Of a stretch of DNA of 64,000 bases, positions 1 through 64,000 are shown piece after piece. Numbering within the stretch: position 1 is the stretch's first letter; the number at the start of each line of letters is the position of its first letter. This DNA is from Rhodospirillum sp. (GTDB taxonomy: Bacteria; Pseudomonadota; Alphaproteobacteria; Dongiales; Dongiaceae), in contig PNKY01000015.1 in the NCBI GenBank assembly GCA_013822765.1, positions 50,099 through 114,098 on the forward strand, given 5' to 3'. Position numbers and translations under genes: made by a program. The notes beneath the pieces are model-generated. The model was given only the letters and a program-made list of their open reading frames with translations, was not told the origin of the DNA and did not search any database.

Positions 1-191
1 CGGCGTTCGCCGGCTTCATCCTGGCGGATGGCGTGCTCGCCTATGTCGTGGGTGCCGGCCTGGTGCGGCGCTTCTATCGCCGGCACCAGCTGTGGGTGAC
101 GCGCGCGTCCGGCCTGCTGTTCATCGGCTTCGGGTTGAATGCGCTATGGCATTCGACCCTCGGACTATGGTCGTCCTGGCGCCGTACCTAG
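1..191 (+). CDS. LysE-family transporter, C-terminal part (5' truncated by window edge)
   Basis: Frame from nt 3 reads [56 protein letters not shown]..., ends TAG at 189-191; LysE-like C-terminal TM pattern. Confidence 0.55.
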
Positions 192-1642
192 CGCTGCAAC
201 ACCGACTTCAAGAAGCCCTGCACTTCGCCGCGCAGCCTGCCCGACTGCTGAAGCAATGCCTGGGCCGCGTTTGAGAGCTTGTCCGCGCTGGTGCCGGAAT
301 CGCTCGCCGCATTGCGCACGCCTTCTATGATGTCGGCGGTCGATTGCGTGCTCTGCGACATGCCCTGGGCGCTCTTGGCGATCTCCTGGGTGGCGCCGCC
401 CTGCAACTCGACTGCGTGAGTCATCTCGTCGGAGATCGACTTGATCTCGCGGATGGTGTTGGCGATGCTGTGGATCGCCTCGACCGCCTTGCCGGTCGCA
501 CCCTGGATCGCCGAAATCTGCGTGGAGATATCCTCGGTCGCGCGCGCTGTCTGCGTGGCGAGATTCTTGACTTCGGAGGCCACGACGGCGAAGCCCTTGC
601 CGGCTTCGCCGGCACGCGCCGCCTCGATCGTGGCGTTGAGTGCCAGCAGGTTGGTCTGACCTGCGATCTCGTTGATCAGCTGAATGATGTCGCCGATCTT
701 CTGAGCCGCGGTTGAAAGCTCCAGGACAGACTGGCTCGTTCCATCGGCCTGGGTCACCGCGCTGGCCGTGATGTCGGCTGACTTGCGCGCCTGGCCGAGG
801 ATCTCGGACACCGAAGCGCTCAGTTCCTGAGCGGCCTGGGTGATCATGCCGGCTTCGGAAAGTGTGGTTCGCGACGCCGTCTCGGCTTCGCCGGCGCCGA
901 TCGAGGATTGATGAGCCTGCCGCGTCATGGCTTCGGCGAGCTTCGCCGCTTGCTCGGACTTGGCTGTGACGTCATCAACCAGGGCGCCAACGGCGCGCTC
1001 GAATTCGGCGGCAATGCCGGTGCGCATCGCGTCACGTTCGTCCTTGGCCCGTGCTTGGGCCTCCTGCTCGTGCTGGCTTGCGATCCGCGCCGCTTCGGTT
1101 GCCTGGTTCGCCGCGATCAAGGTCTGTTCGGTGTTTGTCAAAGACTGCGTCAGATAGCGAGCGACCACGATCAGGACGCCTGCTTCGATCAGCACGATCA
1201 CCGCATGCAACACGACGCGACCAAGGGCACCTCCTCCGCCGAAGACCAGCGAAGGCAGGACAAAATTGAGGATCAGGTGGTGCAACGCGACCGTGACGGT
1301 TGCCGCGACGATCGGCCGCCAATCGCAGAATGCGACGACCATCGCGAGCGCGGCAAAGAAGTACATGTGGATGTCCATCTGCCACGGATGACCCTCCATG
1401 GCGCCCAGGATGCAAGAGACGGTCAGCATCATCGCGATGGACAGGAGCAGGCGCTGCGCGGCGCTGCTGCTCTGGAATGCCATAAAGCCTGCGAAGGCGG
1501 CAACTGCGGCCATGACGGCGCTCAGAATCCCGACTGACCCTCGAACCAACCACTCCAGTGCCACGACCAGCGGCAGGTGGGCCATAATGTAGAGACCCAT
1601 GAAGCGCGCAGTACGGACGCGCAGAACCTCAACCGCGTTCAT
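188..1642 (-). CDS. methyl-accepting chemotaxis protein with N-terminal multi-TM region
   Basis: Conserved MCP hairpin [38 protein letters not shown]; hydrophobic N-terminus. Confidence 0.95.
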
Positions 1643-2000
1643 CGATAGTTTCCTTCTTGGAGGGATTGAGACAGCCGATCAAGCCGTCGAAGCGCAAGAC
1701 CAGCCAGGCTCCGGAGCGATAGAGCCGCGCGACGAATTCAGGATCGTTGGACACGGCAATCATGCCGGTATCGGTCGTTGTCAGGGCGTTGCCGCCGGCC
1801 GCAGCGACAATTCGCAGAGCATCCGCGCCGGGCGCCACCACCGCGACGCGTTCGCCGGCCGCGGGCAAGACCTGCGGCGCCGCGATGCCCGCGAAACCGC
1901 AGGCCAGCAGAAGGCAGCAGGGCCAGAAGATGCTCAGTCGTTTCCCGGCAGTCACGCGTGCAACCTGGTGCAACGTTTCACAGAACGCCCAGGGCACCAT
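1629..2000 (-). CDS. small putative exported protein of unknown function
   Basis: 123 aa ORF with hydrophobic leader ([20 protein letters not shown]), overlaps the start of the MCP gene on the same strand. Confidence 0.5.
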
Positions 2001-2063
2001 TTGTTAGCGATTTTGAGTAAAAGCTTGGTTAAGGACCCGGGGCCAGCTTCCAGCCCGCCACTG

Positions 2064-2936
2064 CTATTTGGTCCTAGCGGCGACGGCGCCCCGTCGTGTC
2101 GGCCAGACGACGACGGCCAGGCCGGCCAGAATGACCCCGCCGCCGGCGACCAGGGACGACCGCAACGGCTCTTCGAACCACATGACACCGGTTGCCACGC
2201 CAATCGGCGGCATCAGCAGCGTAAAGGGCAACAGCTGGTCGATGCGATTGCGCACCAGCAGCCGGTACCAAAGGATATAGCCGCCGGCGAAGCCGACCAG
2301 CGCGATGGTCACCAGCCCGATCCAATCTCCCGGGCTCGCGCTGGCGAGCCGGCCGAGCTGATCGCGCTCCAGCAGCAGGCTCGCGATCAGCACCTGGGGC
2401 CAGGCATGGCGCGCCATCGCCGCGTAGAAGGTGGCGCCGCTGTCGCGGCAGCGCAGCCGAATCAGGATCTGCGCCGCCGACCAGGTCAGCGACGCGATCG
2501 CGATCAAGACGACGCCGATCCACGAGTTCTTTTCGCCTGGCGCTCCGATCACGATCGCCACGCCCCCCAGCGCCACGGCGCAGCCGAGGCCGTTGCGCAG
2601 GTTCGGCCGGTCGATGCGTGCGACCCATGACATCAGGATCGCGAACGGCACGGTCAATTGCAGGAGCAAGGTGGAGGTACTTGCCGGCAGTATGCTGAGG
2701 CCGAGGGCGAGCAGGCCGCTCTGCACGCTGCCGCCGAGCGCGGCGATCAGCATCATCCAGCGGAACGGCGTGGTGCTGCGCGGCGCCAGCGGCGTCACGG
2801 TCAGGGCGATGATCGCATACACCATCGCGATGAAAAGCAGCGGTGGAAACGCCGCCACGAACGGCTTCATCGAGGTGAACCCAACGCCCCAGATCAGCTG
2901 GACCAGGACGGCGAGGGCGATGTCCTTCGCGGGCAT
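2064..2936 (-). CDS. DMT-superfamily (EamA) transporter
   Basis: 290 aa, repeated TM pattern, LIWGVGFTSMKPFVAAFPPLLF typical of EamA. Confidence 0.9.
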   Translation of the reverse strand: MPAKDIALAVLVQLIWGVGFTSMKPFVAAFPPLLFIAMVYAIIALTVTPLAPRSTTPFRWMMLIAALGGSVQSGLLALGLSILPASTSTLLLQLTVPFAILMSWVARIDRPNLRNGLGCAVALGGVAIVIGAPGEKNSWIGVVLIAIASLTWSAAQILIRLRCRDSGATFYAAMARHAWPQVLIASLLLERDQLGRLASASPGDWIGLVTIALVGFAGGYILWYRLLVRNRIDQLLPFTLLMPPIGVATGVMWFEEPLRSSLVAGGGVILAGLAVVVWPTRRGAVAARTK

Positions 2937-3118
2937 GAAGCGCTCGAGGCGGGAAAAGTTGTGGCGACAATGCCTCGCTGATCAACGCTGTGCAAGCAGC
3001 GCACGTTATTCACGTTATCCACAGGCGTTCGGCGCTTGTTCCTAGCGGTGCTAGGGGACTAGAGTCGCCGCCGTTCCGAGTCGGGGCGGATCGTGTCTTT
3101 TATCGGCGGAGTAGATTT

Positions 3119-3367
3119 ATGGCGGATGCTGGTGGCATTGCGGCGGACCGACTGAAGTCCTTCATCGAGCGCATCGAGCGCCTGGAGGAGGAGAAGGCGG
3201 CCATCGCGGGAGATATCCGCGAGGTCTATTCCGAGGCCAAATCGACCGGCTTCGAGACCAAGATCATGCGCCAGGTCGTGCGCCTGCGCAAAATGGAGGC
3301 CCATGATCGCGAGGAGCAGGAGCAGCTCCTGGATCTCTACAAGCGCGCCGTCGGCCTGGTGGGATGA
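3119..3367 (+). CDS. DUF2312 / GapR-like nucleoid-associated protein
   Basis: 82 aa MADAGGIAADRLKSFIERIERLEEEKAAIAGDIREVYSEAKSTGFETKIMRQVVRLRKM..., typical DUF2312 sequence. Confidence 0.93.
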   Translation: MADAGGIAADRLKSFIERIERLEEEKAAIAGDIREVYSEAKSTGFETKIMRQVVRLRKMEAHDREEQEQLLDLYKRAVGLVG

Positions 3368-3452
3368 CGGGACCCAGGTCCCATCAAGAGCCAGCCATTG
3401 AAATTCGCTCGGGGGGACCTGACACACCGGGCGCGGATGCTATGATGCCGCC

Positions 3453-3923
3453 ATGGACGGCCTTGGCGGCATCAAGCTCATCCAAGCCTCGGAGTTGAAT
3501 TCCGAGATCGTGCGCGGCGCTGTCGATTACTGGCAGGGCAAGCGCACCGGCGCCGCGCCGCCGTTGACCGATTCGCTCGATCCCCTGGAAGTGCCGCGCC
3601 TGCTTCCGCACCTGATGCTCAAGGACGTACGGCGCGATCCGTGGGACTTCCGCTATCGCGTGGTTGGCACCACCGTGCGCGAGCATTCGCGCCACAACTG
3701 GACCGGAAAATGGATGTCGGAGGTCGACGGCCAGGGCGCGAGCTCGACCGTGTTCCGCGTCATGCGTTGGGTCAGCGAGGGGCGGCAGCCGGCGATCTTC
3801 CGCCCGCCGTATGTCGGCCCGCACAAGGAGTTCAAGTACTGCGAGGCCGCGGTGATGCCCTGGTGCAACCGCGAGGGGCTGGTCAACCGCGTGCTGGTCG
3901 CGGTGGATTTCCTGATGGGCTAG
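3453..3923 (+). CDS. PAS-domain (PAS_5-type) protein, copy 1
   Basis: 156 aa; LLPHLMLKDVRRDPWDFRYRVVGTTVREHSRHNWTGKW; closely similar to the next gene. Confidence 0.8.
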   Translation: MDGLGGIKLIQASELNSEIVRGAVDYWQGKRTGAAPPLTDSLDPLEVPRLLPHLMLKDVRRDPWDFRYRVVGTTVREHSRHNWTGKWMSEVDGQGASSTVFRVMRWVSEGRQPAIFRPPYVGPHKEFKYCEAAVMPWCNREGLVNRVLVAVDFLMG

Positions 3924-3925
3924 CC

Positions 3926-4396
3926 GTGGGCGACCTTGACGGTATCAAGCTCATTGGGGTGTCGGAGCTGAATTCTGCCGCCGTCCGCGCCGCCTTCGAA
4001 TACTGGCAGAGCAAGTGCGCGGCGGACGGGCTGCCTGCCAGCCGGACGCTCGACCCGCTCGACATGCCGCGGCTTCTGCCTCATCTGCTGCTCAAGGATG
4101 TGCGCCGCGATCCGTGGGATTTCCGCTACCGCGTCGTCGGCACGCTCGTGCGCGAGCATTCGCGGCATGATTGGACCGGCAAGTGGATGTCCGAGATCGA
4201 CGGCCAGGGCTCCGGCTCCATCCTGTTTCGGGTCACTCAATGGGTGGCCGAGGAAGCCAGGCCGGCGATCTATCGCCCGCCCTATGTCGGGCCGCACAAG
4301 GAATTCAAGCATTGCGAGGCTGCGCTCATGCCGTGGGTCGATGCCAGCGGTCGGACCGACCGCGTGCTGGTCGCCGCGGACTTCCTGACAAGCTAG
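3926..4396 (+). CDS. PAS-domain (PAS_5-type) protein, copy 2
   Basis: GTG start 2 nt after the preceding stop; identical length (157 codons) and strong similarity to copy 1. Confidence 0.75.
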   Translation: MGDLDGIKLIGVSELNSAAVRAAFEYWQSKCAADGLPASRTLDPLDMPRLLPHLLLKDVRRDPWDFRYRVVGTLVREHSRHDWTGKWMSEIDGQGSGSILFRVTQWVAEEARPAIYRPPYVGPHKEFKHCEAALMPWVDASGRTDRVLVAADFLTS

Positions 4397-5385
4397 CTAG
4401 ACCCGCGGTCCCGCGTGGTGGCAGGCGACATGGTGCGTCGAGCTGGCCGGCAGCAAATCGGGCATGATCTGGGCGCAAATCTCGGTCGCGCGCGGGCAGC
4501 GGGTGCGGAACGGACAGCCCGACGGCGGATTGAGCGGCGAGGGCAGGTCGCCCTTCAGCACGATGCGATCCTTCTGTTTCTCCAGATCGGGATCGGGAAT
4601 CGGCACCGCGGAGTTCAGCGCCTGGGTGTAGGGGTGCAGCGGGTTGGCATAGATCGAATCGCGGTCCGCGATCTCCATCACCTTGCCGAGATAGAGCACC
4701 ATGATCCGGTGGCTGATGTGCCGCACGACGCTCAAGTTGTGCGAGATGAAGATGAGCGACATGCCCATCTCGTGCTGCAGATCCATCAGCAGATTGACGA
4801 TCTGCGCCTGGATCGAGACGTCGAGGGCGGAGACCGGCTCGTCGCACACGATCATGCGCGGGCTGTTGATCATGGCGCGCGCGATGCCGATGCGCTGGGC
4901 CTGGCCGCCGGAGAATTCGTGCGGATAGCGGTTGATCTGGTTCGGCAGCAACCCGACCTTGGCCATCATCTGGCGCACGCGATCCTTGACCTGTGCGCTC
5001 GTGAGGTTCGGATTGAAGACGGTCAGCGGCTCGGCGATGATCTGGCCCACCGTCATGCGCGGATTGAGCGAGGCGAGCGGGTCCTGGAAGATGATCTGCA
5101 TATCGCGCCGCTTCTGCTGCATCTCGTTGTGCTCGAGCGCATGCAGGTCCTCGCCCAGCCACACCACGCGGCCGGCGGTCGCGGGCAGCAGGCGCAGCAC
5201 GGCGCGGCCGAGCGTGGACTTGCCGCAGCCGGATTCGCCCACCAGGCCCAGCGTCTCGCCGGGCTTCAAGTCGAAGGTGACGCCGTCGACCGCCTTCACC
5301 ACCGCGGTCGGCCCGCCAAACAGGCCCTTGCGCGTGACGTCGAAATGGACCTTCAGGTCCTGGACCGAGAGGAGGGGGGCGGTGT

Positions 5386-5389
<4 letters not shown>
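4397..5389 (-). CDS. oligopeptide/dipeptide ABC transporter ATP-binding protein (OppF/DppF type)
   Basis: Walker A GESGCGKSTLGRA, signature FSGGQAQRIGIARA, C-terminal PSGCPFRTRCPRA oligopeptide domain. Confidence 0.95.
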
Positions 5390-6351
<962 letters not shown>

Positions 6352-6364
6352 GCGGCGCGGGTCC

Positions 6365-7258
6365 TCAGCGGTCCTTGGGGTCGAGGGCATCGCGCAGCCC
6401 GTCGCCGATGAAATTGAGACAGAGCAGCGTGACGGCCAGGATGCCGCCGGTACCGATGATGGCCCAGGGCGCGATCTCCATCACCACCGCCGCCTCGCTG
6501 ACCAGGGTGCCCCAGCTCGAATCCGGCTCCTGCACGCCCATGCCGAGGAAGCTGATGAAGCTCTCGGTCAGGATGACGCTGGGCACGGTCAGCGTCACGT
6601 AGACGACCACCGGCCCCAGGCAGTTCGGGATGATGTGGCGCGTGATGATGCGCCACTTGGAGACGCCGCTTGCCTCCGCCGCTTCGATGAACTCGCGCCG
6701 GCGGATCGAGATGGTCTGGCCGCGCACGATGCGCGCCATGTCGAGCCAGCTGACTGCGCCGATCGCGACATAGATCAGGGTGATGAACTTCCCGACCACC
6801 ACCGTCAGCATGATGACGAAGAAAATGAAGGGGATCGAGTAGAGGATGTCGACGATCCGCATCATGAGGCCGTCGGCCCTGCCGCCGATGAAGCCGGCGG
6901 TGGCGCCCCAGATGACGCCGATGACCAGGCTGACCAGCGTGGCGGTGAAGCCGACCAGCAGCGAGACCTGGCCGCCATACAGCGTGCGGACGAACAGGTC
7001 GCGGCTGTTGCCATCGGTGCCGAGCAGGTAGCCCAGCTCCATATTGGGAGCGCTCCAGCTGGGAAGGTCCCAGTTGATCTTGTCCGGCGCCCGCAGCCCG
7101 AGATAGGGCACGACGTAGCAGGCAAAGACGATGAGCAGGAAAACGACGAGGCCGGTGACGGCGGCCTTGTTGCGGAGGAAGCGGTGCCGCGCATCGGCCC
7201 ACAGGCTGCGGCCTTTGACTTCCTGAACGGCTCCGACCGAGATGTCTGCGACTGCCAT
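6365..7258 (-). CDS. oligopeptide ABC transporter permease (OppC type)
   Basis: EAAEASGVSKWRIITRHIIPNCLGPVVVYVTL inner-membrane component motif; operon context. Confidence 0.95.
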   Translation of the reverse strand: MAVADISVGAVQEVKGRSLWADARHRFLRNKAAVTGLVVFLLIVFACYVVPYLGLRAPDKINWDLPSWSAPNMELGYLLGTDGNSRDLFVRTLYGGQVSLLVGFTATLVSLVIGVIWGATAGFIGGRADGLMMRIVDILYSIPFIFFVIMLTVVVGKFITLIYVAIGAVSWLDMARIVRGQTISIRRREFIEAAEASGVSKWRIITRHIIPNCLGPVVVYVTLTVPSVILTESFISFLGMGVQEPDSSWGTLVSEAAVVMEIAPWAIIGTGGILAVTLLCLNFIGDGLRDALDPKDR

Positions 7259-7266
7259 GGCTTACC

Positions 7267-8184
7267 TCAATCGTACCGGACCTTGGGGTCCAACACGCCG
7301 TACAACAGGTCGGCGATCAGATTGCACACGATGATGAGCACGCCATAGAACACGGTGACGCCCATCACCAGGGTATAGTCGCGGTTGAGCGAGCCCTGCA
7401 CGAAATAGCGGCCGATCCCCGGGATGGAGAAGATTTGCTCCACCACCACCGAGCCGGTGATGATGTTGGCGATGGCGGGGCCCATGTAGGACACGACCGG
7501 CAAGAGGGCGGCGCGGATCGCGTGGCGCGTGATGGTGAGGTGCGCCGGCAGACCCTTGGCGCGCGCCGTGCGCACGAAGTTGCTGCTCAGCACTTCGATC
7601 ATGCTGGCGCGGGTCAGGCGCGCGATCGCGGCGATCTGCGGCAGGCAGAGCGCGATCACCGGCAGCACGTAGTTGGAGGGCTTCCCCCAGCCGCCGACCG
7701 GCAGCAGCTGTAGCTGCATGCCGATGACAAGGGTCATGATCGGCGCCACCACGAAATTCGGGACCGCGATGCCGACCATCGAGACCGACATCGTGGCGTA
7801 GTCGACCCAGCTGTTCTGGCGCAGCGCGGCCCAGATGCCGAGGGTGAGGCCTAGCACCAGCGCCACCAAGATGGCGATGCCGCCGAGCTGCAGCGAGACC
7901 GGGAAGCCGCCGAAGATCAGCTCGGCGACGGAAAAGTCCTTGTATTTGAAAGACGGGCCGAAATCGCCGTGGAGGAGGCCGTTCAGATAGCGCAGGAACT
8001 GCATCCACAGCGGCTCGTCCAGGTGATAGGCCTTCATCAGGTTGGCCTCGACCTCCGGCGGCACCACGCGCTCGCGCGCGAACGGCCCGCCCGGAGCCAG
8101 GCGCATCATGAAGAATGTGCCGGCGATGATGATGAACAACGTGGGAATGGCGCCGCCCAGGCGGCGGAACAAGTAGTTCAGCAC
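7267..8184 (-). CDS. oligopeptide ABC transporter permease (OppB type)
   Basis: MLNYLFRRLGGAIPTLFIIIAGTFFMMRLAPGGPFARER; RTARAKGLPAHLTITRHAIRAALLPVVSY. Confidence 0.95.
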   Translation of the reverse strand: MLNYLFRRLGGAIPTLFIIIAGTFFMMRLAPGGPFARERVVPPEVEANLMKAYHLDEPLWMQFLRYLNGLLHGDFGPSFKYKDFSVAELIFGGFPVSLQLGGIAILVALVLGLTLGIWAALRQNSWVDYATMSVSMVGIAVPNFVVAPIMTLVIGMQLQLLPVGGWGKPSNYVLPVIALCLPQIAAIARLTRASMIEVLSSNFVRTARAKGLPAHLTITRHAIRAALLPVVSYMGPAIANIITGSVVVEQIFSIPGIGRYFVQGSLNRDYTLVMGVTVFYGVLIIVCNLIADLLYGVLDPKVRYD

Positions 8185-8247
8185 GGATCGATCCTCCGGA
8201 TTGCGATGCGCCTGTGCTGGAGGCGGTACGGAATCCCCAAAGACAAC

Positions 8248-8280
8248 GACCGGCAGCGTTGGTAACGCTGCCGGTCGTTT
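8248..8280. other. strong intercistronic hairpin between oppA-like and oppB-like genes
   Basis: Inverted repeat aacgaccggcagcg-ttggtaa-cgctgccggtcgtt; the TTTTT run is on the + strand side. Confidence 0.6.
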
Positions 8281-8295
8281 TTCACGACATGCCGA

Positions 8296-10005
8296 CTACT
8301 GGATCGACATGTATCGGCCGAGATGGAAGTCCAGGTTGTTATAGGCCCAACCCGCAACCTTCTTCGAGACCATGTGCTTGGTCTTGTAGTGCAGGATCGG
8401 GATGATCGGCAGATCGCCCAGGAAGATCTGCTCGGCCTTTTCGAGGCTGGCCATGCGGGCCTTCGGATCGGTGATGCCGAAGGAGTCCTTCACCAGCTTG
8501 TCGAACTCGGCGTTGTTGTAGCCGGCATCGTTGCGCACGCCGGCGTCCGAGAGGAACAGGTCGAGGAAGGTGATTGGGTCAGCATAGTCGCCGATCCAGG
8601 CGGCACGCGCGACGTCGAACGCCTTGTTGTCGCGGGTGTCGAGATAGACCTGCCACTCCTGGTTATTCAGGGTGGCATCGACACCGACCTGCTTCCACAT
8701 GTCCTGGACCGCGATCGCGATCTTCTTGTGGTTCTCGCTGGTGTTGTAGAGGATCTCCAGCTTCAGCGGCTTTTCCGGAGTGAAGCCGGCGCCGGCCAGC
8801 AGCTCCTTCGCCTTGGCGACGCGGTCCGCCATCGGCATGTCCTTGAAGGAGACGTACTGCGTGTTGTAGTCCGGGGTTCCCGGGGGCACCCACGAGTAGG
8901 CCGGCAGGAAGCTGCCCTGCGTGACCTTGTCGGCGATCGCCTCGCGGTCGATGGCCAGGGCCAGCGCCTCGCGCACTTCCTTCTTGGCGCCGTTCTCACG
9001 TGTCTCGTTGATCACGTAGTAGTAGGTGCCGAGATAGGGCTTCGCCTCGTACTCGTCCTTCAGGTTGGATTCGATGAAACCGATCTGGTCGGACGGCACT
9101 TCATAGGTGACCTGCAACTCGCCGTTGCGATAGCGCTTGAACTCCTCGGAGATGTCCTCGGTCGGATAGTAGACGATCTTCTCGAGCTTCACGTTCGCGG
9201 CGTCGTAGTAGTTCGGGTTCTTCACCAGCGTGATCGAAGCCTGCGGGGTCCACTCCTGCATCGTGAACGCGCCGTTGCCGACGATATTGCCCGGCTTGGT
9301 CCAGTCCTGGCCGAACTTGTCGATGGTCGCCTTGTGCACCGGCAGGAAGGTGTTGTGGCGGATGAGGCCGAGGAAATACGGCGCCGATTTCACGAGTTCG
9401 ATCTTCAGGGTCTTGTCGTCGACGGCGGTCACGCCGAGCTTGGTGAGGTCTTTCTCCTCGCCCTTGCGGATCTGCTCGGCATTGAGGATCGGGTCGGCGA
9501 TCGGCGCATAGTCGGCCGCAATCGCGGGATCGACCAGGCGCTGGAAGGAATAGGCGAAGTCGGCGGCGGTCACCGGATCGCCGTTCGACCACTTCGAATC
9601 GCGCAGATGGAAGGTGTAGGTCTTGCCGTCGTCGCTGACTTCCCACTTCTCGGCGACGCCGGGCGTGACCTGGCCGTCGGGCGTGTAGGTGGTGAGGCCT
9701 TCGAATATTTCGTACTGAATGTTCGCCTCGGTGACGCCGGTCGACTTCTGCGGATCCATCGTCTCCGGTTCGGCGCCGTTGCCGCGATGCAGGACCTGCT
9801 CGGCCGCCGGAGCGGCGGGCGTTGCAGCGGCCTGCTGCGTCTCCGTCGTTGCTGGAGCGGCGGCGGGCTGCTCGGTGGTAGCGGGCGCTGCCGGCTGCTC
9901 GGTCTGCGCCGCCTCTTGAGTCGGCGCAGGTTGGTTGTTCTGATAGATGAAATAGCCAGCCACGATCACGACGACCGCGGCTATGGCGATCCAAACCTTC
10001 TTCAT
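8296..10005 (-). CDS. peptide ABC transporter substrate-binding protein (SBP family 5, OppA type)
   Basis: RGNGAEPETMDPQKSTGVTEANIQYEIFEGLTTY...; SBP_bac_5 pattern; N-terminal TM plus Ala/Pro/Thr-rich linker. Confidence 0.95.
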   Translation of the reverse strand: MKKVWIAIAAVVVIVAGYFIYQNNQPAPTQEAAQTEQPAAPATTEQPAAAPATTETQQAAATPAAPAAEQVLHRGNGAEPETMDPQKSTGVTEANIQYEIFEGLTTYTPDGQVTPGVAEKWEVSDDGKTYTFHLRDSKWSNGDPVTAADFAYSFQRLVDPAIAADYAPIADPILNAEQIRKGEEKDLTKLGVTAVDDKTLKIELVKSAPYFLGLIRHNTFLPVHKATIDKFGQDWTKPGNIVGNGAFTMQEWTPQASITLVKNPNYYDAANVKLEKIVYYPTEDISEEFKRYRNGELQVTYEVPSDQIGFIESNLKDEYEAKPYLGTYYYVINETRENGAKKEVREALALAIDREAIADKVTQGSFLPAYSWVPPGTPDYNTQYVSFKDMPMADRVAKAKELLAGAGFTPEKPLKLEILYNTSENHKKIAIAVQDMWKQVGVDATLNNQEWQVYLDTRDNKAFDVARAAWIGDYADPITFLDLFLSDAGVRNDAGYNNAEFDKLVKDSFGITDPKARMASLEKAEQIFLGDLPIIPILHYKTKHMVSKKVAGWAYNNLDFHLGRYMSIQ

Positions 10006-10316
10006 GGTGTACTCCCCTAACTTCGCAGTGAGCGTTCGCGCGCCGACGTTTGTTTGTGTTGCTTGGGCCTCCGGCCGGCGCGCGGACTTGGGCCGATATT
10101 CCCCGATTGGTTCGATTGTTTCAATGAGATTAAGTCAGAATAGTTCAACAATTCCGCGCCTTTCCGTGACTTAGAACCGTTCGCCTTTCGTATCCCAAGG
10201 CCGCTGAATTCCACCACAAAAGGCGCTCTGCCCAGTCGAATTGCCGGGCTTCGCCACCGCCAGGGCGGCGCTTCGCCGGGCTGGCGGCAAATCCGTCGGA
10301 ACCTGCGACGCTCGCC

Positions 10317-13300
10317 TTACTCGGCAGCCCGGCGGCTGGTCGAGGGCGAAGGGCTGCGGAACGAGGCCAGCAACTCCTCCTGGCGCTTGCGCACCGAGGC
10401 GACATTGCCTTCCTTGATGTGGCCATAGCCGCGGATCTTCTCGGGCAATGTGGCCAGCGCGACCGCCGTGGTGTGGTTCGCCGCCGACAGGCCGGCCAGG
10501 ATCTCAGCCACCAGCGCCTCGTATTCCGCGATCAGGCGCCGTTCGAGCTTGCGGTCCTCCGAACGCGCGAACGGATCGAAGGCGGTTCCGCGCAGCCATT
10601 TCAGGCGCGCCAGCACGCCGAACGCCGTCATCATCCACGGGCCGAACTCTTTCTTCTTGATGCGGCCTGTGACCGGGTCGGGATGCGAGACCGCCGGCGG
10701 CGCCAGGTGGAAATGCAGCTGATAGTCGCCCTCGAACTGCGCCGCGATGCGCTCGCGGAACAGCGGATCGACATGCAGCCGCGCGACCTCGTACTCGTCC
10801 TTGTAGGCCAGCAGCTTCGCGTAATACTTCGCGACCGCGATGGCGAGGGCCTGCGAACCCGGCATGGCGGCGCGCTCGGACGCGATCACCTTGTCCACCA
10901 GCGCCCGATAGCGGGCCGCATAGGCCGCGTTCTGATAGCGCGTGAGATGGCCCGTGCGGTGGGCGCTGATCTCGTCCAGTGATTCTGGAATAGTCCGCGT
11001 CTCGGCGGAGCTGGCGCGCGCCGCCGCCTTCTCGACGGCGGGAAGATCCATCGCGGCGCGGCGGCCCCACAGGAACGCGAGCTTGTTCTCCTTGGCCGCG
11101 GTGCGGTTGAGGTCGATCGCCTGCTCGATGGCGGCGGCGGTGACCGGGATCAGGCCGCGCTGATAGGCGAAGCCGAGCATGAACATGTTGGTCGCGATCG
11201 AATCGCCGATCAGCGTGGTGGCGAGTCCGGTGGCATCGACGAACTCCGCCCCGTTCGGCCCGACTGCCGCCTCGATCGCGCCTTTCAGGATCTGGCCGGG
11301 GAAGTGGGCATCCGGATTGCGGATGAAGTCGGCGGTGATGGTCTCGTGGCTGTTGACGATGGCGCGGCTGTGGCCGACGCGGCCCTTGGCCAGCGCATCG
11401 TAGGTCGCGGCCACCACGATGTCGCAACCGAGCAGCAGGTCGGCGTTGCCGGCCGCGACGCGCACGGCGTGGATCTCTTCCGGTCGGTTGGCGATGCGGA
11501 TGTGCGAGAAGACCGCGCCGCCCTTCTGGGCGAGGCCGGTCATGTCCATGATGGAGCAGCCCTTGCCCTCCAGGTGCGCCGCCATGCCCAGCAGCGCGCC
11601 GATGGTGACGACGCCGGTGCCGCCGATGCCGGTGACCAGGATGTTGAACGGGTCCTTGAGCGCCGGCAGCTGTGGCTCCGGCAGCACTTCGCCGACCGGC
11701 GCGGTCGGGTGCGGCTTGCGCAGCTTGCCGCCCTCGACGGTCACGAAGCTGGGGCAGAAGCCGTCGAGGCAGGAATAGTCCTTGTTGCAGCTCGACTGGT
11801 CGATGGCGCGCTTGCGGCCCATCGCGGTCTCGAGCGGCACCACCGACAGGCAGTTGCTGGTCTTCGAGCAATCGCCGCAGCCTTCGCAGACTTCCTCGTT
11901 GATGAAGACCCGCTTGGCAGGGTCGGGCATCTGGCCGCGCTTGCGCCGGCGGCGCTTCTCGGCCGCGCAGGTCTGGTCGTAGATGATGGCGGTGGTGCCG
12001 GGGATCTCGCGCATCTCGCGCTGGATCTCTTCCATCTGGTCGCGCGGGTGGACCAGCACGCCCTCGGGGAAATCGGCGGTCGGATATTTCTCCACGTCGT
12101 CGGTCACGACGGTGATCTTCGTGAGGCCCTCCGCCGCCAGTTGGTGCGCGATCATCGGCACGTTGAGCGGCCCGTCGAAGGGCTGGCCGCCGGTCATGGC
12201 GACGGCGTCGTTGAACAGGATCTTGTAGGTGATGTTGACACCCGATGCGACTGCGGCGCGGATCGCGATCAGGCCGGAGTGGTAGTAAGTGCCGTCACCG
12301 AGGTTCTGGAATACGTGCGGCGTCTTGGAGAACGGCGCCTGGCCGACCCAGGTCACGCCTTCGCCGCCCATCTGGGTCAGCGTCTCGGTGCCGCGGTCCA
12401 TCCAGGTCGCCATGGTGTGGCAGCCGATGCCGCCGAGCGCGCGCGAGCCCTCCGGAAGCCGGGTCGAGGTGTTGTGCGGGCAGCCGGAGCAGAAATAGGC
12501 GACGCGGCGGATCGCCGGCTTGTAGCCGGTCAGGGTCTTTTCCTTGGCCTCCAGAAACTTCAGCCGGTCCTCGATCGCCGGGCTGGTGTGGAAGCGGGCG
12601 ATGCGCTTGGCGATCACCCGCGCGATGCGCGCCGGGGTCAGCTCGTCGGCGGAGGGCAGGATCCACTCCTTGTTCTCGTCGAACTTGCCGACCACCTTCG
12701 GGCGCACGCTCTCCTTCCAGTTATAGAGCTGCTCCTTGAGCTGGTTCTCCATCAGCGCGCGCTTTTCCTCGACCACCAGGATCTCTTCGAGGCCCTCGGC
12801 GAAGTGGCGCACCCCCTCGCGCTCCAGCGGCCAGGTCATGCCGACCTTGTAGAGCGACAGTCCGATGCGCTTGGCGTAGTCATCGTCGATGCCGAGATCG
12901 TCGAGCGCCTGGCGCACGTCCATGTAGGTTTTGCCGCAGGTGACGATGCCGAAGCGCCGGTTGGGCCCGTCGATCATCACCTTGTTGAGCTTGTTGGCCC
13001 TGGCGAAGGCGAGCGCGGCATAGAGCTTGTACTTGTGGAGCAGGTATTCCTGCTCCAGGGCCTGGGTGGTGATGAAGGGGGTGGAGGCCTTGCGGATGTT
13101 GAGCCCGCCTTCGGGCAGGTCGAAATCGTCCGGGATCCTGATGTCGATGCGCGCCGGGTCGATGTAGACCGACGAGGTGGAATCGCAGTTGTCCGCCACC
13201 ACCTTCATGGCGATCCAGCAGCCGGAATAGCGCGAGGCCGCCCAGCCGACCAGGCCATAATCCAGGAACTCCTGGATGTTGGCGGGATTGAGGACCGGGA

Positions 13301-13871
13301 TGCCGTAGTCCATGAAGGCATACTCGGTCTGGTGCGCGGTGGTGGAGGACTTGCAGGTGTGGTCGTCGCCCGCCAGCACCAGCACGCCGCCGTGCTTGGC
13401 GGTGCCGGCGAGGTTGGCGTGGCGGAACACGTCGCCGCAGCGGTCGACGCCTGGGCCCTTGCCGTACCACATGCCGAACACGCCGTCGTATTTGCTATCG
13501 CCGAACAGGTCGAGCTGCTGGGTGCCCCAGAGCGCGGTGGCGGCCAGGTCCTCGTTCACGCCCGGCTGGAACTTGATGTGGTTCTGGTCGAGATGCTTCC
13601 TGGCCGCGACCATCGCCTGGTCGAGCCCGCCGAGCGGCGAGCCGCGGTAGCCGGTGACGTAGCCGGCGGTGTTGAGCCCGGCCAACGCGTCGCGCTGGCG
13701 CTGCATGATGGTCAGGCGCGTCAGCGCCTGCATGCCATTGAGGTAAACCCGGCCCTCGTTTGCGGTGTATTTGTCGTCCAGCGTGACGGACGCCAAGCGC
13801 GCGGTTTGCGCCACTGTTGCTTCTCCCAAAGCGGCCGTCTTGTCGGCGATGCCAGCCTTGCCGCGGCCCAT
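10317..13871 (-). CDS. indolepyruvate ferredoxin oxidoreductase family protein (fused alpha/gamma-type)
   Basis: 1184 aa; GYRGSPLGGLDQAM, SGCPHNTSTRLPEGSRALGGIGCHTMATWM, Fe-S segment CEGCGDCSKTSNC, GIGGTGVVTIGALLGMAAHLEGKG. Confidence 0.95.
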   Translation of the reverse strand: MGRGKAGIADKTAALGEATVAQTARLASVTLDDKYTANEGRVYLNGMQALTRLTIMQRQRDALAGLNTAGYVTGYRGSPLGGLDQAMVAARKHLDQNHIKFQPGVNEDLAATALWGTQQLDLFGDSKYDGVFGMWYGKGPGVDRCGDVFRHANLAGTAKHGGVLVLAGDDHTCKSSTTAHQTEYAFMDYGIPVLNPANIQEFLDYGLVGWAASRYSGCWIAMKVVADNCDSTSSVYIDPARIDIRIPDDFDLPEGGLNIRKASTPFITTQALEQEYLLHKYKLYAALAFARANKLNKVMIDGPNRRFGIVTCGKTYMDVRQALDDLGIDDDYAKRIGLSLYKVGMTWPLEREGVRHFAEGLEEILVVEEKRALMENQLKEQLYNWKESVRPKVVGKFDENKEWILPSADELTPARIARVIAKRIARFHTSPAIEDRLKFLEAKEKTLTGYKPAIRRVAYFCSGCPHNTSTRLPEGSRALGGIGCHTMATWMDRGTETLTQMGGEGVTWVGQAPFSKTPHVFQNLGDGTYYHSGLIAIRAAVASGVNITYKILFNDAVAMTGGQPFDGPLNVPMIAHQLAAEGLTKITVVTDDVEKYPTADFPEGVLVHPRDQMEEIQREMREIPGTTAIIYDQTCAAEKRRRRKRGQMPDPAKRVFINEEVCEGCGDCSKTSNCLSVVPLETAMGRKRAIDQSSCNKDYSCLDGFCPSFVTVEGGKLRKPHPTAPVGEVLPEPQLPALKDPFNILVTGIGGTGVVTIGALLGMAAHLEGKGCSIMDMTGLAQKGGAVFSHIRIANRPEEIHAVRVAAGNADLLLGCDIVVAATYDALAKGRVGHSRAIVNSHETITADFIRNPDAHFPGQILKGAIEAAVGPNGAEFVDATGLATTLIGDSIATNMFMLGFAYQRGLIPVTAAAIEQAIDLNRTAAKENKLAFLWGRRAAMDLPAVEKAAARASSAETRTIPESLDEISAHRTGHLTRYQNAAYAARYRALVDKVIASERAAMPGSQALAIAVAKYYAKLLAYKDEYEVARLHVDPLFRERIAAQFEGDYQLHFHLAPPAVSHPDPVTGRIKKKEFGPWMMTAFGVLARLKWLRGTAFDPFARSEDRKLERRLIAEYEALVAEILAGLSAANHTTAVALATLPEKIRGYGHIKEGNVASVRKRQEELLASFRSPSPSTSRRAAE

Positions 13872-14030
13872 TCAGGCAGAAAATGGTCCGATTTCAGCGG
13901 CTTGTCCAGGGTCGGGGCAAAGGAGTTCGATTTGGTCGCCGGGTGTCCCAATGGTGGTGTTTGATTTCTTCCAAGCGACGCACGGCGCAATGAGCATTCG
14001 CAGCGCTGGGTAGCGCCCGTTCGTAGATAT

Positions 14031-14134
14031 CTCGTCATGGTCGCGCTTGGCGCGACCATCCACGAGTTCGTCTGCAACGATTCGATTTCGCCCACAGAAA
14101 CTCGTGGATGGTCGGACCAAGTCCGACCATGACG
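14031..14134. repeat. intergenic dyad repeat (REP-like, ccatggtcg...cgaccatccacgag)
   Basis: ctcgtcatggtcgcgcttggcgcgaccatccacgagtt ... aactcgtggatggtcggaccaagtccgaccatgacga: long inverted repeat with internal hairpins. Confidence 0.75.
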
Positions 14135-14155
14135 AACTAGCAGAGGTCCGGCGCC

Positions 14156-15229
14156 CTAGCCAGCTGCAAACCGCACCGCATGCACCGGCGGCAAGTGGTG
14201 CGTGACGGCGTGCCAGTGCTCGCCCTGATCCTCCGTCACGTAGAGGTTGCCGGTGGTGGAGCCGAACGCCAGCGTGTCGCCGGTCGCATCGATGTCGAGG
14301 GCGTGGCGCAGGACGAGGTCGTAGCCGAACCCGGCCGGCAGGCCGTTCGACAGCGCCTCGAACGACTGCCCGCCGTCGCGGGTGCGGGACGCGACGAAAT
14401 GGCCGTCCTGGGGCACGCGCAGCTCGTCCTTGATCGCCGGCACGAACCAGGCCTTCGCGGGCTCCTTGGGATGGACCGCGACGCCGAAGCCGAAGCGCGG
14501 GCCGGCAAACTGCCAGCTCTCGAGATCGTTGGTGCTGAAGAAGATGCCGTTGTGGTGCTGGCACCAGAAGTGATCGGGCTTGTCCCGGCACTGCACGATG
14601 CGGTGCGGGTCCTGGATCGCGGGGTCCTCACGCCGGTCGGGCGGCATGTATTCGGCGAACAGGCCCTTGGAGCGACAGGTCCAGCTGGCGCCGGCATCCT
14701 CGCTGCGCCAGACGCCGCCGCACGAGATCGCGATCACCAGGCGGCTGGAGTTGCGCGGATCGATGCAGAGCGTGTGCAGCGCGGTGTCGTCGGTGCCGCC
14801 GCCGAACCACTTGGCGCGGTCGGGCAGGTTCCACAAGCCCTCCACCAACTGCCAGTCGCCTTCGCCGTTCCGGTCGTTGCGGAACAAGGCGGCGGGCAAC
14901 GAGCCGGCCCAGATCAGGCCGGGCTGGTCGGCGCCACCGGCTTCCAGCGCCCAGATCTGGTTGAGGCTGGGCGCTTCCGTGTCCTCCGACTTGGGCAGCG
15001 TCGGCATGGTCAGCTCGTCCCAGGTCGCGCCCTGGTTGGTCGAGCGGTGCAGCTTGGCGCCGAAATGACCGAGGTTGAGCGCGGCGTACCAGTGGCCGGT
15101 GCGCGGATCGGCGAGGAATGCCGTCACCGGCTGGCCGAGGAAAGCGACATAGGTCTGCTGCCACTTGCCGCCACTGCGCTGGAAGCGGAACAGGCCCTTG
15201 CGGGTCGATACGAACAGGTCCTGAGTCAT
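14156..15229 (-). CDS. BNR/Asp-box repeat (sialidase-fold / YVTN-type propeller) protein
   Basis: Asp-box motifs STNQGATWDEL, SEDAGASWTC, TRDGGQSFEAL, TEDQGEHWHAV. Confidence 0.85.
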   Translation of the reverse strand: MTQDLFVSTRKGLFRFQRSGGKWQQTYVAFLGQPVTAFLADPRTGHWYAALNLGHFGAKLHRSTNQGATWDELTMPTLPKSEDTEAPSLNQIWALEAGGADQPGLIWAGSLPAALFRNDRNGEGDWQLVEGLWNLPDRAKWFGGGTDDTALHTLCIDPRNSSRLVIAISCGGVWRSEDAGASWTCRSKGLFAEYMPPDRREDPAIQDPHRIVQCRDKPDHFWCQHHNGIFFSTNDLESWQFAGPRFGFGVAVHPKEPAKAWFVPAIKDELRVPQDGHFVASRTRDGGQSFEALSNGLPAGFGYDLVLRHALDIDATGDTLAFGSTTGNLYVTEDQGEHWHAVTHHLPPVHAVRFAAG

Positions 15230-15235
15230 TCCCTC

Positions 15236-15505
15236 TCAGCCTCCTGACAGTGCTTGCATGACATAGATCTCGGAGTCCGGCGCAACGCTGCGGCCAAGGT
15301 CCTGCTTGTCGAGCAGCAATTCGCCGTCGATGAACACCGCCACGTGTTTCCGCAGCCGCCCTTGGTCGTCGAGGATGTAGGAGCGCACCCGCGGCGCGGT
15401 CTCGAAATAGGCATCGAGCGCGGCGCCGAGCGTCGCGGCTTCGACCCGAGTCGGACCGGTCGGCGCCACGCGTCGCAGGTGCGCTGTCAGATGGATCGTC
15501 GGCAT
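15236..15505 (-). CDS. MoaD/ThiS-family ubiquitin-like protein
   Basis: 89 aa beginning MPTIHLTAHLRRV, FIDGELLLDKQDLGRSVAPDSEIYVMQALSGG with terminal Gly-Gly. Confidence 0.85.
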   Translation of the reverse strand: MPTIHLTAHLRRVAPTGPTRVEAATLGAALDAYFETAPRVRSYILDDQGRLRKHVAVFIDGELLLDKQDLGRSVAPDSEIYVMQALSGG

Positions 15506-15623
15506 CCAGGCCAAGCCCTTGCTGCGGCTGGGAAAGCTATCTCGGCTGGGTGTCCACATTCAATCGTCAGGAGCGGTGCGCGGCGGGCCAAAGCGTGGTT
15601 TAATTTGAACGGTAACAACGGGG

Positions 15624-16589
15624 ATGACCATGAACCTGCCGACCAACCTGCCTTTGACCAGGGCGCCGCGTGCGCGCTCTTTCCTCGGCTGGCCGTCGGT
15701 CACCGATCTCGACTCCTTGTCGGCGGACGTCGCGCTGCTCGGCATTCCCTACAACGCGCCCTATTCCATGGAAGAGGTGGCGAACAACCAGGCGCAGGCG
15801 CCGGATGCGGTGCGCGCCCGCTCCGACCAGATCCAGTGGGGCGACGGCAACTACGATTTCGACCATGGCGGGCCGCTGCTGGATGGCAAGGAAGTTCGGC
15901 TGGTGGATTGCGGCAACGTGCCGGGCAACCAATATGACGCCGCCGGCAACGTGAAGCGCGCCGAGATGGCGGTGCGCGCGATCCTGAAGGCCGGCGCGCT
16001 GCCCGTCATCTTGGGCGGCGATCACGGCGCCAGCGTGCCGGCGCTGCGCGCCTACGAAGGGCACGAACCGATCACCCTCATCCACATCGACGCGCATCTC
16101 GACTGGCGCGACCACGTCAACGGCGTGCGTGACGGCTATTCCAGCCCGATCCGCCGCGCCTCCGAGCTGCCCTGGGTCGAGGGCGCCTGGCAGATCGGCC
16201 TGCGCGGAGTTGGCAGCGCGCGCGAGGTCGAGGTGGCGGCGGCGCGCAAGTGGGGCTCTCACCTCATCACCGCCTGGGACCTGCACGAGATGGGGATCGC
16301 GGCGCTGCTGGAGAAGCTGCCGACCGGCAAGAACGTCTATCTCACGATCGATGCCGACGGGCTCGATCCCACCATCATGCCGGGCGTGATCGCGCCGGTG
16401 CCGGGCGGCGTCACCTTCGTGCAGGCGCGCGCCATCATCCGCCATGCGGTGATGCGGAACCGGGTGGTTGGCATGGACATCGTTGAGATCGCGCCGGAGC
16501 GCGATGTCGGCGGCCTGACCTGCATCACCGCCGGGCGGCTGATCACCAACATGCTCGGCTGCGCGGTCAGGGCGGGCTATTTCGGGTGA
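15624..16589 (+). CDS. speB: agmatinase / arginase-family ureohydrolase
   Basis: GGDHGASVPALRAYEG, IHIDAHLDWRD, LTIDADGLDPTIMPGVIAPVPGG metal-binding motifs. Confidence 0.9.
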   Translation: MTMNLPTNLPLTRAPRARSFLGWPSVTDLDSLSADVALLGIPYNAPYSMEEVANNQAQAPDAVRARSDQIQWGDGNYDFDHGGPLLDGKEVRLVDCGNVPGNQYDAAGNVKRAEMAVRAILKAGALPVILGGDHGASVPALRAYEGHEPITLIHIDAHLDWRDHVNGVRDGYSSPIRRASELPWVEGAWQIGLRGVGSAREVEVAAARKWGSHLITAWDLHEMGIAALLEKLPTGKNVYLTIDADGLDPTIMPGVIAPVPGGVTFVQARAIIRHAVMRNRVVGMDIVEIAPERDVGGLTCITAGRLITNMLGCAVRAGYFG

Positions 16590-16592
16590 ACC

Positions 16593-17819
16593 ATGCTTGA
16601 GCTTCACGACCAGGAGGCTCTGGAGCTCATCACGGCGCACCGGCGCTGGCTGTTCAACGACCGGCGCGGCAAGCGGGCCGATCTCTCGCTGCGCACGTTG
16701 CGCGGGCTGGACCTGCACGGTGTCGACCTGACCCGCGCCAAGATGACCGGCGCGCAGTTCATCAACTGCAACCTGGACGGCGCCATCCTGGTCGAAGCCG
16801 ATCTGTTCGGCGTCAACCTCACCGGCACGTCGTTCCGCCGGGCCAATTGCAACCACGCGGATTTCCGCGGCGCCATCCTGTCGGCGGCGGACTTCACCGA
16901 AGCCAAGCTGATGGGCTGCGACTTCCGCGACGGCACGCTGCTGGTCAGCATCGCCGGAACGGTGGCGCCGCCGGAGATGGAGAAGGGCTCGGTCAGCGGC
17001 ACCAAGATGATGCGCGCCGATCTCGCCGGCGCCAAGCTGCACCACGCCGTCATCAAGCGCACCGACCTGTCGGCAGCGGTCCTGCGCAACGCCGACCTGA
17101 GCGATGCCAACCTCGCCGGCAGCTCGCTCAAGGACGCCGACCTGCGCGGCGCCAATCTCACCAACTGCGACCTGTCGCGCACGCTGCTCAACCGCGCGAT
17201 CGTCGATGGCGCCAACATGAGCGGCGTCGTCCTGCGCGATGCCAACGTGTTTAACGTCGATTTCGCCAAGGCGGCCTATATCGGCGCGCTCAATCTGCAG
17301 GAGTCGATCTCGGTCGACGATTCCGAGGAGGCGGCCGCGGCGATCGCCGACCAGATCACGGCGCACGAGGATTGGGTGGAGACCTCCGGCGCCAAGGGCG
17401 CGCGCGCCGACTTCATGGGGCGCGATCTTTCGGCGGTGAACTTCTCCGGACGCACCCTGACCGGCGCGGTCTTCACCGACTGCCGCTTGCGCGCGGCGCG
17501 GTTCGACCGCTGCCGCATGTCGCTCGCCATCCTGTCGCGGGCGGATGCGACCGGCGCCAGCTTCGCCGGCGCGGATTTGAAGGGCGCCGACCTGACCGAC
17601 GCAATCCTGCGTCGCGCGGATCTCCACGATGCCGACCTGCAGGTGCAGATCGTGACCCTGCCGGACGGCACCACGCGCGAATGGCCGGTACGCGCCGCCA
17701 ATACCAAGTTCAACGAAGCCGACCTCACCGGCGCCGAGGTCACCGGCATGCTGTCCTCGGGCGCGGACTTCACCGGGGCAAAGTCCGCCAAGCCGGCCGC
17801 GGGCAAGCCGAAGAGCTAG
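16593..17819 (+). CDS. pentapeptide-repeat protein
   Basis: Many A(D/N)LXX repeats (LRNADLSDANLAGSSLKDADLRGANLTNCDLS); starts 3 nt after the agmatinase stop. Confidence 0.93.
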   Translation: MLELHDQEALELITAHRRWLFNDRRGKRADLSLRTLRGLDLHGVDLTRAKMTGAQFINCNLDGAILVEADLFGVNLTGTSFRRANCNHADFRGAILSAADFTEAKLMGCDFRDGTLLVSIAGTVAPPEMEKGSVSGTKMMRADLAGAKLHHAVIKRTDLSAAVLRNADLSDANLAGSSLKDADLRGANLTNCDLSRTLLNRAIVDGANMSGVVLRDANVFNVDFAKAAYIGALNLQESISVDDSEEAAAAIADQITAHEDWVETSGAKGARADFMGRDLSAVNFSGRTLTGAVFTDCRLRAARFDRCRMSLAILSRADATGASFAGADLKGADLTDAILRRADLHDADLQVQIVTLPDGTTREWPVRAANTKFNEADLTGAEVTGMLSSGADFTGAKSAKPAAGKPKS

Positions 17820-17899
17820 ACGGCCCCTCTTGCGACTCTCCGTCAATCCGTGTCGAATTCGCCGCATCGCTCCCCAATGGACCGACCGAGACTAGCGCA

Positions 17900-18751
17900 A
17901 TGGCACCGTTCCTGACCGAAGACCACAAGCGCCGCTTCGAGGCGGATGGTTTTCTGATCCTCGACAAATTCATCGACGCCGATACGGTCGAGCGCCTGCG
18001 CGCGCGGGTCGAGCCCTTGTTCAAGGGCGAGTTCGAGACCGGGCTCTATCCCGACGAATGGAACTGGCAAGAGGGCCGCGACCAGCCGGACCGCACGCGC
18101 CAGATCTGCAACGGCTGGAAGTCCGACCGGACGGTCGCGAGCGTGGTCTTGAGCGAGCAGGTCGGGCGCTGCGTCGCCGAGCTCAGCGGTTGGGACGGCG
18201 CGCGCATCTGCCAGGACAACGTGATCTGGAAGCCGGCCGGGGCCAAGGCGCTTGGCTATCACCAGGACGATTCCTATTCCAAGTGGTTCACGCCGTCGCA
18301 CATGGCGACCTGCTGGATCGCGCTCGACGACACCTCGGCGGCGGGCGGCACCATCGAATATGCGCGCGGCTCGCACAAATGGGGCGTCTCGCCGCCGATC
18401 GAGAAGTTCCACGCGCCGGAGGACTACCAGAAGGAGTTCCGCGCCGCGGCCGAGCGCGCCGGCGTCAGGGCCGACATCGTGCCGATCGAAGTGCCGGCCG
18501 GCGGCTGCGCATTCCATCACGGCGGCACCTGGCACGGCTCTGACATGAACCGCGCCGACCGGCCGCGGCGCTCGGTGGTGGCGCATTGCATGGATTCGGA
18601 GTCGCAGTTCCATCCGACCAACGTCAGCTACATCTACAATCGCTATAAGCGGCACGGCGAGCTGGCGATGGATGAGAGCTTCTTCCCGATCCTGTGGCGC
18701 AAGGACGGCTACCGCACGCGCTGGCTAGACCGATCGTTTCCCTCGGTATGA
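17900..18751 (+). CDS. phytanoyl-CoA dioxygenase family protein
   Basis: FEADGFLILDKFIDADTVERLRARVEPL; YHQDDSYSKWF ... HHGGTWHGSDMN (HxD...H). Confidence 0.9.
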   Translation: MAPFLTEDHKRRFEADGFLILDKFIDADTVERLRARVEPLFKGEFETGLYPDEWNWQEGRDQPDRTRQICNGWKSDRTVASVVLSEQVGRCVAELSGWDGARICQDNVIWKPAGAKALGYHQDDSYSKWFTPSHMATCWIALDDTSAAGGTIEYARGSHKWGVSPPIEKFHAPEDYQKEFRAAAERAGVRADIVPIEVPAGGCAFHHGGTWHGSDMNRADRPRRSVVAHCMDSESQFHPTNVSYIYNRYKRHGELAMDESFFPILWRKDGYRTRWLDRSFPSV

Positions 18752-18860
18752 CCGATCGGTCCGCATGACATAGCGACAATCCGCCGGAGCAAATCCGTGG
18801 CGGTTGCAACCATCAGGGCGCTTCTGGCGTAATGGTGGGCACATCCACCAGGGTTCCACC

Positions 18861-20354
18861 ATGGCACGCGATCCCCGTTCTGCATTCGACCGGTTCCTCG
18901 GCACCGGTCTCAACGAACTGCTCGCTCCGGGCGAGGGCGGCGACGGCTTGCCCGAAGCGCTGGCCCTGCTGCGGCGCGCGGCCGAGGGCGTGCCGGCCTA
19001 TGGCGCCATGCTGAACAAGGCGAAGATCAGCATCGCCGAAATCCACGACGCCGCCGACTTCGCGAAGCTTCCGCTGCTCAACAAGGAGAACTATGTCCGC
19101 CGCTTTCCGCTCGAGGCACTGGTCGAGGGCGGCGATTTGGCGGCGTGCGATTTCTTCGCGGTGTCGTCTGGCTCGACCGGCGAGCCGACTCTGTGGCCCC
19201 GCGGCCTGCATCACGAGTTTCCGATCGCGGTGCGGTTCGAGCAGGTGCTGCGCGACAGTTTCCGCGCCCATGAGCGCAAGACGCTGGCGGTGGTCTGCTT
19301 CGCGCTCGGCTCCTGGGTCGGCGGCATGTACACGACGTCGTGCCTGCGCTGGGTTGCCGCCAAGGGCTATCCGCTGCTGATCGTTACGCCCGGCAACAAG
19401 ATTGACGAGATCCTGCGGGTGGTGAAACGCCTGGCGCCGGACTTCGAGCAGACCGTGCTGCTCGGCTATCCGCCGTTCCTGAAAGAGGTGGTCGATGCCG
19501 GCCGCGGCGAGAAAATCGACTGGGGCAAGTTCAACGTCCGCCTGGTGACGGCGGGCGAGGTGTTCAGCGAGACTTGGCGCGACCTGGTGCTGGAGCGCCT
19601 GGAGCAGGACGAGGGCCTCAACAGCATCACCTCGCTTTATGGCACCGCGGATGCGGGTGTATTGGGCAACGAGACGCCGCTGTCGGTGGCGATCCGCCGC
19701 TTCCTGAGCGAGAAGCCCGAGGCGGCCATGGCGCTGTTCGGCGAGGAGCGGCTGCCGACGCTGTGCCAGTACGATCCGACCTCGCGCTATTTCGAGACGG
19801 TGGAGGGCGGCACGCTCGCTTTCAGCGGCGACAACGGCGCGCCGCTGATCCGCTACCACATCGCCGACCAGGGCGGCATCTACAGCTTCGAGGCGATGCG
19901 CGCGAAGCTGGCGGATTATCAGTTCGATGCGGAGTTCGCAGTGGCGCAGGCCGGCTTGCGCGCGCGGCGGCAGCCCTTCGTCTTCGTGTTCGGCCGGGCG
20001 AACTTCACGCTGTCGTTCTTCGGCGCCAACATCTTCCCCGAGACCATCAGCCTGGCGCTCGAGAAGCCGAGCCTCAGCCGCTGGACCACCGGCAAGTTCG
20101 TGATGGAGGTGAAGGAAGGGCTGGCGGACCGGCCGCGCTTCACCGTGGCGGTCGAGTTGGCCGACAAGGAGAACCCAGATCCGACCCGGATCGAACTCGC
20201 CGAACGCGAGATCCTCGACACGCTGCTGACACACAACAGCGAGTACGCGAACTACGTGTCGAAAGACGACCAGCGGCCGGTGGTGACGCTGTGGTCGAAG
20301 GGGCACCCGGACTATTTCCCCGTCGGCGTGAAGCACCGGTACAGCCGGCGGTAA
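18861..20354 (+). CDS. phenylacetate-CoA ligase-like / AMP-binding adenylate-forming enzyme
   Basis: FFAVSSGSTGEPTLWPRG; ITSLYGTADAGVLGNETPL; ANIFPETISLALEKPSLS. Confidence 0.8.
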   Translation: MARDPRSAFDRFLGTGLNELLAPGEGGDGLPEALALLRRAAEGVPAYGAMLNKAKISIAEIHDAADFAKLPLLNKENYVRRFPLEALVEGGDLAACDFFAVSSGSTGEPTLWPRGLHHEFPIAVRFEQVLRDSFRAHERKTLAVVCFALGSWVGGMYTTSCLRWVAAKGYPLLIVTPGNKIDEILRVVKRLAPDFEQTVLLGYPPFLKEVVDAGRGEKIDWGKFNVRLVTAGEVFSETWRDLVLERLEQDEGLNSITSLYGTADAGVLGNETPLSVAIRRFLSEKPEAAMALFGEERLPTLCQYDPTSRYFETVEGGTLAFSGDNGAPLIRYHIADQGGIYSFEAMRAKLADYQFDAEFAVAQAGLRARRQPFVFVFGRANFTLSFFGANIFPETISLALEKPSLSRWTTGKFVMEVKEGLADRPRFTVAVELADKENPDPTRIELAEREILDTLLTHNSEYANYVSKDDQRPVVTLWSKGHPDYFPVGVKHRYSRR

Positions 20355-20386
20355 AAGCGCTCCGCCGATCGCCACTCCTCCTACGT

Positions 20387-20468
20387 CATCCCGGCCTTGA
20401 GCCGGGATCCATTCTGTCGCCGCACGAGCGGTTGCACGATGGACCCCGGCTCAAGGCCGGGGTGACAG
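20387..20468. repeat. intergenic dyad repeat (gtcatcccggccttgagccgggatcca ... tggaccccggctcaaggccggggtgac)
   Basis: Imperfect long inverted repeat between convergent genes; resembles common alphaproteobacterial intergenic palindromes. Confidence 0.85.
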
Positions 20469-20495
20469 TGGAGGGGCGGCTGTACCCGGAGTGCG

Positions 20496-22292
20496 CTAGC
20501 TCCGCTCGTACAGCTTCTTGAGCGTGTCGCCCCACTTTTCGCGGATCTTGTGGCGGCGGATCTTCAGCGAGGGCGTCAGCATCGCGTTGTCGATGGTGAA
20601 GCTGTCCGGCAGCACGGCGAAGCGGCGGACGCGCTCGAGCGGGGCGAGCATGGAGTTCACGCGATCGACCGCGGCGCCGACGGCGCGGGTGAAAGCGGGG
20701 TTCTCCACCAGTGCTGCGAGATCGTCGGCAGCGTTGTTGCGCGCGGCCCACTCCTTGGTGAAGTCGGGGTCTGGCACGATGAGCGCGACCAGGTGCGGAT
20801 GGCGGTCGCCATGCACCATCGCCTGCGCGACCTCGGGCTGCAGCACCAGGAAGCCTTCGACGCGCGCGGGCGAGACATTGTCGCCGCCGGACAGCACGAT
20901 GATGTCCTTCTTGCGGTCGGTGATCTTGAGGTATCCGTCGCCGTCGAACTCGCCGATGTCGCCGGTGTAGAGCCAGCCGTCGCCGATCGCGCGCTCGGTC
21001 GCGTCGGGATCGCGCCAATAGCCCTTCATCACGGCTTCGCCCTTGACCAGGATCTCGCCATCCTCGGCAATGCGCGCCTGCAGGCCATCGAAGATCGGGC
21101 CGACGGTGTCGATCTTGATCTTCTTCGGGCGGTTAGCGCTGATCACGGGCGAGGCCTCGGTCTGGCCGTAGCCCTGCAGCAGCGGCACGCCGAGCGCCAG
21201 GAAGAACACGCCGATCTCGTAGTTGAGCGCGGCGCCGCCGGACACGAACGCCTTGAGGCGCCCGCCGAACCGCTTGCCGACCTTGCGCCGCACCAGCAGG
21301 TCGCACAGGAAATTCTGGACGCGCTCCTTGAAGGTGAGCGTGCCGGGGTGCTCGTAGTTCTTGCGGCCGAGCGTATAGGCGAGATCGAACATCTTGCGCT
21401 GGAACGGCGTCGCCTTCAAAAGGCCGCGCTGGATGCGCTGGTGGATGACCTCGTAGAGCCGCGGCACGGCGGTCATGATGGTCGGCTTGGCTTCCGCCAT
21501 GTTGTCGGTCAGCTTGTCGATGCTCTCGGCGTAATAGATCTGCGCGCCGATGGATATCGGCAGGAACTGACCCGCCGTGTGCTCGTAGGAGTGCGACAGC
21601 GGCAGGAACGACAGGAACACGTCGTTGCCCATGCCGACCTCCTGCAGCAGCTTGTAGGCGCCCTTGATGTTGCAGAGGATCGAGCCGTGGGTCAGCATCA
21701 CGCCCTTGGGCACGCCGCCGGTGCCCGAGGTGTAGATGATGCAGCAGGTCTCGTCGCGGGCGAGCGAACCGACCCGCTCTTCGATATCGGCGTCGAGCTT
21801 CGGATCGCCCAGGCTCATCGCCTCGCTCCAGCTGAGGAAGCGCAGCGGCAGCTGCTGGGTCTGGCTCAGGCTCTCCATCGCGATCAGGAAATTCAGCTCC
21901 GGCGCCAGCATGGAGGCCGGCAGGACGCGCTTGGCAATGCCGGGATTGGAGATGATGACCCCGCGCGCGCCGCTGTGGGTGAGGACGTGCCGGTTGTCGT
22001 CGACCGTGTTGGTCGAGAAGGCCGGCACGGTGATCGCGCCGACCGCCATGATGGCGAGGTCGGAGATCAGCCATTCCGGCCGGTTCTCCGCGATCAGCGC
22101 GACGCGGTCGCCCGGCTTGACGCCGAGGGCGATCAGGCCGCGCGCGAGCGCCCGCACGTCGGCGGCGACGCGATTCCAGCGGATCGGCTTGAACGCGCTC
22201 TCGTCCTTGCGCCACAGGAACGGCTTGCTGCCCAGCTTCTGCGCCTGGTCGAAGAACAGCCGCGGCAGGCTCGGGATGGTGTCGTAGTTCAT
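20496..22292 (-). CDS. long-chain fatty-acid--CoA ligase (AMP-dependent synthetase)
   Basis: CCIIYTSGTGGVPKGVMLTHGS; GYGQTEASPVISANRP; YTGDIGEFDGDGYLKITDRKKDIIVLSGGDNVSP. Confidence 0.95.
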   Translation of the reverse strand: MNYDTIPSLPRLFFDQAQKLGSKPFLWRKDESAFKPIRWNRVAADVRALARGLIALGVKPGDRVALIAENRPEWLISDLAIMAVGAITVPAFSTNTVDDNRHVLTHSGARGVIISNPGIAKRVLPASMLAPELNFLIAMESLSQTQQLPLRFLSWSEAMSLGDPKLDADIEERVGSLARDETCCIIYTSGTGGVPKGVMLTHGSILCNIKGAYKLLQEVGMGNDVFLSFLPLSHSYEHTAGQFLPISIGAQIYYAESIDKLTDNMAEAKPTIMTAVPRLYEVIHQRIQRGLLKATPFQRKMFDLAYTLGRKNYEHPGTLTFKERVQNFLCDLLVRRKVGKRFGGRLKAFVSGGAALNYEIGVFFLALGVPLLQGYGQTEASPVISANRPKKIKIDTVGPIFDGLQARIAEDGEILVKGEAVMKGYWRDPDATERAIGDGWLYTGDIGEFDGDGYLKITDRKKDIIVLSGGDNVSPARVEGFLVLQPEVAQAMVHGDRHPHLVALIVPDPDFTKEWAARNNAADDLAALVENPAFTRAVGAAVDRVNSMLAPLERVRRFAVLPDSFTIDNAMLTPSLKIRRHKIREKWGDTLKKLYERS

Positions 22293-22822
22293 GAATGGTC
22301 CTCGACCGGCAGGGCGCCGAACGCTGCGGCATAGCGCACTGTGCCCTTGGCGCGCAATGCGCCGGGTCTCAGCTCCAAGGCCATGAAGGCAGCGCCGGGG
22401 TACGGCGAGCGCAGCCCGCGCGCGGTCTCGGCGGAAAATCCGAAGCGCTGGTAGAAGGTCGGATCGCCGACCACGATGATGGCGGCGAGCCCGCGAGCGG
22501 TGCAGGCCCGGATCCCGGCCTTGGTGAGCGCGCTGCCGATGCCCTTGCGCTGATGCTCCGGGCGCACGGCGAGGGGGGCGAGGGCGGCCGCCTCGGTCAC
22601 CCGCCCCTTGGCGCCTTCGATCGGGAGGCGGCTGAACAGGACATGCCCCACCAGCTCGCCGCGCTCGCCGACCGCAACCAGCGAAACGAGGCTGTCACCG
22701 TCGGCCCGCAGCTGGTCGACCAGGTCCGCTTCCGCGCGCTGGCCGAAGGCGTGCGCGAGGATGTCGCGGATGTGGGGAATATCGCCCGGCTGCTCGACGC
22801 GGATGACGATCGGCTTGGTCAT
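22289..22822 (-). CDS. GNAT-family N-acetyltransferase
   Basis: LAPLAVRPEHQRKGIGSALTKAGIRACTARG acetyl-CoA binding motif; ATGA overlap with the downstream gene. Confidence 0.92.
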   Translation of the reverse strand: MTKPIVIRVEQPGDIPHIRDILAHAFGQRAEADLVDQLRADGDSLVSLVAVGERGELVGHVLFSRLPIEGAKGRVTEAAALAPLAVRPEHQRKGIGSALTKAGIRACTARGLAAIIVVGDPTFYQRFGFSAETARGLRSPYPGAAFMALELRPGALRAKGTVRYAAAFGALPVEDHS

Positions 22823-22993
22823 GCTGCGGCCGCCGCGCTGATCTGATGGAATATGGGACAGGATCGCGTCATTTCGTCGGGATTTGTGACAGTTGGCTCA
22901 CTTGGCGAGGCGGTGGGTGTTCCCATATAAATCAGGTCGAGACAAATGCCAAAGCCCCGTGGTTGCTCGGGGCATTACCCCAGGATCCCAGCC

Positions 22994-24781
22994 ATGACCC
23001 CCGAAGGCGCCGCCGCCCAGACACTCCCCACCTGGAACCTCGCCGATCTCTATGCCGGCCCTGATGCGCCGGAGGTGGAGCGCGACCTCAAGGACGCGGG
23101 CGCCAAGGCCACCGCCTTCCGTCAGCAATATGAAGGCAAGCTGGCGAGCCTCAACGGCGCGGACTTCCTGGCCGCGATCCTCGCCTATGAGCGGATCCAG
23201 GAGATCCTGGGTCGGGTGATGAGCTTCGCCCAGTTGCTTTATGCCGGCGACATGTCGAACACCGAATTCGGCCGATTCCAGCAGAACACCAACGAGCGCG
23301 CGACGCAGATCTCGCTCGAGACGCTGTTCTTCACCCTGGAGATCAACAAGCTGTCCGATGCCGACATGCAGGCGAAGCTGGGCCACGCGCCGCTGCGGCG
23401 CTTTGTGCCCTGGCTGGATACCGTCCGCGCATTCCGTCCGCATCAGCTGTCGGACGACCTCGAGAAGATGCTGCACGAGCGCGACGTCGTCGGCCGTCAG
23501 GCGTGGATGCGCCTGTTCGACGAGACCATGGCCGACCTGCGCTTCGACGTCGACGGCAAGAAGCTGACCAGCAACGAGGCGCTGAACCTGCTCTATGAGC
23601 AAGACGTCGCCAAGCGCAAGATTGCCGCCGACGCGGTCTCCAAGGGCCTCGGCGACAACAAGCGGGTGTTCGCGCTGGTCACCAACACCCTCGCCAAGGA
23701 AAAGGAGATCGACGACAAGTGGCGCAAGTTCGCGCGCCCGGTCTCCTCGCGCAACCTCGCCAACCAGGTCGAGGACGAGGTGGTGGATGCGCTGGTCTCC
23801 GCGGTCAAGGCGAACTATCCCAAGCTGTCGCACCGCTATTACAAGCTGAAGGCCAAGTGGCTCGGACTGCCGAAGCTCAACTACTGGGACCGCAACGCGC
23901 CGCTGCCGGACGATGACGACACGCCGATCGCGTGGAGCGAGGCGCAGTCGCTGGTGCTGACCGCCTACAATGCCTTCTCGCCCAAGCTGGCAGAAGTCGG
24001 CCGCACCTTCTTCGACAAGGGCTGGATCGACGTGCCGCCGCGGCCGGGCAAGGCGCCCGGCGCCTTCGCCCATCCGACGGTGCCGAGCGCGCATCCCTAT
24101 CTGCTGCTGAACTATCACGGCCGCACGCGCGACGTGATGACCCTGGCGCACGAACTGGGGCACGGTGTGCACCAAGTGCTGGCGGCGCCGCAGGGCCAGC
24201 TGCTGTGCGACACGCCGCTGACCCTTGCGGAAACAGCGTCGGTGTTCGGCGAGATGCTGACCTTCCAGGCGCTGCTGAAGCGCGAGACAGATCCGGAGGA
24301 GCGCAAGGTCCTGCTGGCCGGCAAGGTCGAGGACATGCTGAACACGGTCGTGCGCCAGATCGCGATGCACGAATACGAGACCAGGCTGCACGCTTCGCGG
24401 CGCGAGGGCGAACTGACGCCGGAGCAGGTGTCCGAGATCTGGCTTGCGACCCAGCGCGAGGCGCTGGGCGACGGCGTTGATCTGCCGGAGGGCACGGGCT
24501 ACGCGACCTATTGGGCCTATATCCCGCACTTCATCCATGTGCCGTTCTATGTCTACGCCTATGCGTTCGGCGATTGCCTGGTGAACTCGTTGTACGCGGC
24601 CTACCAGCAGGCCGAGGCCGGCTTCGCGGAGAAGTATCTGGACATGCTGCGCGCCGGCGGCACCAAGCGGCACAAGGAGCTGCTGGCGCCGTTCGGCTTG
24701 AACGCCGCCGATCCGGCATTCTGGTCCAAGGGGCTCGGTGTGATCTCGGGCTTCATCGACGAGCTGGAGAAAATGGGGTGA
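22994..24781 (+). CDS. pepF: M3-family oligoendopeptidase F
   Basis: Zn motif LAHELGHGVHQ; overall M3B-type sequence. Confidence 0.93.
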   Translation: MTPEGAAAQTLPTWNLADLYAGPDAPEVERDLKDAGAKATAFRQQYEGKLASLNGADFLAAILAYERIQEILGRVMSFAQLLYAGDMSNTEFGRFQQNTNERATQISLETLFFTLEINKLSDADMQAKLGHAPLRRFVPWLDTVRAFRPHQLSDDLEKMLHERDVVGRQAWMRLFDETMADLRFDVDGKKLTSNEALNLLYEQDVAKRKIAADAVSKGLGDNKRVFALVTNTLAKEKEIDDKWRKFARPVSSRNLANQVEDEVVDALVSAVKANYPKLSHRYYKLKAKWLGLPKLNYWDRNAPLPDDDDTPIAWSEAQSLVLTAYNAFSPKLAEVGRTFFDKGWIDVPPRPGKAPGAFAHPTVPSAHPYLLLNYHGRTRDVMTLAHELGHGVHQVLAAPQGQLLCDTPLTLAETASVFGEMLTFQALLKRETDPEERKVLLAGKVEDMLNTVVRQIAMHEYETRLHASRREGELTPEQVSEIWLATQREALGDGVDLPEGTGYATYWAYIPHFIHVPFYVYAYAFGDCLVNSLYAAYQQAEAGFAEKYLDMLRAGGTKRHKELLAPFGLNAADPAFWSKGLGVISGFIDELEKMG

Positions 24782-24797
24782 CGGCCCGGCCGTCCTC

Positions 24798-26147
24798 ATG
24801 ACAGACGAGCGCAACTCCCTCGGCGGGCGCGTCATGCGCTATGCCCGCGTCGGCCGCGCGGTCGGCGGGCTGGCGGCGCGCGTGGCGGGCCAGCGCTATC
24901 TCGGCCTCAAGATCGACCGCGCCGAGCATGCGGCGGAGCTGACGGCTGCGCTCGGCGGGCTCAAGGGGCCGCTGATGAAAGTGGCGCAGATCATGTCCAC
25001 CATCCCGGACGCGCTGCCCAAGGAGTATGTGCAGGAGCTGCAGCAGCTGCAGGCCAACGCGCCGGCGATGGGCTGGCCGTTCGTCAAGCGCCGCATGGCA
25101 GCGGAGCTTGGCAGCAGCTGGCAGGGCAAGTTCAAGAGCTTCGAGCATGAGGCGGCGGCCGCGGCCTCGCTCGGCCAGGTGCATCGCGCAGTCGGGCATG
25201 ACGGCGTGGCGCTGGCCTGCAAGCTGCAATATCCCGACATGGCGTCGGCGGTGGAGGCAGACCTCTCTCAGCTCAGCATCATCTTCTCGGTCTACGAGCG
25301 CTACGACCGGGCGATCCACACCAAGGAGATCCACGGCGAGATCGGCGACCGCCTGCGCGAGGAGCTGGACTACGAGCTGGAAGGCCGCCACATGGCGCTC
25401 TATCGCCATATGCTGGCGGGCGAGAAGCACGTGCATCTGCCCGAGCCCCAACTCGACCTGTCGACCAAGCGCCTCCTGACCATGAGTTGGATCGAAGGCA
25501 AGCCGGTGATGCAGATGCTGGCGGGCAAGCCCTCGCTCGAGCTGCGCAACCGCATCGCCTACAACATGTTCCGCGCCTGGTACGTGCCGTTCTACGAATA
25601 CGGCGTCATCCACGGCGATCCGCATCTCGGGAACTACACCATGCGGCCGAACGGCGATGTGAACCTGCTGGATTTCGGCTGCATCCGCATCTTCGAGCCG
25701 AAATTCGTGAAGGGCGTGATCGATCTCTATTTCGCGCTGCTCAACGACGATCGCGACCTCGCGGTCTCGGCCTACGAGAGCTGGGGCTTCAAGGGCCTAT
25801 CGCGCGAGGTGATCGACGTCCTTAACCGCTGGGCCCACTTCGTCTACGGGCCGCTACTGGAGGACAAAGAGCGCAAGATCCAGGACGCCGAAACCGGCGT
25901 CTATGGCCGCGAGGTGGCGGAGGGCGTGCATGCCGAGCTGCGCCGCCTCGGCCCGGTGACGCCGCCCAAGGAATTCGTGTTCATGGACCGCGCCGCCATC
26001 GGCCTTGGCTCAGTGTTCATGCACCTCAAGGCCGAGATCAACTGGTATCAGCTGTTCCACGAACTCATCAAAGGCTTCGACGTCAAGGCGCTGGAGAAGC
26101 GCCAAAAGGCGGCGCTCAAGGAAGCCGGCCTCAAGAAGCAGCGTTAG
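24798..26147 (+). CDS. ABC1/AarF (UbiB-like) kinase family protein
   Basis: KVAQIMSTIPDALPKEYVQELQQLQ; AAAASLGQVHRA; VIHGDPHLGNYTMRPNGDVNLLDFGCIR. Confidence 0.95.
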   Translation: MTDERNSLGGRVMRYARVGRAVGGLAARVAGQRYLGLKIDRAEHAAELTAALGGLKGPLMKVAQIMSTIPDALPKEYVQELQQLQANAPAMGWPFVKRRMAAELGSSWQGKFKSFEHEAAAAASLGQVHRAVGHDGVALACKLQYPDMASAVEADLSQLSIIFSVYERYDRAIHTKEIHGEIGDRLREELDYELEGRHMALYRHMLAGEKHVHLPEPQLDLSTKRLLTMSWIEGKPVMQMLAGKPSLELRNRIAYNMFRAWYVPFYEYGVIHGDPHLGNYTMRPNGDVNLLDFGCIRIFEPKFVKGVIDLYFALLNDDRDLAVSAYESWGFKGLSREVIDVLNRWAHFVYGPLLEDKERKIQDAETGVYGREVAEGVHAELRRLGPVTPPKEFVFMDRAAIGLGSVFMHLKAEINWYQLFHELIKGFDVKALEKRQKAALKEAGLKKQR

Positions 26148-26171
26148 ACCTCACATCTGGGAAGAACCAAC

Positions 26172-26816
26172 ATGGCATTGACGTTCTATTTCGGCTCCGG
26201 CTCGCCCTTCGCGTGGAAGGTGTGGCTGACGCTCGAGCACAAGGGCATCGCCTACACGCCGAAGCGCTTGTCTTTCGACAATGACGAGACCAGAAAGCCG
26301 GAGTTCCTGGCGATCAATCCGCGCGGCCGGGTGCCCGCGATCGTCGACGACGGCTTCGCGCTCTATGAATCGAACGCGATCTGCGAGTACCTGGAAGAGC
26401 AGTACCCGCAGAAGTCGCTGTTGCCGAAGGATCCGAAGGGCCGCGCGCTGGTGCGCCGGCTGATCGGCGAGTGCGAGGACGGCCTCTACAAGCCGGGCAG
26501 CGACCTGATGTCCAAGGTGCTGTACGTATCGCCGGCAGAGCGCGATCCGAAGCAGATCGACGAAGCGAAAGCCAGGCTGCGCGAGGAGCTGGCCTACTGG
26601 CAGGGCTATCTTAAGGGCGATTTCTTCGCCGGCCAGCTCAGCCTTGCCGACTTCTCGATCTACCCCTACCTGCGCATGCCGGTGCGAGTGGAGGAGCGCG
26701 CGCCCGGCCTCGGCCTCAAGCGCGAGGACCTGCCGGCCAACATCGCAGCCTGGATGAAGCGGATCGAGGCCTTGCCCTATTTCGAGAAGACGATCCCGCC
26801 GCACTGGAGGGGATAG
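26172..26816 (+). CDS. glutathione S-transferase family protein
   Basis: N-terminal thioredoxin-like GST domain (PEFLAINPRGRVPAIVDDGFALYESNAICEYLEEQYP). Confidence 0.93.
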   Translation: MALTFYFGSGSPFAWKVWLTLEHKGIAYTPKRLSFDNDETRKPEFLAINPRGRVPAIVDDGFALYESNAICEYLEEQYPQKSLLPKDPKGRALVRRLIGECEDGLYKPGSDLMSKVLYVSPAERDPKQIDEAKARLREELAYWQGYLKGDFFAGQLSLADFSIYPYLRMPVRVEERAPGLGLKREDLPANIAAWMKRIEALPYFEKTIPPHWRG

Positions 26817-27058
26817 GCAGGTGTTTCGCGGCCTGCCCAGGTCGTTTCACAGCTGGGCCTTGGCCTTAGGCACGCCTTGTTCGCTCAAGCCAAACTGTGC
26901 AATATGCGCGCGCTTTGCGTAAGTGAGCGGATTCGACGCAGCTGACGGTCGAAATTCGGCCAATCGCGGGGGAATTCTGCAAATTCAGGCGAGGGGAAGG
27001 CGCTAGCCTCGACCTTGCTTCAGGGGTGACACCGGATGCGTGAACCGGGGGAGAGAGC

Positions 27059-28207
27059 ATGAAAATCGGCGTGGTGAAGGAGCGGCGGCCTAACGAAAAG
27101 CGCTGCGCGGTTTCTCCCGATACGATCAAGAAATTTGTGGGCCTGGGTGCGGAGGTGGTGGTCGAAGCCGGCGCCGGCGAAGGCTGCTCGATCCCCGACA
27201 GCGTGTACCAGGCGGCCGGCGCCAAGATCGTGCCGGATGCCCGCGCGGCCCTGTTCGATGCCGACGTAGTGCTGAAGGTGCAACGGCCGCTGACCGCCGC
27301 CGAAGGCGGGCCGGACGAGCTGTCGCTGATGAAGCGCGGCGCAATGCTGGTCGCCAGCCTCAATCCCTACGGCGCCAAGGACCAGATCGGCGGCTATGCC
27401 CAGGCGGGCGTGATCGCCTGCGCCATGGAGCTGATGCCGCGCATCAGCCGCGCCCAGAACATGGACGTGCTGTCGTCGCAGTCGAACCTCGCCGGCTACA
27501 AGGCGGTGCTGGATGCGGCGGCGGAGTTCGGTCGCGCCTTTCCGATGATGATGACCGCGGCCGGCACGGTCGCCCCGGCGCGCGTGTTCGTCATGGGCGT
27601 CGGCGTCGCGGGCCTGCAGGCGATCGCGACCGCGCGGCGTTTGGGCGCCATCGTCTCGGCGACCGACGTGCGCCCGGCCACCAAGGAGCAGGTGGAAAGC
27701 CTTGGCGCCACCTTCGTCGCGGTCGAGGACGAGGAATTCAAGCAGGCTGAAACCGCCGGCGGGTACGCCAAGGAAATGAGCGACGCCTACAAGGCGAAGC
27801 AGGCGGCGCTGGTCGCCGAGCATATCAAGAAGCAGGACATCATCATCACCACTGCGCTGATCCCGGGCCGCAAGGCGCCGGTGCTGGTCAGCGAGGACAT
27901 GGTGAAGAGCATGAAGCCGGGCTCGGTCATCGTCGACCTGGCGGTGGAGCAGGGCGGCAACTGCCCGCTGTCCGAAGTCGGCAAGGTGGTGGAGAAGCAC
28001 GGCGTGAAGCTGGTCGGCCACGCCAACGTGCCGAGCCGCCTCGCCGCCGACGCAACCTCGCTCTATGCCCGGAACCTGCTGAATTTCCTGACGCTCCTGA
28101 TCGACAAGGAGACCAAGGGCCTCAAGATCAACTGGGAGGATGAGATCGTGAAAGGCGTGGCGCTAACCCGCGACGGCCAGATCATCCATCCGAACTTCAA
28201 GGCGTAA
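27059..28207 (+). CDS. pntAA: NAD(P) transhydrogenase subunit alpha part 1
   Basis: MKIGVVKERRPNEKRCAVSPDTIKKFVGLGAEVVVE; VFVMGVGVAGLQAIATARRLGAIVSATDVRP. Confidence 0.95.
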   Translation: MKIGVVKERRPNEKRCAVSPDTIKKFVGLGAEVVVEAGAGEGCSIPDSVYQAAGAKIVPDARAALFDADVVLKVQRPLTAAEGGPDELSLMKRGAMLVASLNPYGAKDQIGGYAQAGVIACAMELMPRISRAQNMDVLSSQSNLAGYKAVLDAAAEFGRAFPMMMTAAGTVAPARVFVMGVGVAGLQAIATARRLGAIVSATDVRPATKEQVESLGATFVAVEDEEFKQAETAGGYAKEMSDAYKAKQAALVAEHIKKQDIIITTALIPGRKAPVLVSEDMVKSMKPGSVIVDLAVEQGGNCPLSEVGKVVEKHGVKLVGHANVPSRLAADATSLYARNLLNFLTLLIDKETKGLKINWEDEIVKGVALTRDGQIIHPNFKA

Positions 28208-28220
28208 GGGAGAGCGCGCC

Positions 28221-28556
28221 ATGGAAACCACCGTCGCGGAAACCGCAGGTCAAATGGCCGAAGGCATAGCCCACGCGCCGTTCGTGTTCCTGTTCACCGT
28301 GTTCGTGCTGGCCTGCTTCGTCGGGTACTACGTGGTGTGGCGGGTGACGCCGGCGCTGCACTCGCCGCTGATGGCGGTCACCAACGGCATCTCCTCGGTC
28401 ATCATCGTCGGTGCGCTGATCGCGGCTGGTCCGGCCGATTTCAGCTTCAGCCAGATCATGGGTTTCCTCGGGGTGGCGCTAGCCTCGGTCAACATCTTCG
28501 GCGGGTTCCTGGTGACCTACCGCATGCTCTCCATGTTCAAGAAGAAGGGCCGCTGA
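28221..28556 (+). CDS. pntAB: NAD(P) transhydrogenase subunit alpha part 2
   Basis: 111 aa, VFVLACFVGYYVVWRVTPALHSPLMAVTNGISSVIIVGAL; operon context. Confidence 0.95.
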   Translation: METTVAETAGQMAEGIAHAPFVFLFTVFVLACFVGYYVVWRVTPALHSPLMAVTNGISSVIIVGALIAAGPADFSFSQIMGFLGVALASVNIFGGFLVTYRMLSMFKKKGR

Positions 28557-28578
28557 GGCGGATCGGGGGAATAGAGAC

Positions 28579-29973
28579 ATGAACGAGACCCTCACCGCCT
28601 TCTTGTATCTGATCGCGTCGATCTGCTTCATCATGTCGTTGCGCGGCCTCTCCTCGCCGGAGACCTCGCGCGGCGGCCTGATGTACGGCGTCGGCGGCAT
28701 GGTGATCGCGATCCTCACCACCGTCGCGCTGCCGATCGTGCAGAGCTACTGGTGGATCATCGGCGGCATCGCTGCCGGCGGCCTGGTCGGTACGGTCATT
28801 GCCAAGCGCATCCAGATGACGGCGCTGCCGCAGCTGGTTGCCGCTTTCCACTCGCTGGTCGGCCTGGCGGCGGTCGCGGTGGCGGCGGCGGCGTTCTACG
28901 CCCCGCACAAGTTCGGCATCGGCGAGGTCGGTGCGATCCATCCGGGCAGCCTGGTGGAGATGGGCCTCGGCGTCGCGGTCGGCGCCGTCACCTTCACCGG
29001 GTCGATCATCGCTTTCGCCAAGCTGCAGGCGCTGATGTCCGGCGCGCCCCTGGTGTTTCCGGGTCAGCACGTTCTCAATGCCCTGCTCGGGATCGGCATC
29101 ATCGTGCTGATCGTTGCGGTGATCTTCACGCAGTCGCCGGTCGCCTTCTGGGGGCTGGTGGCGGTGTCGCTGCTGCTCGGCTTCCTGCTGATCCTGCCGA
29201 TCGGCGGCGCCGACATGCCGGTGGTCGTCTCGATGCTCAACTCCTATTCGGGCTGGGCGGCCTGCGGCATCGGCTTCACGCTCTCCAATACGCTGTTGAT
29301 CGTGACCGGCGCGCTGGTCGGCTCCTCGGGCGCGATCCTCAGCTACATCATGTGCAAGGGCATGAACCGCTCGATCTTCAACGTGATCCTGGGCGGCTTC
29401 GGCACCGACGGCGGCACCGCCGCCGCGGCCGGCAAGGGCGGCGACAAGCCGGTGAAGGCCGGCAGCGCGGAAGACGCCGCCTTCATCATGAAGAACGCCG
29501 CCAGCGTGATCATCGTGCCGGGCTACGGCATGGCGGTGGCGCAGGCCCAGCACGCGCTGCGCGAGATGGCGGACCTGCTGAAGCACGAAGGCGCCAAGGT
29601 GTCCTACGCCATCCATCCGGTCGCGGGCCGCATGCCCGGCCATATGAACGTGCTGCTGGCCGAGGCCAACGTGCCGTACGACGAAGTGTTCGAGCTGGAG
29701 GACATCAACCGTGACTTTGCGCAGGCGGACGTCGCGTTCGTGATCGGCGCCAACGACGTCACCAACCCGGCCGCCAAGACCGATCCCAAGAGCCCGATCT
29801 ACGGCATGCCGATCCTGGACGTGGAGCAGGCCAAGACGGTGCTGTTCGTGAAACGCTCGATGGCGTCGGGCTATGCCGGCGTCGACAACGAGCTGTTCTT
29901 CCGCAACAACACGATGATGCTGTTCGGCGACGCCAAGAAGATGTGCGAGGACATCGTCAAGTCGCTCGGCTGA
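28579..29973 (+). CDS. pntB: NAD(P) transhydrogenase subunit beta
   Basis: 464 aa; VPGYGMAVAQAQHALREMADLLKHEGAKVSYAIHPVAGRMPGHMNVLLAEANVPYDEVFELEDIN. Confidence 0.97.
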   Translation: MNETLTAFLYLIASICFIMSLRGLSSPETSRGGLMYGVGGMVIAILTTVALPIVQSYWWIIGGIAAGGLVGTVIAKRIQMTALPQLVAAFHSLVGLAAVAVAAAAFYAPHKFGIGEVGAIHPGSLVEMGLGVAVGAVTFTGSIIAFAKLQALMSGAPLVFPGQHVLNALLGIGIIVLIVAVIFTQSPVAFWGLVAVSLLLGFLLILPIGGADMPVVVSMLNSYSGWAACGIGFTLSNTLLIVTGALVGSSGAILSYIMCKGMNRSIFNVILGGFGTDGGTAAAAGKGGDKPVKAGSAEDAAFIMKNAASVIIVPGYGMAVAQAQHALREMADLLKHEGAKVSYAIHPVAGRMPGHMNVLLAEANVPYDEVFELEDINRDFAQADVAFVIGANDVTNPAAKTDPKSPIYGMPILDVEQAKTVLFVKRSMASGYAGVDNELFFRNNTMMLFGDAKKMCEDIVKSLG

Positions 29974-29988
29974 TTCTTGGGGTGATCC

Positions 29989-30465
29989 TTAGACCTGCGT
30001 GAGTGGCAGCGCAGTCGTCTCCTTGATCTTTTCCATCACGAAGCTCGACGACACGTCGCTGAGCGAGATGCGCGCGATCAGGCGCTTGTAGAGCGCGTCG
30101 TAGCCGGCGACGTCCGGCACCACCGCCTGCAGCAGGTAGTCGATGTCGCCGGTGGTGCGGTAGACGCCGACGATCTCCGGGATGTCGCGCACCGCGGCGG
30201 AGAATTTCTCCAGCCAGTTTGCCTCGTGCTGGGCCGTGCGCACGGCAATGAAGGCGGTGAGGGCGAGATTGAGCTTGGCCGGATCGAGCAGCGCCACCCG
30301 CGCGCGGATCACGCCCTCTTCCTCCAGGCGCTTGATCCGGCGCCAGCAGGCGTTGCGCGACAGGTGGACCCGCTCCGACAGCTCGTCCACCGACAGGGTG
30401 GCGTCCTTCTGCAGGGCGCCCAGCAGGGCGCGATCGATGTCATCTATCACAGAGAATGCCTCCAT
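29989..30465 (-). CDS. Lrp/AsnC-family transcriptional regulator
   Basis: DDIDRALLGALQKDATLSVDELSERVHLSRNACWRRIKRLEEEGVIRARVALLD; ligand domain GDIDYLLQAVVPD. Confidence 0.95.
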   Translation of the reverse strand: MEAFSVIDDIDRALLGALQKDATLSVDELSERVHLSRNACWRRIKRLEEEGVIRARVALLDPAKLNLALTAFIAVRTAQHEANWLEKFSAAVRDIPEIVGVYRTTGDIDYLLQAVVPDVAGYDALYKRLIARISLSDVSSSFVMEKIKETTALPLTQV

Positions 30466-30565
30466 GTTGGGACATTATCCCATATATTTACCATATAGAC
30501 GGGAAGTTTGGGATGTATTTTCGGGGGAGCTAGGGCAATATCGACTTCTCTAATGGGAGACAGTC

Positions 30566-30844
30566 ATGCCGATCCTCGATCGCCTTTTCCTCGCGCACCC
30601 GCGCACCGTGGGCGAAAGCTACCTGGAACACTGTGCTTTTGCGTTCCGGATCGGATCGCGTCTGCTGCTCGCCGGATCGGCGGCGCTGGTCCATGCGGCG
30701 GTACCCTGCCTGTGCGAGACCACCGCGTCGCGCATCATCCTTGCCATGAACGCCGACATCGTCGCCCGGCGCGCCAAGGCGAACCAGGGGGCCCATCCGG
30801 CGCAGGCCAAAGAGCCGCTGTTCGGGTTCGCCGAATACATCTGA
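30566..30844 (+). CDS. DUF6356-like small protein
   Basis: 92 aa MPILDRLFLAHPRTVGESYLEHCAFAFRIGSRLLLAGSAALVHAAVPCLCETTAS... Confidence 0.75.
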   Translation: MPILDRLFLAHPRTVGESYLEHCAFAFRIGSRLLLAGSAALVHAAVPCLCETTASRIILAMNADIVARRAKANQGAHPAQAKEPLFGFAEYI

Positions 30845-31050
30845 CATCGCTGTTTCGCTGAGCATTACGGCCGGCAAATCCCCGTTTGCCGGCACGTCGG
30901 CAACAATTCGTAAACCATATTCTCGGTAGATTGCGTCCGCGCGATCGCTCGACTTGCGCTACTATGTGTGAGGTTCGGTCGAGTCTTGGAATGGAAAGTC
31001 TCGGTGTCGCCGTGTTAGACGCCTTTTCCTACGGGGGCCAAGTTCACCCA

Positions 31051-31962
31051 ATGAATATGCCGATGCCAGATAAGCTTTTGCTCATAAACGCCACGATCGC
31101 GAATCGGGCCGTCTTCAAGATCACCTTCAAGGGCCGGCGCGACATCCAGGCCGCGAGCGATGCGGGCGAGGGCATGCGCTTTGCCGACCGCACGCCGCCC
31201 GACCTGATCGCGCTCGACATAGGCGACGACCAGGACGCCGGCATCGTCCACGGCATGATCAAGCATTTCCGCAACGCGCCGACCACGCGCAACACGCCGA
31301 TCGTGCTTCTGGCGGGCGCGGCCCAGGAGCCGGTGGCGATCCGCGGCCTCGCGCTCGGCGCGGTCGATTTCATCTCCAAGCCGCTGAGCCCGCTGGTGCT
31401 GGCTGCCCGGGTGCAGCGCCATCTCGATCTCAAGCATGAGCGCGACAATCTCGCGCACCATTCCGGCATCGACCAGGTGAGCGGCGTCGCCAGCCTGTCG
31501 CATTTCGACGCCCATGCCGACCGCGAATGGCGGCGCGCGCTGCGCCACCACACCAAGGTCTCGGTCGCGGTCATCGACGTCGACAATTTCCGCGCCTACA
31601 ACGAGCATCACGGCTACGTCGCGGGCGACGAGGTGCTGCGCCAGTTGGCCGGCGCCCTGGCGGACGAGATCCGCCGCCCGTCCGACCTGCTGGCGCGCTA
31701 TCACGGCGACCAGTTCGTCGCGCTGCTGCCCGACACTGACGGCACCGGCGCGGGCCACGTCGCCGACCGGCTGCTCAGCCGCGTGCGCGATCTGCGCCTG
31801 CCCTATGCCGACAACGATGGCGGGCACGTGACGGTCTCGATCGGCCTTGCCACGCTCGAGCCGACGTCGCGCGATGGCCTGCCGGAGTTCCTGGGCCTTG
31901 CCGCCGATGCGCTCGGCGCCGCCAAGCAGAATGGCCGCAACCAGCTGAAGACGCTGCCCTAG
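31051..31962 (+). CDS. receiver + GGDEF-fold protein (PleD-like), degenerate in both domains
   Basis: Receiver-like N-terminus (DLIALDIGDD...GAVDFISKPLSPLVLAARV), GGDEF-like C-terminus (VAVIDVDNFRAYNEHHGYVAGDEVLRQLA...LLARYHGDQFVALLP). Confidence 0.85.
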   Translation: MNMPMPDKLLLINATIANRAVFKITFKGRRDIQAASDAGEGMRFADRTPPDLIALDIGDDQDAGIVHGMIKHFRNAPTTRNTPIVLLAGAAQEPVAIRGLALGAVDFISKPLSPLVLAARVQRHLDLKHERDNLAHHSGIDQVSGVASLSHFDAHADREWRRALRHHTKVSVAVIDVDNFRAYNEHHGYVAGDEVLRQLAGALADEIRRPSDLLARYHGDQFVALLPDTDGTGAGHVADRLLSRVRDLRLPYADNDGGHVTVSIGLATLEPTSRDGLPEFLGLAADALGAAKQNGRNQLKTLP

Positions 31963-32059
31963 AGAACCGTCCCAGAAGTCACAGCAAATGTGGTCGCGGG
32001 GACAGCGGGATTTGGCTAGGTTCCGCCGATCCTTCTCTCCCGACTCGGACTAATCCCGC

Positions 32060-32860
32060 ATGCTCGAACTCGGCCCGCTGCTTACAGCCGCCATCCTTGG
32101 CATCGTCGAAGGCCTCACCGAATTCCTGCCGATTTCCAGCACCGGGCACCTGATCCTGGCGAGCGAACTGCTTGGCTTCGAAGGCGAGAAAGAGAACGCG
32201 TTCCTCATCATCATCCAGACCGGCGCGATGCTGGCTGTGATGTGGCAATACCGGGTCAAGTTCACCGACCTCACGATCGGCCTGTTCACCCGGCGCGACG
32301 CGCAGATCTTCGTGGCGAAGCTGTTCGTGGCGTTCCTGCCGGCGGCGATCGTGGGGCTGCTGTTCGGCAGCCTGATCAAGACCTATCTGTTCGGATCGAT
32401 ACCGGTTGCCATTGCGCTGATCGTCGGCGCATTCGTGATCCTGGCGGTCGAGCGCACCTACAAGAGCTGGCGGGTCGAGAGCGTGGACGACATGACGTTC
32501 CGCGATGCGCTGCTGATCGGCCTTGCGCAATGCTGCGCGCTCATTCCCGGCGTGTCACGCGCCGGCGCCACCATCATCGGCGGCATGCTGTGCGGCCTGT
32601 CGCGCAAGGCGGCGACCGAGTTCTCGTTCTTCCTGGCGGTGCCGACGCTGATCGCGGCCGGCGGTTACGATCTCCTGAAGCACCGCGGCGAGTTCTCGGC
32701 GGACGACATCGAGGTCTTGGCGGTCGGGCTGATCGTGTCCTTCATCTCGGCGCTGGTCTGCATCCGCTGGTTGCTGCGCTATGTCGCCAGCCACACCTTC
32801 AACATCTTCGCCTGGTACCGCATCATCCTCGGCGTGATCATCTTGATCGTGCTCTGGTAG
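32060..32860 (+). CDS. uppP: undecaprenyl-diphosphate phosphatase
   Basis: AAILGIVEGLTEFLPISSTGHLILASELLGF; ALIPGVSRAGATIIGGMLCGLSRKAATEFSFFLAVPT. Confidence 0.96.
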   Translation: MLELGPLLTAAILGIVEGLTEFLPISSTGHLILASELLGFEGEKENAFLIIIQTGAMLAVMWQYRVKFTDLTIGLFTRRDAQIFVAKLFVAFLPAAIVGLLFGSLIKTYLFGSIPVAIALIVGAFVILAVERTYKSWRVESVDDMTFRDALLIGLAQCCALIPGVSRAGATIIGGMLCGLSRKAATEFSFFLAVPTLIAAGGYDLLKHRGEFSADDIEVLAVGLIVSFISALVCIRWLLRYVASHTFNIFAWYRIILGVIILIVLW

Positions 32861-33250
32861 CTACCTGACGCGTTTGACGCGGTCCTTCTCAGGTACACCT
32901 TCGTTTTCAGCGACTACTTTGCTCCGAAGCACAGATTTCGTTCCTCGCTCAATGTTTGGAACATAGCGACGAATAAGTTTTTCCGGGCCATTGTACAGCA
33001 CCTTTGCAACACCAGCAGAGAAGTTGATGTGAAGAAACAGAAGATGATCTGCCGTGTGTTCACCAGGCGAGAACGCGGGGCCGCCGTCGTCCTTGCCAGT
33101 CGCCTTGATCTGAACGGTTCGATTGCCGGGCGCGATGGCATCGACGCCGCGGGTCCTTTTCTTCGGGGGCTTTAGGTTGGCGCAATCGTATCCTTCACTG
33201 TGTTGCCCCCTTGGACTCAGCCCATCCCCAATGCGCGATGTGATCATCAA
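32861..33250 (-). pseudogene. truncated DUF6998-like (restriction-endonuclease-fold-like) fragment
   Basis: ORF has ...SEGYDC...VDAIAPGNRTVQIKAT...HTADHLLFLHINFSAGVAKVLYNGPEKLIRRYV; in-frame TGA shortly upstream of the first ATG, and locally lower GC. Confidence 0.45.
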
Positions 33251-33279
33251 TCAGAACCGGGTGTCCAGTAGGTTGCGCC

Positions 33280-33314
33280 TAAAAACAAATCGGGGCCGGC
33301 AAGCCGACCCCGAC
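33280..33314 (-). terminator. rho-independent terminator downstream of rpsU
   Basis: Minus strand: gtcggggtcggc-ttg-ccggccccga followed by tttgttttta. Confidence 0.85.
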
Positions 33315-33341
33315 AACCTTCGCAGTGGACTGCGCGAAAGA

Positions 33342-33545
33342 CTAGTAGCCTTCGCGCTCCAGGCGCTTGCGCAGCAACTTCCGGTGACGCCGCACAGCTT
33401 CCGCCTTCTCACGCGCCTTCCGCTCCGAGGGCTTCTCGTAGTTACGGCGCATCTTCATTTCGCGGAAAATACCCTCGCGCTGCATCTTCTTCTTCAGCGC
33501 GCGCAGGGCCTGGTCGACATTGTTGTCACGGACGAGGACTTGCAC
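33342..33545 (-). CDS. rpsU: 30S ribosomal protein S21
   Basis: [59 protein letters not shown] start chosen (ORF extends to 33608). Confidence 0.96.
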
Positions 33546-33747
33546 GGTGGACTCAGCTCCTATCTCTGTCGTCGGCCGATCCATCCACCGGCCGGGTTGA
33601 AACCGCAAAAAAACATCGGGCGACCAAATGCCGCCCGTTGATTGGCGCGGTGTGTAGCACAGGCGCGTGTGGTTGTGAAGGGCTTACGGGGCTTCCGGCG
33701 GCGCCGATTTTGTCCCATATTTCAAAGGGAAAGGGAGAAATCGCACG

Positions 33748-34296
33748 ATGGCGATCCTGAAAATCGCGCGCATGGGGCACCCGGTCTTGAAGGCCCAGGC
33801 CCAACCGGTTGCGGACCCGAAAGCCCAGAAGATTCAACAGCTTGTGCGCGACATGATCGAGACCCTGGAGGATGTGGGCGGGATCGGGCTCGCTGCCCCG
33901 CAGGTCCACGTCTCCAAGCGGGTGGTGATCTTCTACGTCCCGGGCGAGCGACGAGCGGCCAGCGGCGAGCCGGCCGAGGACATCCCCCTGACCGTGCTCA
34001 TCAACCCCGAGATCGAGCCCCTGTCCGAGGAGAAGGCGGCGGGCGTGGAAGCCTGCCTGTCGGTCCCCGACCTCGCCGGGCCGGTGCCGCGCTGGACCCA
34101 CATCCGCTACCGCGCGCTCGACCTGCACGGCCGCATGTTCGAGCGCGAGGCCAAGGGCTATCATGCCCGTGTCGTGCAGCACGAATGTGATCACCTCGAC
34201 GGCATCCTCTATCCGATGCGCATGACGGATATCTCCCAGCTCTCGTTCGTCGAGGAGCTGCGCCGCTTCGGCGGCCAGCATGTCGAGGAGGACTAA
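33748..34296 (+). CDS. def: peptide deformylase
   Basis: GIGLAAPQVHVSKRVVIF; EACLSVPDLAG; QHECDHLDGILYPMRM. Confidence 0.95.
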   Translation: MAILKIARMGHPVLKAQAQPVADPKAQKIQQLVRDMIETLEDVGGIGLAAPQVHVSKRVVIFYVPGERRAASGEPAEDIPLTVLINPEIEPLSEEKAAGVEACLSVPDLAGPVPRWTHIRYRALDLHGRMFEREAKGYHARVVQHECDHLDGILYPMRMTDISQLSFVEELRRFGGQHVEED

Positions 34297-34299
34297 GCC

Positions 34300-34980
34300 A
34301 TGACCCCAGGCAGCATCTATGACCGCGATGCGGACCGGTTGGCGCTGCTGGAAGCGACGCTCTCGCACGCCGCCTTCGATGGCTGGTCGCAGAAGGCGTT
34401 CGATTCAGGCGCCAAGGACGCAGGCATCCCCGCCGACCGCGCGCTCAACGCGTTCCCCGGCGGAATGTCGGAGCTGCTCGCCTTCTATCACGAGGTCGAG
34501 GACCGCGAGATGCTGGAGGCGATGCAGCGCGCCAACGTGATGGAAATGCGCGTGCGCGACCGTATCGCTTTTGGGGTCAAGGCGCGGCTGCAGCGCAACA
34601 TGCGCCATCGCGAGGCGATCAAGTCGGCCTGCAGCTTTCTTGCGATGCCGCACAACGGGGCGTTGGCGTTGCGCCTGCTCTACCGCACGGTCGACGCAAT
34701 GTGGTACGGCGCCGGGGACAACGCGACCGATTTCAACTTCTACACCAAGCGCGCGTTGCTGGCGGGCGTCTATTCCACGACGGTGCTCTATTGGCTGAAC
34801 GACAAGTCGGCCGGTGCTGCCGATACCTGGACGTTCCTCAACCGCCGGATCGATGAAGTGATGCAGGTGCCGAAATTGCTCGGCAAGTTCAGCGCGGTCA
34901 CCAGCCGCTTCCCCAATCCGTTCCGGGTGGCGCAGCGCATTCGCCCGCGCGGCTTCCGCACCAGGACCGCCCGTGGCTGA
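34300..34980 (+). CDS. COQ9-family protein
   Basis: LLRYRTVDAMWYGAGDNATDFNFYTKRALLAGVYSTTVLYWLNDKSAGAADTWTFLNRRIDEVMQ-type COQ9 C-terminus. Confidence 0.93.
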   Translation: MTPGSIYDRDADRLALLEATLSHAAFDGWSQKAFDSGAKDAGIPADRALNAFPGGMSELLAFYHEVEDREMLEAMQRANVMEMRVRDRIAFGVKARLQRNMRHREAIKSACSFLAMPHNGALALRLLYRTVDAMWYGAGDNATDFNFYTKRALLAGVYSTTVLYWLNDKSAGAADTWTFLNRRIDEVMQVPKLLGKFSAVTSRFPNPFRVAQRIRPRGFRTRTARG

Positions 34981-35458
34981 GCAGTTGACGCAGGCGCAGC
35001 GCGAGAAGCGCAAGCGCGACAGCGGCCGGGCCGGCTACGATCCGGCGCTGACGGCACTGTCGCGCGGCGCGCCGGTCATGGTTTATGACGGCGCGTGCAA
35101 CCTGTGCCATCGCTGGGTGCGCTTCGCGCTCAAGCGCGACCGCGCGCAGCGCCTGAAGTTCCTGGCGGCGCAATCGCCGCTGGGACAGGAGTTCCTGAAG
35201 CGGAACCGCCTGCCGGCGCAGACCTTCGACAGCTTCTACCTGGTCGAGAACGCCGTCATCCTGCACAAGTCCACGGGCTTTCTCACCATGGCGCAGTACT
35301 TGCGCTGGCCCTGGCCGTGGCTGGCGGTGTTCGGGGTTCTGCCGACCCACCCGCTCGATCGCTTCTACGACTGGATCGCGCAGAACCGTTATCGCTGGTT
35401 CGGCCGGCGCGAGCTGTGCCTGGTCGCGGACGAGGCGAAGGCCGAGCGGTTCCTCTGA
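34973..35458 (+). CDS. thiol-disulfide oxidoreductase DCC family protein (DUF393)
   Basis: VMVYDGACNLCHRWVRFALKRDRAQRLKFLAAQSPLGQEFL (DGxCxLC). Confidence 0.93.
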   Translation: MAEQLTQAQREKRKRDSGRAGYDPALTALSRGAPVMVYDGACNLCHRWVRFALKRDRAQRLKFLAAQSPLGQEFLKRNRLPAQTFDSFYLVENAVILHKSTGFLTMAQYLRWPWPWLAVFGVLPTHPLDRFYDWIAQNRYRWFGRRELCLVADEAKAERFL

Positions 35459-35466
35459 CCGCTTCC

Positions 35467-36018
35467 ATGGTGCACATCCATATTACCGGCGCGTCTGGTT
35501 CGGGAACCACGTCTCTCGGACGTGCGCTCGCCGAGGAGATGAGTGTCCTGCATCTCGATGCCGACGACTTGTTCTGGCTGCGGACCGAACCACCCTATGC
35601 GACGCCGAGAAACCGCGACGAACGCATCGATCTGCTTCTCGAGACTGCGCGGCCAGAGCCGAGCTGGATCTTGTCCGGATCCGCGCTGACCTGGGGCGCC
35701 AAGGTCGAGGCGTTGTTCGACTTGATTGTCTTCCTGCGAACTGACCCGCAGCTTCGCAACGACCGACTCCGTCAGAGGGAGATGGCGCGATACGGTGCGC
35801 GCATCCAAGCCGGCGGCGACATGGTGGCCAAGCACAAGGAATTCATGGACTGGGCGGCGCGCTATGACACCGCCGGGCCGGAGCAACGCAGCCTGGTTGC
35901 GCATGAGCAATGGCTTGTCACGCAGACCTGCCCTGTCCTGCGGCTCGATTCATCCCGCCCGATCGCCGATCTGGTCCGGGAGATTCGCAGACATCCTGCG
36001 ATGGCGGGCAAAACCTGA
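35467..36018 (+). CDS. P-loop nucleotide kinase-like protein
   Basis: HIHITGASGSGTTSLGRALAEEMSVLHLDADDLFWLRTEPPY, adenylate-kinase-like family with GTT at the Walker A position. Confidence 0.8.
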   Translation: MVHIHITGASGSGTTSLGRALAEEMSVLHLDADDLFWLRTEPPYATPRNRDERIDLLLETARPEPSWILSGSALTWGAKVEALFDLIVFLRTDPQLRNDRLRQREMARYGARIQAGGDMVAKHKEFMDWAARYDTAGPEQRSLVAHEQWLVTQTCPVLRLDSSRPIADLVREIRRHPAMAGKT

Positions 36019-36027
36019 TCTTCGTGC

Positions 36028-36639
36028 TCACGCCATCAGATCGTACGGCTGCTTCCAGCCGGGCAGGGCGCTGATGTCGGCGAGCCAGCGCTGTACGTTG
36101 GGCCAGCGCGCAAGATCGATGCCGGCCTGGTCGGCCCAGAACAGGTAACCGCAGCAGCTGATGTCCGCGACGGTCGCGATGTCGCCGAGCAGGAACTTGT
36201 GCGCGGCGAATTCGCCGTTCATGCGGTCGAGGTCCGCCACGGCGCGGCCGCGCAGCCAGTCCAGCACCTCCGGCTTGGTGTCCGGCACCCAGCGCAGCGC
36301 GAAGCGCAGGTTGGGAACCGAGATGCCGATGCGGTTCGCTTCCCAGAACAGCCATTCGCGCACCTGGTCGTGATCGACCGCATCGCGGCCGTAGAATTTT
36401 AGCGTGCGCTGCGCGAGATGCAGCAGGATCGCGTTCGACTGCACGTAGGCCTGGCTGCGATCCACCAGCACCGGCACCTCGCCATACTTGCTCGCTTGCT
36501 GGAACTCGGCCGGCCGCCGGTCGCGCGGCAGCTGGATGTCGACCGGGCGGTACTCGTGCGCCGTCTGGGTGAGGGCCAGCATCAGCCGGACCTTGTAGGA
36601 ATGGCCGGACTCTCGGTTGCCGTAAAGGATGAGATCCAA
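36028..36639 (-). CDS. glutathione S-transferase family protein
   Basis: N-terminal GST domain (YGEVPVLVDRSQAYVQSNAILLHLAQR). Confidence 0.92.
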   Translation of the reverse strand: MDLILYGNRESGHSYKVRLMLALTQTAHEYRPVDIQLPRDRRPAEFQQASKYGEVPVLVDRSQAYVQSNAILLHLAQRTLKFYGRDAVDHDQVREWLFWEANRIGISVPNLRFALRWVPDTKPEVLDWLRGRAVADLDRMNGEFAAHKFLLGDIATVADISCCGYLFWADQAGIDLARWPNVQRWLADISALPGWKQPYDLMA

Positions 36640-36666
36640 AGGTCACCTGAGGGAAAGCTCTTAGGC

Positions 36667-37362
36667 CTATCCTAGCGCCTTTTCTCCATGAGCGCGCATC
36701 CGTTCTGCGACCAGTTGCTGGAGACGCCACAGGAAATGGTCGTGAATGCCGAGTTCCTCGCACTTGAGCACGGTTTCCAGCAGGTATTCCGCGCAGCTGC
36801 CGTTTTCGCCGCAGGCGTGGGCGATGTGGTCGGCCACGACCTCGTCCGAGATGCGGCCGGCGTAGCGCTCGCCCTCGAAGTTCGCGACGAAGGTCAGGCC
36901 GCGCACGGGTCCCTGCATGGTGGTGAGCTTGACCCAGCGCGGCACGTAGCCGTTGCCGGTCATTTCGCGCTTCCAGACCGCCGCGACCTTGTCGCGCACG
37001 CCCGGCGCGGCGATGCGATAGACGACGCCACGGCACGACCCGCCGCGGTCGAGCGCCAGCATCAGGCCGGGATGCGAGCGCGAGCCGCGATAGCGCAGTT
37101 GCCACAGGCAGAAGCGGCGATGCCAGCCGTTGAGCAGGGCGGGACGGCTTTCGGCGAAATCCAGTTCCGGCTTCCACATCAACGAGCCGTAGCCGAACAG
37201 CCACAGGTCGCCCTCGTCACGCTCCTGCATCATGCAATCGAGCGCCTCTTCGACTTCTTCCGGCGTCCGGAGCTTGTGGGCGCCGACATCGTCCTTCACG
37301 GAATCTCGAAAGCGCGCCGCGATCATGGCACGCGTCAAGGATGGCTGGCGCGGTTCTTTCAT
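36667..37362 (-). CDS. ChaC-like gamma-glutamylcyclotransferase
   Basis: DLWLFGYGSLMWKPELDFAESRPALLNGWHRRFCLW; GRGGSCRGVVYRI-type context. Confidence 0.95.
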   Translation of the reverse strand: MKEPRQPSLTRAMIAARFRDSVKDDVGAHKLRTPEEVEEALDCMMQERDEGDLWLFGYGSLMWKPELDFAESRPALLNGWHRRFCLWQLRYRGSRSHPGLMLALDRGGSCRGVVYRIAAPGVRDKVAAVWKREMTGNGYVPRWVKLTTMQGPVRGLTFVANFEGERYAGRISDEVVADHIAHACGENGSCAEYLLETVLKCEELGIHDHFLWRLQQLVAERMRAHGEKALG

Positions 37363-37865
37363 GACTTGCCGCGCCGCGATGGATGCGGTTCAAGCGGGCG
37401 CTTGCCCATCTCCACCTCGCGCAGCGCGAAGGCGGTTTCCATCGAGCTGATGTTGCCGACCGAGCGCAGCACGGTCTTCACGAAATCGTCGTAGCCCTCG
37501 AGGTCGTCTACCAGCACGCGCAGGAAATAGTCGCGCTGGCCGGTCATCAGGAAACACTCCTGCACCTGCGGCGCCTGGCTGATGGCGCGCTCGAAGGTCT
37601 CGATCGCTTCATCGCTGTGGATCGCGAGCTTGATCTCGACGAAGGCCATCATCTTGCGCCCGAGCTTGCGGGCGTCGACCTGCGCGGTGTAGCCGGTGAT
37701 GTAGCCGTCCTCCTCCAGCCGCCGCCAGCGGCGCAGGCAGGGCGACTGCGACAGCCCGACATGCTCGGACAACTCTGCTAGAGTGAGGCGGCAATTCGCC
37801 TGCAGCGCCGCGAGGATCTTGAGATCCAGGGCGTCCAGGTCCGGATTGGCAATATTTTGCGCCAT
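37359..37865 (-). CDS. Lrp/AsnC-family transcriptional regulator
   Basis: LDALDLKILAALQANCRLTLAELSEHVGLSQSPCLRRWRRLEEDGYITGYTAQVD. Confidence 0.95.
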   Translation of the reverse strand: MAQNIANPDLDALDLKILAALQANCRLTLAELSEHVGLSQSPCLRRWRRLEEDGYITGYTAQVDARKLGRKMMAFVEIKLAIHSDEAIETFERAISQAPQVQECFLMTGQRDYFLRVLVDDLEGYDDFVKTVLRSVGNISSMETAFALREVEMGKRPLEPHPSRRGKS

Positions 37866-37988
37866 GGCTATTATTTTTGGTGAATTTTACCGCATATGTC
37901 AATTCTGAGGTGGAATTAGGCGCATCTTTGCGCAGATCGCATCGTAACGTGGTTAACCTGAACAGACCGCGAGTCTCGGGAGGCCGCC

Positions 37989-39272
37989 ATGAAACAACAG
38001 CCCTATCACAAGCGCTTTGTGGGCACCCACAAGCTGAATCCTGACACTCTGATGATGAGCTACGGCTATGACCCGAAGCTCTCCGAGGGCGCGGTCAAAA
38101 CGCCTTTGTTCATGAGCTCGACCTTCGCCTTCCGCACCGCGGAAGAGGGCGCGCATTTCTTCGACGTGACCTCCGGCCGCGTGAAGCTGAATGCCGAGGA
38201 AACCTCGGGCCTGGTTTATTCCCGGTTCAACAATCCGAATCTGGAAGTGCTGGAGGATCGCATCTCCGTCCTGGAAGAAGCGGACGCGGCCTGCGTCTTC
38301 TCCAGCGGCATGTCGGCGATCACCACCGCCGCCATGGCATTCCTGCGCCCGGGCATGTCGATGGTAATGAGCAAGCCGATCTATGGCGGCACGTCGTCGC
38401 TGTTCTCCAGCTTTTTTCCCGACCTTGGAATCACCGTGGTGCCGATGACCGACGGCATGAGCGTCGATGGCATCACCTCCGCGATGAACGAAGCGGCGCG
38501 CCATGGACAACTCGGCATGGTGCTGATCGAGACGCCGGCCAATCCGACCAACACCCTGATCGATATCGGGTTGGTCGGCGGGCAATGCCTGCAGCATGGA
38601 TTGCGCAGCGGGCACAAGCCGTTGCTGGTGGTGGACAACACCTTCCTCGGTCCGATCTATCAGAAGCCGATCCTGCACGGCGCGGACCTGGTGGTCTATT
38701 CCGTCACCAAGTATCTGGCGGGCCACAGCGACCTGGTGGCCGGGGCGGTGGCGGGACGCAGTGACCTGATGGCGACCGTCCTGAAGTTGCGCGGCCTGCT
38801 CGGTACCCAGCTCGACCCGCACAGCTGCTGGCTGATCAGCCGGTCGCTGGAAACCTTGAGCCTCCGGATGCAGCGCGCCAACGAAAGCGCGCGGACCATC
38901 GCGGAATATGTGCGCAATCATCCGGGAGTCGAGGACGTCAATTATCTTGGTTTTCTGAAGCCGGGATCGCGCCAGGCCGAGCTGTTCGCAAAACAGTGCG
39001 GCAGCGCCGGCTCGACCTTCGCCTTTACCATCAAAGGCGGACGGGAAGCGGCGTTCCGGTTCCTCAACCGCATCCAGATCATCAAGCTTGCGGTCAGCCT
39101 GGGCGGGACGGAATCGCTGATCTGCCATCCGGCCTCGACCACCCATTCGGGCATCAAGGCGGAGGAACGCAAGGCGCTCGGCATCACCGAAGGCACGATC
39201 CGGCTTTCGATCGGCGTCGAGGATCCCAGCGACTTGCTGGCCGATATCGAACAGGCGATGGCGGCAGCCTAA
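37989..39272 (+). CDS. cystathionine gamma-synthase / methionine gamma-lyase family PLP enzyme
   Basis: YSRFNNPNLEVLEDRISVLEEADAACVFSSGMSAI; VVYSVTKYLAGHSDLVAGAVAG PLP-lysine motif. Confidence 0.93.
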   Translation: MKQQPYHKRFVGTHKLNPDTLMMSYGYDPKLSEGAVKTPLFMSSTFAFRTAEEGAHFFDVTSGRVKLNAEETSGLVYSRFNNPNLEVLEDRISVLEEADAACVFSSGMSAITTAAMAFLRPGMSMVMSKPIYGGTSSLFSSFFPDLGITVVPMTDGMSVDGITSAMNEAARHGQLGMVLIETPANPTNTLIDIGLVGGQCLQHGLRSGHKPLLVVDNTFLGPIYQKPILHGADLVVYSVTKYLAGHSDLVAGAVAGRSDLMATVLKLRGLLGTQLDPHSCWLISRSLETLSLRMQRANESARTIAEYVRNHPGVEDVNYLGFLKPGSRQAELFAKQCGSAGSTFAFTIKGGREAAFRFLNRIQIIKLAVSLGGTESLICHPASTTHSGIKAEERKALGITEGTIRLSIGVEDPSDLLADIEQAMAAA

Positions 39273-39298
39273 AAAGAAAAGGGACGGGGGACGGATCG

Positions 39299-41695
39299 AT
39301 GGCTCAGGCGGCGAACGCGCCGGTGGCGACCGGCGTGCAGACCTTTCCGATCGATGTGCTGCGCGATATCGAGCGCAAGGTGCTCTGGCTGTCGACTCAG
39401 ATCATCCACAACGCCAATCACGAGCGCGACAACGACGACGGGCTGAAGGTCGGCGGGCACCAGGCCTCGTCGGCGTCGTTGGTCAGCATCATGACCGCGC
39501 TCTACTTCTCGATCCTGCGTCCGCAGGACCGCGTGGCGGTGAAGCCGCACGCCTCGCCGGTGTTCCACGCCATCCAGTATCTGCTGGGCAACCAGACGCT
39601 CGACAAGCTGAAGAACTTCCGCGGTTTCGGTGGCGCGCAGTCCTATCCATCGCGCACCAAGGACATCGACGACGTGGACTTTTCCACCGGCTCGGTCGGC
39701 CTCGGCGTCGCCATGACCTCGTTCGCCAGCCTGGTGCAGGACTACATCCGCGCCCATGGCTGGGGCCACAACTGGCCGGAGGGGCGCATGGTTGCGCTGG
39801 TCGGCGATGCAGAACTCGACGAGGGCAACATCTACGAGGCGCTGATCGAAGGGTGGAAGCATAACCTGCGCAACACCTGGTGGGTGATCGATTACAACCG
39901 GCAAAGCCTGGACGCGGTGATCTCCGCGCCGCTCACCGGCAAGCTCACCACCGTGTTCGAGAACATGGGCTGGCGCGTCGTCACGGTGAAATACGGCAAG
40001 CGGCTGCAGGCGCTGCGGGCCAAGCCCGGCGGGCAGGCGGTGCTCGATTGGATCGATGCGTGCGACAACGGCCTCTATTCGGCGCTGTGCTTCCAGGGCG
40101 CGGCCGGCTGGCGCGCGCAGTTGGCGGACGATGTGACGGACGCCGATGCGCGGGCTCTGATCGATGCGATGGATGACGAGACCCTGGCTGCGACCATGAC
40201 CGACCTGGGCGGCCATTGCCTAGAGAGCCTGCTCGAGGCGTTCGCCGAGGCCAGCGCAACCGACCAGCCGGCCTGCTTCATCTGCTATACGATCAAAGGC
40301 AAGGGACTGCCGCTGGCGGGACACAAGGACAATCACGCCGGCCTGATGAGTCCGGAGCAGATGAAGGGCTTCAAGGCAGCGAACAACGTCCTCGACGGCC
40401 AGGAATGGTCGAAGACCGCCGGCCTCAACCGCGCGGAGCGCGAATTCGAAGCGCTGCTTGGCGAGACGCCGTTCAATGCCAAGGGCCGGCGGCGGTTTGA
40501 CGCCGAGCGGATCGAGGTCGGCACACTGCCGCTGCCGCCGATCAAGGGCGCGATGTCGACGCAGCAGGGCTTCGGCCAGATCCTGGCGGAGATCGCGCGC
40601 GCCGGCGGCAAGCTCGCTGACCACATCGTCACGACCTCGCCGGACGTCACGGTCTCCACCAACCTCGGTCCGTGGGTCAACCGACGCGGCGTGTTCGCGA
40701 TGCAGGCGCAGGAGGATGTGTTCCAGGCGCGCAAGCTGATGTCGGCGCAACGCTGGGGCAAGGGGCAGTCCGGACAGCATATCGAGCTCGGCATCGCCGA
40801 GAACAACCTGTTCCTGATGCTGGCGGCGATGGGCCTTAGCCACAGCATTTTCGGCGAGCGGCTGCTGCCGATCGGGACGCTGTACGATCCGTTCATCGCG
40901 CGCGGCTTGGATGCACTCAACTACGCCTGCTATCAGGATGCGCGCTTCATCCTGGTGGCGACGCCGTCGGGCATCACGCTGGCGCCGGAGGGCGGCGCGC
41001 ACCAGTCGATCGGCACGCCGTTGATCGGCATGGCGCAGGACGGCATCGCGAGCTTCGAGCCGTCCTATGTCGACGAGCTCGGCGTTATCCTGGAATGGGC
41101 GCTGGAATACATCCAGCGCGCGCCCAAGGCGGAGAAGGGCGACGCTTGGCTGCACGAGCGCGATGGCGGCTCGGTCTATCTACGGCTGTCGACGCGCACG
41201 ATCGACCAGGTGCTGCGCCCGATGTCGCCGGAGCTGCGCGACGGCATCATCCAGGGCGGCTATTGGATGCGTCCGCCGGCCGAAGGCGCGGGCCTCGCGG
41301 TGGCCTTCACCGGCGCAGTGGCGCCCGAAGCGGCGACGGCGATGGGCGAGCTATTGCGCTATTTCCCCGGTGCCGGACTGCTGGCGGTCACGTCGGCGGA
41401 TCGCCTCAACGCCGGCTGGAAGGCGGCACAGACCGCGCAACAGCATGGCCGTGACGAGGCTTCGCACATCGAGAGCCTCCTGGCGCCGCTGGCACGCGAT
41501 GCCCGCATCGTCACGGTGCTGGACGGGCACCCGACAACCTTGTCCTGGATGGGCGGCGTCCACGGTCACCGCGTGCACGCCCTGGGCGTCGAGCATTTCG
41601 GCCAGACCGGCACCATCCCCGATCTCTATCGCCAGTACCGCATCGACGCCGCGGCGATCGTAGAAGCCGCCACTGTCGCCATGCGCCGGAAGTAA
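39299..41695 (+). CDS. transketolase / AceE-like thiamine-diphosphate 2-oxoacid dehydrogenase E1 homologue
   Basis: VGGHQASSASLVSIMTALYF; ThDP motif VGDAELDEGNIYEALIEGWKHNLRNTWWVIDYNRQSLD; ELGIAENNLFLML. Confidence 0.88.
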   Translation: MAQAANAPVATGVQTFPIDVLRDIERKVLWLSTQIIHNANHERDNDDGLKVGGHQASSASLVSIMTALYFSILRPQDRVAVKPHASPVFHAIQYLLGNQTLDKLKNFRGFGGAQSYPSRTKDIDDVDFSTGSVGLGVAMTSFASLVQDYIRAHGWGHNWPEGRMVALVGDAELDEGNIYEALIEGWKHNLRNTWWVIDYNRQSLDAVISAPLTGKLTTVFENMGWRVVTVKYGKRLQALRAKPGGQAVLDWIDACDNGLYSALCFQGAAGWRAQLADDVTDADARALIDAMDDETLAATMTDLGGHCLESLLEAFAEASATDQPACFICYTIKGKGLPLAGHKDNHAGLMSPEQMKGFKAANNVLDGQEWSKTAGLNRAEREFEALLGETPFNAKGRRRFDAERIEVGTLPLPPIKGAMSTQQGFGQILAEIARAGGKLADHIVTTSPDVTVSTNLGPWVNRRGVFAMQAQEDVFQARKLMSAQRWGKGQSGQHIELGIAENNLFLMLAAMGLSHSIFGERLLPIGTLYDPFIARGLDALNYACYQDARFILVATPSGITLAPEGGAHQSIGTPLIGMAQDGIASFEPSYVDELGVILEWALEYIQRAPKAEKGDAWLHERDGGSVYLRLSTRTIDQVLRPMSPELRDGIIQGGYWMRPPAEGAGLAVAFTGAVAPEAATAMGELLRYFPGAGLLAVTSADRLNAGWKAAQTAQQHGRDEASHIESLLAPLARDARIVTVLDGHPTTLSWMGGVHGHRVHALGVEHFGQTGTIPDLYRQYRIDAAAIVEAATVAMRRK

Positions 41696-41796
41696 GCGCC
41701 CTATGCACGAGACGGCGGTGATCGCCGCCGGGCTCTGCTGCTAGAGTGCGTCGGGTCCCCGGGCTGGCGGGGCCGGTCGTCAGGGGACGCACTGAC

Positions 41797-42555
41797 ATGG
41801 ATATCGCTCGCGCAGCGCTGCTGTTCGCCGCGGGGTTTGGCGGCGGGGTTGCGTCATCGATCGCGGGCGGCGCGTCGCTGATCACGTTTCCCACCCTGCT
41901 CGGCCTCGGGCTGCCGCCGGTCGCGGCCAATGCCACCAATGCGGTCGGGCTCTCGCTCAGCAACTTCATGGCGGCGGTGGCCGATTGGCGCCGGCGGCCG
42001 AGTTGGGGCCGCTCTTTGAGCTGGTTGTTCGTCATCAACGTGGTCGGTGGCGCGCTCGGCGCGCTCCTGATGCTGGAGACGCCGGCGGATCTGTTGATTT
42101 TGCTGGTGCCAGCCCTGATCGGCGGTGCGACCCTGTTGTTGGCTCTCGGTCCGTGGATCCAGCGCCAATTGCCCAGCGGCGGCCAGGGCGGCCTGCAGAT
42201 GGCGTGGGTGGCTTTTCCGATCTTCCTGTCGTCGATCTACGGCGGCTATTTCGGCGCGGGGCTCGGTGTCATCAACCTCGCCATCCTGTCGATCGGCGGC
42301 TTGACCGATTTCCGCAGCACCAACGTGCTCAAGAACATCCTGATCACCGGAGTCAGTCTGTCGTCGGTGTGGATCTATGTGTGGCAGGGCGCTTTGGTGT
42401 GGCCGGCGACTCTGTTGCTGATGGCCGGCTCGATCGGCGGCGGCTATGCCGGCGGGCATCTCATCCGGATCCTGCCGCCTCGCCTGGTGCGCATCGCCAT
42501 CATCGCGTTCGGCACCGCGGCGACGGCACTCTATGCCGGCAAATACTGGTTCTAG
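41797..42555 (+). CDS. sulfite exporter TauE/SafE family protein
   Basis: FGGGVASSIAGGASLITFPTLLGLGLPPVAANATNAVGL; SIYGGYFGAGLGVINLAIL. Confidence 0.95.
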   Translation: MDIARAALLFAAGFGGGVASSIAGGASLITFPTLLGLGLPPVAANATNAVGLSLSNFMAAVADWRRRPSWGRSLSWLFVINVVGGALGALLMLETPADLLILLVPALIGGATLLLALGPWIQRQLPSGGQGGLQMAWVAFPIFLSSIYGGYFGAGLGVINLAILSIGGLTDFRSTNVLKNILITGVSLSSVWIYVWQGALVWPATLLLMAGSIGGGYAGGHLIRILPPRLVRIAIIAFGTAATALYAGKYWF

Positions 42556-43475
42556 CGCACCTTGCCCAGCGCCTGCGCCAACTCGCCCTCCAGCCAGTTG
42601 AGGCCGGCATCCTGGGCGGTGTTCTCGTGGCGCAGGGTGCCGACCTCGAAGCCGGGCATTGGAAACGGCACCTCAAATTGCCGGAGGCCGAAGGCGGCGG
42701 CATGGCGCTTGGCGAGCCGGCGCGGCGCGGTCGTGATCATGTCGGAGCCGGCGACGGCGGCAAAGCCGGCGAGGAACTGCGGTACCGCGGCGACGACGCG
42801 GCGCTCCTTGCCGATCTTCGCGAGCGCATTGTCCACCGAGCCGCGCGCATCGCCCGCCGCCGACACCAACAGGTGACCGCACTTCAGATAATGCGCAAGG
42901 TCCAGCTTGCGACCGATGACCGGATGGCGGGGGCGCGCCAGCACGACGAAATCCTCCGTCAGCAGCGTGCGCTGCAGGAACGGTCCGCTCGCAGCCGGGA
43001 TGCCGAGGATGAGATCGATGGACCCATTGGCCAGCGCCATGCGGCCCTCCTCGTAGCCCAGCGAGCAGAACGCAAGGCGGCAACCGGGCGCGATGGTGCT
43101 GAAGCGCGCGAGGAAGTCGGGCACCAGCATGGCGATCGCATAGTCCAGGGCCGCGATGCGGAACTCGCGGGCCGCCGTGCCCGGATCGAAGTGGCGGCCC
43201 TGCTGCAGCGCGTCGCGCAAGGTGGCAAGCGCCTGGGCCACCGGCTGCGCCAGGGCGAGCGCACGCGGCGTCGGCTGCACCCCGTTCGCTCGCCGGACGA
43301 ACAGCGGATCGCCGAGTATGTCGCGCAGGCGGGTCAAAGCGTGGCTGATCGCCGGCTGCGTGAGGCCGAGCTGCTGGGCAACCGCTGTCAGCTTGCGGTG
43401 GCGGAGGGCGCCGTCCAGCACCATCAGCAGCGTCAGGTCCAGGCGACGCAGTTCAATTTCACTAATATCTCTCAT
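42552..43475 (-). CDS. LysR-family transcriptional regulator
   Basis: LRRLDLTLLMVLDGALRHRKLTAVAQQLGLTQPAISHALTRLRDILGDPLFVRRANGVQPTPRA. Confidence 0.96.
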   Translation of the reverse strand: MRDISEIELRRLDLTLLMVLDGALRHRKLTAVAQQLGLTQPAISHALTRLRDILGDPLFVRRANGVQPTPRALALAQPVAQALATLRDALQQGRHFDPGTAAREFRIAALDYAIAMLVPDFLARFSTIAPGCRLAFCSLGYEEGRMALANGSIDLILGIPAASGPFLQRTLLTEDFVVLARPRHPVIGRKLDLAHYLKCGHLLVSAAGDARGSVDNALAKIGKERRVVAAVPQFLAGFAAVAGSDMITTAPRRLAKRHAAAFGLRQFEVPFPMPGFEVGTLRHENTAQDAGLNWLEGELAQALGKVR

Positions 43476-43494
43476 GAAACAATTTCAATTTCAT
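43474..43494. promoter_or_regulatory. candidate LysR-type operator in divergent promoter region
   Basis: Inverted repeat ATGAAA-caatttcaa-TTTCAT between divergent lysR-like and quinone-reductase-like genes, overlapping the LysR start codon. Confidence 0.35.
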
Positions 43495-43530
43495 TCATGA
43501 TCGTGACTGCATACATCAAACGGCATCGGA

Positions 43531-44280
43531 ATGCCAATCACGAGGATGCCCACGATGGACACGATCAGCCGCCTGGACCAACCGAATCCGGAGGCCGGCC
43601 GCGTGCGGCCGAAGGCGCTGGTGATCCTGGCCCATCCGGAACGGCGCAGCTTCAACGGCGCGATGGCGGATACCGCTGTCGAGACGCTGCGCGAGTTGGG
43701 CTATGAGGTGGCGTTCTCGGATCTCTATCGGATGGGATTCGATCCGGTTTCGGACCGGCGCAATTTCGCGGGCGTGAAGAATCCCGATTACTTCAAGCAG
43801 CAGGTCGAGGAAGACCACGCGACCGAGAGCGGGAGCTTCGCCCCCGACGTGGAGGCGGAGATCGCGAAGCTCGAAGCGGCCGATCTTATGATCTGGCAGT
43901 TCCCGCTGTGGTGGTTCAGCGTGCCCGGAATCCTGAAAGGCTGGGTAGACAAGGTGTTCGTCTTCAACCGGATCTATGGCCGCGGCCGATTCTATGACAA
44001 GGGCCTGTTCCGCGGAAAGCGCGCGCTCCTATCTCTCACGACCGGCGGAAGCGGCGAGGCGGCCTACCAGCCGGGCGGCTTCAACGGCGACATCAACGGC
44101 GTCCTGCGTCCGATCCAGCGCGGCATGCTGGAGTTCGTCGGCTTCGACGTCCTGAAGCCGCAGATCGTGCACGGCCCGGCGCAGGTGACGGAGGCGGAAC
44201 GCGAGGCACACCTGGCCGCTTGGCGCGAACGCCTGACGCAGATCGCGCAGGAGGAGCCGATCGCGGTGGGGCAGTACTGA
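43531..44280 (+). CDS. flavodoxin-fold NAD(P)H dehydrogenase (quinone)
   Basis: KALVILAHPERRSFNGAMADTAVETLRELGYEVAFSDLYRMGFDPV; FPLWWFSVPGILKGWVDKVF. Confidence 0.93.
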   Translation: MPITRMPTMDTISRLDQPNPEAGRVRPKALVILAHPERRSFNGAMADTAVETLRELGYEVAFSDLYRMGFDPVSDRRNFAGVKNPDYFKQQVEEDHATESGSFAPDVEAEIAKLEAADLMIWQFPLWWFSVPGILKGWVDKVFVFNRIYGRGRFYDKGLFRGKRALLSLTTGGSGEAAYQPGGFNGDINGVLRPIQRGMLEFVGFDVLKPQIVHGPAQVTEAEREAHLAAWRERLTQIAQEEPIAVGQY

Positions 44281-44289
44281 TACCCCCAA

Positions 44290-44371
44290 GACGTCATCAC
44301 CGGGCCGATGCGATGCATCGGGACCCGGTGATCCAAACTTGGGTTGCCGGGTCGAGCCCGGCAATGACGTC
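44290..44371. repeat. intergenic dyad repeat (gacgtcatcaccgggcc ... gggtcgagcccggcaatgacgtc)
   Basis: Inverted ends gacgtcat/atgacgtc with internal hairpins, between convergent genes. Confidence 0.7.
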
Positions 44372-44384
44372 AGAGAGAAGTTGG

Positions 44385-45566
44385 CTACGCCGCCAGCGTG
44401 CCTTCGAGCCCGTTGACGAACATCACGCGCAGCTCCTTGGCGCCGACCTGGATCGGGTTGCCGCCGGCGCTGGGATCTGCGGCCGCCATCTCGGCCACCC
44501 TATCGACCTGCTTGTCGTCGACGCCGATGTCCTTCAGCGTGTGCGGGATGCCGATCTCCTTGCGCAGGGCGAGGATCCAGTCCAGCAGCGACTTGAAGGA
44601 CGGGTTGGGTAGGTTGAGATACCGCGCCAGACGAGTCAGCTTCTCGTCGATGGCGCTGCGGTTGTACTCCAGCACATAGGGCATCACGACCGCGTTGGTG
44701 AGGCCGTGGTGCGTGTTGTAGAGCGCGCCGAGCGGGTGGCTGATGGCGTGCATGCCGCCGAGGCCCTTCTGGAACGCGGTGGCGCCCATGCTGGCCGCCG
44801 CCATCATGTTGGAGCGCGCGACCAGGTTCTTGCCGTCCTTCACCGCCGCCGGCAGCGCGTCCTTGATCAGGCGCATGCCTTCGATCGCGATGCCATCCGC
44901 CAGCGGATGGAAGCCCGGCGCGCAATAGGCCTCGAGGCAATGCGACAGCGCATCCATGCCCGTGGCCGCGGTGATGTGCGGCGGCAGGCCGACGGTCAGC
45001 TCCGGATCGTCGATCACGATCGAGGGCAGCATCTTCGGATGGAAGATGATCTTCTTCACATGGTTGTCCTGGTCGGTGATGACCGAGGCGCGGCCGACTT
45101 CCGAGCCGGTGCCCGACGTGGTCGGTACCGCGATGATGGTGGCGATGCCGTTGGGATCGACTCTGGTCCACCAGTCGCCGATGTCCTCGTAGTCCCAGAT
45201 CGGACGCTTCTGCCCGATCATCAGCGCGACCGCCTTGGCGGCGTCGAGCGCCGAGCCGCCACCGAACGCAATGACGCCGTCATGGCCACCGGCCTTGTAG
45301 GCGGCGATGCCGTCCTCGACATTCTTGCCGGTCGGGTTGCCCTGCACGTTGCTGAAGAGTCCGGTCGGCACGCCGGCTTCGTTGTTGCGCGCCACGGCGT
45401 CCTTGATCATCGGCAGGTTGGCGAGGCCGGGATCGGTGATCAGCAGCGGGCGCTTCATGCCGAGCGCCTTGCAATGATCGGCGAGTTCCTTAATGCGGCC
45501 GCAGCCGAACTTGACCGAGGTCGGGTAATTCCAATTGCCGCGAAGCGCGGCGGCGTCGGTGGTCAT
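44385..45566 (-). CDS. iron-containing alcohol dehydrogenase
   Basis: GVIAFGGGSALDAAKAVALM; GTGSEVGRASVITDQ; GGMHAISHPLGALYNTHHGLTNAVVMP. Confidence 0.95.
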   Translation of the reverse strand: MTTDAAALRGNWNYPTSVKFGCGRIKELADHCKALGMKRPLLITDPGLANLPMIKDAVARNNEAGVPTGLFSNVQGNPTGKNVEDGIAAYKAGGHDGVIAFGGGSALDAAKAVALMIGQKRPIWDYEDIGDWWTRVDPNGIATIIAVPTTSGTGSEVGRASVITDQDNHVKKIIFHPKMLPSIVIDDPELTVGLPPHITAATGMDALSHCLEAYCAPGFHPLADGIAIEGMRLIKDALPAAVKDGKNLVARSNMMAAASMGATAFQKGLGGMHAISHPLGALYNTHHGLTNAVVMPYVLEYNRSAIDEKLTRLARYLNLPNPSFKSLLDWILALRKEIGIPHTLKDIGVDDKQVDRVAEMAAADPSAGGNPIQVGAKELRVMFVNGLEGTLAA

Positions 45567-45652
45567 CTGATAGGTCCTTGGGTTTAGCCTTCAGGCCGGA
45601 GTGGCGGCATTCTAGCCAGTTCCGGCCAGCAGGGAAGGGGCTGAAAATCGGC

Positions 45653-46258
45653 CTAAAAGGCGCGAAAACGGCCGATAATCCGGTATTCGAACAGAGCGTC
45701 GTCTTCGCGGGCGCCCCAGCCGATATTGTGGATCACCAATGGCCTTGCGCCGTCCTCCGATCGCCGGTCGGATACGATGCCGATATGCGGCTGCCCGCCG
45801 CCCAAGATCCAGGTGACGATGTCGCCTGCCTGATAAGCGGCGGCATCCTCGCTGACCGGCAAATCGTAGCCCTGGCGCGTGAACCAGGTGGCGAGGTTCG
45901 GCACGCGGCGGTGATCGATATTGCTGTCCGGCTTGGCGAGGCCCCAGTTCTTCGGGTAGGCGGCGAAGTGCCGCTTCATGTCGCGATGCAACTCCTGCTG
46001 CAGGTCGATGCCGGCTGCGCGGAAGGCGCGGATCACCACGTCGCTGCACACGCCGCGCTCCATCGGCACGTCGCCCATCGGATAAGCGATCTGCTGGTAG
46101 CTGGGATCGTAGATCAGCGTGACGCCGACCTGCGCGCGGGCGGCAGCGACGAGGTCGAGCGCGCGCGCGGGTTCTGCGCGCGCGGTATGCGCCACGAGCA
46201 TCAGGAGAATGGTTGCGAAGATCGCTCGCATGATGAACCCCTTCCGAACGGGAAGCAT
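45653..46258 (-). CDS. DUF1287 domain protein, probably exported
   Basis: ERGVCSDVVIRAFRAAGIDLQQELHRDMKRHFAAYPKNWG...DSNIDHRRVPNLATWFTRQG; signal-like N-terminus. Confidence 0.88.
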   Translation of the reverse strand: MLPVRKGFIMRAIFATILLMLVAHTARAEPARALDLVAAARAQVGVTLIYDPSYQQIAYPMGDVPMERGVCSDVVIRAFRAAGIDLQQELHRDMKRHFAAYPKNWGLAKPDSNIDHRRVPNLATWFTRQGYDLPVSEDAAAYQAGDIVTWILGGGQPHIGIVSDRRSEDGARPLVIHNIGWGAREDDALFEYRIIGRFRAF

Positions 46259-46312
46259 GGCTGCGCGAAGGTGGCGGATTTGCGGCGGAACGGTGGCGCG
46301 CTGCGGGCTGGT

Positions 46313-47740
46313 CTAGCGCCAGGCCTTGCTGCGCTCGATCGCCGTGGAAAAGCGCGCGTGCAGGTCGGCGGCAAGCGGTGCGACGGGCGCGATCTCGACC
46401 TTCGGCGGCGGGGATGGCGGCAGGGTATCAGGCTTGGCAAAGCCCGCGCCGATCATCGCCAGCTGCGCGGCGCCGAGGCCGGTCAGCTCGGCGCTCGAGG
46501 GCACGCGCACGCGCTTGTTCATCGCGTCGGCCAGGAAACGCGTGAAGTAGCGGTTGCGGGTCATTCCGCCATCGACCGACAGCACGGGCGCGAGCGGCGA
46601 GAGCTTGTCGATCGCAGCCATCACCTTGTGCGCCAGCAGCGCCACGCCCTCCAGCACGGCTTGCATCAGGTCGGCCCTGGTGGTTTCGAGCCCCATGCCG
46701 AGCCACAGGCCGGCGGCGCGGCGATCCCAGTATGGGCAGGAGAGGCCGCTCAGCGCCGGCACGAACACGAGGCCGCGCGCGATCGCGCTCTCGGCCGTGA
46801 AGTCGTCGATCTCCTGGTAGTCGGAAAACAGGCCGAGGCTGCGCGCCCAGTTGACGGCGGAGGCGGCGTTGTAGATGCCGCCTTGCAAGGCGTACGCGAC
46901 CGGCGCGTCACCCAGCTGCCATGCGACGGTCGCTTCGAGGCCGCTCTCGCTGTCGCGCGGCACGGTGCTGCCCGCGACGGCGAGCGCGAACGCGCCGGTG
47001 CCGAAGGTGATCTTGGCATCGCCTTTGCGCCGGCAACCATGGCCGAACAAAGCGGCTTGTTGATCGACCAGGCTCGCCGTCACCGGGATGCCGCGCGCAT
47101 CCGCGAACGATCCTGCGGTCGGACGAATCTCCGGCAGGCATTCGAGCGGCACGCCAAACAGGTCAGCGAGGCGCTGGTCCCACTGCAGCGTCTCGAGATT
47201 CATCAGGCTGGTGCGCGAGGCGGTGGTGACATCGGTCGCGAACCGGCCGGTCAGGCGGTCGAGGAAAAAGGCATCACTGGTGCCGAGACGCAGGCGCCCG
47301 GCTTTGCGCAACGCCGTCGCTTCCGGCACGTTGTCGAGCAGCCAGCGCAGCTTGGCGGCCGAGAAGTAGGGATCGAGCGGAAGACCGGTGAGCTTGAAGG
47401 TCAGTTCCTCCGCGCCGTCGGCCTTGAGCCGCTCGGTCACATCGGCCGTGCGCGCATCCTGCCACACGATGGCGTTGTGGATCGGGCGCTTGGTGTCGGC
47501 ATCCCACGCGACAACGGTCTCGCCCTGGTTGGCGATGCCGATGGCGGAGGCATCGCCCGCCTGCTCGAGCGCACTCTCGACATGGCGCGTCAGCTCTTCA
47601 GGATCGTGCTCGACCCAGCCTTGCTGCGGGTAGATCTGGCGATGCTCGAAGCCGGCGACGGTCTCGAACGTGCCGTCGTCGCGCAGCCGGTGCGCCTTGG
47701 TGCCAGTAGTGCCCTGGTCGATGGCGATGACGGTGGTCAT
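46313..47740 (-). CDS. glpK: glycerol kinase / FGGY-family carbohydrate kinase
   Basis: MTTVIAIDQGTTGTKAHRL; IANQGETVVAWDADTKRPIHNAIVWQDAR; DGGMTRNRYFTRFLADAMNKRV. Confidence 0.88.
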   Translation of the reverse strand: MTTVIAIDQGTTGTKAHRLRDDGTFETVAGFEHRQIYPQQGWVEHDPEELTRHVESALEQAGDASAIGIANQGETVVAWDADTKRPIHNAIVWQDARTADVTERLKADGAEELTFKLTGLPLDPYFSAAKLRWLLDNVPEATALRKAGRLRLGTSDAFFLDRLTGRFATDVTTASRTSLMNLETLQWDQRLADLFGVPLECLPEIRPTAGSFADARGIPVTASLVDQQAALFGHGCRRKGDAKITFGTGAFALAVAGSTVPRDSESGLEATVAWQLGDAPVAYALQGGIYNAASAVNWARSLGLFSDYQEIDDFTAESAIARGLVFVPALSGLSCPYWDRRAAGLWLGMGLETTRADLMQAVLEGVALLAHKVMAAIDKLSPLAPVLSVDGGMTRNRYFTRFLADAMNKRVRVPSSAELTGLGAAQLAMIGAGFAKPDTLPPSPPPKVEIAPVAPLAADLHARFSTAIERSKAWR

Positions 47741-47747
47741 GAGGGGA

Positions 47748-47860
47748 ATCCCCCTCCCCCAAACTGGGGGAGGGCAGGGGTGGGGGAAGCGAGCGAAGTT
47801 TCCGTCCATCTGAGGCGCGGCTTCCCCCCTAACCCTCCCCCGTGTCGGGGGAGGGGATTG
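47748..47860. repeat. intergenic inverted repeat (ccctcccccaaactgggggagggcaggggtgggggaagc ... gcttcccccctaaccctcccccgtgtcgggggagggg)
   Basis: Two GC-rich hairpins arranged as a large inverted repeat inside the FAD-oxidoreductase/glycerol kinase gene series. Confidence 0.85.
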
Positions 47861-47887
47861 GAGACGAAGTGACGCGACGCGTCGGCT

Positions 47888-49108
47888 CTATGCGGCATCG
47901 AGTTCCACCGACACTTGCCGGCACGTTCTCAGGTCGCGCGCGGGCAGCTTCCAGGCGATGCGGCGCTCCGGCAGGGCGGAGATGCGGCTCGACCATACCA
48001 CGCTGCCATCGACCACCACTGACAGCCGGCCGCGCACTTCATGGGTGACGCGCGCCTTGAAGAGCAGCGGGTGATCGGTCAGCGCATCACGATAGATGCG
48101 CTGCGGATAGACGTAGGCGAGCGGGCCCTGCAGCGTCACGCGTGCATCGGGCTGGCGCGCCGGCAGGCGGTTCTCCAGCCGGGCGATCACCATCTCGGCG
48201 ACCGCTTTGCCTTCGCGCCAACATTGGCCTGCCGTCTCGATGCCGCGCAGCACGTTGCCGGCCGCGAAATAGTGGTGATCGGAGCAGCGGAAATAATCGT
48301 CGATGACAGGACCGCTGGTGCCGGGATCAATCTCGATATGAGAGGGCGCGATTAGGGCCGTCTCTGGCCGGAAGCGCCCCGTCAGGATGACGCCGTCGCA
48401 CTCCATCAGCTCCGGACCGAAGCCGCGATCGATCTCGATCCCGGTCACCCGGTCGCGGCCGATGATACTGAGGAGGCGCGTGTTGGTGAGGACCGGCACG
48501 CCGAAGCCGAGCCGCGCGATCCACTTGCCGGGCGCGCGCGCGGTGATGCGCGCGTTCTCCTCGATGATCGCCAGTGGCTTCAAGCCTGCGTGGCGCAGCG
48601 TCAGCAAGGTGGAGAAGGCGACCAGCTCGCTGCCGATGACGACCGGCCGCTCGAACGGGCACTTGCCGTGGAGATACACGAACTGCTGGAGCGCGCCGGT
48701 GTTCATCACGCCGAATGGACGGCTGCCGGAGATCAGGCGGGCGCTGCGCGGCGTCTCGCGCGCACCGAAGGCAAGGACGATGGCCTTGGCTTGGAAATCC
48801 TCGGCGCCGTTAGGCCCGGTCGCGCGCACCAGGCCGCCCGGCTCGAGCTTCAAGGCGGACATGCGCAGCTTGAGGTCGGCGCCGGAGGCTTTGTCGGCCA
48901 AGCGCTTGGCATAGTCTGGTCCGCTATAGACCTTGCCGAACTCGCGCAGGCCGAAGCCGAGATGGCCGCAGTGGCGCGGAATGCCGCCTAGCGCGCTCTC
49001 GCGCTCCAGCAACACAATGTTGTGGATGCCGAGCCCGCGCAGGGCGCGCGCGCACGACAGGCCCGCCGGCCCGCCGCCCAGGATCAGCACGTCGCTGTTG
49101 CTGGTCAT
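47888..49108 (-). CDS. NAD(P)/FAD-dependent oxidoreductase (pyridine nucleotide-disulfide type)
   Basis: DVLILGGGPAGLSCARALRGLGIHNIVLLERESALGGIPRHCGHLGFG; ATGA overlap with the upstream dehydrogenase. Confidence 0.88.
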   Translation of the reverse strand: MTSNSDVLILGGGPAGLSCARALRGLGIHNIVLLERESALGGIPRHCGHLGFGLREFGKVYSGPDYAKRLADKASGADLKLRMSALKLEPGGLVRATGPNGAEDFQAKAIVLAFGARETPRSARLISGSRPFGVMNTGALQQFVYLHGKCPFERPVVIGSELVAFSTLLTLRHAGLKPLAIIEENARITARAPGKWIARLGFGVPVLTNTRLLSIIGRDRVTGIEIDRGFGPELMECDGVILTGRFRPETALIAPSHIEIDPGTSGPVIDDYFRCSDHHYFAAGNVLRGIETAGQCWREGKAVAEMVIARLENRLPARQPDARVTLQGPLAYVYPQRIYRDALTDHPLLFKARVTHEVRGRLSVVVDGSVVWSSRISALPERRIAWKLPARDLRTCRQVSVELDAA

Positions 49109-50466
49109 GGCTGCAAACGTCCTTCCGCCATCGCCAGTACCTGCGCGCTGCAATAAAAGCCCTGGCAGCGGCCCATCATGCAGCGCGTGCGCCGCTTCAG
49201 GCCGCCGAGGTCACCGGCTGGCAGCGGGCCTTCGAGTGCGGCCGCGATCTCGCCGCGCGTCACCAGCTCGCAATGGCAGACGATGTCGCCGCCGGCCTCG
49301 GTCATGTATTGGCGCGGCCGTTCTTCGGCGAGGTTGGGGACCGGGGTCCAGATCGGCTCCGCCTCGCGCACGTCGCCGAAGGTCTCGGCGAAACCGCGGC
49401 CGATCATCTGGGCGATGCCGAGCGCGGCGGTCAGGCCGGTCGAGCGGATGCCGGCCGCGGTGATCCAGCGGCGCTCGCGGTTGACGGCGATCTGATAGTC
49501 CTTGAACTGGGTCGCGGGCCGGAGGCCGGCATAGATCGCGTTCACCGAATGATGCGCGAGCTCGGGGATCATCTCGACGCCCTTGGCGATCAGCTGCTCC
49601 AGCATCGCGTGGTCGACCTCGGCGCGGTCGCGATCCGTCTGGTCCTCCGCCGTCGGGCCGACCAGCAGATTGCCGAAGGCGGTGCGGCAGGCGACGACGC
49701 CCTTGGTGCGCTCGGTCGGCACCGGCAGGATGATGGCGTGCAGCAGTTTGGACGCCGGCTTGTCGAACACGACGAACTGGCCCTTGCGCGGCGTGATGGC
49801 GAAGGCGGGCGGTTGGTTGATGGCTTCGACCAGGTCGCCGTGATTGCCAGCGGCGTTGATGACGACGCCCGCCACGACGTTGCCGAGCGTCGTCTGCAGC
49901 GTCCAGCGCACGCCGTCGAATGCGCCGCCGGTGACGCGGCAGCGCCGCAGGACCTTGCCGCCATGCGCCAAGCCTTGGTGCGCGTAGGCGAGCGGCGCGG
50001 ACCAGGGATCGATGATGTGCTCGCCCGGCACGTGGACTGCGCCGAGGCCGCGCTCGCTGAGGGACGGCTCACGCTTGCGCAGTTCGTCGCGGTCGATCTG
50101 CACGACGTCGCCGACGCCGTTCCGATGCGCCTTCGCGACGATCGCTGGCAACTTGGCGAGCTGCTCTTCGTCCCACGCCACCACCAGCGCGCCACTTTCG
50201 ATCAGCGGCAGATTGAGCTTGTCTTTGATCGCGAGGTATTCGCGGTAGCCGGACTGGATGCAACGAACCTCGATGCTGTCCTCCGGCGCGTCGAAGCCGG
50301 TGTGCAGCAGCGCGCTGTTGCCCTTGCTCGCGCCGTCGAGGATGTCCGACGCGGCCTCGAGCATGATCGGTTCGAGGCCGGCCATGGCCAGACGCCGGAA
50401 GACGGCGCAGCCGACCACCCCGGCGCCGATGATGACCGCCCTGCTGTGTGCGATAGATTCCCTCAC
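49105..50466 (-). CDS. glycerol-3-phosphate dehydrogenase-like FAD oxidoreductase (DAO fold) with C-terminal BFD-like [2Fe-2S] domain
   Basis: RAVIIGAGVVGCAVFRRLAMAGLEPIMLEAASDILDGASKGNSALLHTGFDA; C-terminal DIVCHCELVTRGEI...RRTRCMMGRCQGFYC. Confidence 0.88.
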   Translation of the reverse strand: MRESIAHSRAVIIGAGVVGCAVFRRLAMAGLEPIMLEAASDILDGASKGNSALLHTGFDAPEDSIEVRCIQSGYREYLAIKDKLNLPLIESGALVVAWDEEQLAKLPAIVAKAHRNGVGDVVQIDRDELRKREPSLSERGLGAVHVPGEHIIDPWSAPLAYAHQGLAHGGKVLRRCRVTGGAFDGVRWTLQTTLGNVVAGVVINAAGNHGDLVEAINQPPAFAITPRKGQFVVFDKPASKLLHAIILPVPTERTKGVVACRTAFGNLLVGPTAEDQTDRDRAEVDHAMLEQLIAKGVEMIPELAHHSVNAIYAGLRPATQFKDYQIAVNRERRWITAAGIRSTGLTAALGIAQMIGRGFAETFGDVREAEPIWTPVPNLAEERPRQYMTEAGGDIVCHCELVTRGEIAAALEGPLPAGDLGGLKRRTRCMMGRCQGFYCSAQVLAMAEGRLQP

Positions 50467-50518
50467 GAGGCGCAGATTCGCAGGGGACTTCGGCCCTGTC
50501 CAGGGGTGGCGGCGGCGC

Positions 50519-51907
50519 TCAGATCTTTCGCAGGTGGAACGACTTCGGCCTGGTCAGCATCTCGTAGCCGACCCGGCTCAAAGTGGCGCCGCGGCCGGAG
50601 TTCTTGACGCCGACCCAGGCGAGGGCCGGGTCGAGGTAGTCACAGCGATTCATGTAAATGGTGCCGGTTTCGAGCCGGTCGCCGATCTTTTCCGCCTCGT
50701 CGGTGTCCGAGGTCCACAGCGCGCAGGTGAGGCCGTATTTGCTGTCGTTCATGAGGCGGACCGCCTCGTCGTCGGTCTTCACCTTCATGATGCCGATGAC
50801 CGGGCCGAAGCTCTCTTCCGACATCACGCTCATGGCATGATCCACGTTCACAAGCACTTGCGGTGCCAAGTAGGGCGTGCCGGGCTTGTCGGCGGCGAAG
50901 CTCTTGGGATCGACCAGCGCCTTGGCGCCGGCCTTCACCGCGTCGGCGATCTGGCCGCGCACGAACTCGGCGGCCGAGGTGCGCACCATCGGGCCCAGGT
51001 TGGTGCCGGCGTCGAGTGGATTGCCCAGCTTGTATTTTTTTGTGAGATCCACAAAGCCGTCCACAAACTTGTCGAACAGCTTTTCGTGCACGTAGATGCG
51101 CTCGATGGCGCAGCAGCACTGACCGGAATTGAACATGGCGCCGTCGACCAGGTTCTCGACCGCGTGGTCGAGATTGGCATCGGCGCGCACATAGGCCGGG
51201 TCCTTGCCGCCCAGCTCCAGGCCGAGGCCCATGAACTTGCCGAGCGCGGCCTGCTGCACGGCGTGGCCGCCGGCGACCGAGCCGGTGAAGTTGCAATAGG
51301 CGACTTCCGGCGCAGCGATCACCTTGGCGGTATCGTCGTGGGTGAGGACGAGATGCTGGAACAGCCCCTTGGGGAGGCCGGCGGCGTCGAACGCCTGCTG
51401 GAACCCTTCGGCGCACAGCGGGGTCTGGGCGGAGTGCTTGAGCACGACCGCGTTGCCGGCCATCAGCGCCGGGATCACGCCGTTGACGGAGGTGAGATAG
51501 GGGTAATTCCACGGCGCCACGATGAAGACGACGCCGAGCGGCTCGCGCCGGACGAAGCGCACGAAGCCCGGCTTGTCCTTCGCCTCGAGGTCGGCGAGCG
51601 CCTCCGCGGCGATCTGGATCATGTAGCGGGCGCGCTCTTCGAAGCCACGCATCTCGCCCGGGCTCTGAGCGATCGGGCGGCCCATCTGGCGCGTGATCTG
51701 CTCGGCGTGCTGGTCCCTGTGGGTGAGGAAGATGTCCACCGCCTTGGTCAGGATCTTCGCGCGCTCGGCTATGGACGTGAACTTCCACGTGCGCTGCGCC
51801 TCGGCCGCCGCCTTCAAGGTCGCGGCGATCTCGGATGGCGTGGCGTAGGGTCGCTCGACATAGACGCTGTTGTCGATCGGCGTGATGGTCTTCTGTGTGG
51901 CTGCCAT
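50519..51907 (-). CDS. aldehyde dehydrogenase family protein
   Basis: APWNYPYLTSVNGVIPALMAGNAVVLKHS; LELGGKDPAYVRADANL; FNSGQCCCAIERIYV. Confidence 0.95.
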   Translation of the reverse strand: MAATQKTITPIDNSVYVERPYATPSEIAATLKAAAEAQRTWKFTSIAERAKILTKAVDIFLTHRDQHAEQITRQMGRPIAQSPGEMRGFEERARYMIQIAAEALADLEAKDKPGFVRFVRREPLGVVFIVAPWNYPYLTSVNGVIPALMAGNAVVLKHSAQTPLCAEGFQQAFDAAGLPKGLFQHLVLTHDDTAKVIAAPEVAYCNFTGSVAGGHAVQQAALGKFMGLGLELGGKDPAYVRADANLDHAVENLVDGAMFNSGQCCCAIERIYVHEKLFDKFVDGFVDLTKKYKLGNPLDAGTNLGPMVRTSAAEFVRGQIADAVKAGAKALVDPKSFAADKPGTPYLAPQVLVNVDHAMSVMSEESFGPVIGIMKVKTDDEAVRLMNDSKYGLTCALWTSDTDEAEKIGDRLETGTIYMNRCDYLDPALAWVGVKNSGRGATLSRVGYEMLTRPKSFHLRKI

Positions 51908-51921
51908 GATGATGCTGTCCG

Positions 51922-53295
51922 TCAGATGATCTCGAAGTAACGCGCCAGTTCCCAATCGGTGATGTGCTTGCGGAACTCTCGCTCTTCCCATTCGCGGGTC
52001 GCGGCCCAATGCTCGACGAAAGGCTCACCGAACAGGTCGGCCGCCGCCTTCGACTTGCGCAGGCGCTGCGCCGCTTCCCACAGCGTCCGCGGCAGGTCGA
52101 GCTTTGCCGGATGCTTCATGTCATAGGAATTGCCGACGATCGCCGGCATCGGCTCGATCTTGTTCTCGATGCCGTAGAGGCCGGAGCCGATCGCGACTGC
52201 CATCGCGAGATACGGGTTCATGTCGGCGGCGGCGATGCGGTATTCGACGCGCTGCGATTTCTCGGAGCCTGGAATGACGCGCAGCGCACAGGTGCGGTTC
52301 TCGACGCCCCAGGTCGCGTTGGTCGGCGCCCAGAAGCCGGGGATCAGGCGCGAATAGGAGTTGACCGTGCAGCTCACCATGCCAAGCAGCTCCGGCATCA
52401 GCGCTTGCTGGCCGCCGACGAACCAGCGCTGCTTGTCGCTCATGGTGTGCGGCTTCTTGGCGTCGTAGAACACCGACTTGCCGTCCTTGCCCTTGAGGCT
52501 GACGTGGATGTGGCCGCTCTGGCCAGGCCAGTTGTTAGACCACTTGGCCATGAAGGTCGCCATCAGGCCGCGGCGCTGCGCCAGCACTTTCATGAAGGTC
52601 TTGAACAGGGCCGCGCGGTCGGCGCTCTCGAGCGCCTTGTTGAAGGCGAGGGCCGCCTCGAGAACTCCCGGGCCGGTCTCGGTGTGCAAGCCCTCGATCG
52701 GCATGCGCATCTTTTCGCAGGTGTCGAGGATTTCGTGATAGAGCTCGGCCCAGACCGAGCCGCGTATCATCGAATAGCCGAAATAGCCGGGCGTCATCGG
52801 CGTCAGGTTGCGGAAGCCTTTTTCGCGGACACTCTCCGGCGTTTCGTCGAACATGAAGAACTCGTACTCGGCCGAGGAATAGGCCTCATAGCCCATCTTC
52901 GCGGCCCTATCGAGCACGCGGCGCAGGACGCCGCGGGGACAGATCTCCTCTGCCTTGTTTACGAACTCGCACAGGAAGAACAGCGTATTGTCTTCGAACG
53001 GAATCTCGCGGCAGGTCTCCGGAATCACCCGCACCCAGGCGTCGGGATAGGCGGTGTGCCAGCCGGTGTATTTGACGTTGTCGAACAGCTGGTCGTTGCT
53101 GTCCCAACCCAGCACCACGTCGCAGAAGCCGAAGCCGCCTTCGAGCGCGGAGAAGAACTTCGTCTTCGACATGTATTTGCCGCGCAGGATGGCGTCGCCG
53201 TCGAACACGCCGACCTTGATGTGGGTGATTCCGCGCTCCTCGACGATCTTCTTGGCTTGAGCAACGCTCTTCACCTGCTCCGGCTTCAAAGGCAT
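51922..53295 (-). CDS. glutamine synthetase-like protein (GlnT/PuuA-type subfamily)
   Basis: AYSSAEYEFFMFDETPESV; SGHIHVSLKGKDGKSVF; NATWGVENRTCALRVIPGSEKSQRVEYRIAAADMNPYLAMA. Confidence 0.93.
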   Translation of the reverse strand: MPLKPEQVKSVAQAKKIVEERGITHIKVGVFDGDAILRGKYMSKTKFFSALEGGFGFCDVVLGWDSNDQLFDNVKYTGWHTAYPDAWVRVIPETCREIPFEDNTLFFLCEFVNKAEEICPRGVLRRVLDRAAKMGYEAYSSAEYEFFMFDETPESVREKGFRNLTPMTPGYFGYSMIRGSVWAELYHEILDTCEKMRMPIEGLHTETGPGVLEAALAFNKALESADRAALFKTFMKVLAQRRGLMATFMAKWSNNWPGQSGHIHVSLKGKDGKSVFYDAKKPHTMSDKQRWFVGGQQALMPELLGMVSCTVNSYSRLIPGFWAPTNATWGVENRTCALRVIPGSEKSQRVEYRIAAADMNPYLAMAVAIGSGLYGIENKIEPMPAIVGNSYDMKHPAKLDLPRTLWEAAQRLRKSKAAADLFGEPFVEHWAATREWEEREFRKHITDWELARYFEII

Positions 53296-53346
53296 GACGT
53301 AGACCCCCCGTTTATCGTCTTGATTTGTCGTGTGTGGCTTGAGCTG

Positions 53347-54441
53347 CTAGGCGGCGTGGCGACGCGCACCGGATGGGCGTTTGGAAGCCTGCTTGATCTT
53401 GGACACATCCCCCATGAGGCCGTCGCCGGGTTGGTCCCCGGGCGTCGTGAAGTGACGCTGACGGTCTTCGCTTGGCCTTACTCCATGGGCGTCCATATAG
53501 CATTTGGAGAAATGCGAAAGCGAGTCGAAACCCACCGCTTCCGCCACCCGCGCCAGGCCCAGCATGGTGCCCTGGACCAGATCGCGTGCGCGCGCCAGGC
53601 GCAGGCGCTGGTAGTATCCGCGCGGGCTGACGCCGAGGTGCCGGTGGAACAGCCGCTCCAGGTGCCGCAGGTGGATGCCGGCCTCGGCCGCGATCTGCGG
53701 CAACGGAACAGGGTCCGAGACCGTATTGCGCATCAGGGCGACGGCGCGCTTGATTGGCGGGGCGACCTGGGTCTCGATCGATTGCTGCTGGTCGGCGGCC
53801 GGCTCGATCTTCTTGCGCACGCGCTGGCGGGCGAGGCGCATCATCACCTGCTGCGCCACAGCAGAGCCCTGCACGGCCTCGACATTGGCGAGCGCGAAGT
53901 CCGAGGTCGCGCAACCGCCACGGCAACCGAAGAAATCGTCCTTGCGCCAGAACATCTCCTTGCGCTGCGCCGCGCCGCGGGCGCGCTCCTTCGGCATCGC
54001 CGAGATGCGTCCCAAGACCGAGCAGCCGCCGCCGATACCGCCCAGGCGCTGGATCGAAGCGGGATGCGCGCTGAGCCAGGCGGCGAGGCCGGCGCAATCG
54101 TCGCCCGAGGCATCGGCGTCGCTGAACACGATCACGGTGGAGAGCGGTCGCAACTCGGTCACGTCGCCGTCGGCGGCGACCGGAATGCCGGCCGAACTCA
54201 CGATCGAGCGGCCGGAGATGGCGACGATCTCCCAGCTGAAGGCGCGGCGCTGCGCCAGCTCGTTGGCGGAGGTGAAGACATCGAGCAAGCGGGCGAGGTC
54301 GCCGAGGGCGAAGCCATTCATCAGCACCAAGCTGAGCGCGGCCCGGCGCTCGGTATCGAGCGCGAAGGGCGAAGCAGGGGCGCGCAACGTTTCCGCCACG
54401 GTGGGCGGATGCCATGCGCGATGATCTTCGGTTTCTGCCAT
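53347..54441 (-). CDS. GlxA-family (AraC-type HTH) transcriptional regulator, GbdR-like
   Basis: Divergent GATase1-like N-terminus; ...GCRGGCATSDFALANVEAVQGSAVAQQVM...; AraC HTH LPQIAAEAGIHLRHLERLFHRHLGVSPRGYYQRLRLARARDLV. Confidence 0.88.
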   Translation of the reverse strand: MAETEDHRAWHPPTVAETLRAPASPFALDTERRAALSLVLMNGFALGDLARLLDVFTSANELAQRRAFSWEIVAISGRSIVSSAGIPVAADGDVTELRPLSTVIVFSDADASGDDCAGLAAWLSAHPASIQRLGGIGGGCSVLGRISAMPKERARGAAQRKEMFWRKDDFFGCRGGCATSDFALANVEAVQGSAVAQQVMMRLARQRVRKKIEPAADQQQSIETQVAPPIKRAVALMRNTVSDPVPLPQIAAEAGIHLRHLERLFHRHLGVSPRGYYQRLRLARARDLVQGTMLGLARVAEAVGFDSLSHFSKCYMDAHGVRPSEDRQRHFTTPGDQPGDGLMGDVSKIKQASKRPSGARRHAA

Positions 54442-54502
54442 CAGCCTACCCCCGGTGATAACTGGCCCGCCCACGACACCGCAAGCGGCCCAGGCGGTCC
54501 CC

Positions 54503-54712
54503 CCTCTGTCGATTGGACCTGAGAGATTCACCGGCAGGTGGCGCGTGGCCAAGCCGGTTTACTCCTTCGGTGAGGTGCTGCGGCGAGCTGTCGCGGCGCC
54601 TGCTTTCCAGAGTCTTCGGCCGTGATCGGTCCTTTTGCCTGAGAGGTTCCGGGGGCGGTTGCTCCTTCGGCGCCGCAATACCTTAGCAGGTATTGCGATC
54701 TCTCCCGACAAC
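54503..54712 (-). ncRNA. tandem (two-aptamer) glycine riboswitch
   Basis: Minus strand reads gggagagatcgc...gcgccgaaggagcaa...ggaacctctcaggcaaaaggaccgatc, then a linker, then caccgaaggagtaaa...ggtgaatctctcaggtccaatcgacagagggg: two copies of the glycine aptamer core motifs. Confidence 0.93.
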
Positions 54713-54771
54713 GGCGAACAAGGTTCAAGTCTGGGTCGCCGCCTGAGGGTCGTCAAGCCGCAAAAGGGCGA

Positions 54772-54804
54772 AAGAAAAGGGCCGCTCCGAAGAGCGGCCC
54801 CAGG
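54772..54804 (-). terminator. rho-independent terminator downstream of APC permease gene 54826-56364
   Basis: Minus strand: ggggccgctc-ttcg-gagcggccc followed by ttttcttt. Confidence 0.85.
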
Positions 54805-54825
54805 AATTGATAACGCTTTCGTCGC

Positions 54826-56364
54826 TTATTCTGCAGGGCTGCCCAGCGCGGCTTCCTCGCGGGCAATCTCGGCCTGGCGGGCCCTTACCGCCTCTTCGGT
54901 CAGCGGCGGGCCAGGGAAGCGCTTGCGCTCGAACGCAAACCAGACCACGACCAGCACCACAACCGCGACGGCAAGGAACTGGCCGACGAGCTGATAGGGC
55001 GGTTGGAAGCCAACGAACGCCAGGATCAATGCTCCGATCACCGCGAGCGCCGCGACCGGCTTGGACCAGACGCCGAGGTCGAACGGCCCCTTCTTGTTCC
55101 AGCTCTTGCCCTCCGCAAGGATGCCGGCGCCGATCGGCATGGCGTAGGACACGTACAGGAACACGGCGCAGCCCGATGCCAGGATGATGTACGCACGTGC
55201 GTCAAACCCGGCGAACATGCCAAGGATGAAGCAGGCCAGCGCACCGACCCAGATCGCCGCGCCGGGCGTACGATACTTCGGGCTGATCTTGCGCAATGGC
55301 CGCGGCAATCCGCCGTCGCGGGCGAACGCGAAGATCATGCGCGACAGCGAGGTGAGGCCGGCCAGCGCGCACAGGTAGTTCGACACCACGATGCCGATGG
55401 AGACGAAGCCCTTGAGCCAACCCGGCATGCCGCTGGCATCAAGCACGTAGTAGAACACCGACCAGCCCTTGCCGGCGCCTTCGGTCGTGTCCGGCATCGC
55501 CAGCAGCACGGCAACGATCAGGAGCCAGCCGAACAGGGCCGACCAGAACACCGAGGTTACCATGCCACGCGGCACGCTACGCTGCGCGTCGCGTGTCTCT
55601 TCCGAGGTGTGTGCCGACGCATCGAAGCCGGTGATGGTGTAGCACACATGCAGCAGGCCCAGGATGAACGCGAAGAACAGGCTTTCCGTGCGCGGCCAGC
55701 TTTCGGCGCCGGCGGGTCCGGTGTTGTTGGTGAAGGTGTAGATGCGCGAGAAATCCAGCTCGACCGGCGAGCCCCAGACCAGTCCCACGATCAGGATGAT
55801 CGAGACCAGGAAGATCAGGTAGCCGGAGAAGTCCGTCAGGATCGTCGTGGCCCGAATGCCGACATAGTTCAGGAAGGCCTGCGTCACGAGGATGATCGCA
55901 ACGGCAATGACAAGATGCGTGCCGGTGAAGCTCTCCGGCGCCATGCCGAACAGGCCGACGAGGACCAGATCCTTCAACAGCAGGTAGACGCCGTAGTCGA
56001 CCGACGCGACCACGAACAGCAGCCCAAGCAGGTTGAGCCATGCCGTGCCCCAGCCCCAGCCTTTGCCACCCAGGAGCGAGCTCCAGTGATAGAGGCCGCC
56101 GGCGGTCGGATAGGCCGAAGCGATCTGCCCCATGGCACATGCCACGACCAGCGTGAAGATCGAACCGACGATCCAGCCGATGCCGATCGAGCCGCCGCCG
56201 GCTGCGCCCATCGCCACCGTGTAGGCGCCGATGCCGCCGGCCAGGATGCAGATGATGGAAAACGAAATCGCGAAGTTCTGGAATCCGCCCATGCGGCGCG
56301 CAAGCTCCTGCGCATATCCCATGGAGTGGAGGACTTTGACGTCCTCATGATGTTGGTCTGCCAT
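54826..56364 (-). CDS. APC-superfamily amino acid permease
   Basis: ELARRMGGFQNFAISFSIICILAGGIGAYTVAMGAAGGGSIGIGWIVG, multiple TM segments. Confidence 0.93.
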   Translation of the reverse strand: MADQHHEDVKVLHSMGYAQELARRMGGFQNFAISFSIICILAGGIGAYTVAMGAAGGGSIGIGWIVGSIFTLVVACAMGQIASAYPTAGGLYHWSSLLGGKGWGWGTAWLNLLGLLFVVASVDYGVYLLLKDLVLVGLFGMAPESFTGTHLVIAVAIILVTQAFLNYVGIRATTILTDFSGYLIFLVSIILIVGLVWGSPVELDFSRIYTFTNNTGPAGAESWPRTESLFFAFILGLLHVCYTITGFDASAHTSEETRDAQRSVPRGMVTSVFWSALFGWLLIVAVLLAMPDTTEGAGKGWSVFYYVLDASGMPGWLKGFVSIGIVVSNYLCALAGLTSLSRMIFAFARDGGLPRPLRKISPKYRTPGAAIWVGALACFILGMFAGFDARAYIILASGCAVFLYVSYAMPIGAGILAEGKSWNKKGPFDLGVWSKPVAALAVIGALILAFVGFQPPYQLVGQFLAVAVVVLVVVWFAFERKRFPGPPLTEEAVRARQAEIAREEAALGSPAE

Positions 56365-56637
56365 GTAAGCTCCCCCTCGTTTCTGTCTCGCAGTCGAGCG
56401 ATGCCATGATGGACTCGTCCCTCATGGCCGGCTGCCTTGGCTGAATTGCCAATTGAATGTGCCGCTGAAGATGTGTCGCGCCTGAGCGGCCCGAACCCCC
56501 TTCGTCGCAAGATCTGCGACTCCGAACGCGATCAGCCATGCCTCTGGTCGTCGCGTGGCGGGAGTATGAGCAGGCGTCATGGGCTTGTAAAGCCGTCCCG
56601 GATTGCCCGTTTGCTGGTCAGAATCCCACGAACGGTC

Positions 56638-56668
56638 AAGAAAACAGGCGGCGCACATGGCGCCGCCT
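56638..56668 (-). terminator. rho-independent terminator downstream of APC permease gene 56695-58227
   Basis: Minus strand: aggcggcgc-catgt-gcgccgcct followed by gttttctt. Confidence 0.8.
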
Positions 56669-56694
56669 GGAGGCAAAAGTCCTATCTGATCGCG

Positions 56695-58227
56695 TTAAGC
56701 GCTGGCCTTGGTCATCACCGCTTTCTGCCGTTCCTTGGTCGCGAACTCCTCTTCCGGCGAGTAGACCAGCTTGTGCCGGCCGATCACCGCGAAATAGACG
56801 ATGCAGATCGCATACCAGGCCGCCGCGAAGTAGACGCCATTGCGGTAGACCGGATCCTGCAGCTGCATGAACAACGTGACTGCCGAGATGACCATGACGA
56901 TGTAGCCGCCGGCCTCGCCCAGGGGACTGACATACGGCCGTGGGATATGAGGCAGCCTCTTGCGCAAGACCACGAAGGACAGGCCCTGCATGAAGTAAGA
57001 GATCATCGCGCCGAACACCGCCATGTTGAGCAATGTGCCACCGATGATCGCGCCGCTGTCCTCGCGCACGCGGTAGATCACGATCATCACCACGAACCCG
57101 ACGACCGCACCGATGAGCAGCGCCTTGTGCGGCACCTGGTGCTTGCCGTGGGTGACCGACAGCCCGCGCGGGAAGTAGCCGGCGCGCGACAGCGAGTAAA
57201 CCTGGCGGCCCATCGCATAGATGATGGTGTGGAAGCTGGCGATCAGCCCGACCAGGGCGCAGATCGCGAGGAACTCCGCCAAGCCCGGAATGGTGACCCT
57301 GAATCCATCCAGCAGCGGCTCGGCCGAGCCGCCGAGATAGAAGGCGCCATGGGCGGTACCGTCCGCGCTCTGGACTCCGATCCCGGAATTCAGGAACGTG
57401 ATCAAGGTGGCGGAAATGGCCAGCGTCAGGAAGCCGAGCAACAGGCCCTTCGGCATGTCCTTCTTCGGATCCTGCGACTCCTCCGCTGCCAGCGGCAGCT
57501 GCTCGATGGCGAGGAACAGCCACACTGCGAAGGGCAGTGCGGCGAGCACGCCGCCCCAGCCGAGCGGCATGAAGGGGCCGTTGCCGTCCGGCAGCTCGAC
57601 CGTTGCCCCGGTCGCCGGATCGACCCCGATGTTCAGAGCCCAGCGATTGAAGTCGAAGTGGGGGATCGCGCTGATCCAGTAGATCGCCAGCACCGCCAAG
57701 GCCAGCAGCGTGACGATGACGCTGACCTTGAAGCTGAGCTCGACGCCGAGGAGGTTGAGGCCGAGGAAGATCACATAGCCGACGATCCACCAGACCCATT
57801 GATACTCGGCAGTGCTCGGGAAGATTCCCGACATGTAGGAACCGATGAAGAACACGATCACCGCCGGCGTAATGACGTATTCGATGTTCTCCGCAACGCC
57901 GGTCAGGTAGCCGCCCCAAGGACCCATGGCGCTCCGCGCGAACGAATAGGCGGCACCGGTATGCGGCAGAGCCGGCGACATCTCCGCCAGGCAATAGCAG
58001 AGGCAGAGATACATGATGCCGATGACGATGGCGGCGATCAGAAAGCCGCCAAACCCGCCAACGCCGAGGCCGAAGTTCCATCCGGAATAGTGGCCCGAGA
58101 TGACGGCGCCAACGCCGAGGGCCCACAAGGAAAACACGCCTGCATATTTGCGGAGCGTGCGTTGCGCAAAATATTCGGCGCCGACTTTCTCGTATTCGAC
58201 GCCGCCAGTCCCGGCTTCGTGTTCCAT
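56695..58227 (-). CDS. APC-superfamily permease (ethanolamine/amino acid permease-like)
   Basis: GVFSLWALGVGAVISGHYSGWNFGLGVGGFGGFLIAAIVIGIMYLCLCYCLAEMSPALPHTGAAYSFARSAMGPWGGYLTG. Confidence 0.93.
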   Translation of the reverse strand: MEHEAGTGGVEYEKVGAEYFAQRTLRKYAGVFSLWALGVGAVISGHYSGWNFGLGVGGFGGFLIAAIVIGIMYLCLCYCLAEMSPALPHTGAAYSFARSAMGPWGGYLTGVAENIEYVITPAVIVFFIGSYMSGIFPSTAEYQWVWWIVGYVIFLGLNLLGVELSFKVSVIVTLLALAVLAIYWISAIPHFDFNRWALNIGVDPATGATVELPDGNGPFMPLGWGGVLAALPFAVWLFLAIEQLPLAAEESQDPKKDMPKGLLLGFLTLAISATLITFLNSGIGVQSADGTAHGAFYLGGSAEPLLDGFRVTIPGLAEFLAICALVGLIASFHTIIYAMGRQVYSLSRAGYFPRGLSVTHGKHQVPHKALLIGAVVGFVVMIVIYRVREDSGAIIGGTLLNMAVFGAMISYFMQGLSFVVLRKRLPHIPRPYVSPLGEAGGYIVMVISAVTLFMQLQDPVYRNGVYFAAAWYAICIVYFAVIGRHKLVYSPEEEFATKERQKAVMTKASA

Positions 58228-58468
58228 GATGCTCCCCCTTGTTGGCCTTTTTGGCCCGTTACTCGGCGTTTTGTTGAGCCTGAGCCGCGAAAGACTACGC
58301 CCGCAGCACTGCTCATCAAAGGAGGATCAGCGTGTGGCGCGATTGCTGCGCCGCACGCTGGAGATTTCAGTGATGGCAACAGGCTTTGCGAGGTCGAGTC
58401 GCTGCGGCGCATCATGGCGCGGTTTACTTTGAATGATTAAAAGCTGCTGCTGTTTCCAGCCGCTTCGG

Positions 58469-59581
58469 TCAGAGATCGAGTCGCGCGGCCACCTCATCGG
58501 CGATGGCGAGACTCGAGGTCAGTCCCGGTGACTCGATGCCATAGAGATGCACCTGCCCAGGCAGGCCATGCACCTCCGGCCCATCGATGCGGAAGTCGGC
58601 GGCGGCCGTGCCCGGCGCCTGGATCTTGGGGCGGATGCCGGCGTAAGCGGGCTGCAGAGCGCCGTCGCGCAGCTGCGGCCAGTAGCTGCGGATGGCGGCG
58701 TAGAACACATCGCCGCGCCGCGGGTCGACCGTGTAGTCGAGGTAGTCGATCCATTCGACGTCGGGGCCGAAGCGTGCTTGTCCCGCGAGGTCCAGCGTCA
58801 AGTGCACGCCGAGGCCCGCGGCTTCCGGCATCGGGTAGATCAGGCGCGAGAAGGGCGATGGCCCGCTGAGGCTGAAGTAGTTGCCCCTCGCATAATAGAG
58901 CGGCGGAATGCGATCCGCCGGGTAGCCTTGCAGGGCGCGCGCGATCGCCTGCGCGCCGAGGCTGGCTGCGTTGACCAGCACGCGCGCCGTCACCTGCATC
59001 GGGTCGGGACCGCCGACTTGCAGGGTCACGCGGCCATCATCCTCGAGCCATCCGCGTTCCACCGGCGCGTGGCGGGCGAGGGCCGCGCCGCGCGCTTCCG
59101 CTTCGCCCAGCAGGCTCAGCATCAATCCGTGGGTGTCAATGATGCCGGTCGAGGGCGAGTGAAACGCGGCGATGCAGGCGAGTTGCGGCTCCAGCGTGCG
59201 GGCTTGGTCGGCGGTCAGCAGCGCGAGGTCGTCGACGCCATTGGCCTGCGCCTGCTCCATCAGCTTGTGAAGGGCGGGCAACTGTTCGGACGCGGTGGCG
59301 ACCACCAGCTTGCCGACCTTGCGGGTGGTCACGCCATGACCGGCGCAATAGGCGTACAGCTGCTCGCGGCCGGCGACGCACAAGCGCGCCTTCAAGCTGC
59401 CGGTGGGATAGTAGATACCGGCGTGGACGACCTCGCTGTTACGCGCTGAGACACCGGAGCCGATGTCGCCTTCGCCTTCGAGAATCAGGACCTCGCGGCC
59501 GCTGTGCGCGATGCGTCGTGCGCAGGCCAGGCCGATGACGCCGGCGCCGATGACGACGCAATCAACCTCGGCCCGCTCCAT
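58469..59581 (-). CDS. FAD-dependent oxidoreductase (L-2-hydroxyglutarate oxidase-like, DAO fold)
   Basis: [75 protein letters not shown]. Confidence 0.92.
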
Positions 59582-60468
59582 CAGTGCTCCATGGTGCGGG
59601 TGATGTAGAGGCAGGCGGCGATGATGATGGCGACGCCGACGATCGCGATCGGCCCCAGCACGTCGCCCCAGAAAATGAAGCCATAGAGGCTGGCCCATAC
59701 CAGCGCGCTGTATTCGAACGGCGCCAGCAGCGACATCGGAGCGTAGCGCAGCGACAGGATCAGGAAATATTGACCGACGCACCCGAACACGCCGACCGCG
59801 AGAAGACCCGCCCATTCGAGCGGCGTCGGATTGACCCAGACGAACGGCGTCGCGAGGCCGAGGATGATGACGCCGCCGATGGCGTAATAGAACAGGATGC
59901 TGAAGTTGCTCTCGGTGGTGCTGAGCCGCCGCGCGAACAGCTGGGCGAAGCACCACAGAAACACCGATATCAGGACTGCGATCGTGCCAACCAGGCTGTT
60001 CGCGCCTTCTTCGGGCTGCACCACCAGCAACATGCCGGCGCAACCGGCGAACACCGCGATCCAGCCGCCGAGGCGCAGCCGCTCGCGCAGGAACACGATG
60101 CCGAGGATCGTGCCGAAGATCGGCGAGGCGGCGACGACGCTCATGGCGGTCGGCAACGGAATTTTGCTGATCGCGTAGTAGAAGGCGGTCAACTCGACCG
60201 CCGCGCAAAAGGCGCGCGCGGCATGCTCCAGCGGCCGCTTGGTGCGGAGCGCGGCGAAACCGGGCTGCGAGCGGCCGACCAGCCACAGCACCATGATCAG
60301 CGAGACGACGAAGCGGGAGAAGCCGATCTGGATCGGGTCGATGTTGCCGCTCGACCACTTGACGATGGCGTCGGTGCTGCCGAGCACGGAAATGGCGGCC
60401 AGCATGTAGAACACGCCCAGTTTGGGCTTGAATTGAAGCTGGCCCGCAGCCGCCAAACTTGTCACCAT
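59581..60468 (-). CDS. DMT-superfamily (EamA) transporter
   Basis: 295 aa; repeated EamA domains ([39 protein letters not shown]). Confidence 0.92.
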
Positions 60469-60578
60469 ACATCCCCGAAAGCGCCGTTGAGGGCCTGGAA
60501 TTGCCGGGCCGCGGCGGGTAAAGTCGCGGCACTCTAGGTATTTTGGAGCGTGCCGCCAAGTGCGGCCCCGACATTTTC

Positions 60579-62678
60579 ATGCCCTTGGACGCCGTCGCCA
60601 AAAGCAAGCCCGAGATCGTGCACAGCGCCTGTCCGCACGATTGCCCATCCACCTGCGCCCTCGAAGTGGAACGCCTGAGCCCGACGCAGATCGGCCGCGT
60701 GCACGGCGCGAAGGACAATCCGTACACCGCCGGCGTGATCTGCGCCAAGGTCGCGCGCTATGCCGAGCGGCAGCACCATCCGGAGCGCCTGGCGCAGCCG
60801 ATGTGGCGCGTCGGCGACAAGGGCGTCGGCTTCGCCGCGTTCAAGCCGATGGCGTGGGACGAGGCGCTCGACGAAGTCGCGGAACGCTTCATCCAGGCCG
60901 AACAGAAATGGGGCGCGGAAACGGTCTGGCCGTATTTCTACGCCGGCACCATGGGGCTGGTGCAGCGCGACGGCATCCAGCGCCTGCGCCACGAGAAGAA
61001 GTATTCGCAGCAGAAGAGCACCATCTGCGTCGCGTTGTCGGATGCCGGCTGGATGGCCGGCGTCGGCGTGATGCGCGGGGTCGATGCGCGCGAGATCGCG
61101 GACAGCGACCTCATCATCGCGTGGGGCACCAATCCGGTCTCGACCCAGGTCAACGTGATGACCCATGTCGCGCGCGCTCGCAAGGAGCGCGGCGCCAAGT
61201 TCGTCTGCGTCGATCCTTATCGCAACCCGACCGCCGAGGTCGCGGACCTGCATATCATGCTGCGGCCCGGCACCGATGCGGCGCTGGCACTCGGTATGAT
61301 GCATGTGCTGTTCGCCGAAGGGCTCGCCGATCGCGACTACATGGCTCGCTATGCCGACGATCCGGCGGCGCTGGAGGCGCATGTGCGTGACCGCACGCCG
61401 GAGTGGGCCGAAGGCGTGACCGGTGTGCCGGCGGAGACGATCCGCGACTTCGCGCGGCTCTACGGGCGCACCAAGAATGCCTATATCCGCGTCGGTTTCG
61501 GCTTTGCGCGCGCGCGCAACGGCGCGGTCTCGCTGCATGCCGTGACCTGCCTGCCGACCATCACCGGCGCCTGGGCGCGTAAGGGCGGCGGCGCGCTCTA
61601 TTCCAATCGCTCGCTCTATCACATCGACGATTCGATGATCGTCGGGAAGGAGCTGCAGGACCGCAGCGTGCGCGAGTTGGACCAGTCGCGCCTCGGCGCG
61701 GTGCTGACCGGCGACAAGCGCGACCTCGGCGACGGCCCGCCGGTCACGGCGATGATCGTGCAGAACACCAATCCGATGATGGTGTGCCCGAACACCAACC
61801 TGGTGCGGAAAGGCCTGTCGCGCGACGACCTGTTCCTATGCGTGCACGAGCAGTTCATGACCGAGACGGCAGCGATGGCGGACATCGTGCTGCCGGCGAC
61901 CACCTTCCTCGAGCATGACGACATCTATCGCGGCAGCGGCCACACCTTCCTGCAGGTCACGCGCAAGGTGGTGGAGCCGTACGCCGACGCGCGCACCAAC
62001 CACTACGTGATCTGCGAGCTGGCCAAGCGGCTGGGCTGCCAGCATCCGGCCTTCGGCATGACCGAGTGGGAGATCATCCGCGAGACGCTGAAGCGGTCCA
62101 ACTGGCCAGGCCCGGAGGAAATCCACGACAAGCACTGGCAGGAATGCGCGTTGGGTTTCGAGACCGCGCATTTCCAGGACGGTTTCGGCCATGCCGACAA
62201 GAAGTTCCACTTCAAGGCTGACTGGGCCAAGATCGGTCCGAACCATGCGGGCCTCCCGAGCCTGCCGGACATGGCGCATGTGTTCGACGCGCCGACGCCG
62301 GAGCGACCGTTCCGCATGGTGACGGCGCCGGCGCGCTCGTTCCTCAATTCCACCTTCACGGAGACGCCCGGCTCGAAGAAGCGGGAAGGGCGCCCGACCT
62401 TGCTGGTCCATCCCGCCGACGCCGCGCGACTCGGCCTGGCCGAGGGCGATCTGGCGGAAATCGGCAACAAGCAGGGCAGCGTCTTCGTCCATGTGAAGCC
62501 GTTCGCTGGGCTGCTGCCGGGCGTGGTGGTGGTCGAGTCGATCTGGCCCAACGCCGCCTTCGTGGGCGGCAACGGCATCAACACCCTGACCAGCGACGAC
62601 GCAGGCTTGCCAAACGGCGGCGCAGTGTTTCATGACACTGCAGTATGGATTGGAAAGGCCCCCGAGTCGCAGGCGTGA
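60579..62678 (+). CDS. molybdopterin-dependent oxidoreductase
   Basis: [16 protein letters not shown]...GVICAK Fe-S motif; [59 protein letters not shown]. Confidence 0.95.
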
Positions 62679-63502
62679 CACCGCACCACGCGGGCAGGCC
62701 GCATATCATCGTCCTGGGCAACGAGAAGGGCGGATCGGGCAAGTCGACCACCGCCATGCATCTGGTCGTCGCCCTCCTGCATGACGGCTTCAAGGTCGGC
62801 TCGATTGACTGCGACGCGCGCCAGGGCTCCTTCACCCGCTATGTCGACAACCGCAAGGCGACCGCCGCCGGCATGCTGGTGCCGCTGCCATTGCCGCGCC
62901 ACATCCCGGTCGAGCGGTCGGGGGCGGACAGCGCGATCGCCGGGCGCGACGACGAGGCCGACCGGCTGGCCGCGGCCCTGGCCGAGCTGACCGACTGCGA
63001 TTTCATCGTGATCGACACGCCAGGCTCCGACACCTCGCTGTCGCGGCTCGCGCATACCCTGGCCGATACGCTGATCACGCCGCTCAACGACAGCTTCCTC
63101 GATCTCGACCTGCTGGGCCGCATCGACCGCGACGGCGAGAAGATCCTGAAGCCGAGCGTCTACAGCGAGATGGTGTGGGACCAACGCAAGCAGCGCGCCA
63201 TCAACCGCGGCCGGCCGATCGACTGGATCGTCATGCGCAACCGCCTCAGCAGCCTCGATGCCAAGAACAAGCGCGACATCGGCCGCCTGCTGGAGCAGTT
63301 GTCGAAGCGCATCGGGTTCCGCATCGCGCCCGGCTTCACCGAGCGTGTGATCTTCCGCGAGCTGTTCCCGCGCGGCCTCACCCTGCTCGACATCAGCCGC
63401 AAGGATGCCGGCGTCACCTGGCGCATCTCGCACGTCGCGGCGCGCCAGGAGGTACGCGAGCTGGTGGACTCCCTGGGCCTCAAGGACGCGCGCGCTGCCT
63501 AG
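62675..63502 (+). CDS. mipZ: division-plane positioning ATPase MipZ
   Basis: HIIVLGNEKGGSGKSTTAMHLVVALLHDGFKVGSIDCDARQGSFTRYVDNR...NDSFLDLDLLGRID...VIFRELFPRGLTLLDIS; GTG start in GTGA overlap with the preceding stop. Confidence 0.94.
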   Translation: MTPHHAGRPHIIVLGNEKGGSGKSTTAMHLVVALLHDGFKVGSIDCDARQGSFTRYVDNRKATAAGMLVPLPLPRHIPVERSGADSAIAGRDDEADRLAAALAELTDCDFIVIDTPGSDTSLSRLAHTLADTLITPLNDSFLDLDLLGRIDRDGEKILKPSVYSEMVWDQRKQRAINRGRPIDWIVMRNRLSSLDAKNKRDIGRLLEQLSKRIGFRIAPGFTERVIFRELFPRGLTLLDISRKDAGVTWRISHVAARQEVRELVDSLGLKDARAA

Positions 63503-63636
63503 ATAAAGTCAATTAATTCAAATAGATGCCGCACCGTAACCGAAAGACTTACCAGCGGAGCAGGTTGCCGGTCCCTGGTTGCTGTGGCACAAACTGATGT
63601 CACCGTCCGAGTGAATTTCCAGACAAGGACTGAAGA

Positions 63637-64000
63637 ATGCGCAAGCCGCTGCGTAAGGCGATCTTTCCGGTGGGCGGGTTGGGAACGCGGTTCCTGCCGG
63701 CGACCAAGGCCATGCCTAAGGAAATGCTGCCGGTCGTCGACAAGCCGCTGATCCAATACGCCGTCGAGGAGGCGCGGGCCGCCGGCATCGAGGAGCTGAT
63801 CTTCGTGACCGGCCGCGGCAAGAGCGCGATCGAGGATCACTTCGATTATTCCTACGAGCTGCAGGAGACGCTGAAGGAACGGCGCAAGGATGCGGAGCTG
63901 GCGCTCATCAACGACCTAGTGCCGAACCCGGGCGACGTCGCCTATATCCGCCAGCAGGAGGCGCGTGGTCTCGGCCACGCCGTCTGGTGCGCGCGCAACC
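63637..64000 (+). CDS. galU: UTP--glucose-1-phosphate uridylyltransferase (3' truncated by window edge)
   Basis: [82 protein letters not shown]. Confidence 0.95.

Follow-up and report, generated by a model that had tools for sequence, protein, structure and literature searches.

The window, as we call the whole 64-kb stretch of DNA analysed here, carries on its minus strand a leader with two glycine aptamers followed by a run of metabolic genes. Read in the direction of transcription, the region begins with an ethanolamine-permease-like APC transporter (56695..58227), which reaches 352 bits against TIGR00908 and so falls short of that model's cut-off of 381.75, and an APC-family amino-acid permease (54826..56364) whose intrinsic terminator, a 10-bp stem with a T tract, lies at 54778..54801. 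Next come a promoter-like element, TTGACG-N17-CAGACT (54728..54756), glycine aptamer 1 (54617..54717), glycine aptamer 2 (54504..54612), a GC-rich hairpin devoid of a U tract that may act as the expression platform (54454..54503), and a GGGGG (54449..54453) that is the putative Shine-Dalgarno sequence of the first gene and is kept as GGGGG(A) in three congeners. That gene encodes a GlxA/GbdR-like AraC-family regulator of 364 residues (53347..54441). It is followed by genes for a glutamine-synthetase-like gamma-glutamyl-amine ligase of 457 residues (51922..53295), an aldehyde dehydrogenase that is a candidate gamma-glutamylaminoacetaldehyde dehydrogenase (50519..51907, the ATG at 51907 being inferred from the open reading frame), a glycerol-3-phosphate-oxidase-like FAD-dependent oxidoreductase with DAO and BFD [2Fe-2S] domains (49105..50466), a pyridine-nucleotide-disulphide oxidoreductase (47888..49153), a glycerol-kinase-like FGGY kinase (46313..47809) and an Fe-containing alcohol dehydrogenase (Fe-ADH), a candidate gamma-glutamylethanolamide dehydrogenase (44385..45566).

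Both aptamers were matched by cmscan to the Rfam glycine riboswitch family RF00504, aptamer 1 with 64.4 bits (E = 4.5e-11) and aptamer 2 with 38.6 bits (E = 2.8e-4), against a gathering score of 32; Rfam has no other match within the window. The preliminary description, which had placed two consecutive aptamers on this strand about 60 nt before the start codon of the regulator, is borne out by the covariance model, which returned two aptamers and not a single degenerate one, and by the measured gap of 62 nt to the ATG at 54441. The lower score of aptamer 2 is mainly due to long loop insertions, its core motifs being intact. Matches above the gathering score occur in the leaders of relatives as well, and in an alignment of ten related leaders the cores of the tandem are invariant, while seven predicted pairs, mainly in the P2/P3 helices, keep pairing through two-sided compensatory changes. 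The tandem thus combines conserved cores with covarying helices, and this pattern argues for a riboswitch function that has been maintained. One could suppose instead that the tandem arose by duplication of a gcvT-type leader and has lost, or is losing, its function here; the loss of the riboswitch from two sister-genus genomes and the second promoter-like site between riboswitch and ligase in that genus would fit such decay. Yet the core has stayed invariant in ten genomes and the helices have been compensated even though overall identity between regulator-linked leaders of different species is only 68-79%, which makes decay very improbable. The tandem is a genuine glycine riboswitch of conserved and clade-specific placement, which presumably binds glycine in vivo.

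Glycine riboswitches normally precede glycine-breakdown genes. The same genome possesses a second tandem glycine riboswitch, on another contig and before gcvT, which shows that the lineage carries ordinary glycine riboswitches too. That leader has the two-aptamer arrangement of the window tandem and shares with it the second-aptamer CTCTGGAAAGC and 3' GACAGAGGGGG signatures. In glycine-cleavage contexts, as described in a survey (PMC6944388), aptamer 1 is better conserved than aptamer 2 and the riboswitches are typically ON switches; in the window, too, aptamer 1 scores above aptamer 2. The difference lies downstream, where a GlxA-type regulator and a gamma-glutamyl-amine operon stand in place of gcv or transporter genes. 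In keeping with the earlier reading, tblastn located no gcvT, gcvH or gcvP in the window. In a riboswitch tree, with low support and no root, the operon leaders lie apart from the gcvT leaders, and it is possible that the operon riboswitch derives from a gcvT leader by duplication.

Just upstream of the riboswitch lie the terminator of the permease gene and, about 11 nt from aptamer 1, the promoter-like element. A TTGAC -35 and a CASACT (or near variant) -10 are kept in sequence and position in all ten related leaders. It is on this conservation that we base the assignment, since the -10 is poor and the element is too weak to appear in the list of a consensus promoter scan. A scan for terminator-like sites on the minus strand between 53200 and 54900 returned only the one at 54801-54778 and none between aptamer 2 and the ATG, in agreement with the earlier claim that no poly-U terminator separates the aptamers from the start codon. 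Translational control of the regulator start by the riboswitch is plausible. Across 24 leaders, gcvT yardsticks included, the presence or absence of the P1 helix of aptamer 2 made no consistent difference to Shine-Dalgarno accessibility. The start codon became at least slightly more accessible in each of the five regulator leaders and in most of the gcvT leaders, an effect too weak for use. ON and OFF could not be told apart by folding, which was equally unable to discriminate on the gcvT leaders. The more likely sign is that of an ON switch, in which glycine would raise expression, as suggested by the stronger aptamer 1 and by analogy with gcvT leaders.

Leaders of the sister genus carry a hairpin and a conserved CAACCCGACGTCGGGGAG 3' of aptamer 2, and a second promoter-like element, TTGCCG-N17-TAAATT, between riboswitch and ligase. 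In L009, L010, L012, L014 and L016, the stretch that separates aptamer 2 from the start of the ligase gene has a variable hairpin, followed by a conserved CAACCCGACGTCGG(G/A)GAG and then by this second element; the conserved sequence is similar to the Shine-Dalgarno context of gcvT, GTCGGAGG, but is not followed by a start codon.

Domain models describe the regulator as an HTH_18/AraC protein of GlxA layout. Its best NCBIfam model is that of GbdR (NF052371); the score is 144 bits and the cut-off 480, and by this measure it is only a distant relative of GbdR. With the GbdR, SouR and CdhR regulators it shares the GlxA-type AraC layout and this distant similarity; it differs from them in standing far below the GbdR cut-off and in heading a different operon. 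Of the GlxA/GbdR-like regulator first described behind the riboswitch, what survives is the GlxA-type AraC protein with no more than a distant kinship to GbdR. Orthologs were found in Dongia deserti and one metagenome-assembled genome (MAG), both at about 90% identity; another MAG has one at 79%, and a further genus of the family has them at 38-41%; among the 385 genomes of the class searched, no further ortholog rose above the paralog background. The five regulators form a clade of their own in the tree (support 100/99), apart from paralogs, and in all five genomes, which represent two genera, the tandem riboswitch lies immediately upstream of the regulator gene.

What, then, might the operon do? 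Among PDB chains the ligase scores best against 11zs (239 bits) and 5dm3 (199 bits), and it is clearly diverged from both; 5dm3, the closest chain of the ligase's own type, is described in its entry as L-glutamine synthetase and is the Chromohalobacter enzyme. We know of no assayed member of the clade to which the window ligase belongs. Homologs of the ligase occur in 66 of the 385 alphaproteobacterial genomes (E ≤ 1e-100), and across the class the neighbourhood (ethanolamine-type permease)-ligase-ALDH-Fe-ADH-GATase recurs. Annotated plasmid relatives have the order ligase-ALDH-Fe-ADH-GATase in Legionella and RpiR-ligase-ALDH-GATase in Burkholderia. A glutamine-synthetase-like ligase clustered with an aldehyde dehydrogenase and an alcohol dehydrogenase, here of the Fe-containing type, is also the gene set of the ethanolamine gamma-glutamylation systems (GlnA4 of Streptomyces, PMC6529630; MED193_10026-10056 of Phaeobacter, PMC10132767; and Chromohalobacter). 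The last step of that pathway yields glycine and glutamate (PMC6529630; PMC10132767). Relatives add an amidohydrolase and a permease, and excerpts of the same two papers mention no riboswitch. This genome has no homolog of the class-I amidotransferase that accompanies other ligases; it does contain N-formylglutamate-amidohydrolase homologs, unlinked to the operon. Taking the neighbouring genes together with the riboswitch itself, the operon probably serves the degradation of ethanolamine via gamma-glutamylglycine. Betaine, sarcosine or carnitine catabolism, which had been proposed as the controlled pathway, was dropped, as the regulator scores far too low for GbdR and the operon genes point to gamma-glutamylated ethanolamine instead; the more general expectation of a pathway ending in glycine is upheld by the ethanolamine route that we infer.

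The cluster contains glycerol-kinase-like and glycerol-3-phosphate-oxidase-like genes for which the ethanolamine route has no need, and these count against it. They would agree better with an operon for another amine, such as an amino alcohol, or a glycerophospholipid headgroup together with glycerol, glycine acting as a general nitrogen or one-carbon signal. The divergence of the ligase from its PDB relatives points the same way, as does the Fe-ADH, whose top model is 4-hydroxybutyrate dehydrogenase with a score below the cut-off. Against this stand the logic of alcohol dehydrogenase, aldehyde dehydrogenase and hydrolase, the ethanolamine-permease-like neighbours that recur across the class, and the fit of a glycine sensor to a glycine product, and we regard another amine as quite unlikely. 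The FAD oxidoreductase, pyridine-nucleotide oxidoreductase and glycerol-kinase-like genes (46313-50466 of the window) are inserted between the aldehyde dehydrogenase and Fe-ADH genes in this clade and absent from the ligase cluster of the other class members examined. Glycerol released from glycerophosphoethanolamine is one possible reason for the presence of such glycerol-type genes.

Within one clade of the Dongia-like family, 10 of the 12 genomes show riboswitch and operon linked. Dongia deserti, two MAG relatives and another genus have preserved the tandem in front of the regulator, whereas five sister-genus genomes (G008, G012, G013, G015 and G016) lack the regulator and have the tandem immediately before the ligase. 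Two of the seven sister-genus genomes (G011 and G014) have the ligase without the riboswitch, and other members of the family (G004, G006 and G010) have a ligase with no riboswitch adjacent; a search for a hidden riboswitch near the ligase of G011, G014 and G006 found none at E ≤ 1. In 62 other ligase-bearing alphaproteobacterial genomes (G011 included) the riboswitches found lie elsewhere, the closest being about 33 kb away in G371, in a search that may have missed a few owing to its fast filter and to fragmented contigs. In the ligase tree all linked genomes fall into a single clade (98/98), whose first split has genomes with the regulator on either side. Most simply, riboswitch and regulator would have been gained together once, after which the sister genus lost the regulator and the riboswitch disappeared twice; the regulator may instead have been gained more than once.

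These data also bear on the target of the switch. If the riboswitch controlled only translation of the regulator, which would then act on the operon and elsewhere, one would expect the regulator to come first, as it does in genera g1 and g7 (in the window 62 nt past aptamer 2), and the trees favour riboswitch-regulator-ligase as the ancestral order. However, the gap between regulator and ligase is only 50 nt and contains no promoter-like site evident by eye, so the two probably share one transcript, and the five sister-genus genomes devoid of the regulator keep the riboswitch upstream of the ligase; the regulator is hence not the sole or essential target, and control of the regulator alone seems unlikely. 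By gene order, the controlled unit is the regulator-plus-enzyme operon, for which glycine control is predicted. The original idea that the end product is sensed to tune synthesis of the regulator thus holds in so far as the riboswitch heads a regulator-first transcript, and needs to be widened to the whole operon.

On balance we think it fairly probable that the tandem riboswitch, with its own promoter, forms the leader of the regulator-ligase-ALDH operon and couples glycine to ethanolamine catabolism. Transcription from this promoter would give a single unit with the tandem as its 5' leader, comprising the GlxA-type regulator, the gamma-glutamyl-ethanolamide ligase, the aldehyde dehydrogenase and probably further genes. 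Ligase, Fe-ADH, aldehyde dehydrogenase and a hydrolase would convert ethanolamine through gamma-glutamylethanolamide, gamma-glutamylacetaldehyde and gamma-glutamylglycine to glycine and glutamate. The glycine produced would be read by the riboswitch, which, acting on translation or on transcript elongation, would adjust expression of regulator and operon and, given an ON sign, raise it together with the glycine cleavage system. More tentatively, at somewhat less than even chances, the arrangement may be a two-tier circuit, in which a glycine-sensing tandem sets both the pathway's own transcription factor, in its presumed role, and the enzymes, and which arose once in the Dongia-like lineage before the regulator was lost in the sister genus, leaving riboswitch and enzymes there. 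Such a circuit would bring the catabolism of ethanolamine, a phospholipid headgroup, into the glycine regulon alongside glycine cleavage.

A comparable arrangement is EutX/Rli55, in which a riboswitch likewise tunes ethanolamine catabolism via a transcription regulator, but there the ligand is AdoCbl, a B12 riboswitch acts through a small RNA that sequesters EutV, and the pathway is eutBC (PMC5821096). Surveys of glycine riboswitches list, in the excerpts considered, glycine cleavage, other glycine and serine metabolism, and transporters as targets (PMC3766115; PMC6944388), and no report of a glycine riboswitch in front of a transcription-factor gene or of a gamma-glutamyl-amine operon was found in the literature searched. 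The RNA class is known, and its genomic context is new to that literature. The riboswitch also provides independent evidence on the product of the operon: a glycine sensor before this ligase clade suggests a glycine-yielding pathway and makes the substrate of the enzyme directly testable.

Several other riboswitches were met in the course of this work. In a different alphaproteobacterial family, G056 and G182 have a second tandem glycine riboswitch (L018:5333-5515, plus strand; L102:2336-2518, minus strand) before an L-serine-dehydratase-like gene (motif GIGPSSSHTVGPMRA); control of sdaA by a glycine riboswitch is recorded for beta-proteobacteria and Mycobacterium (PMC3766115). Downstream of the tandem glycine riboswitch of G308 (L104:900-1095), about 1.3 kb of the same strand is free of coding-like ORFs. 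Finally, G011 carries a SAM-alpha riboswitch (L056:994-1068, 60.9 bits) several kb from its ligase gene.
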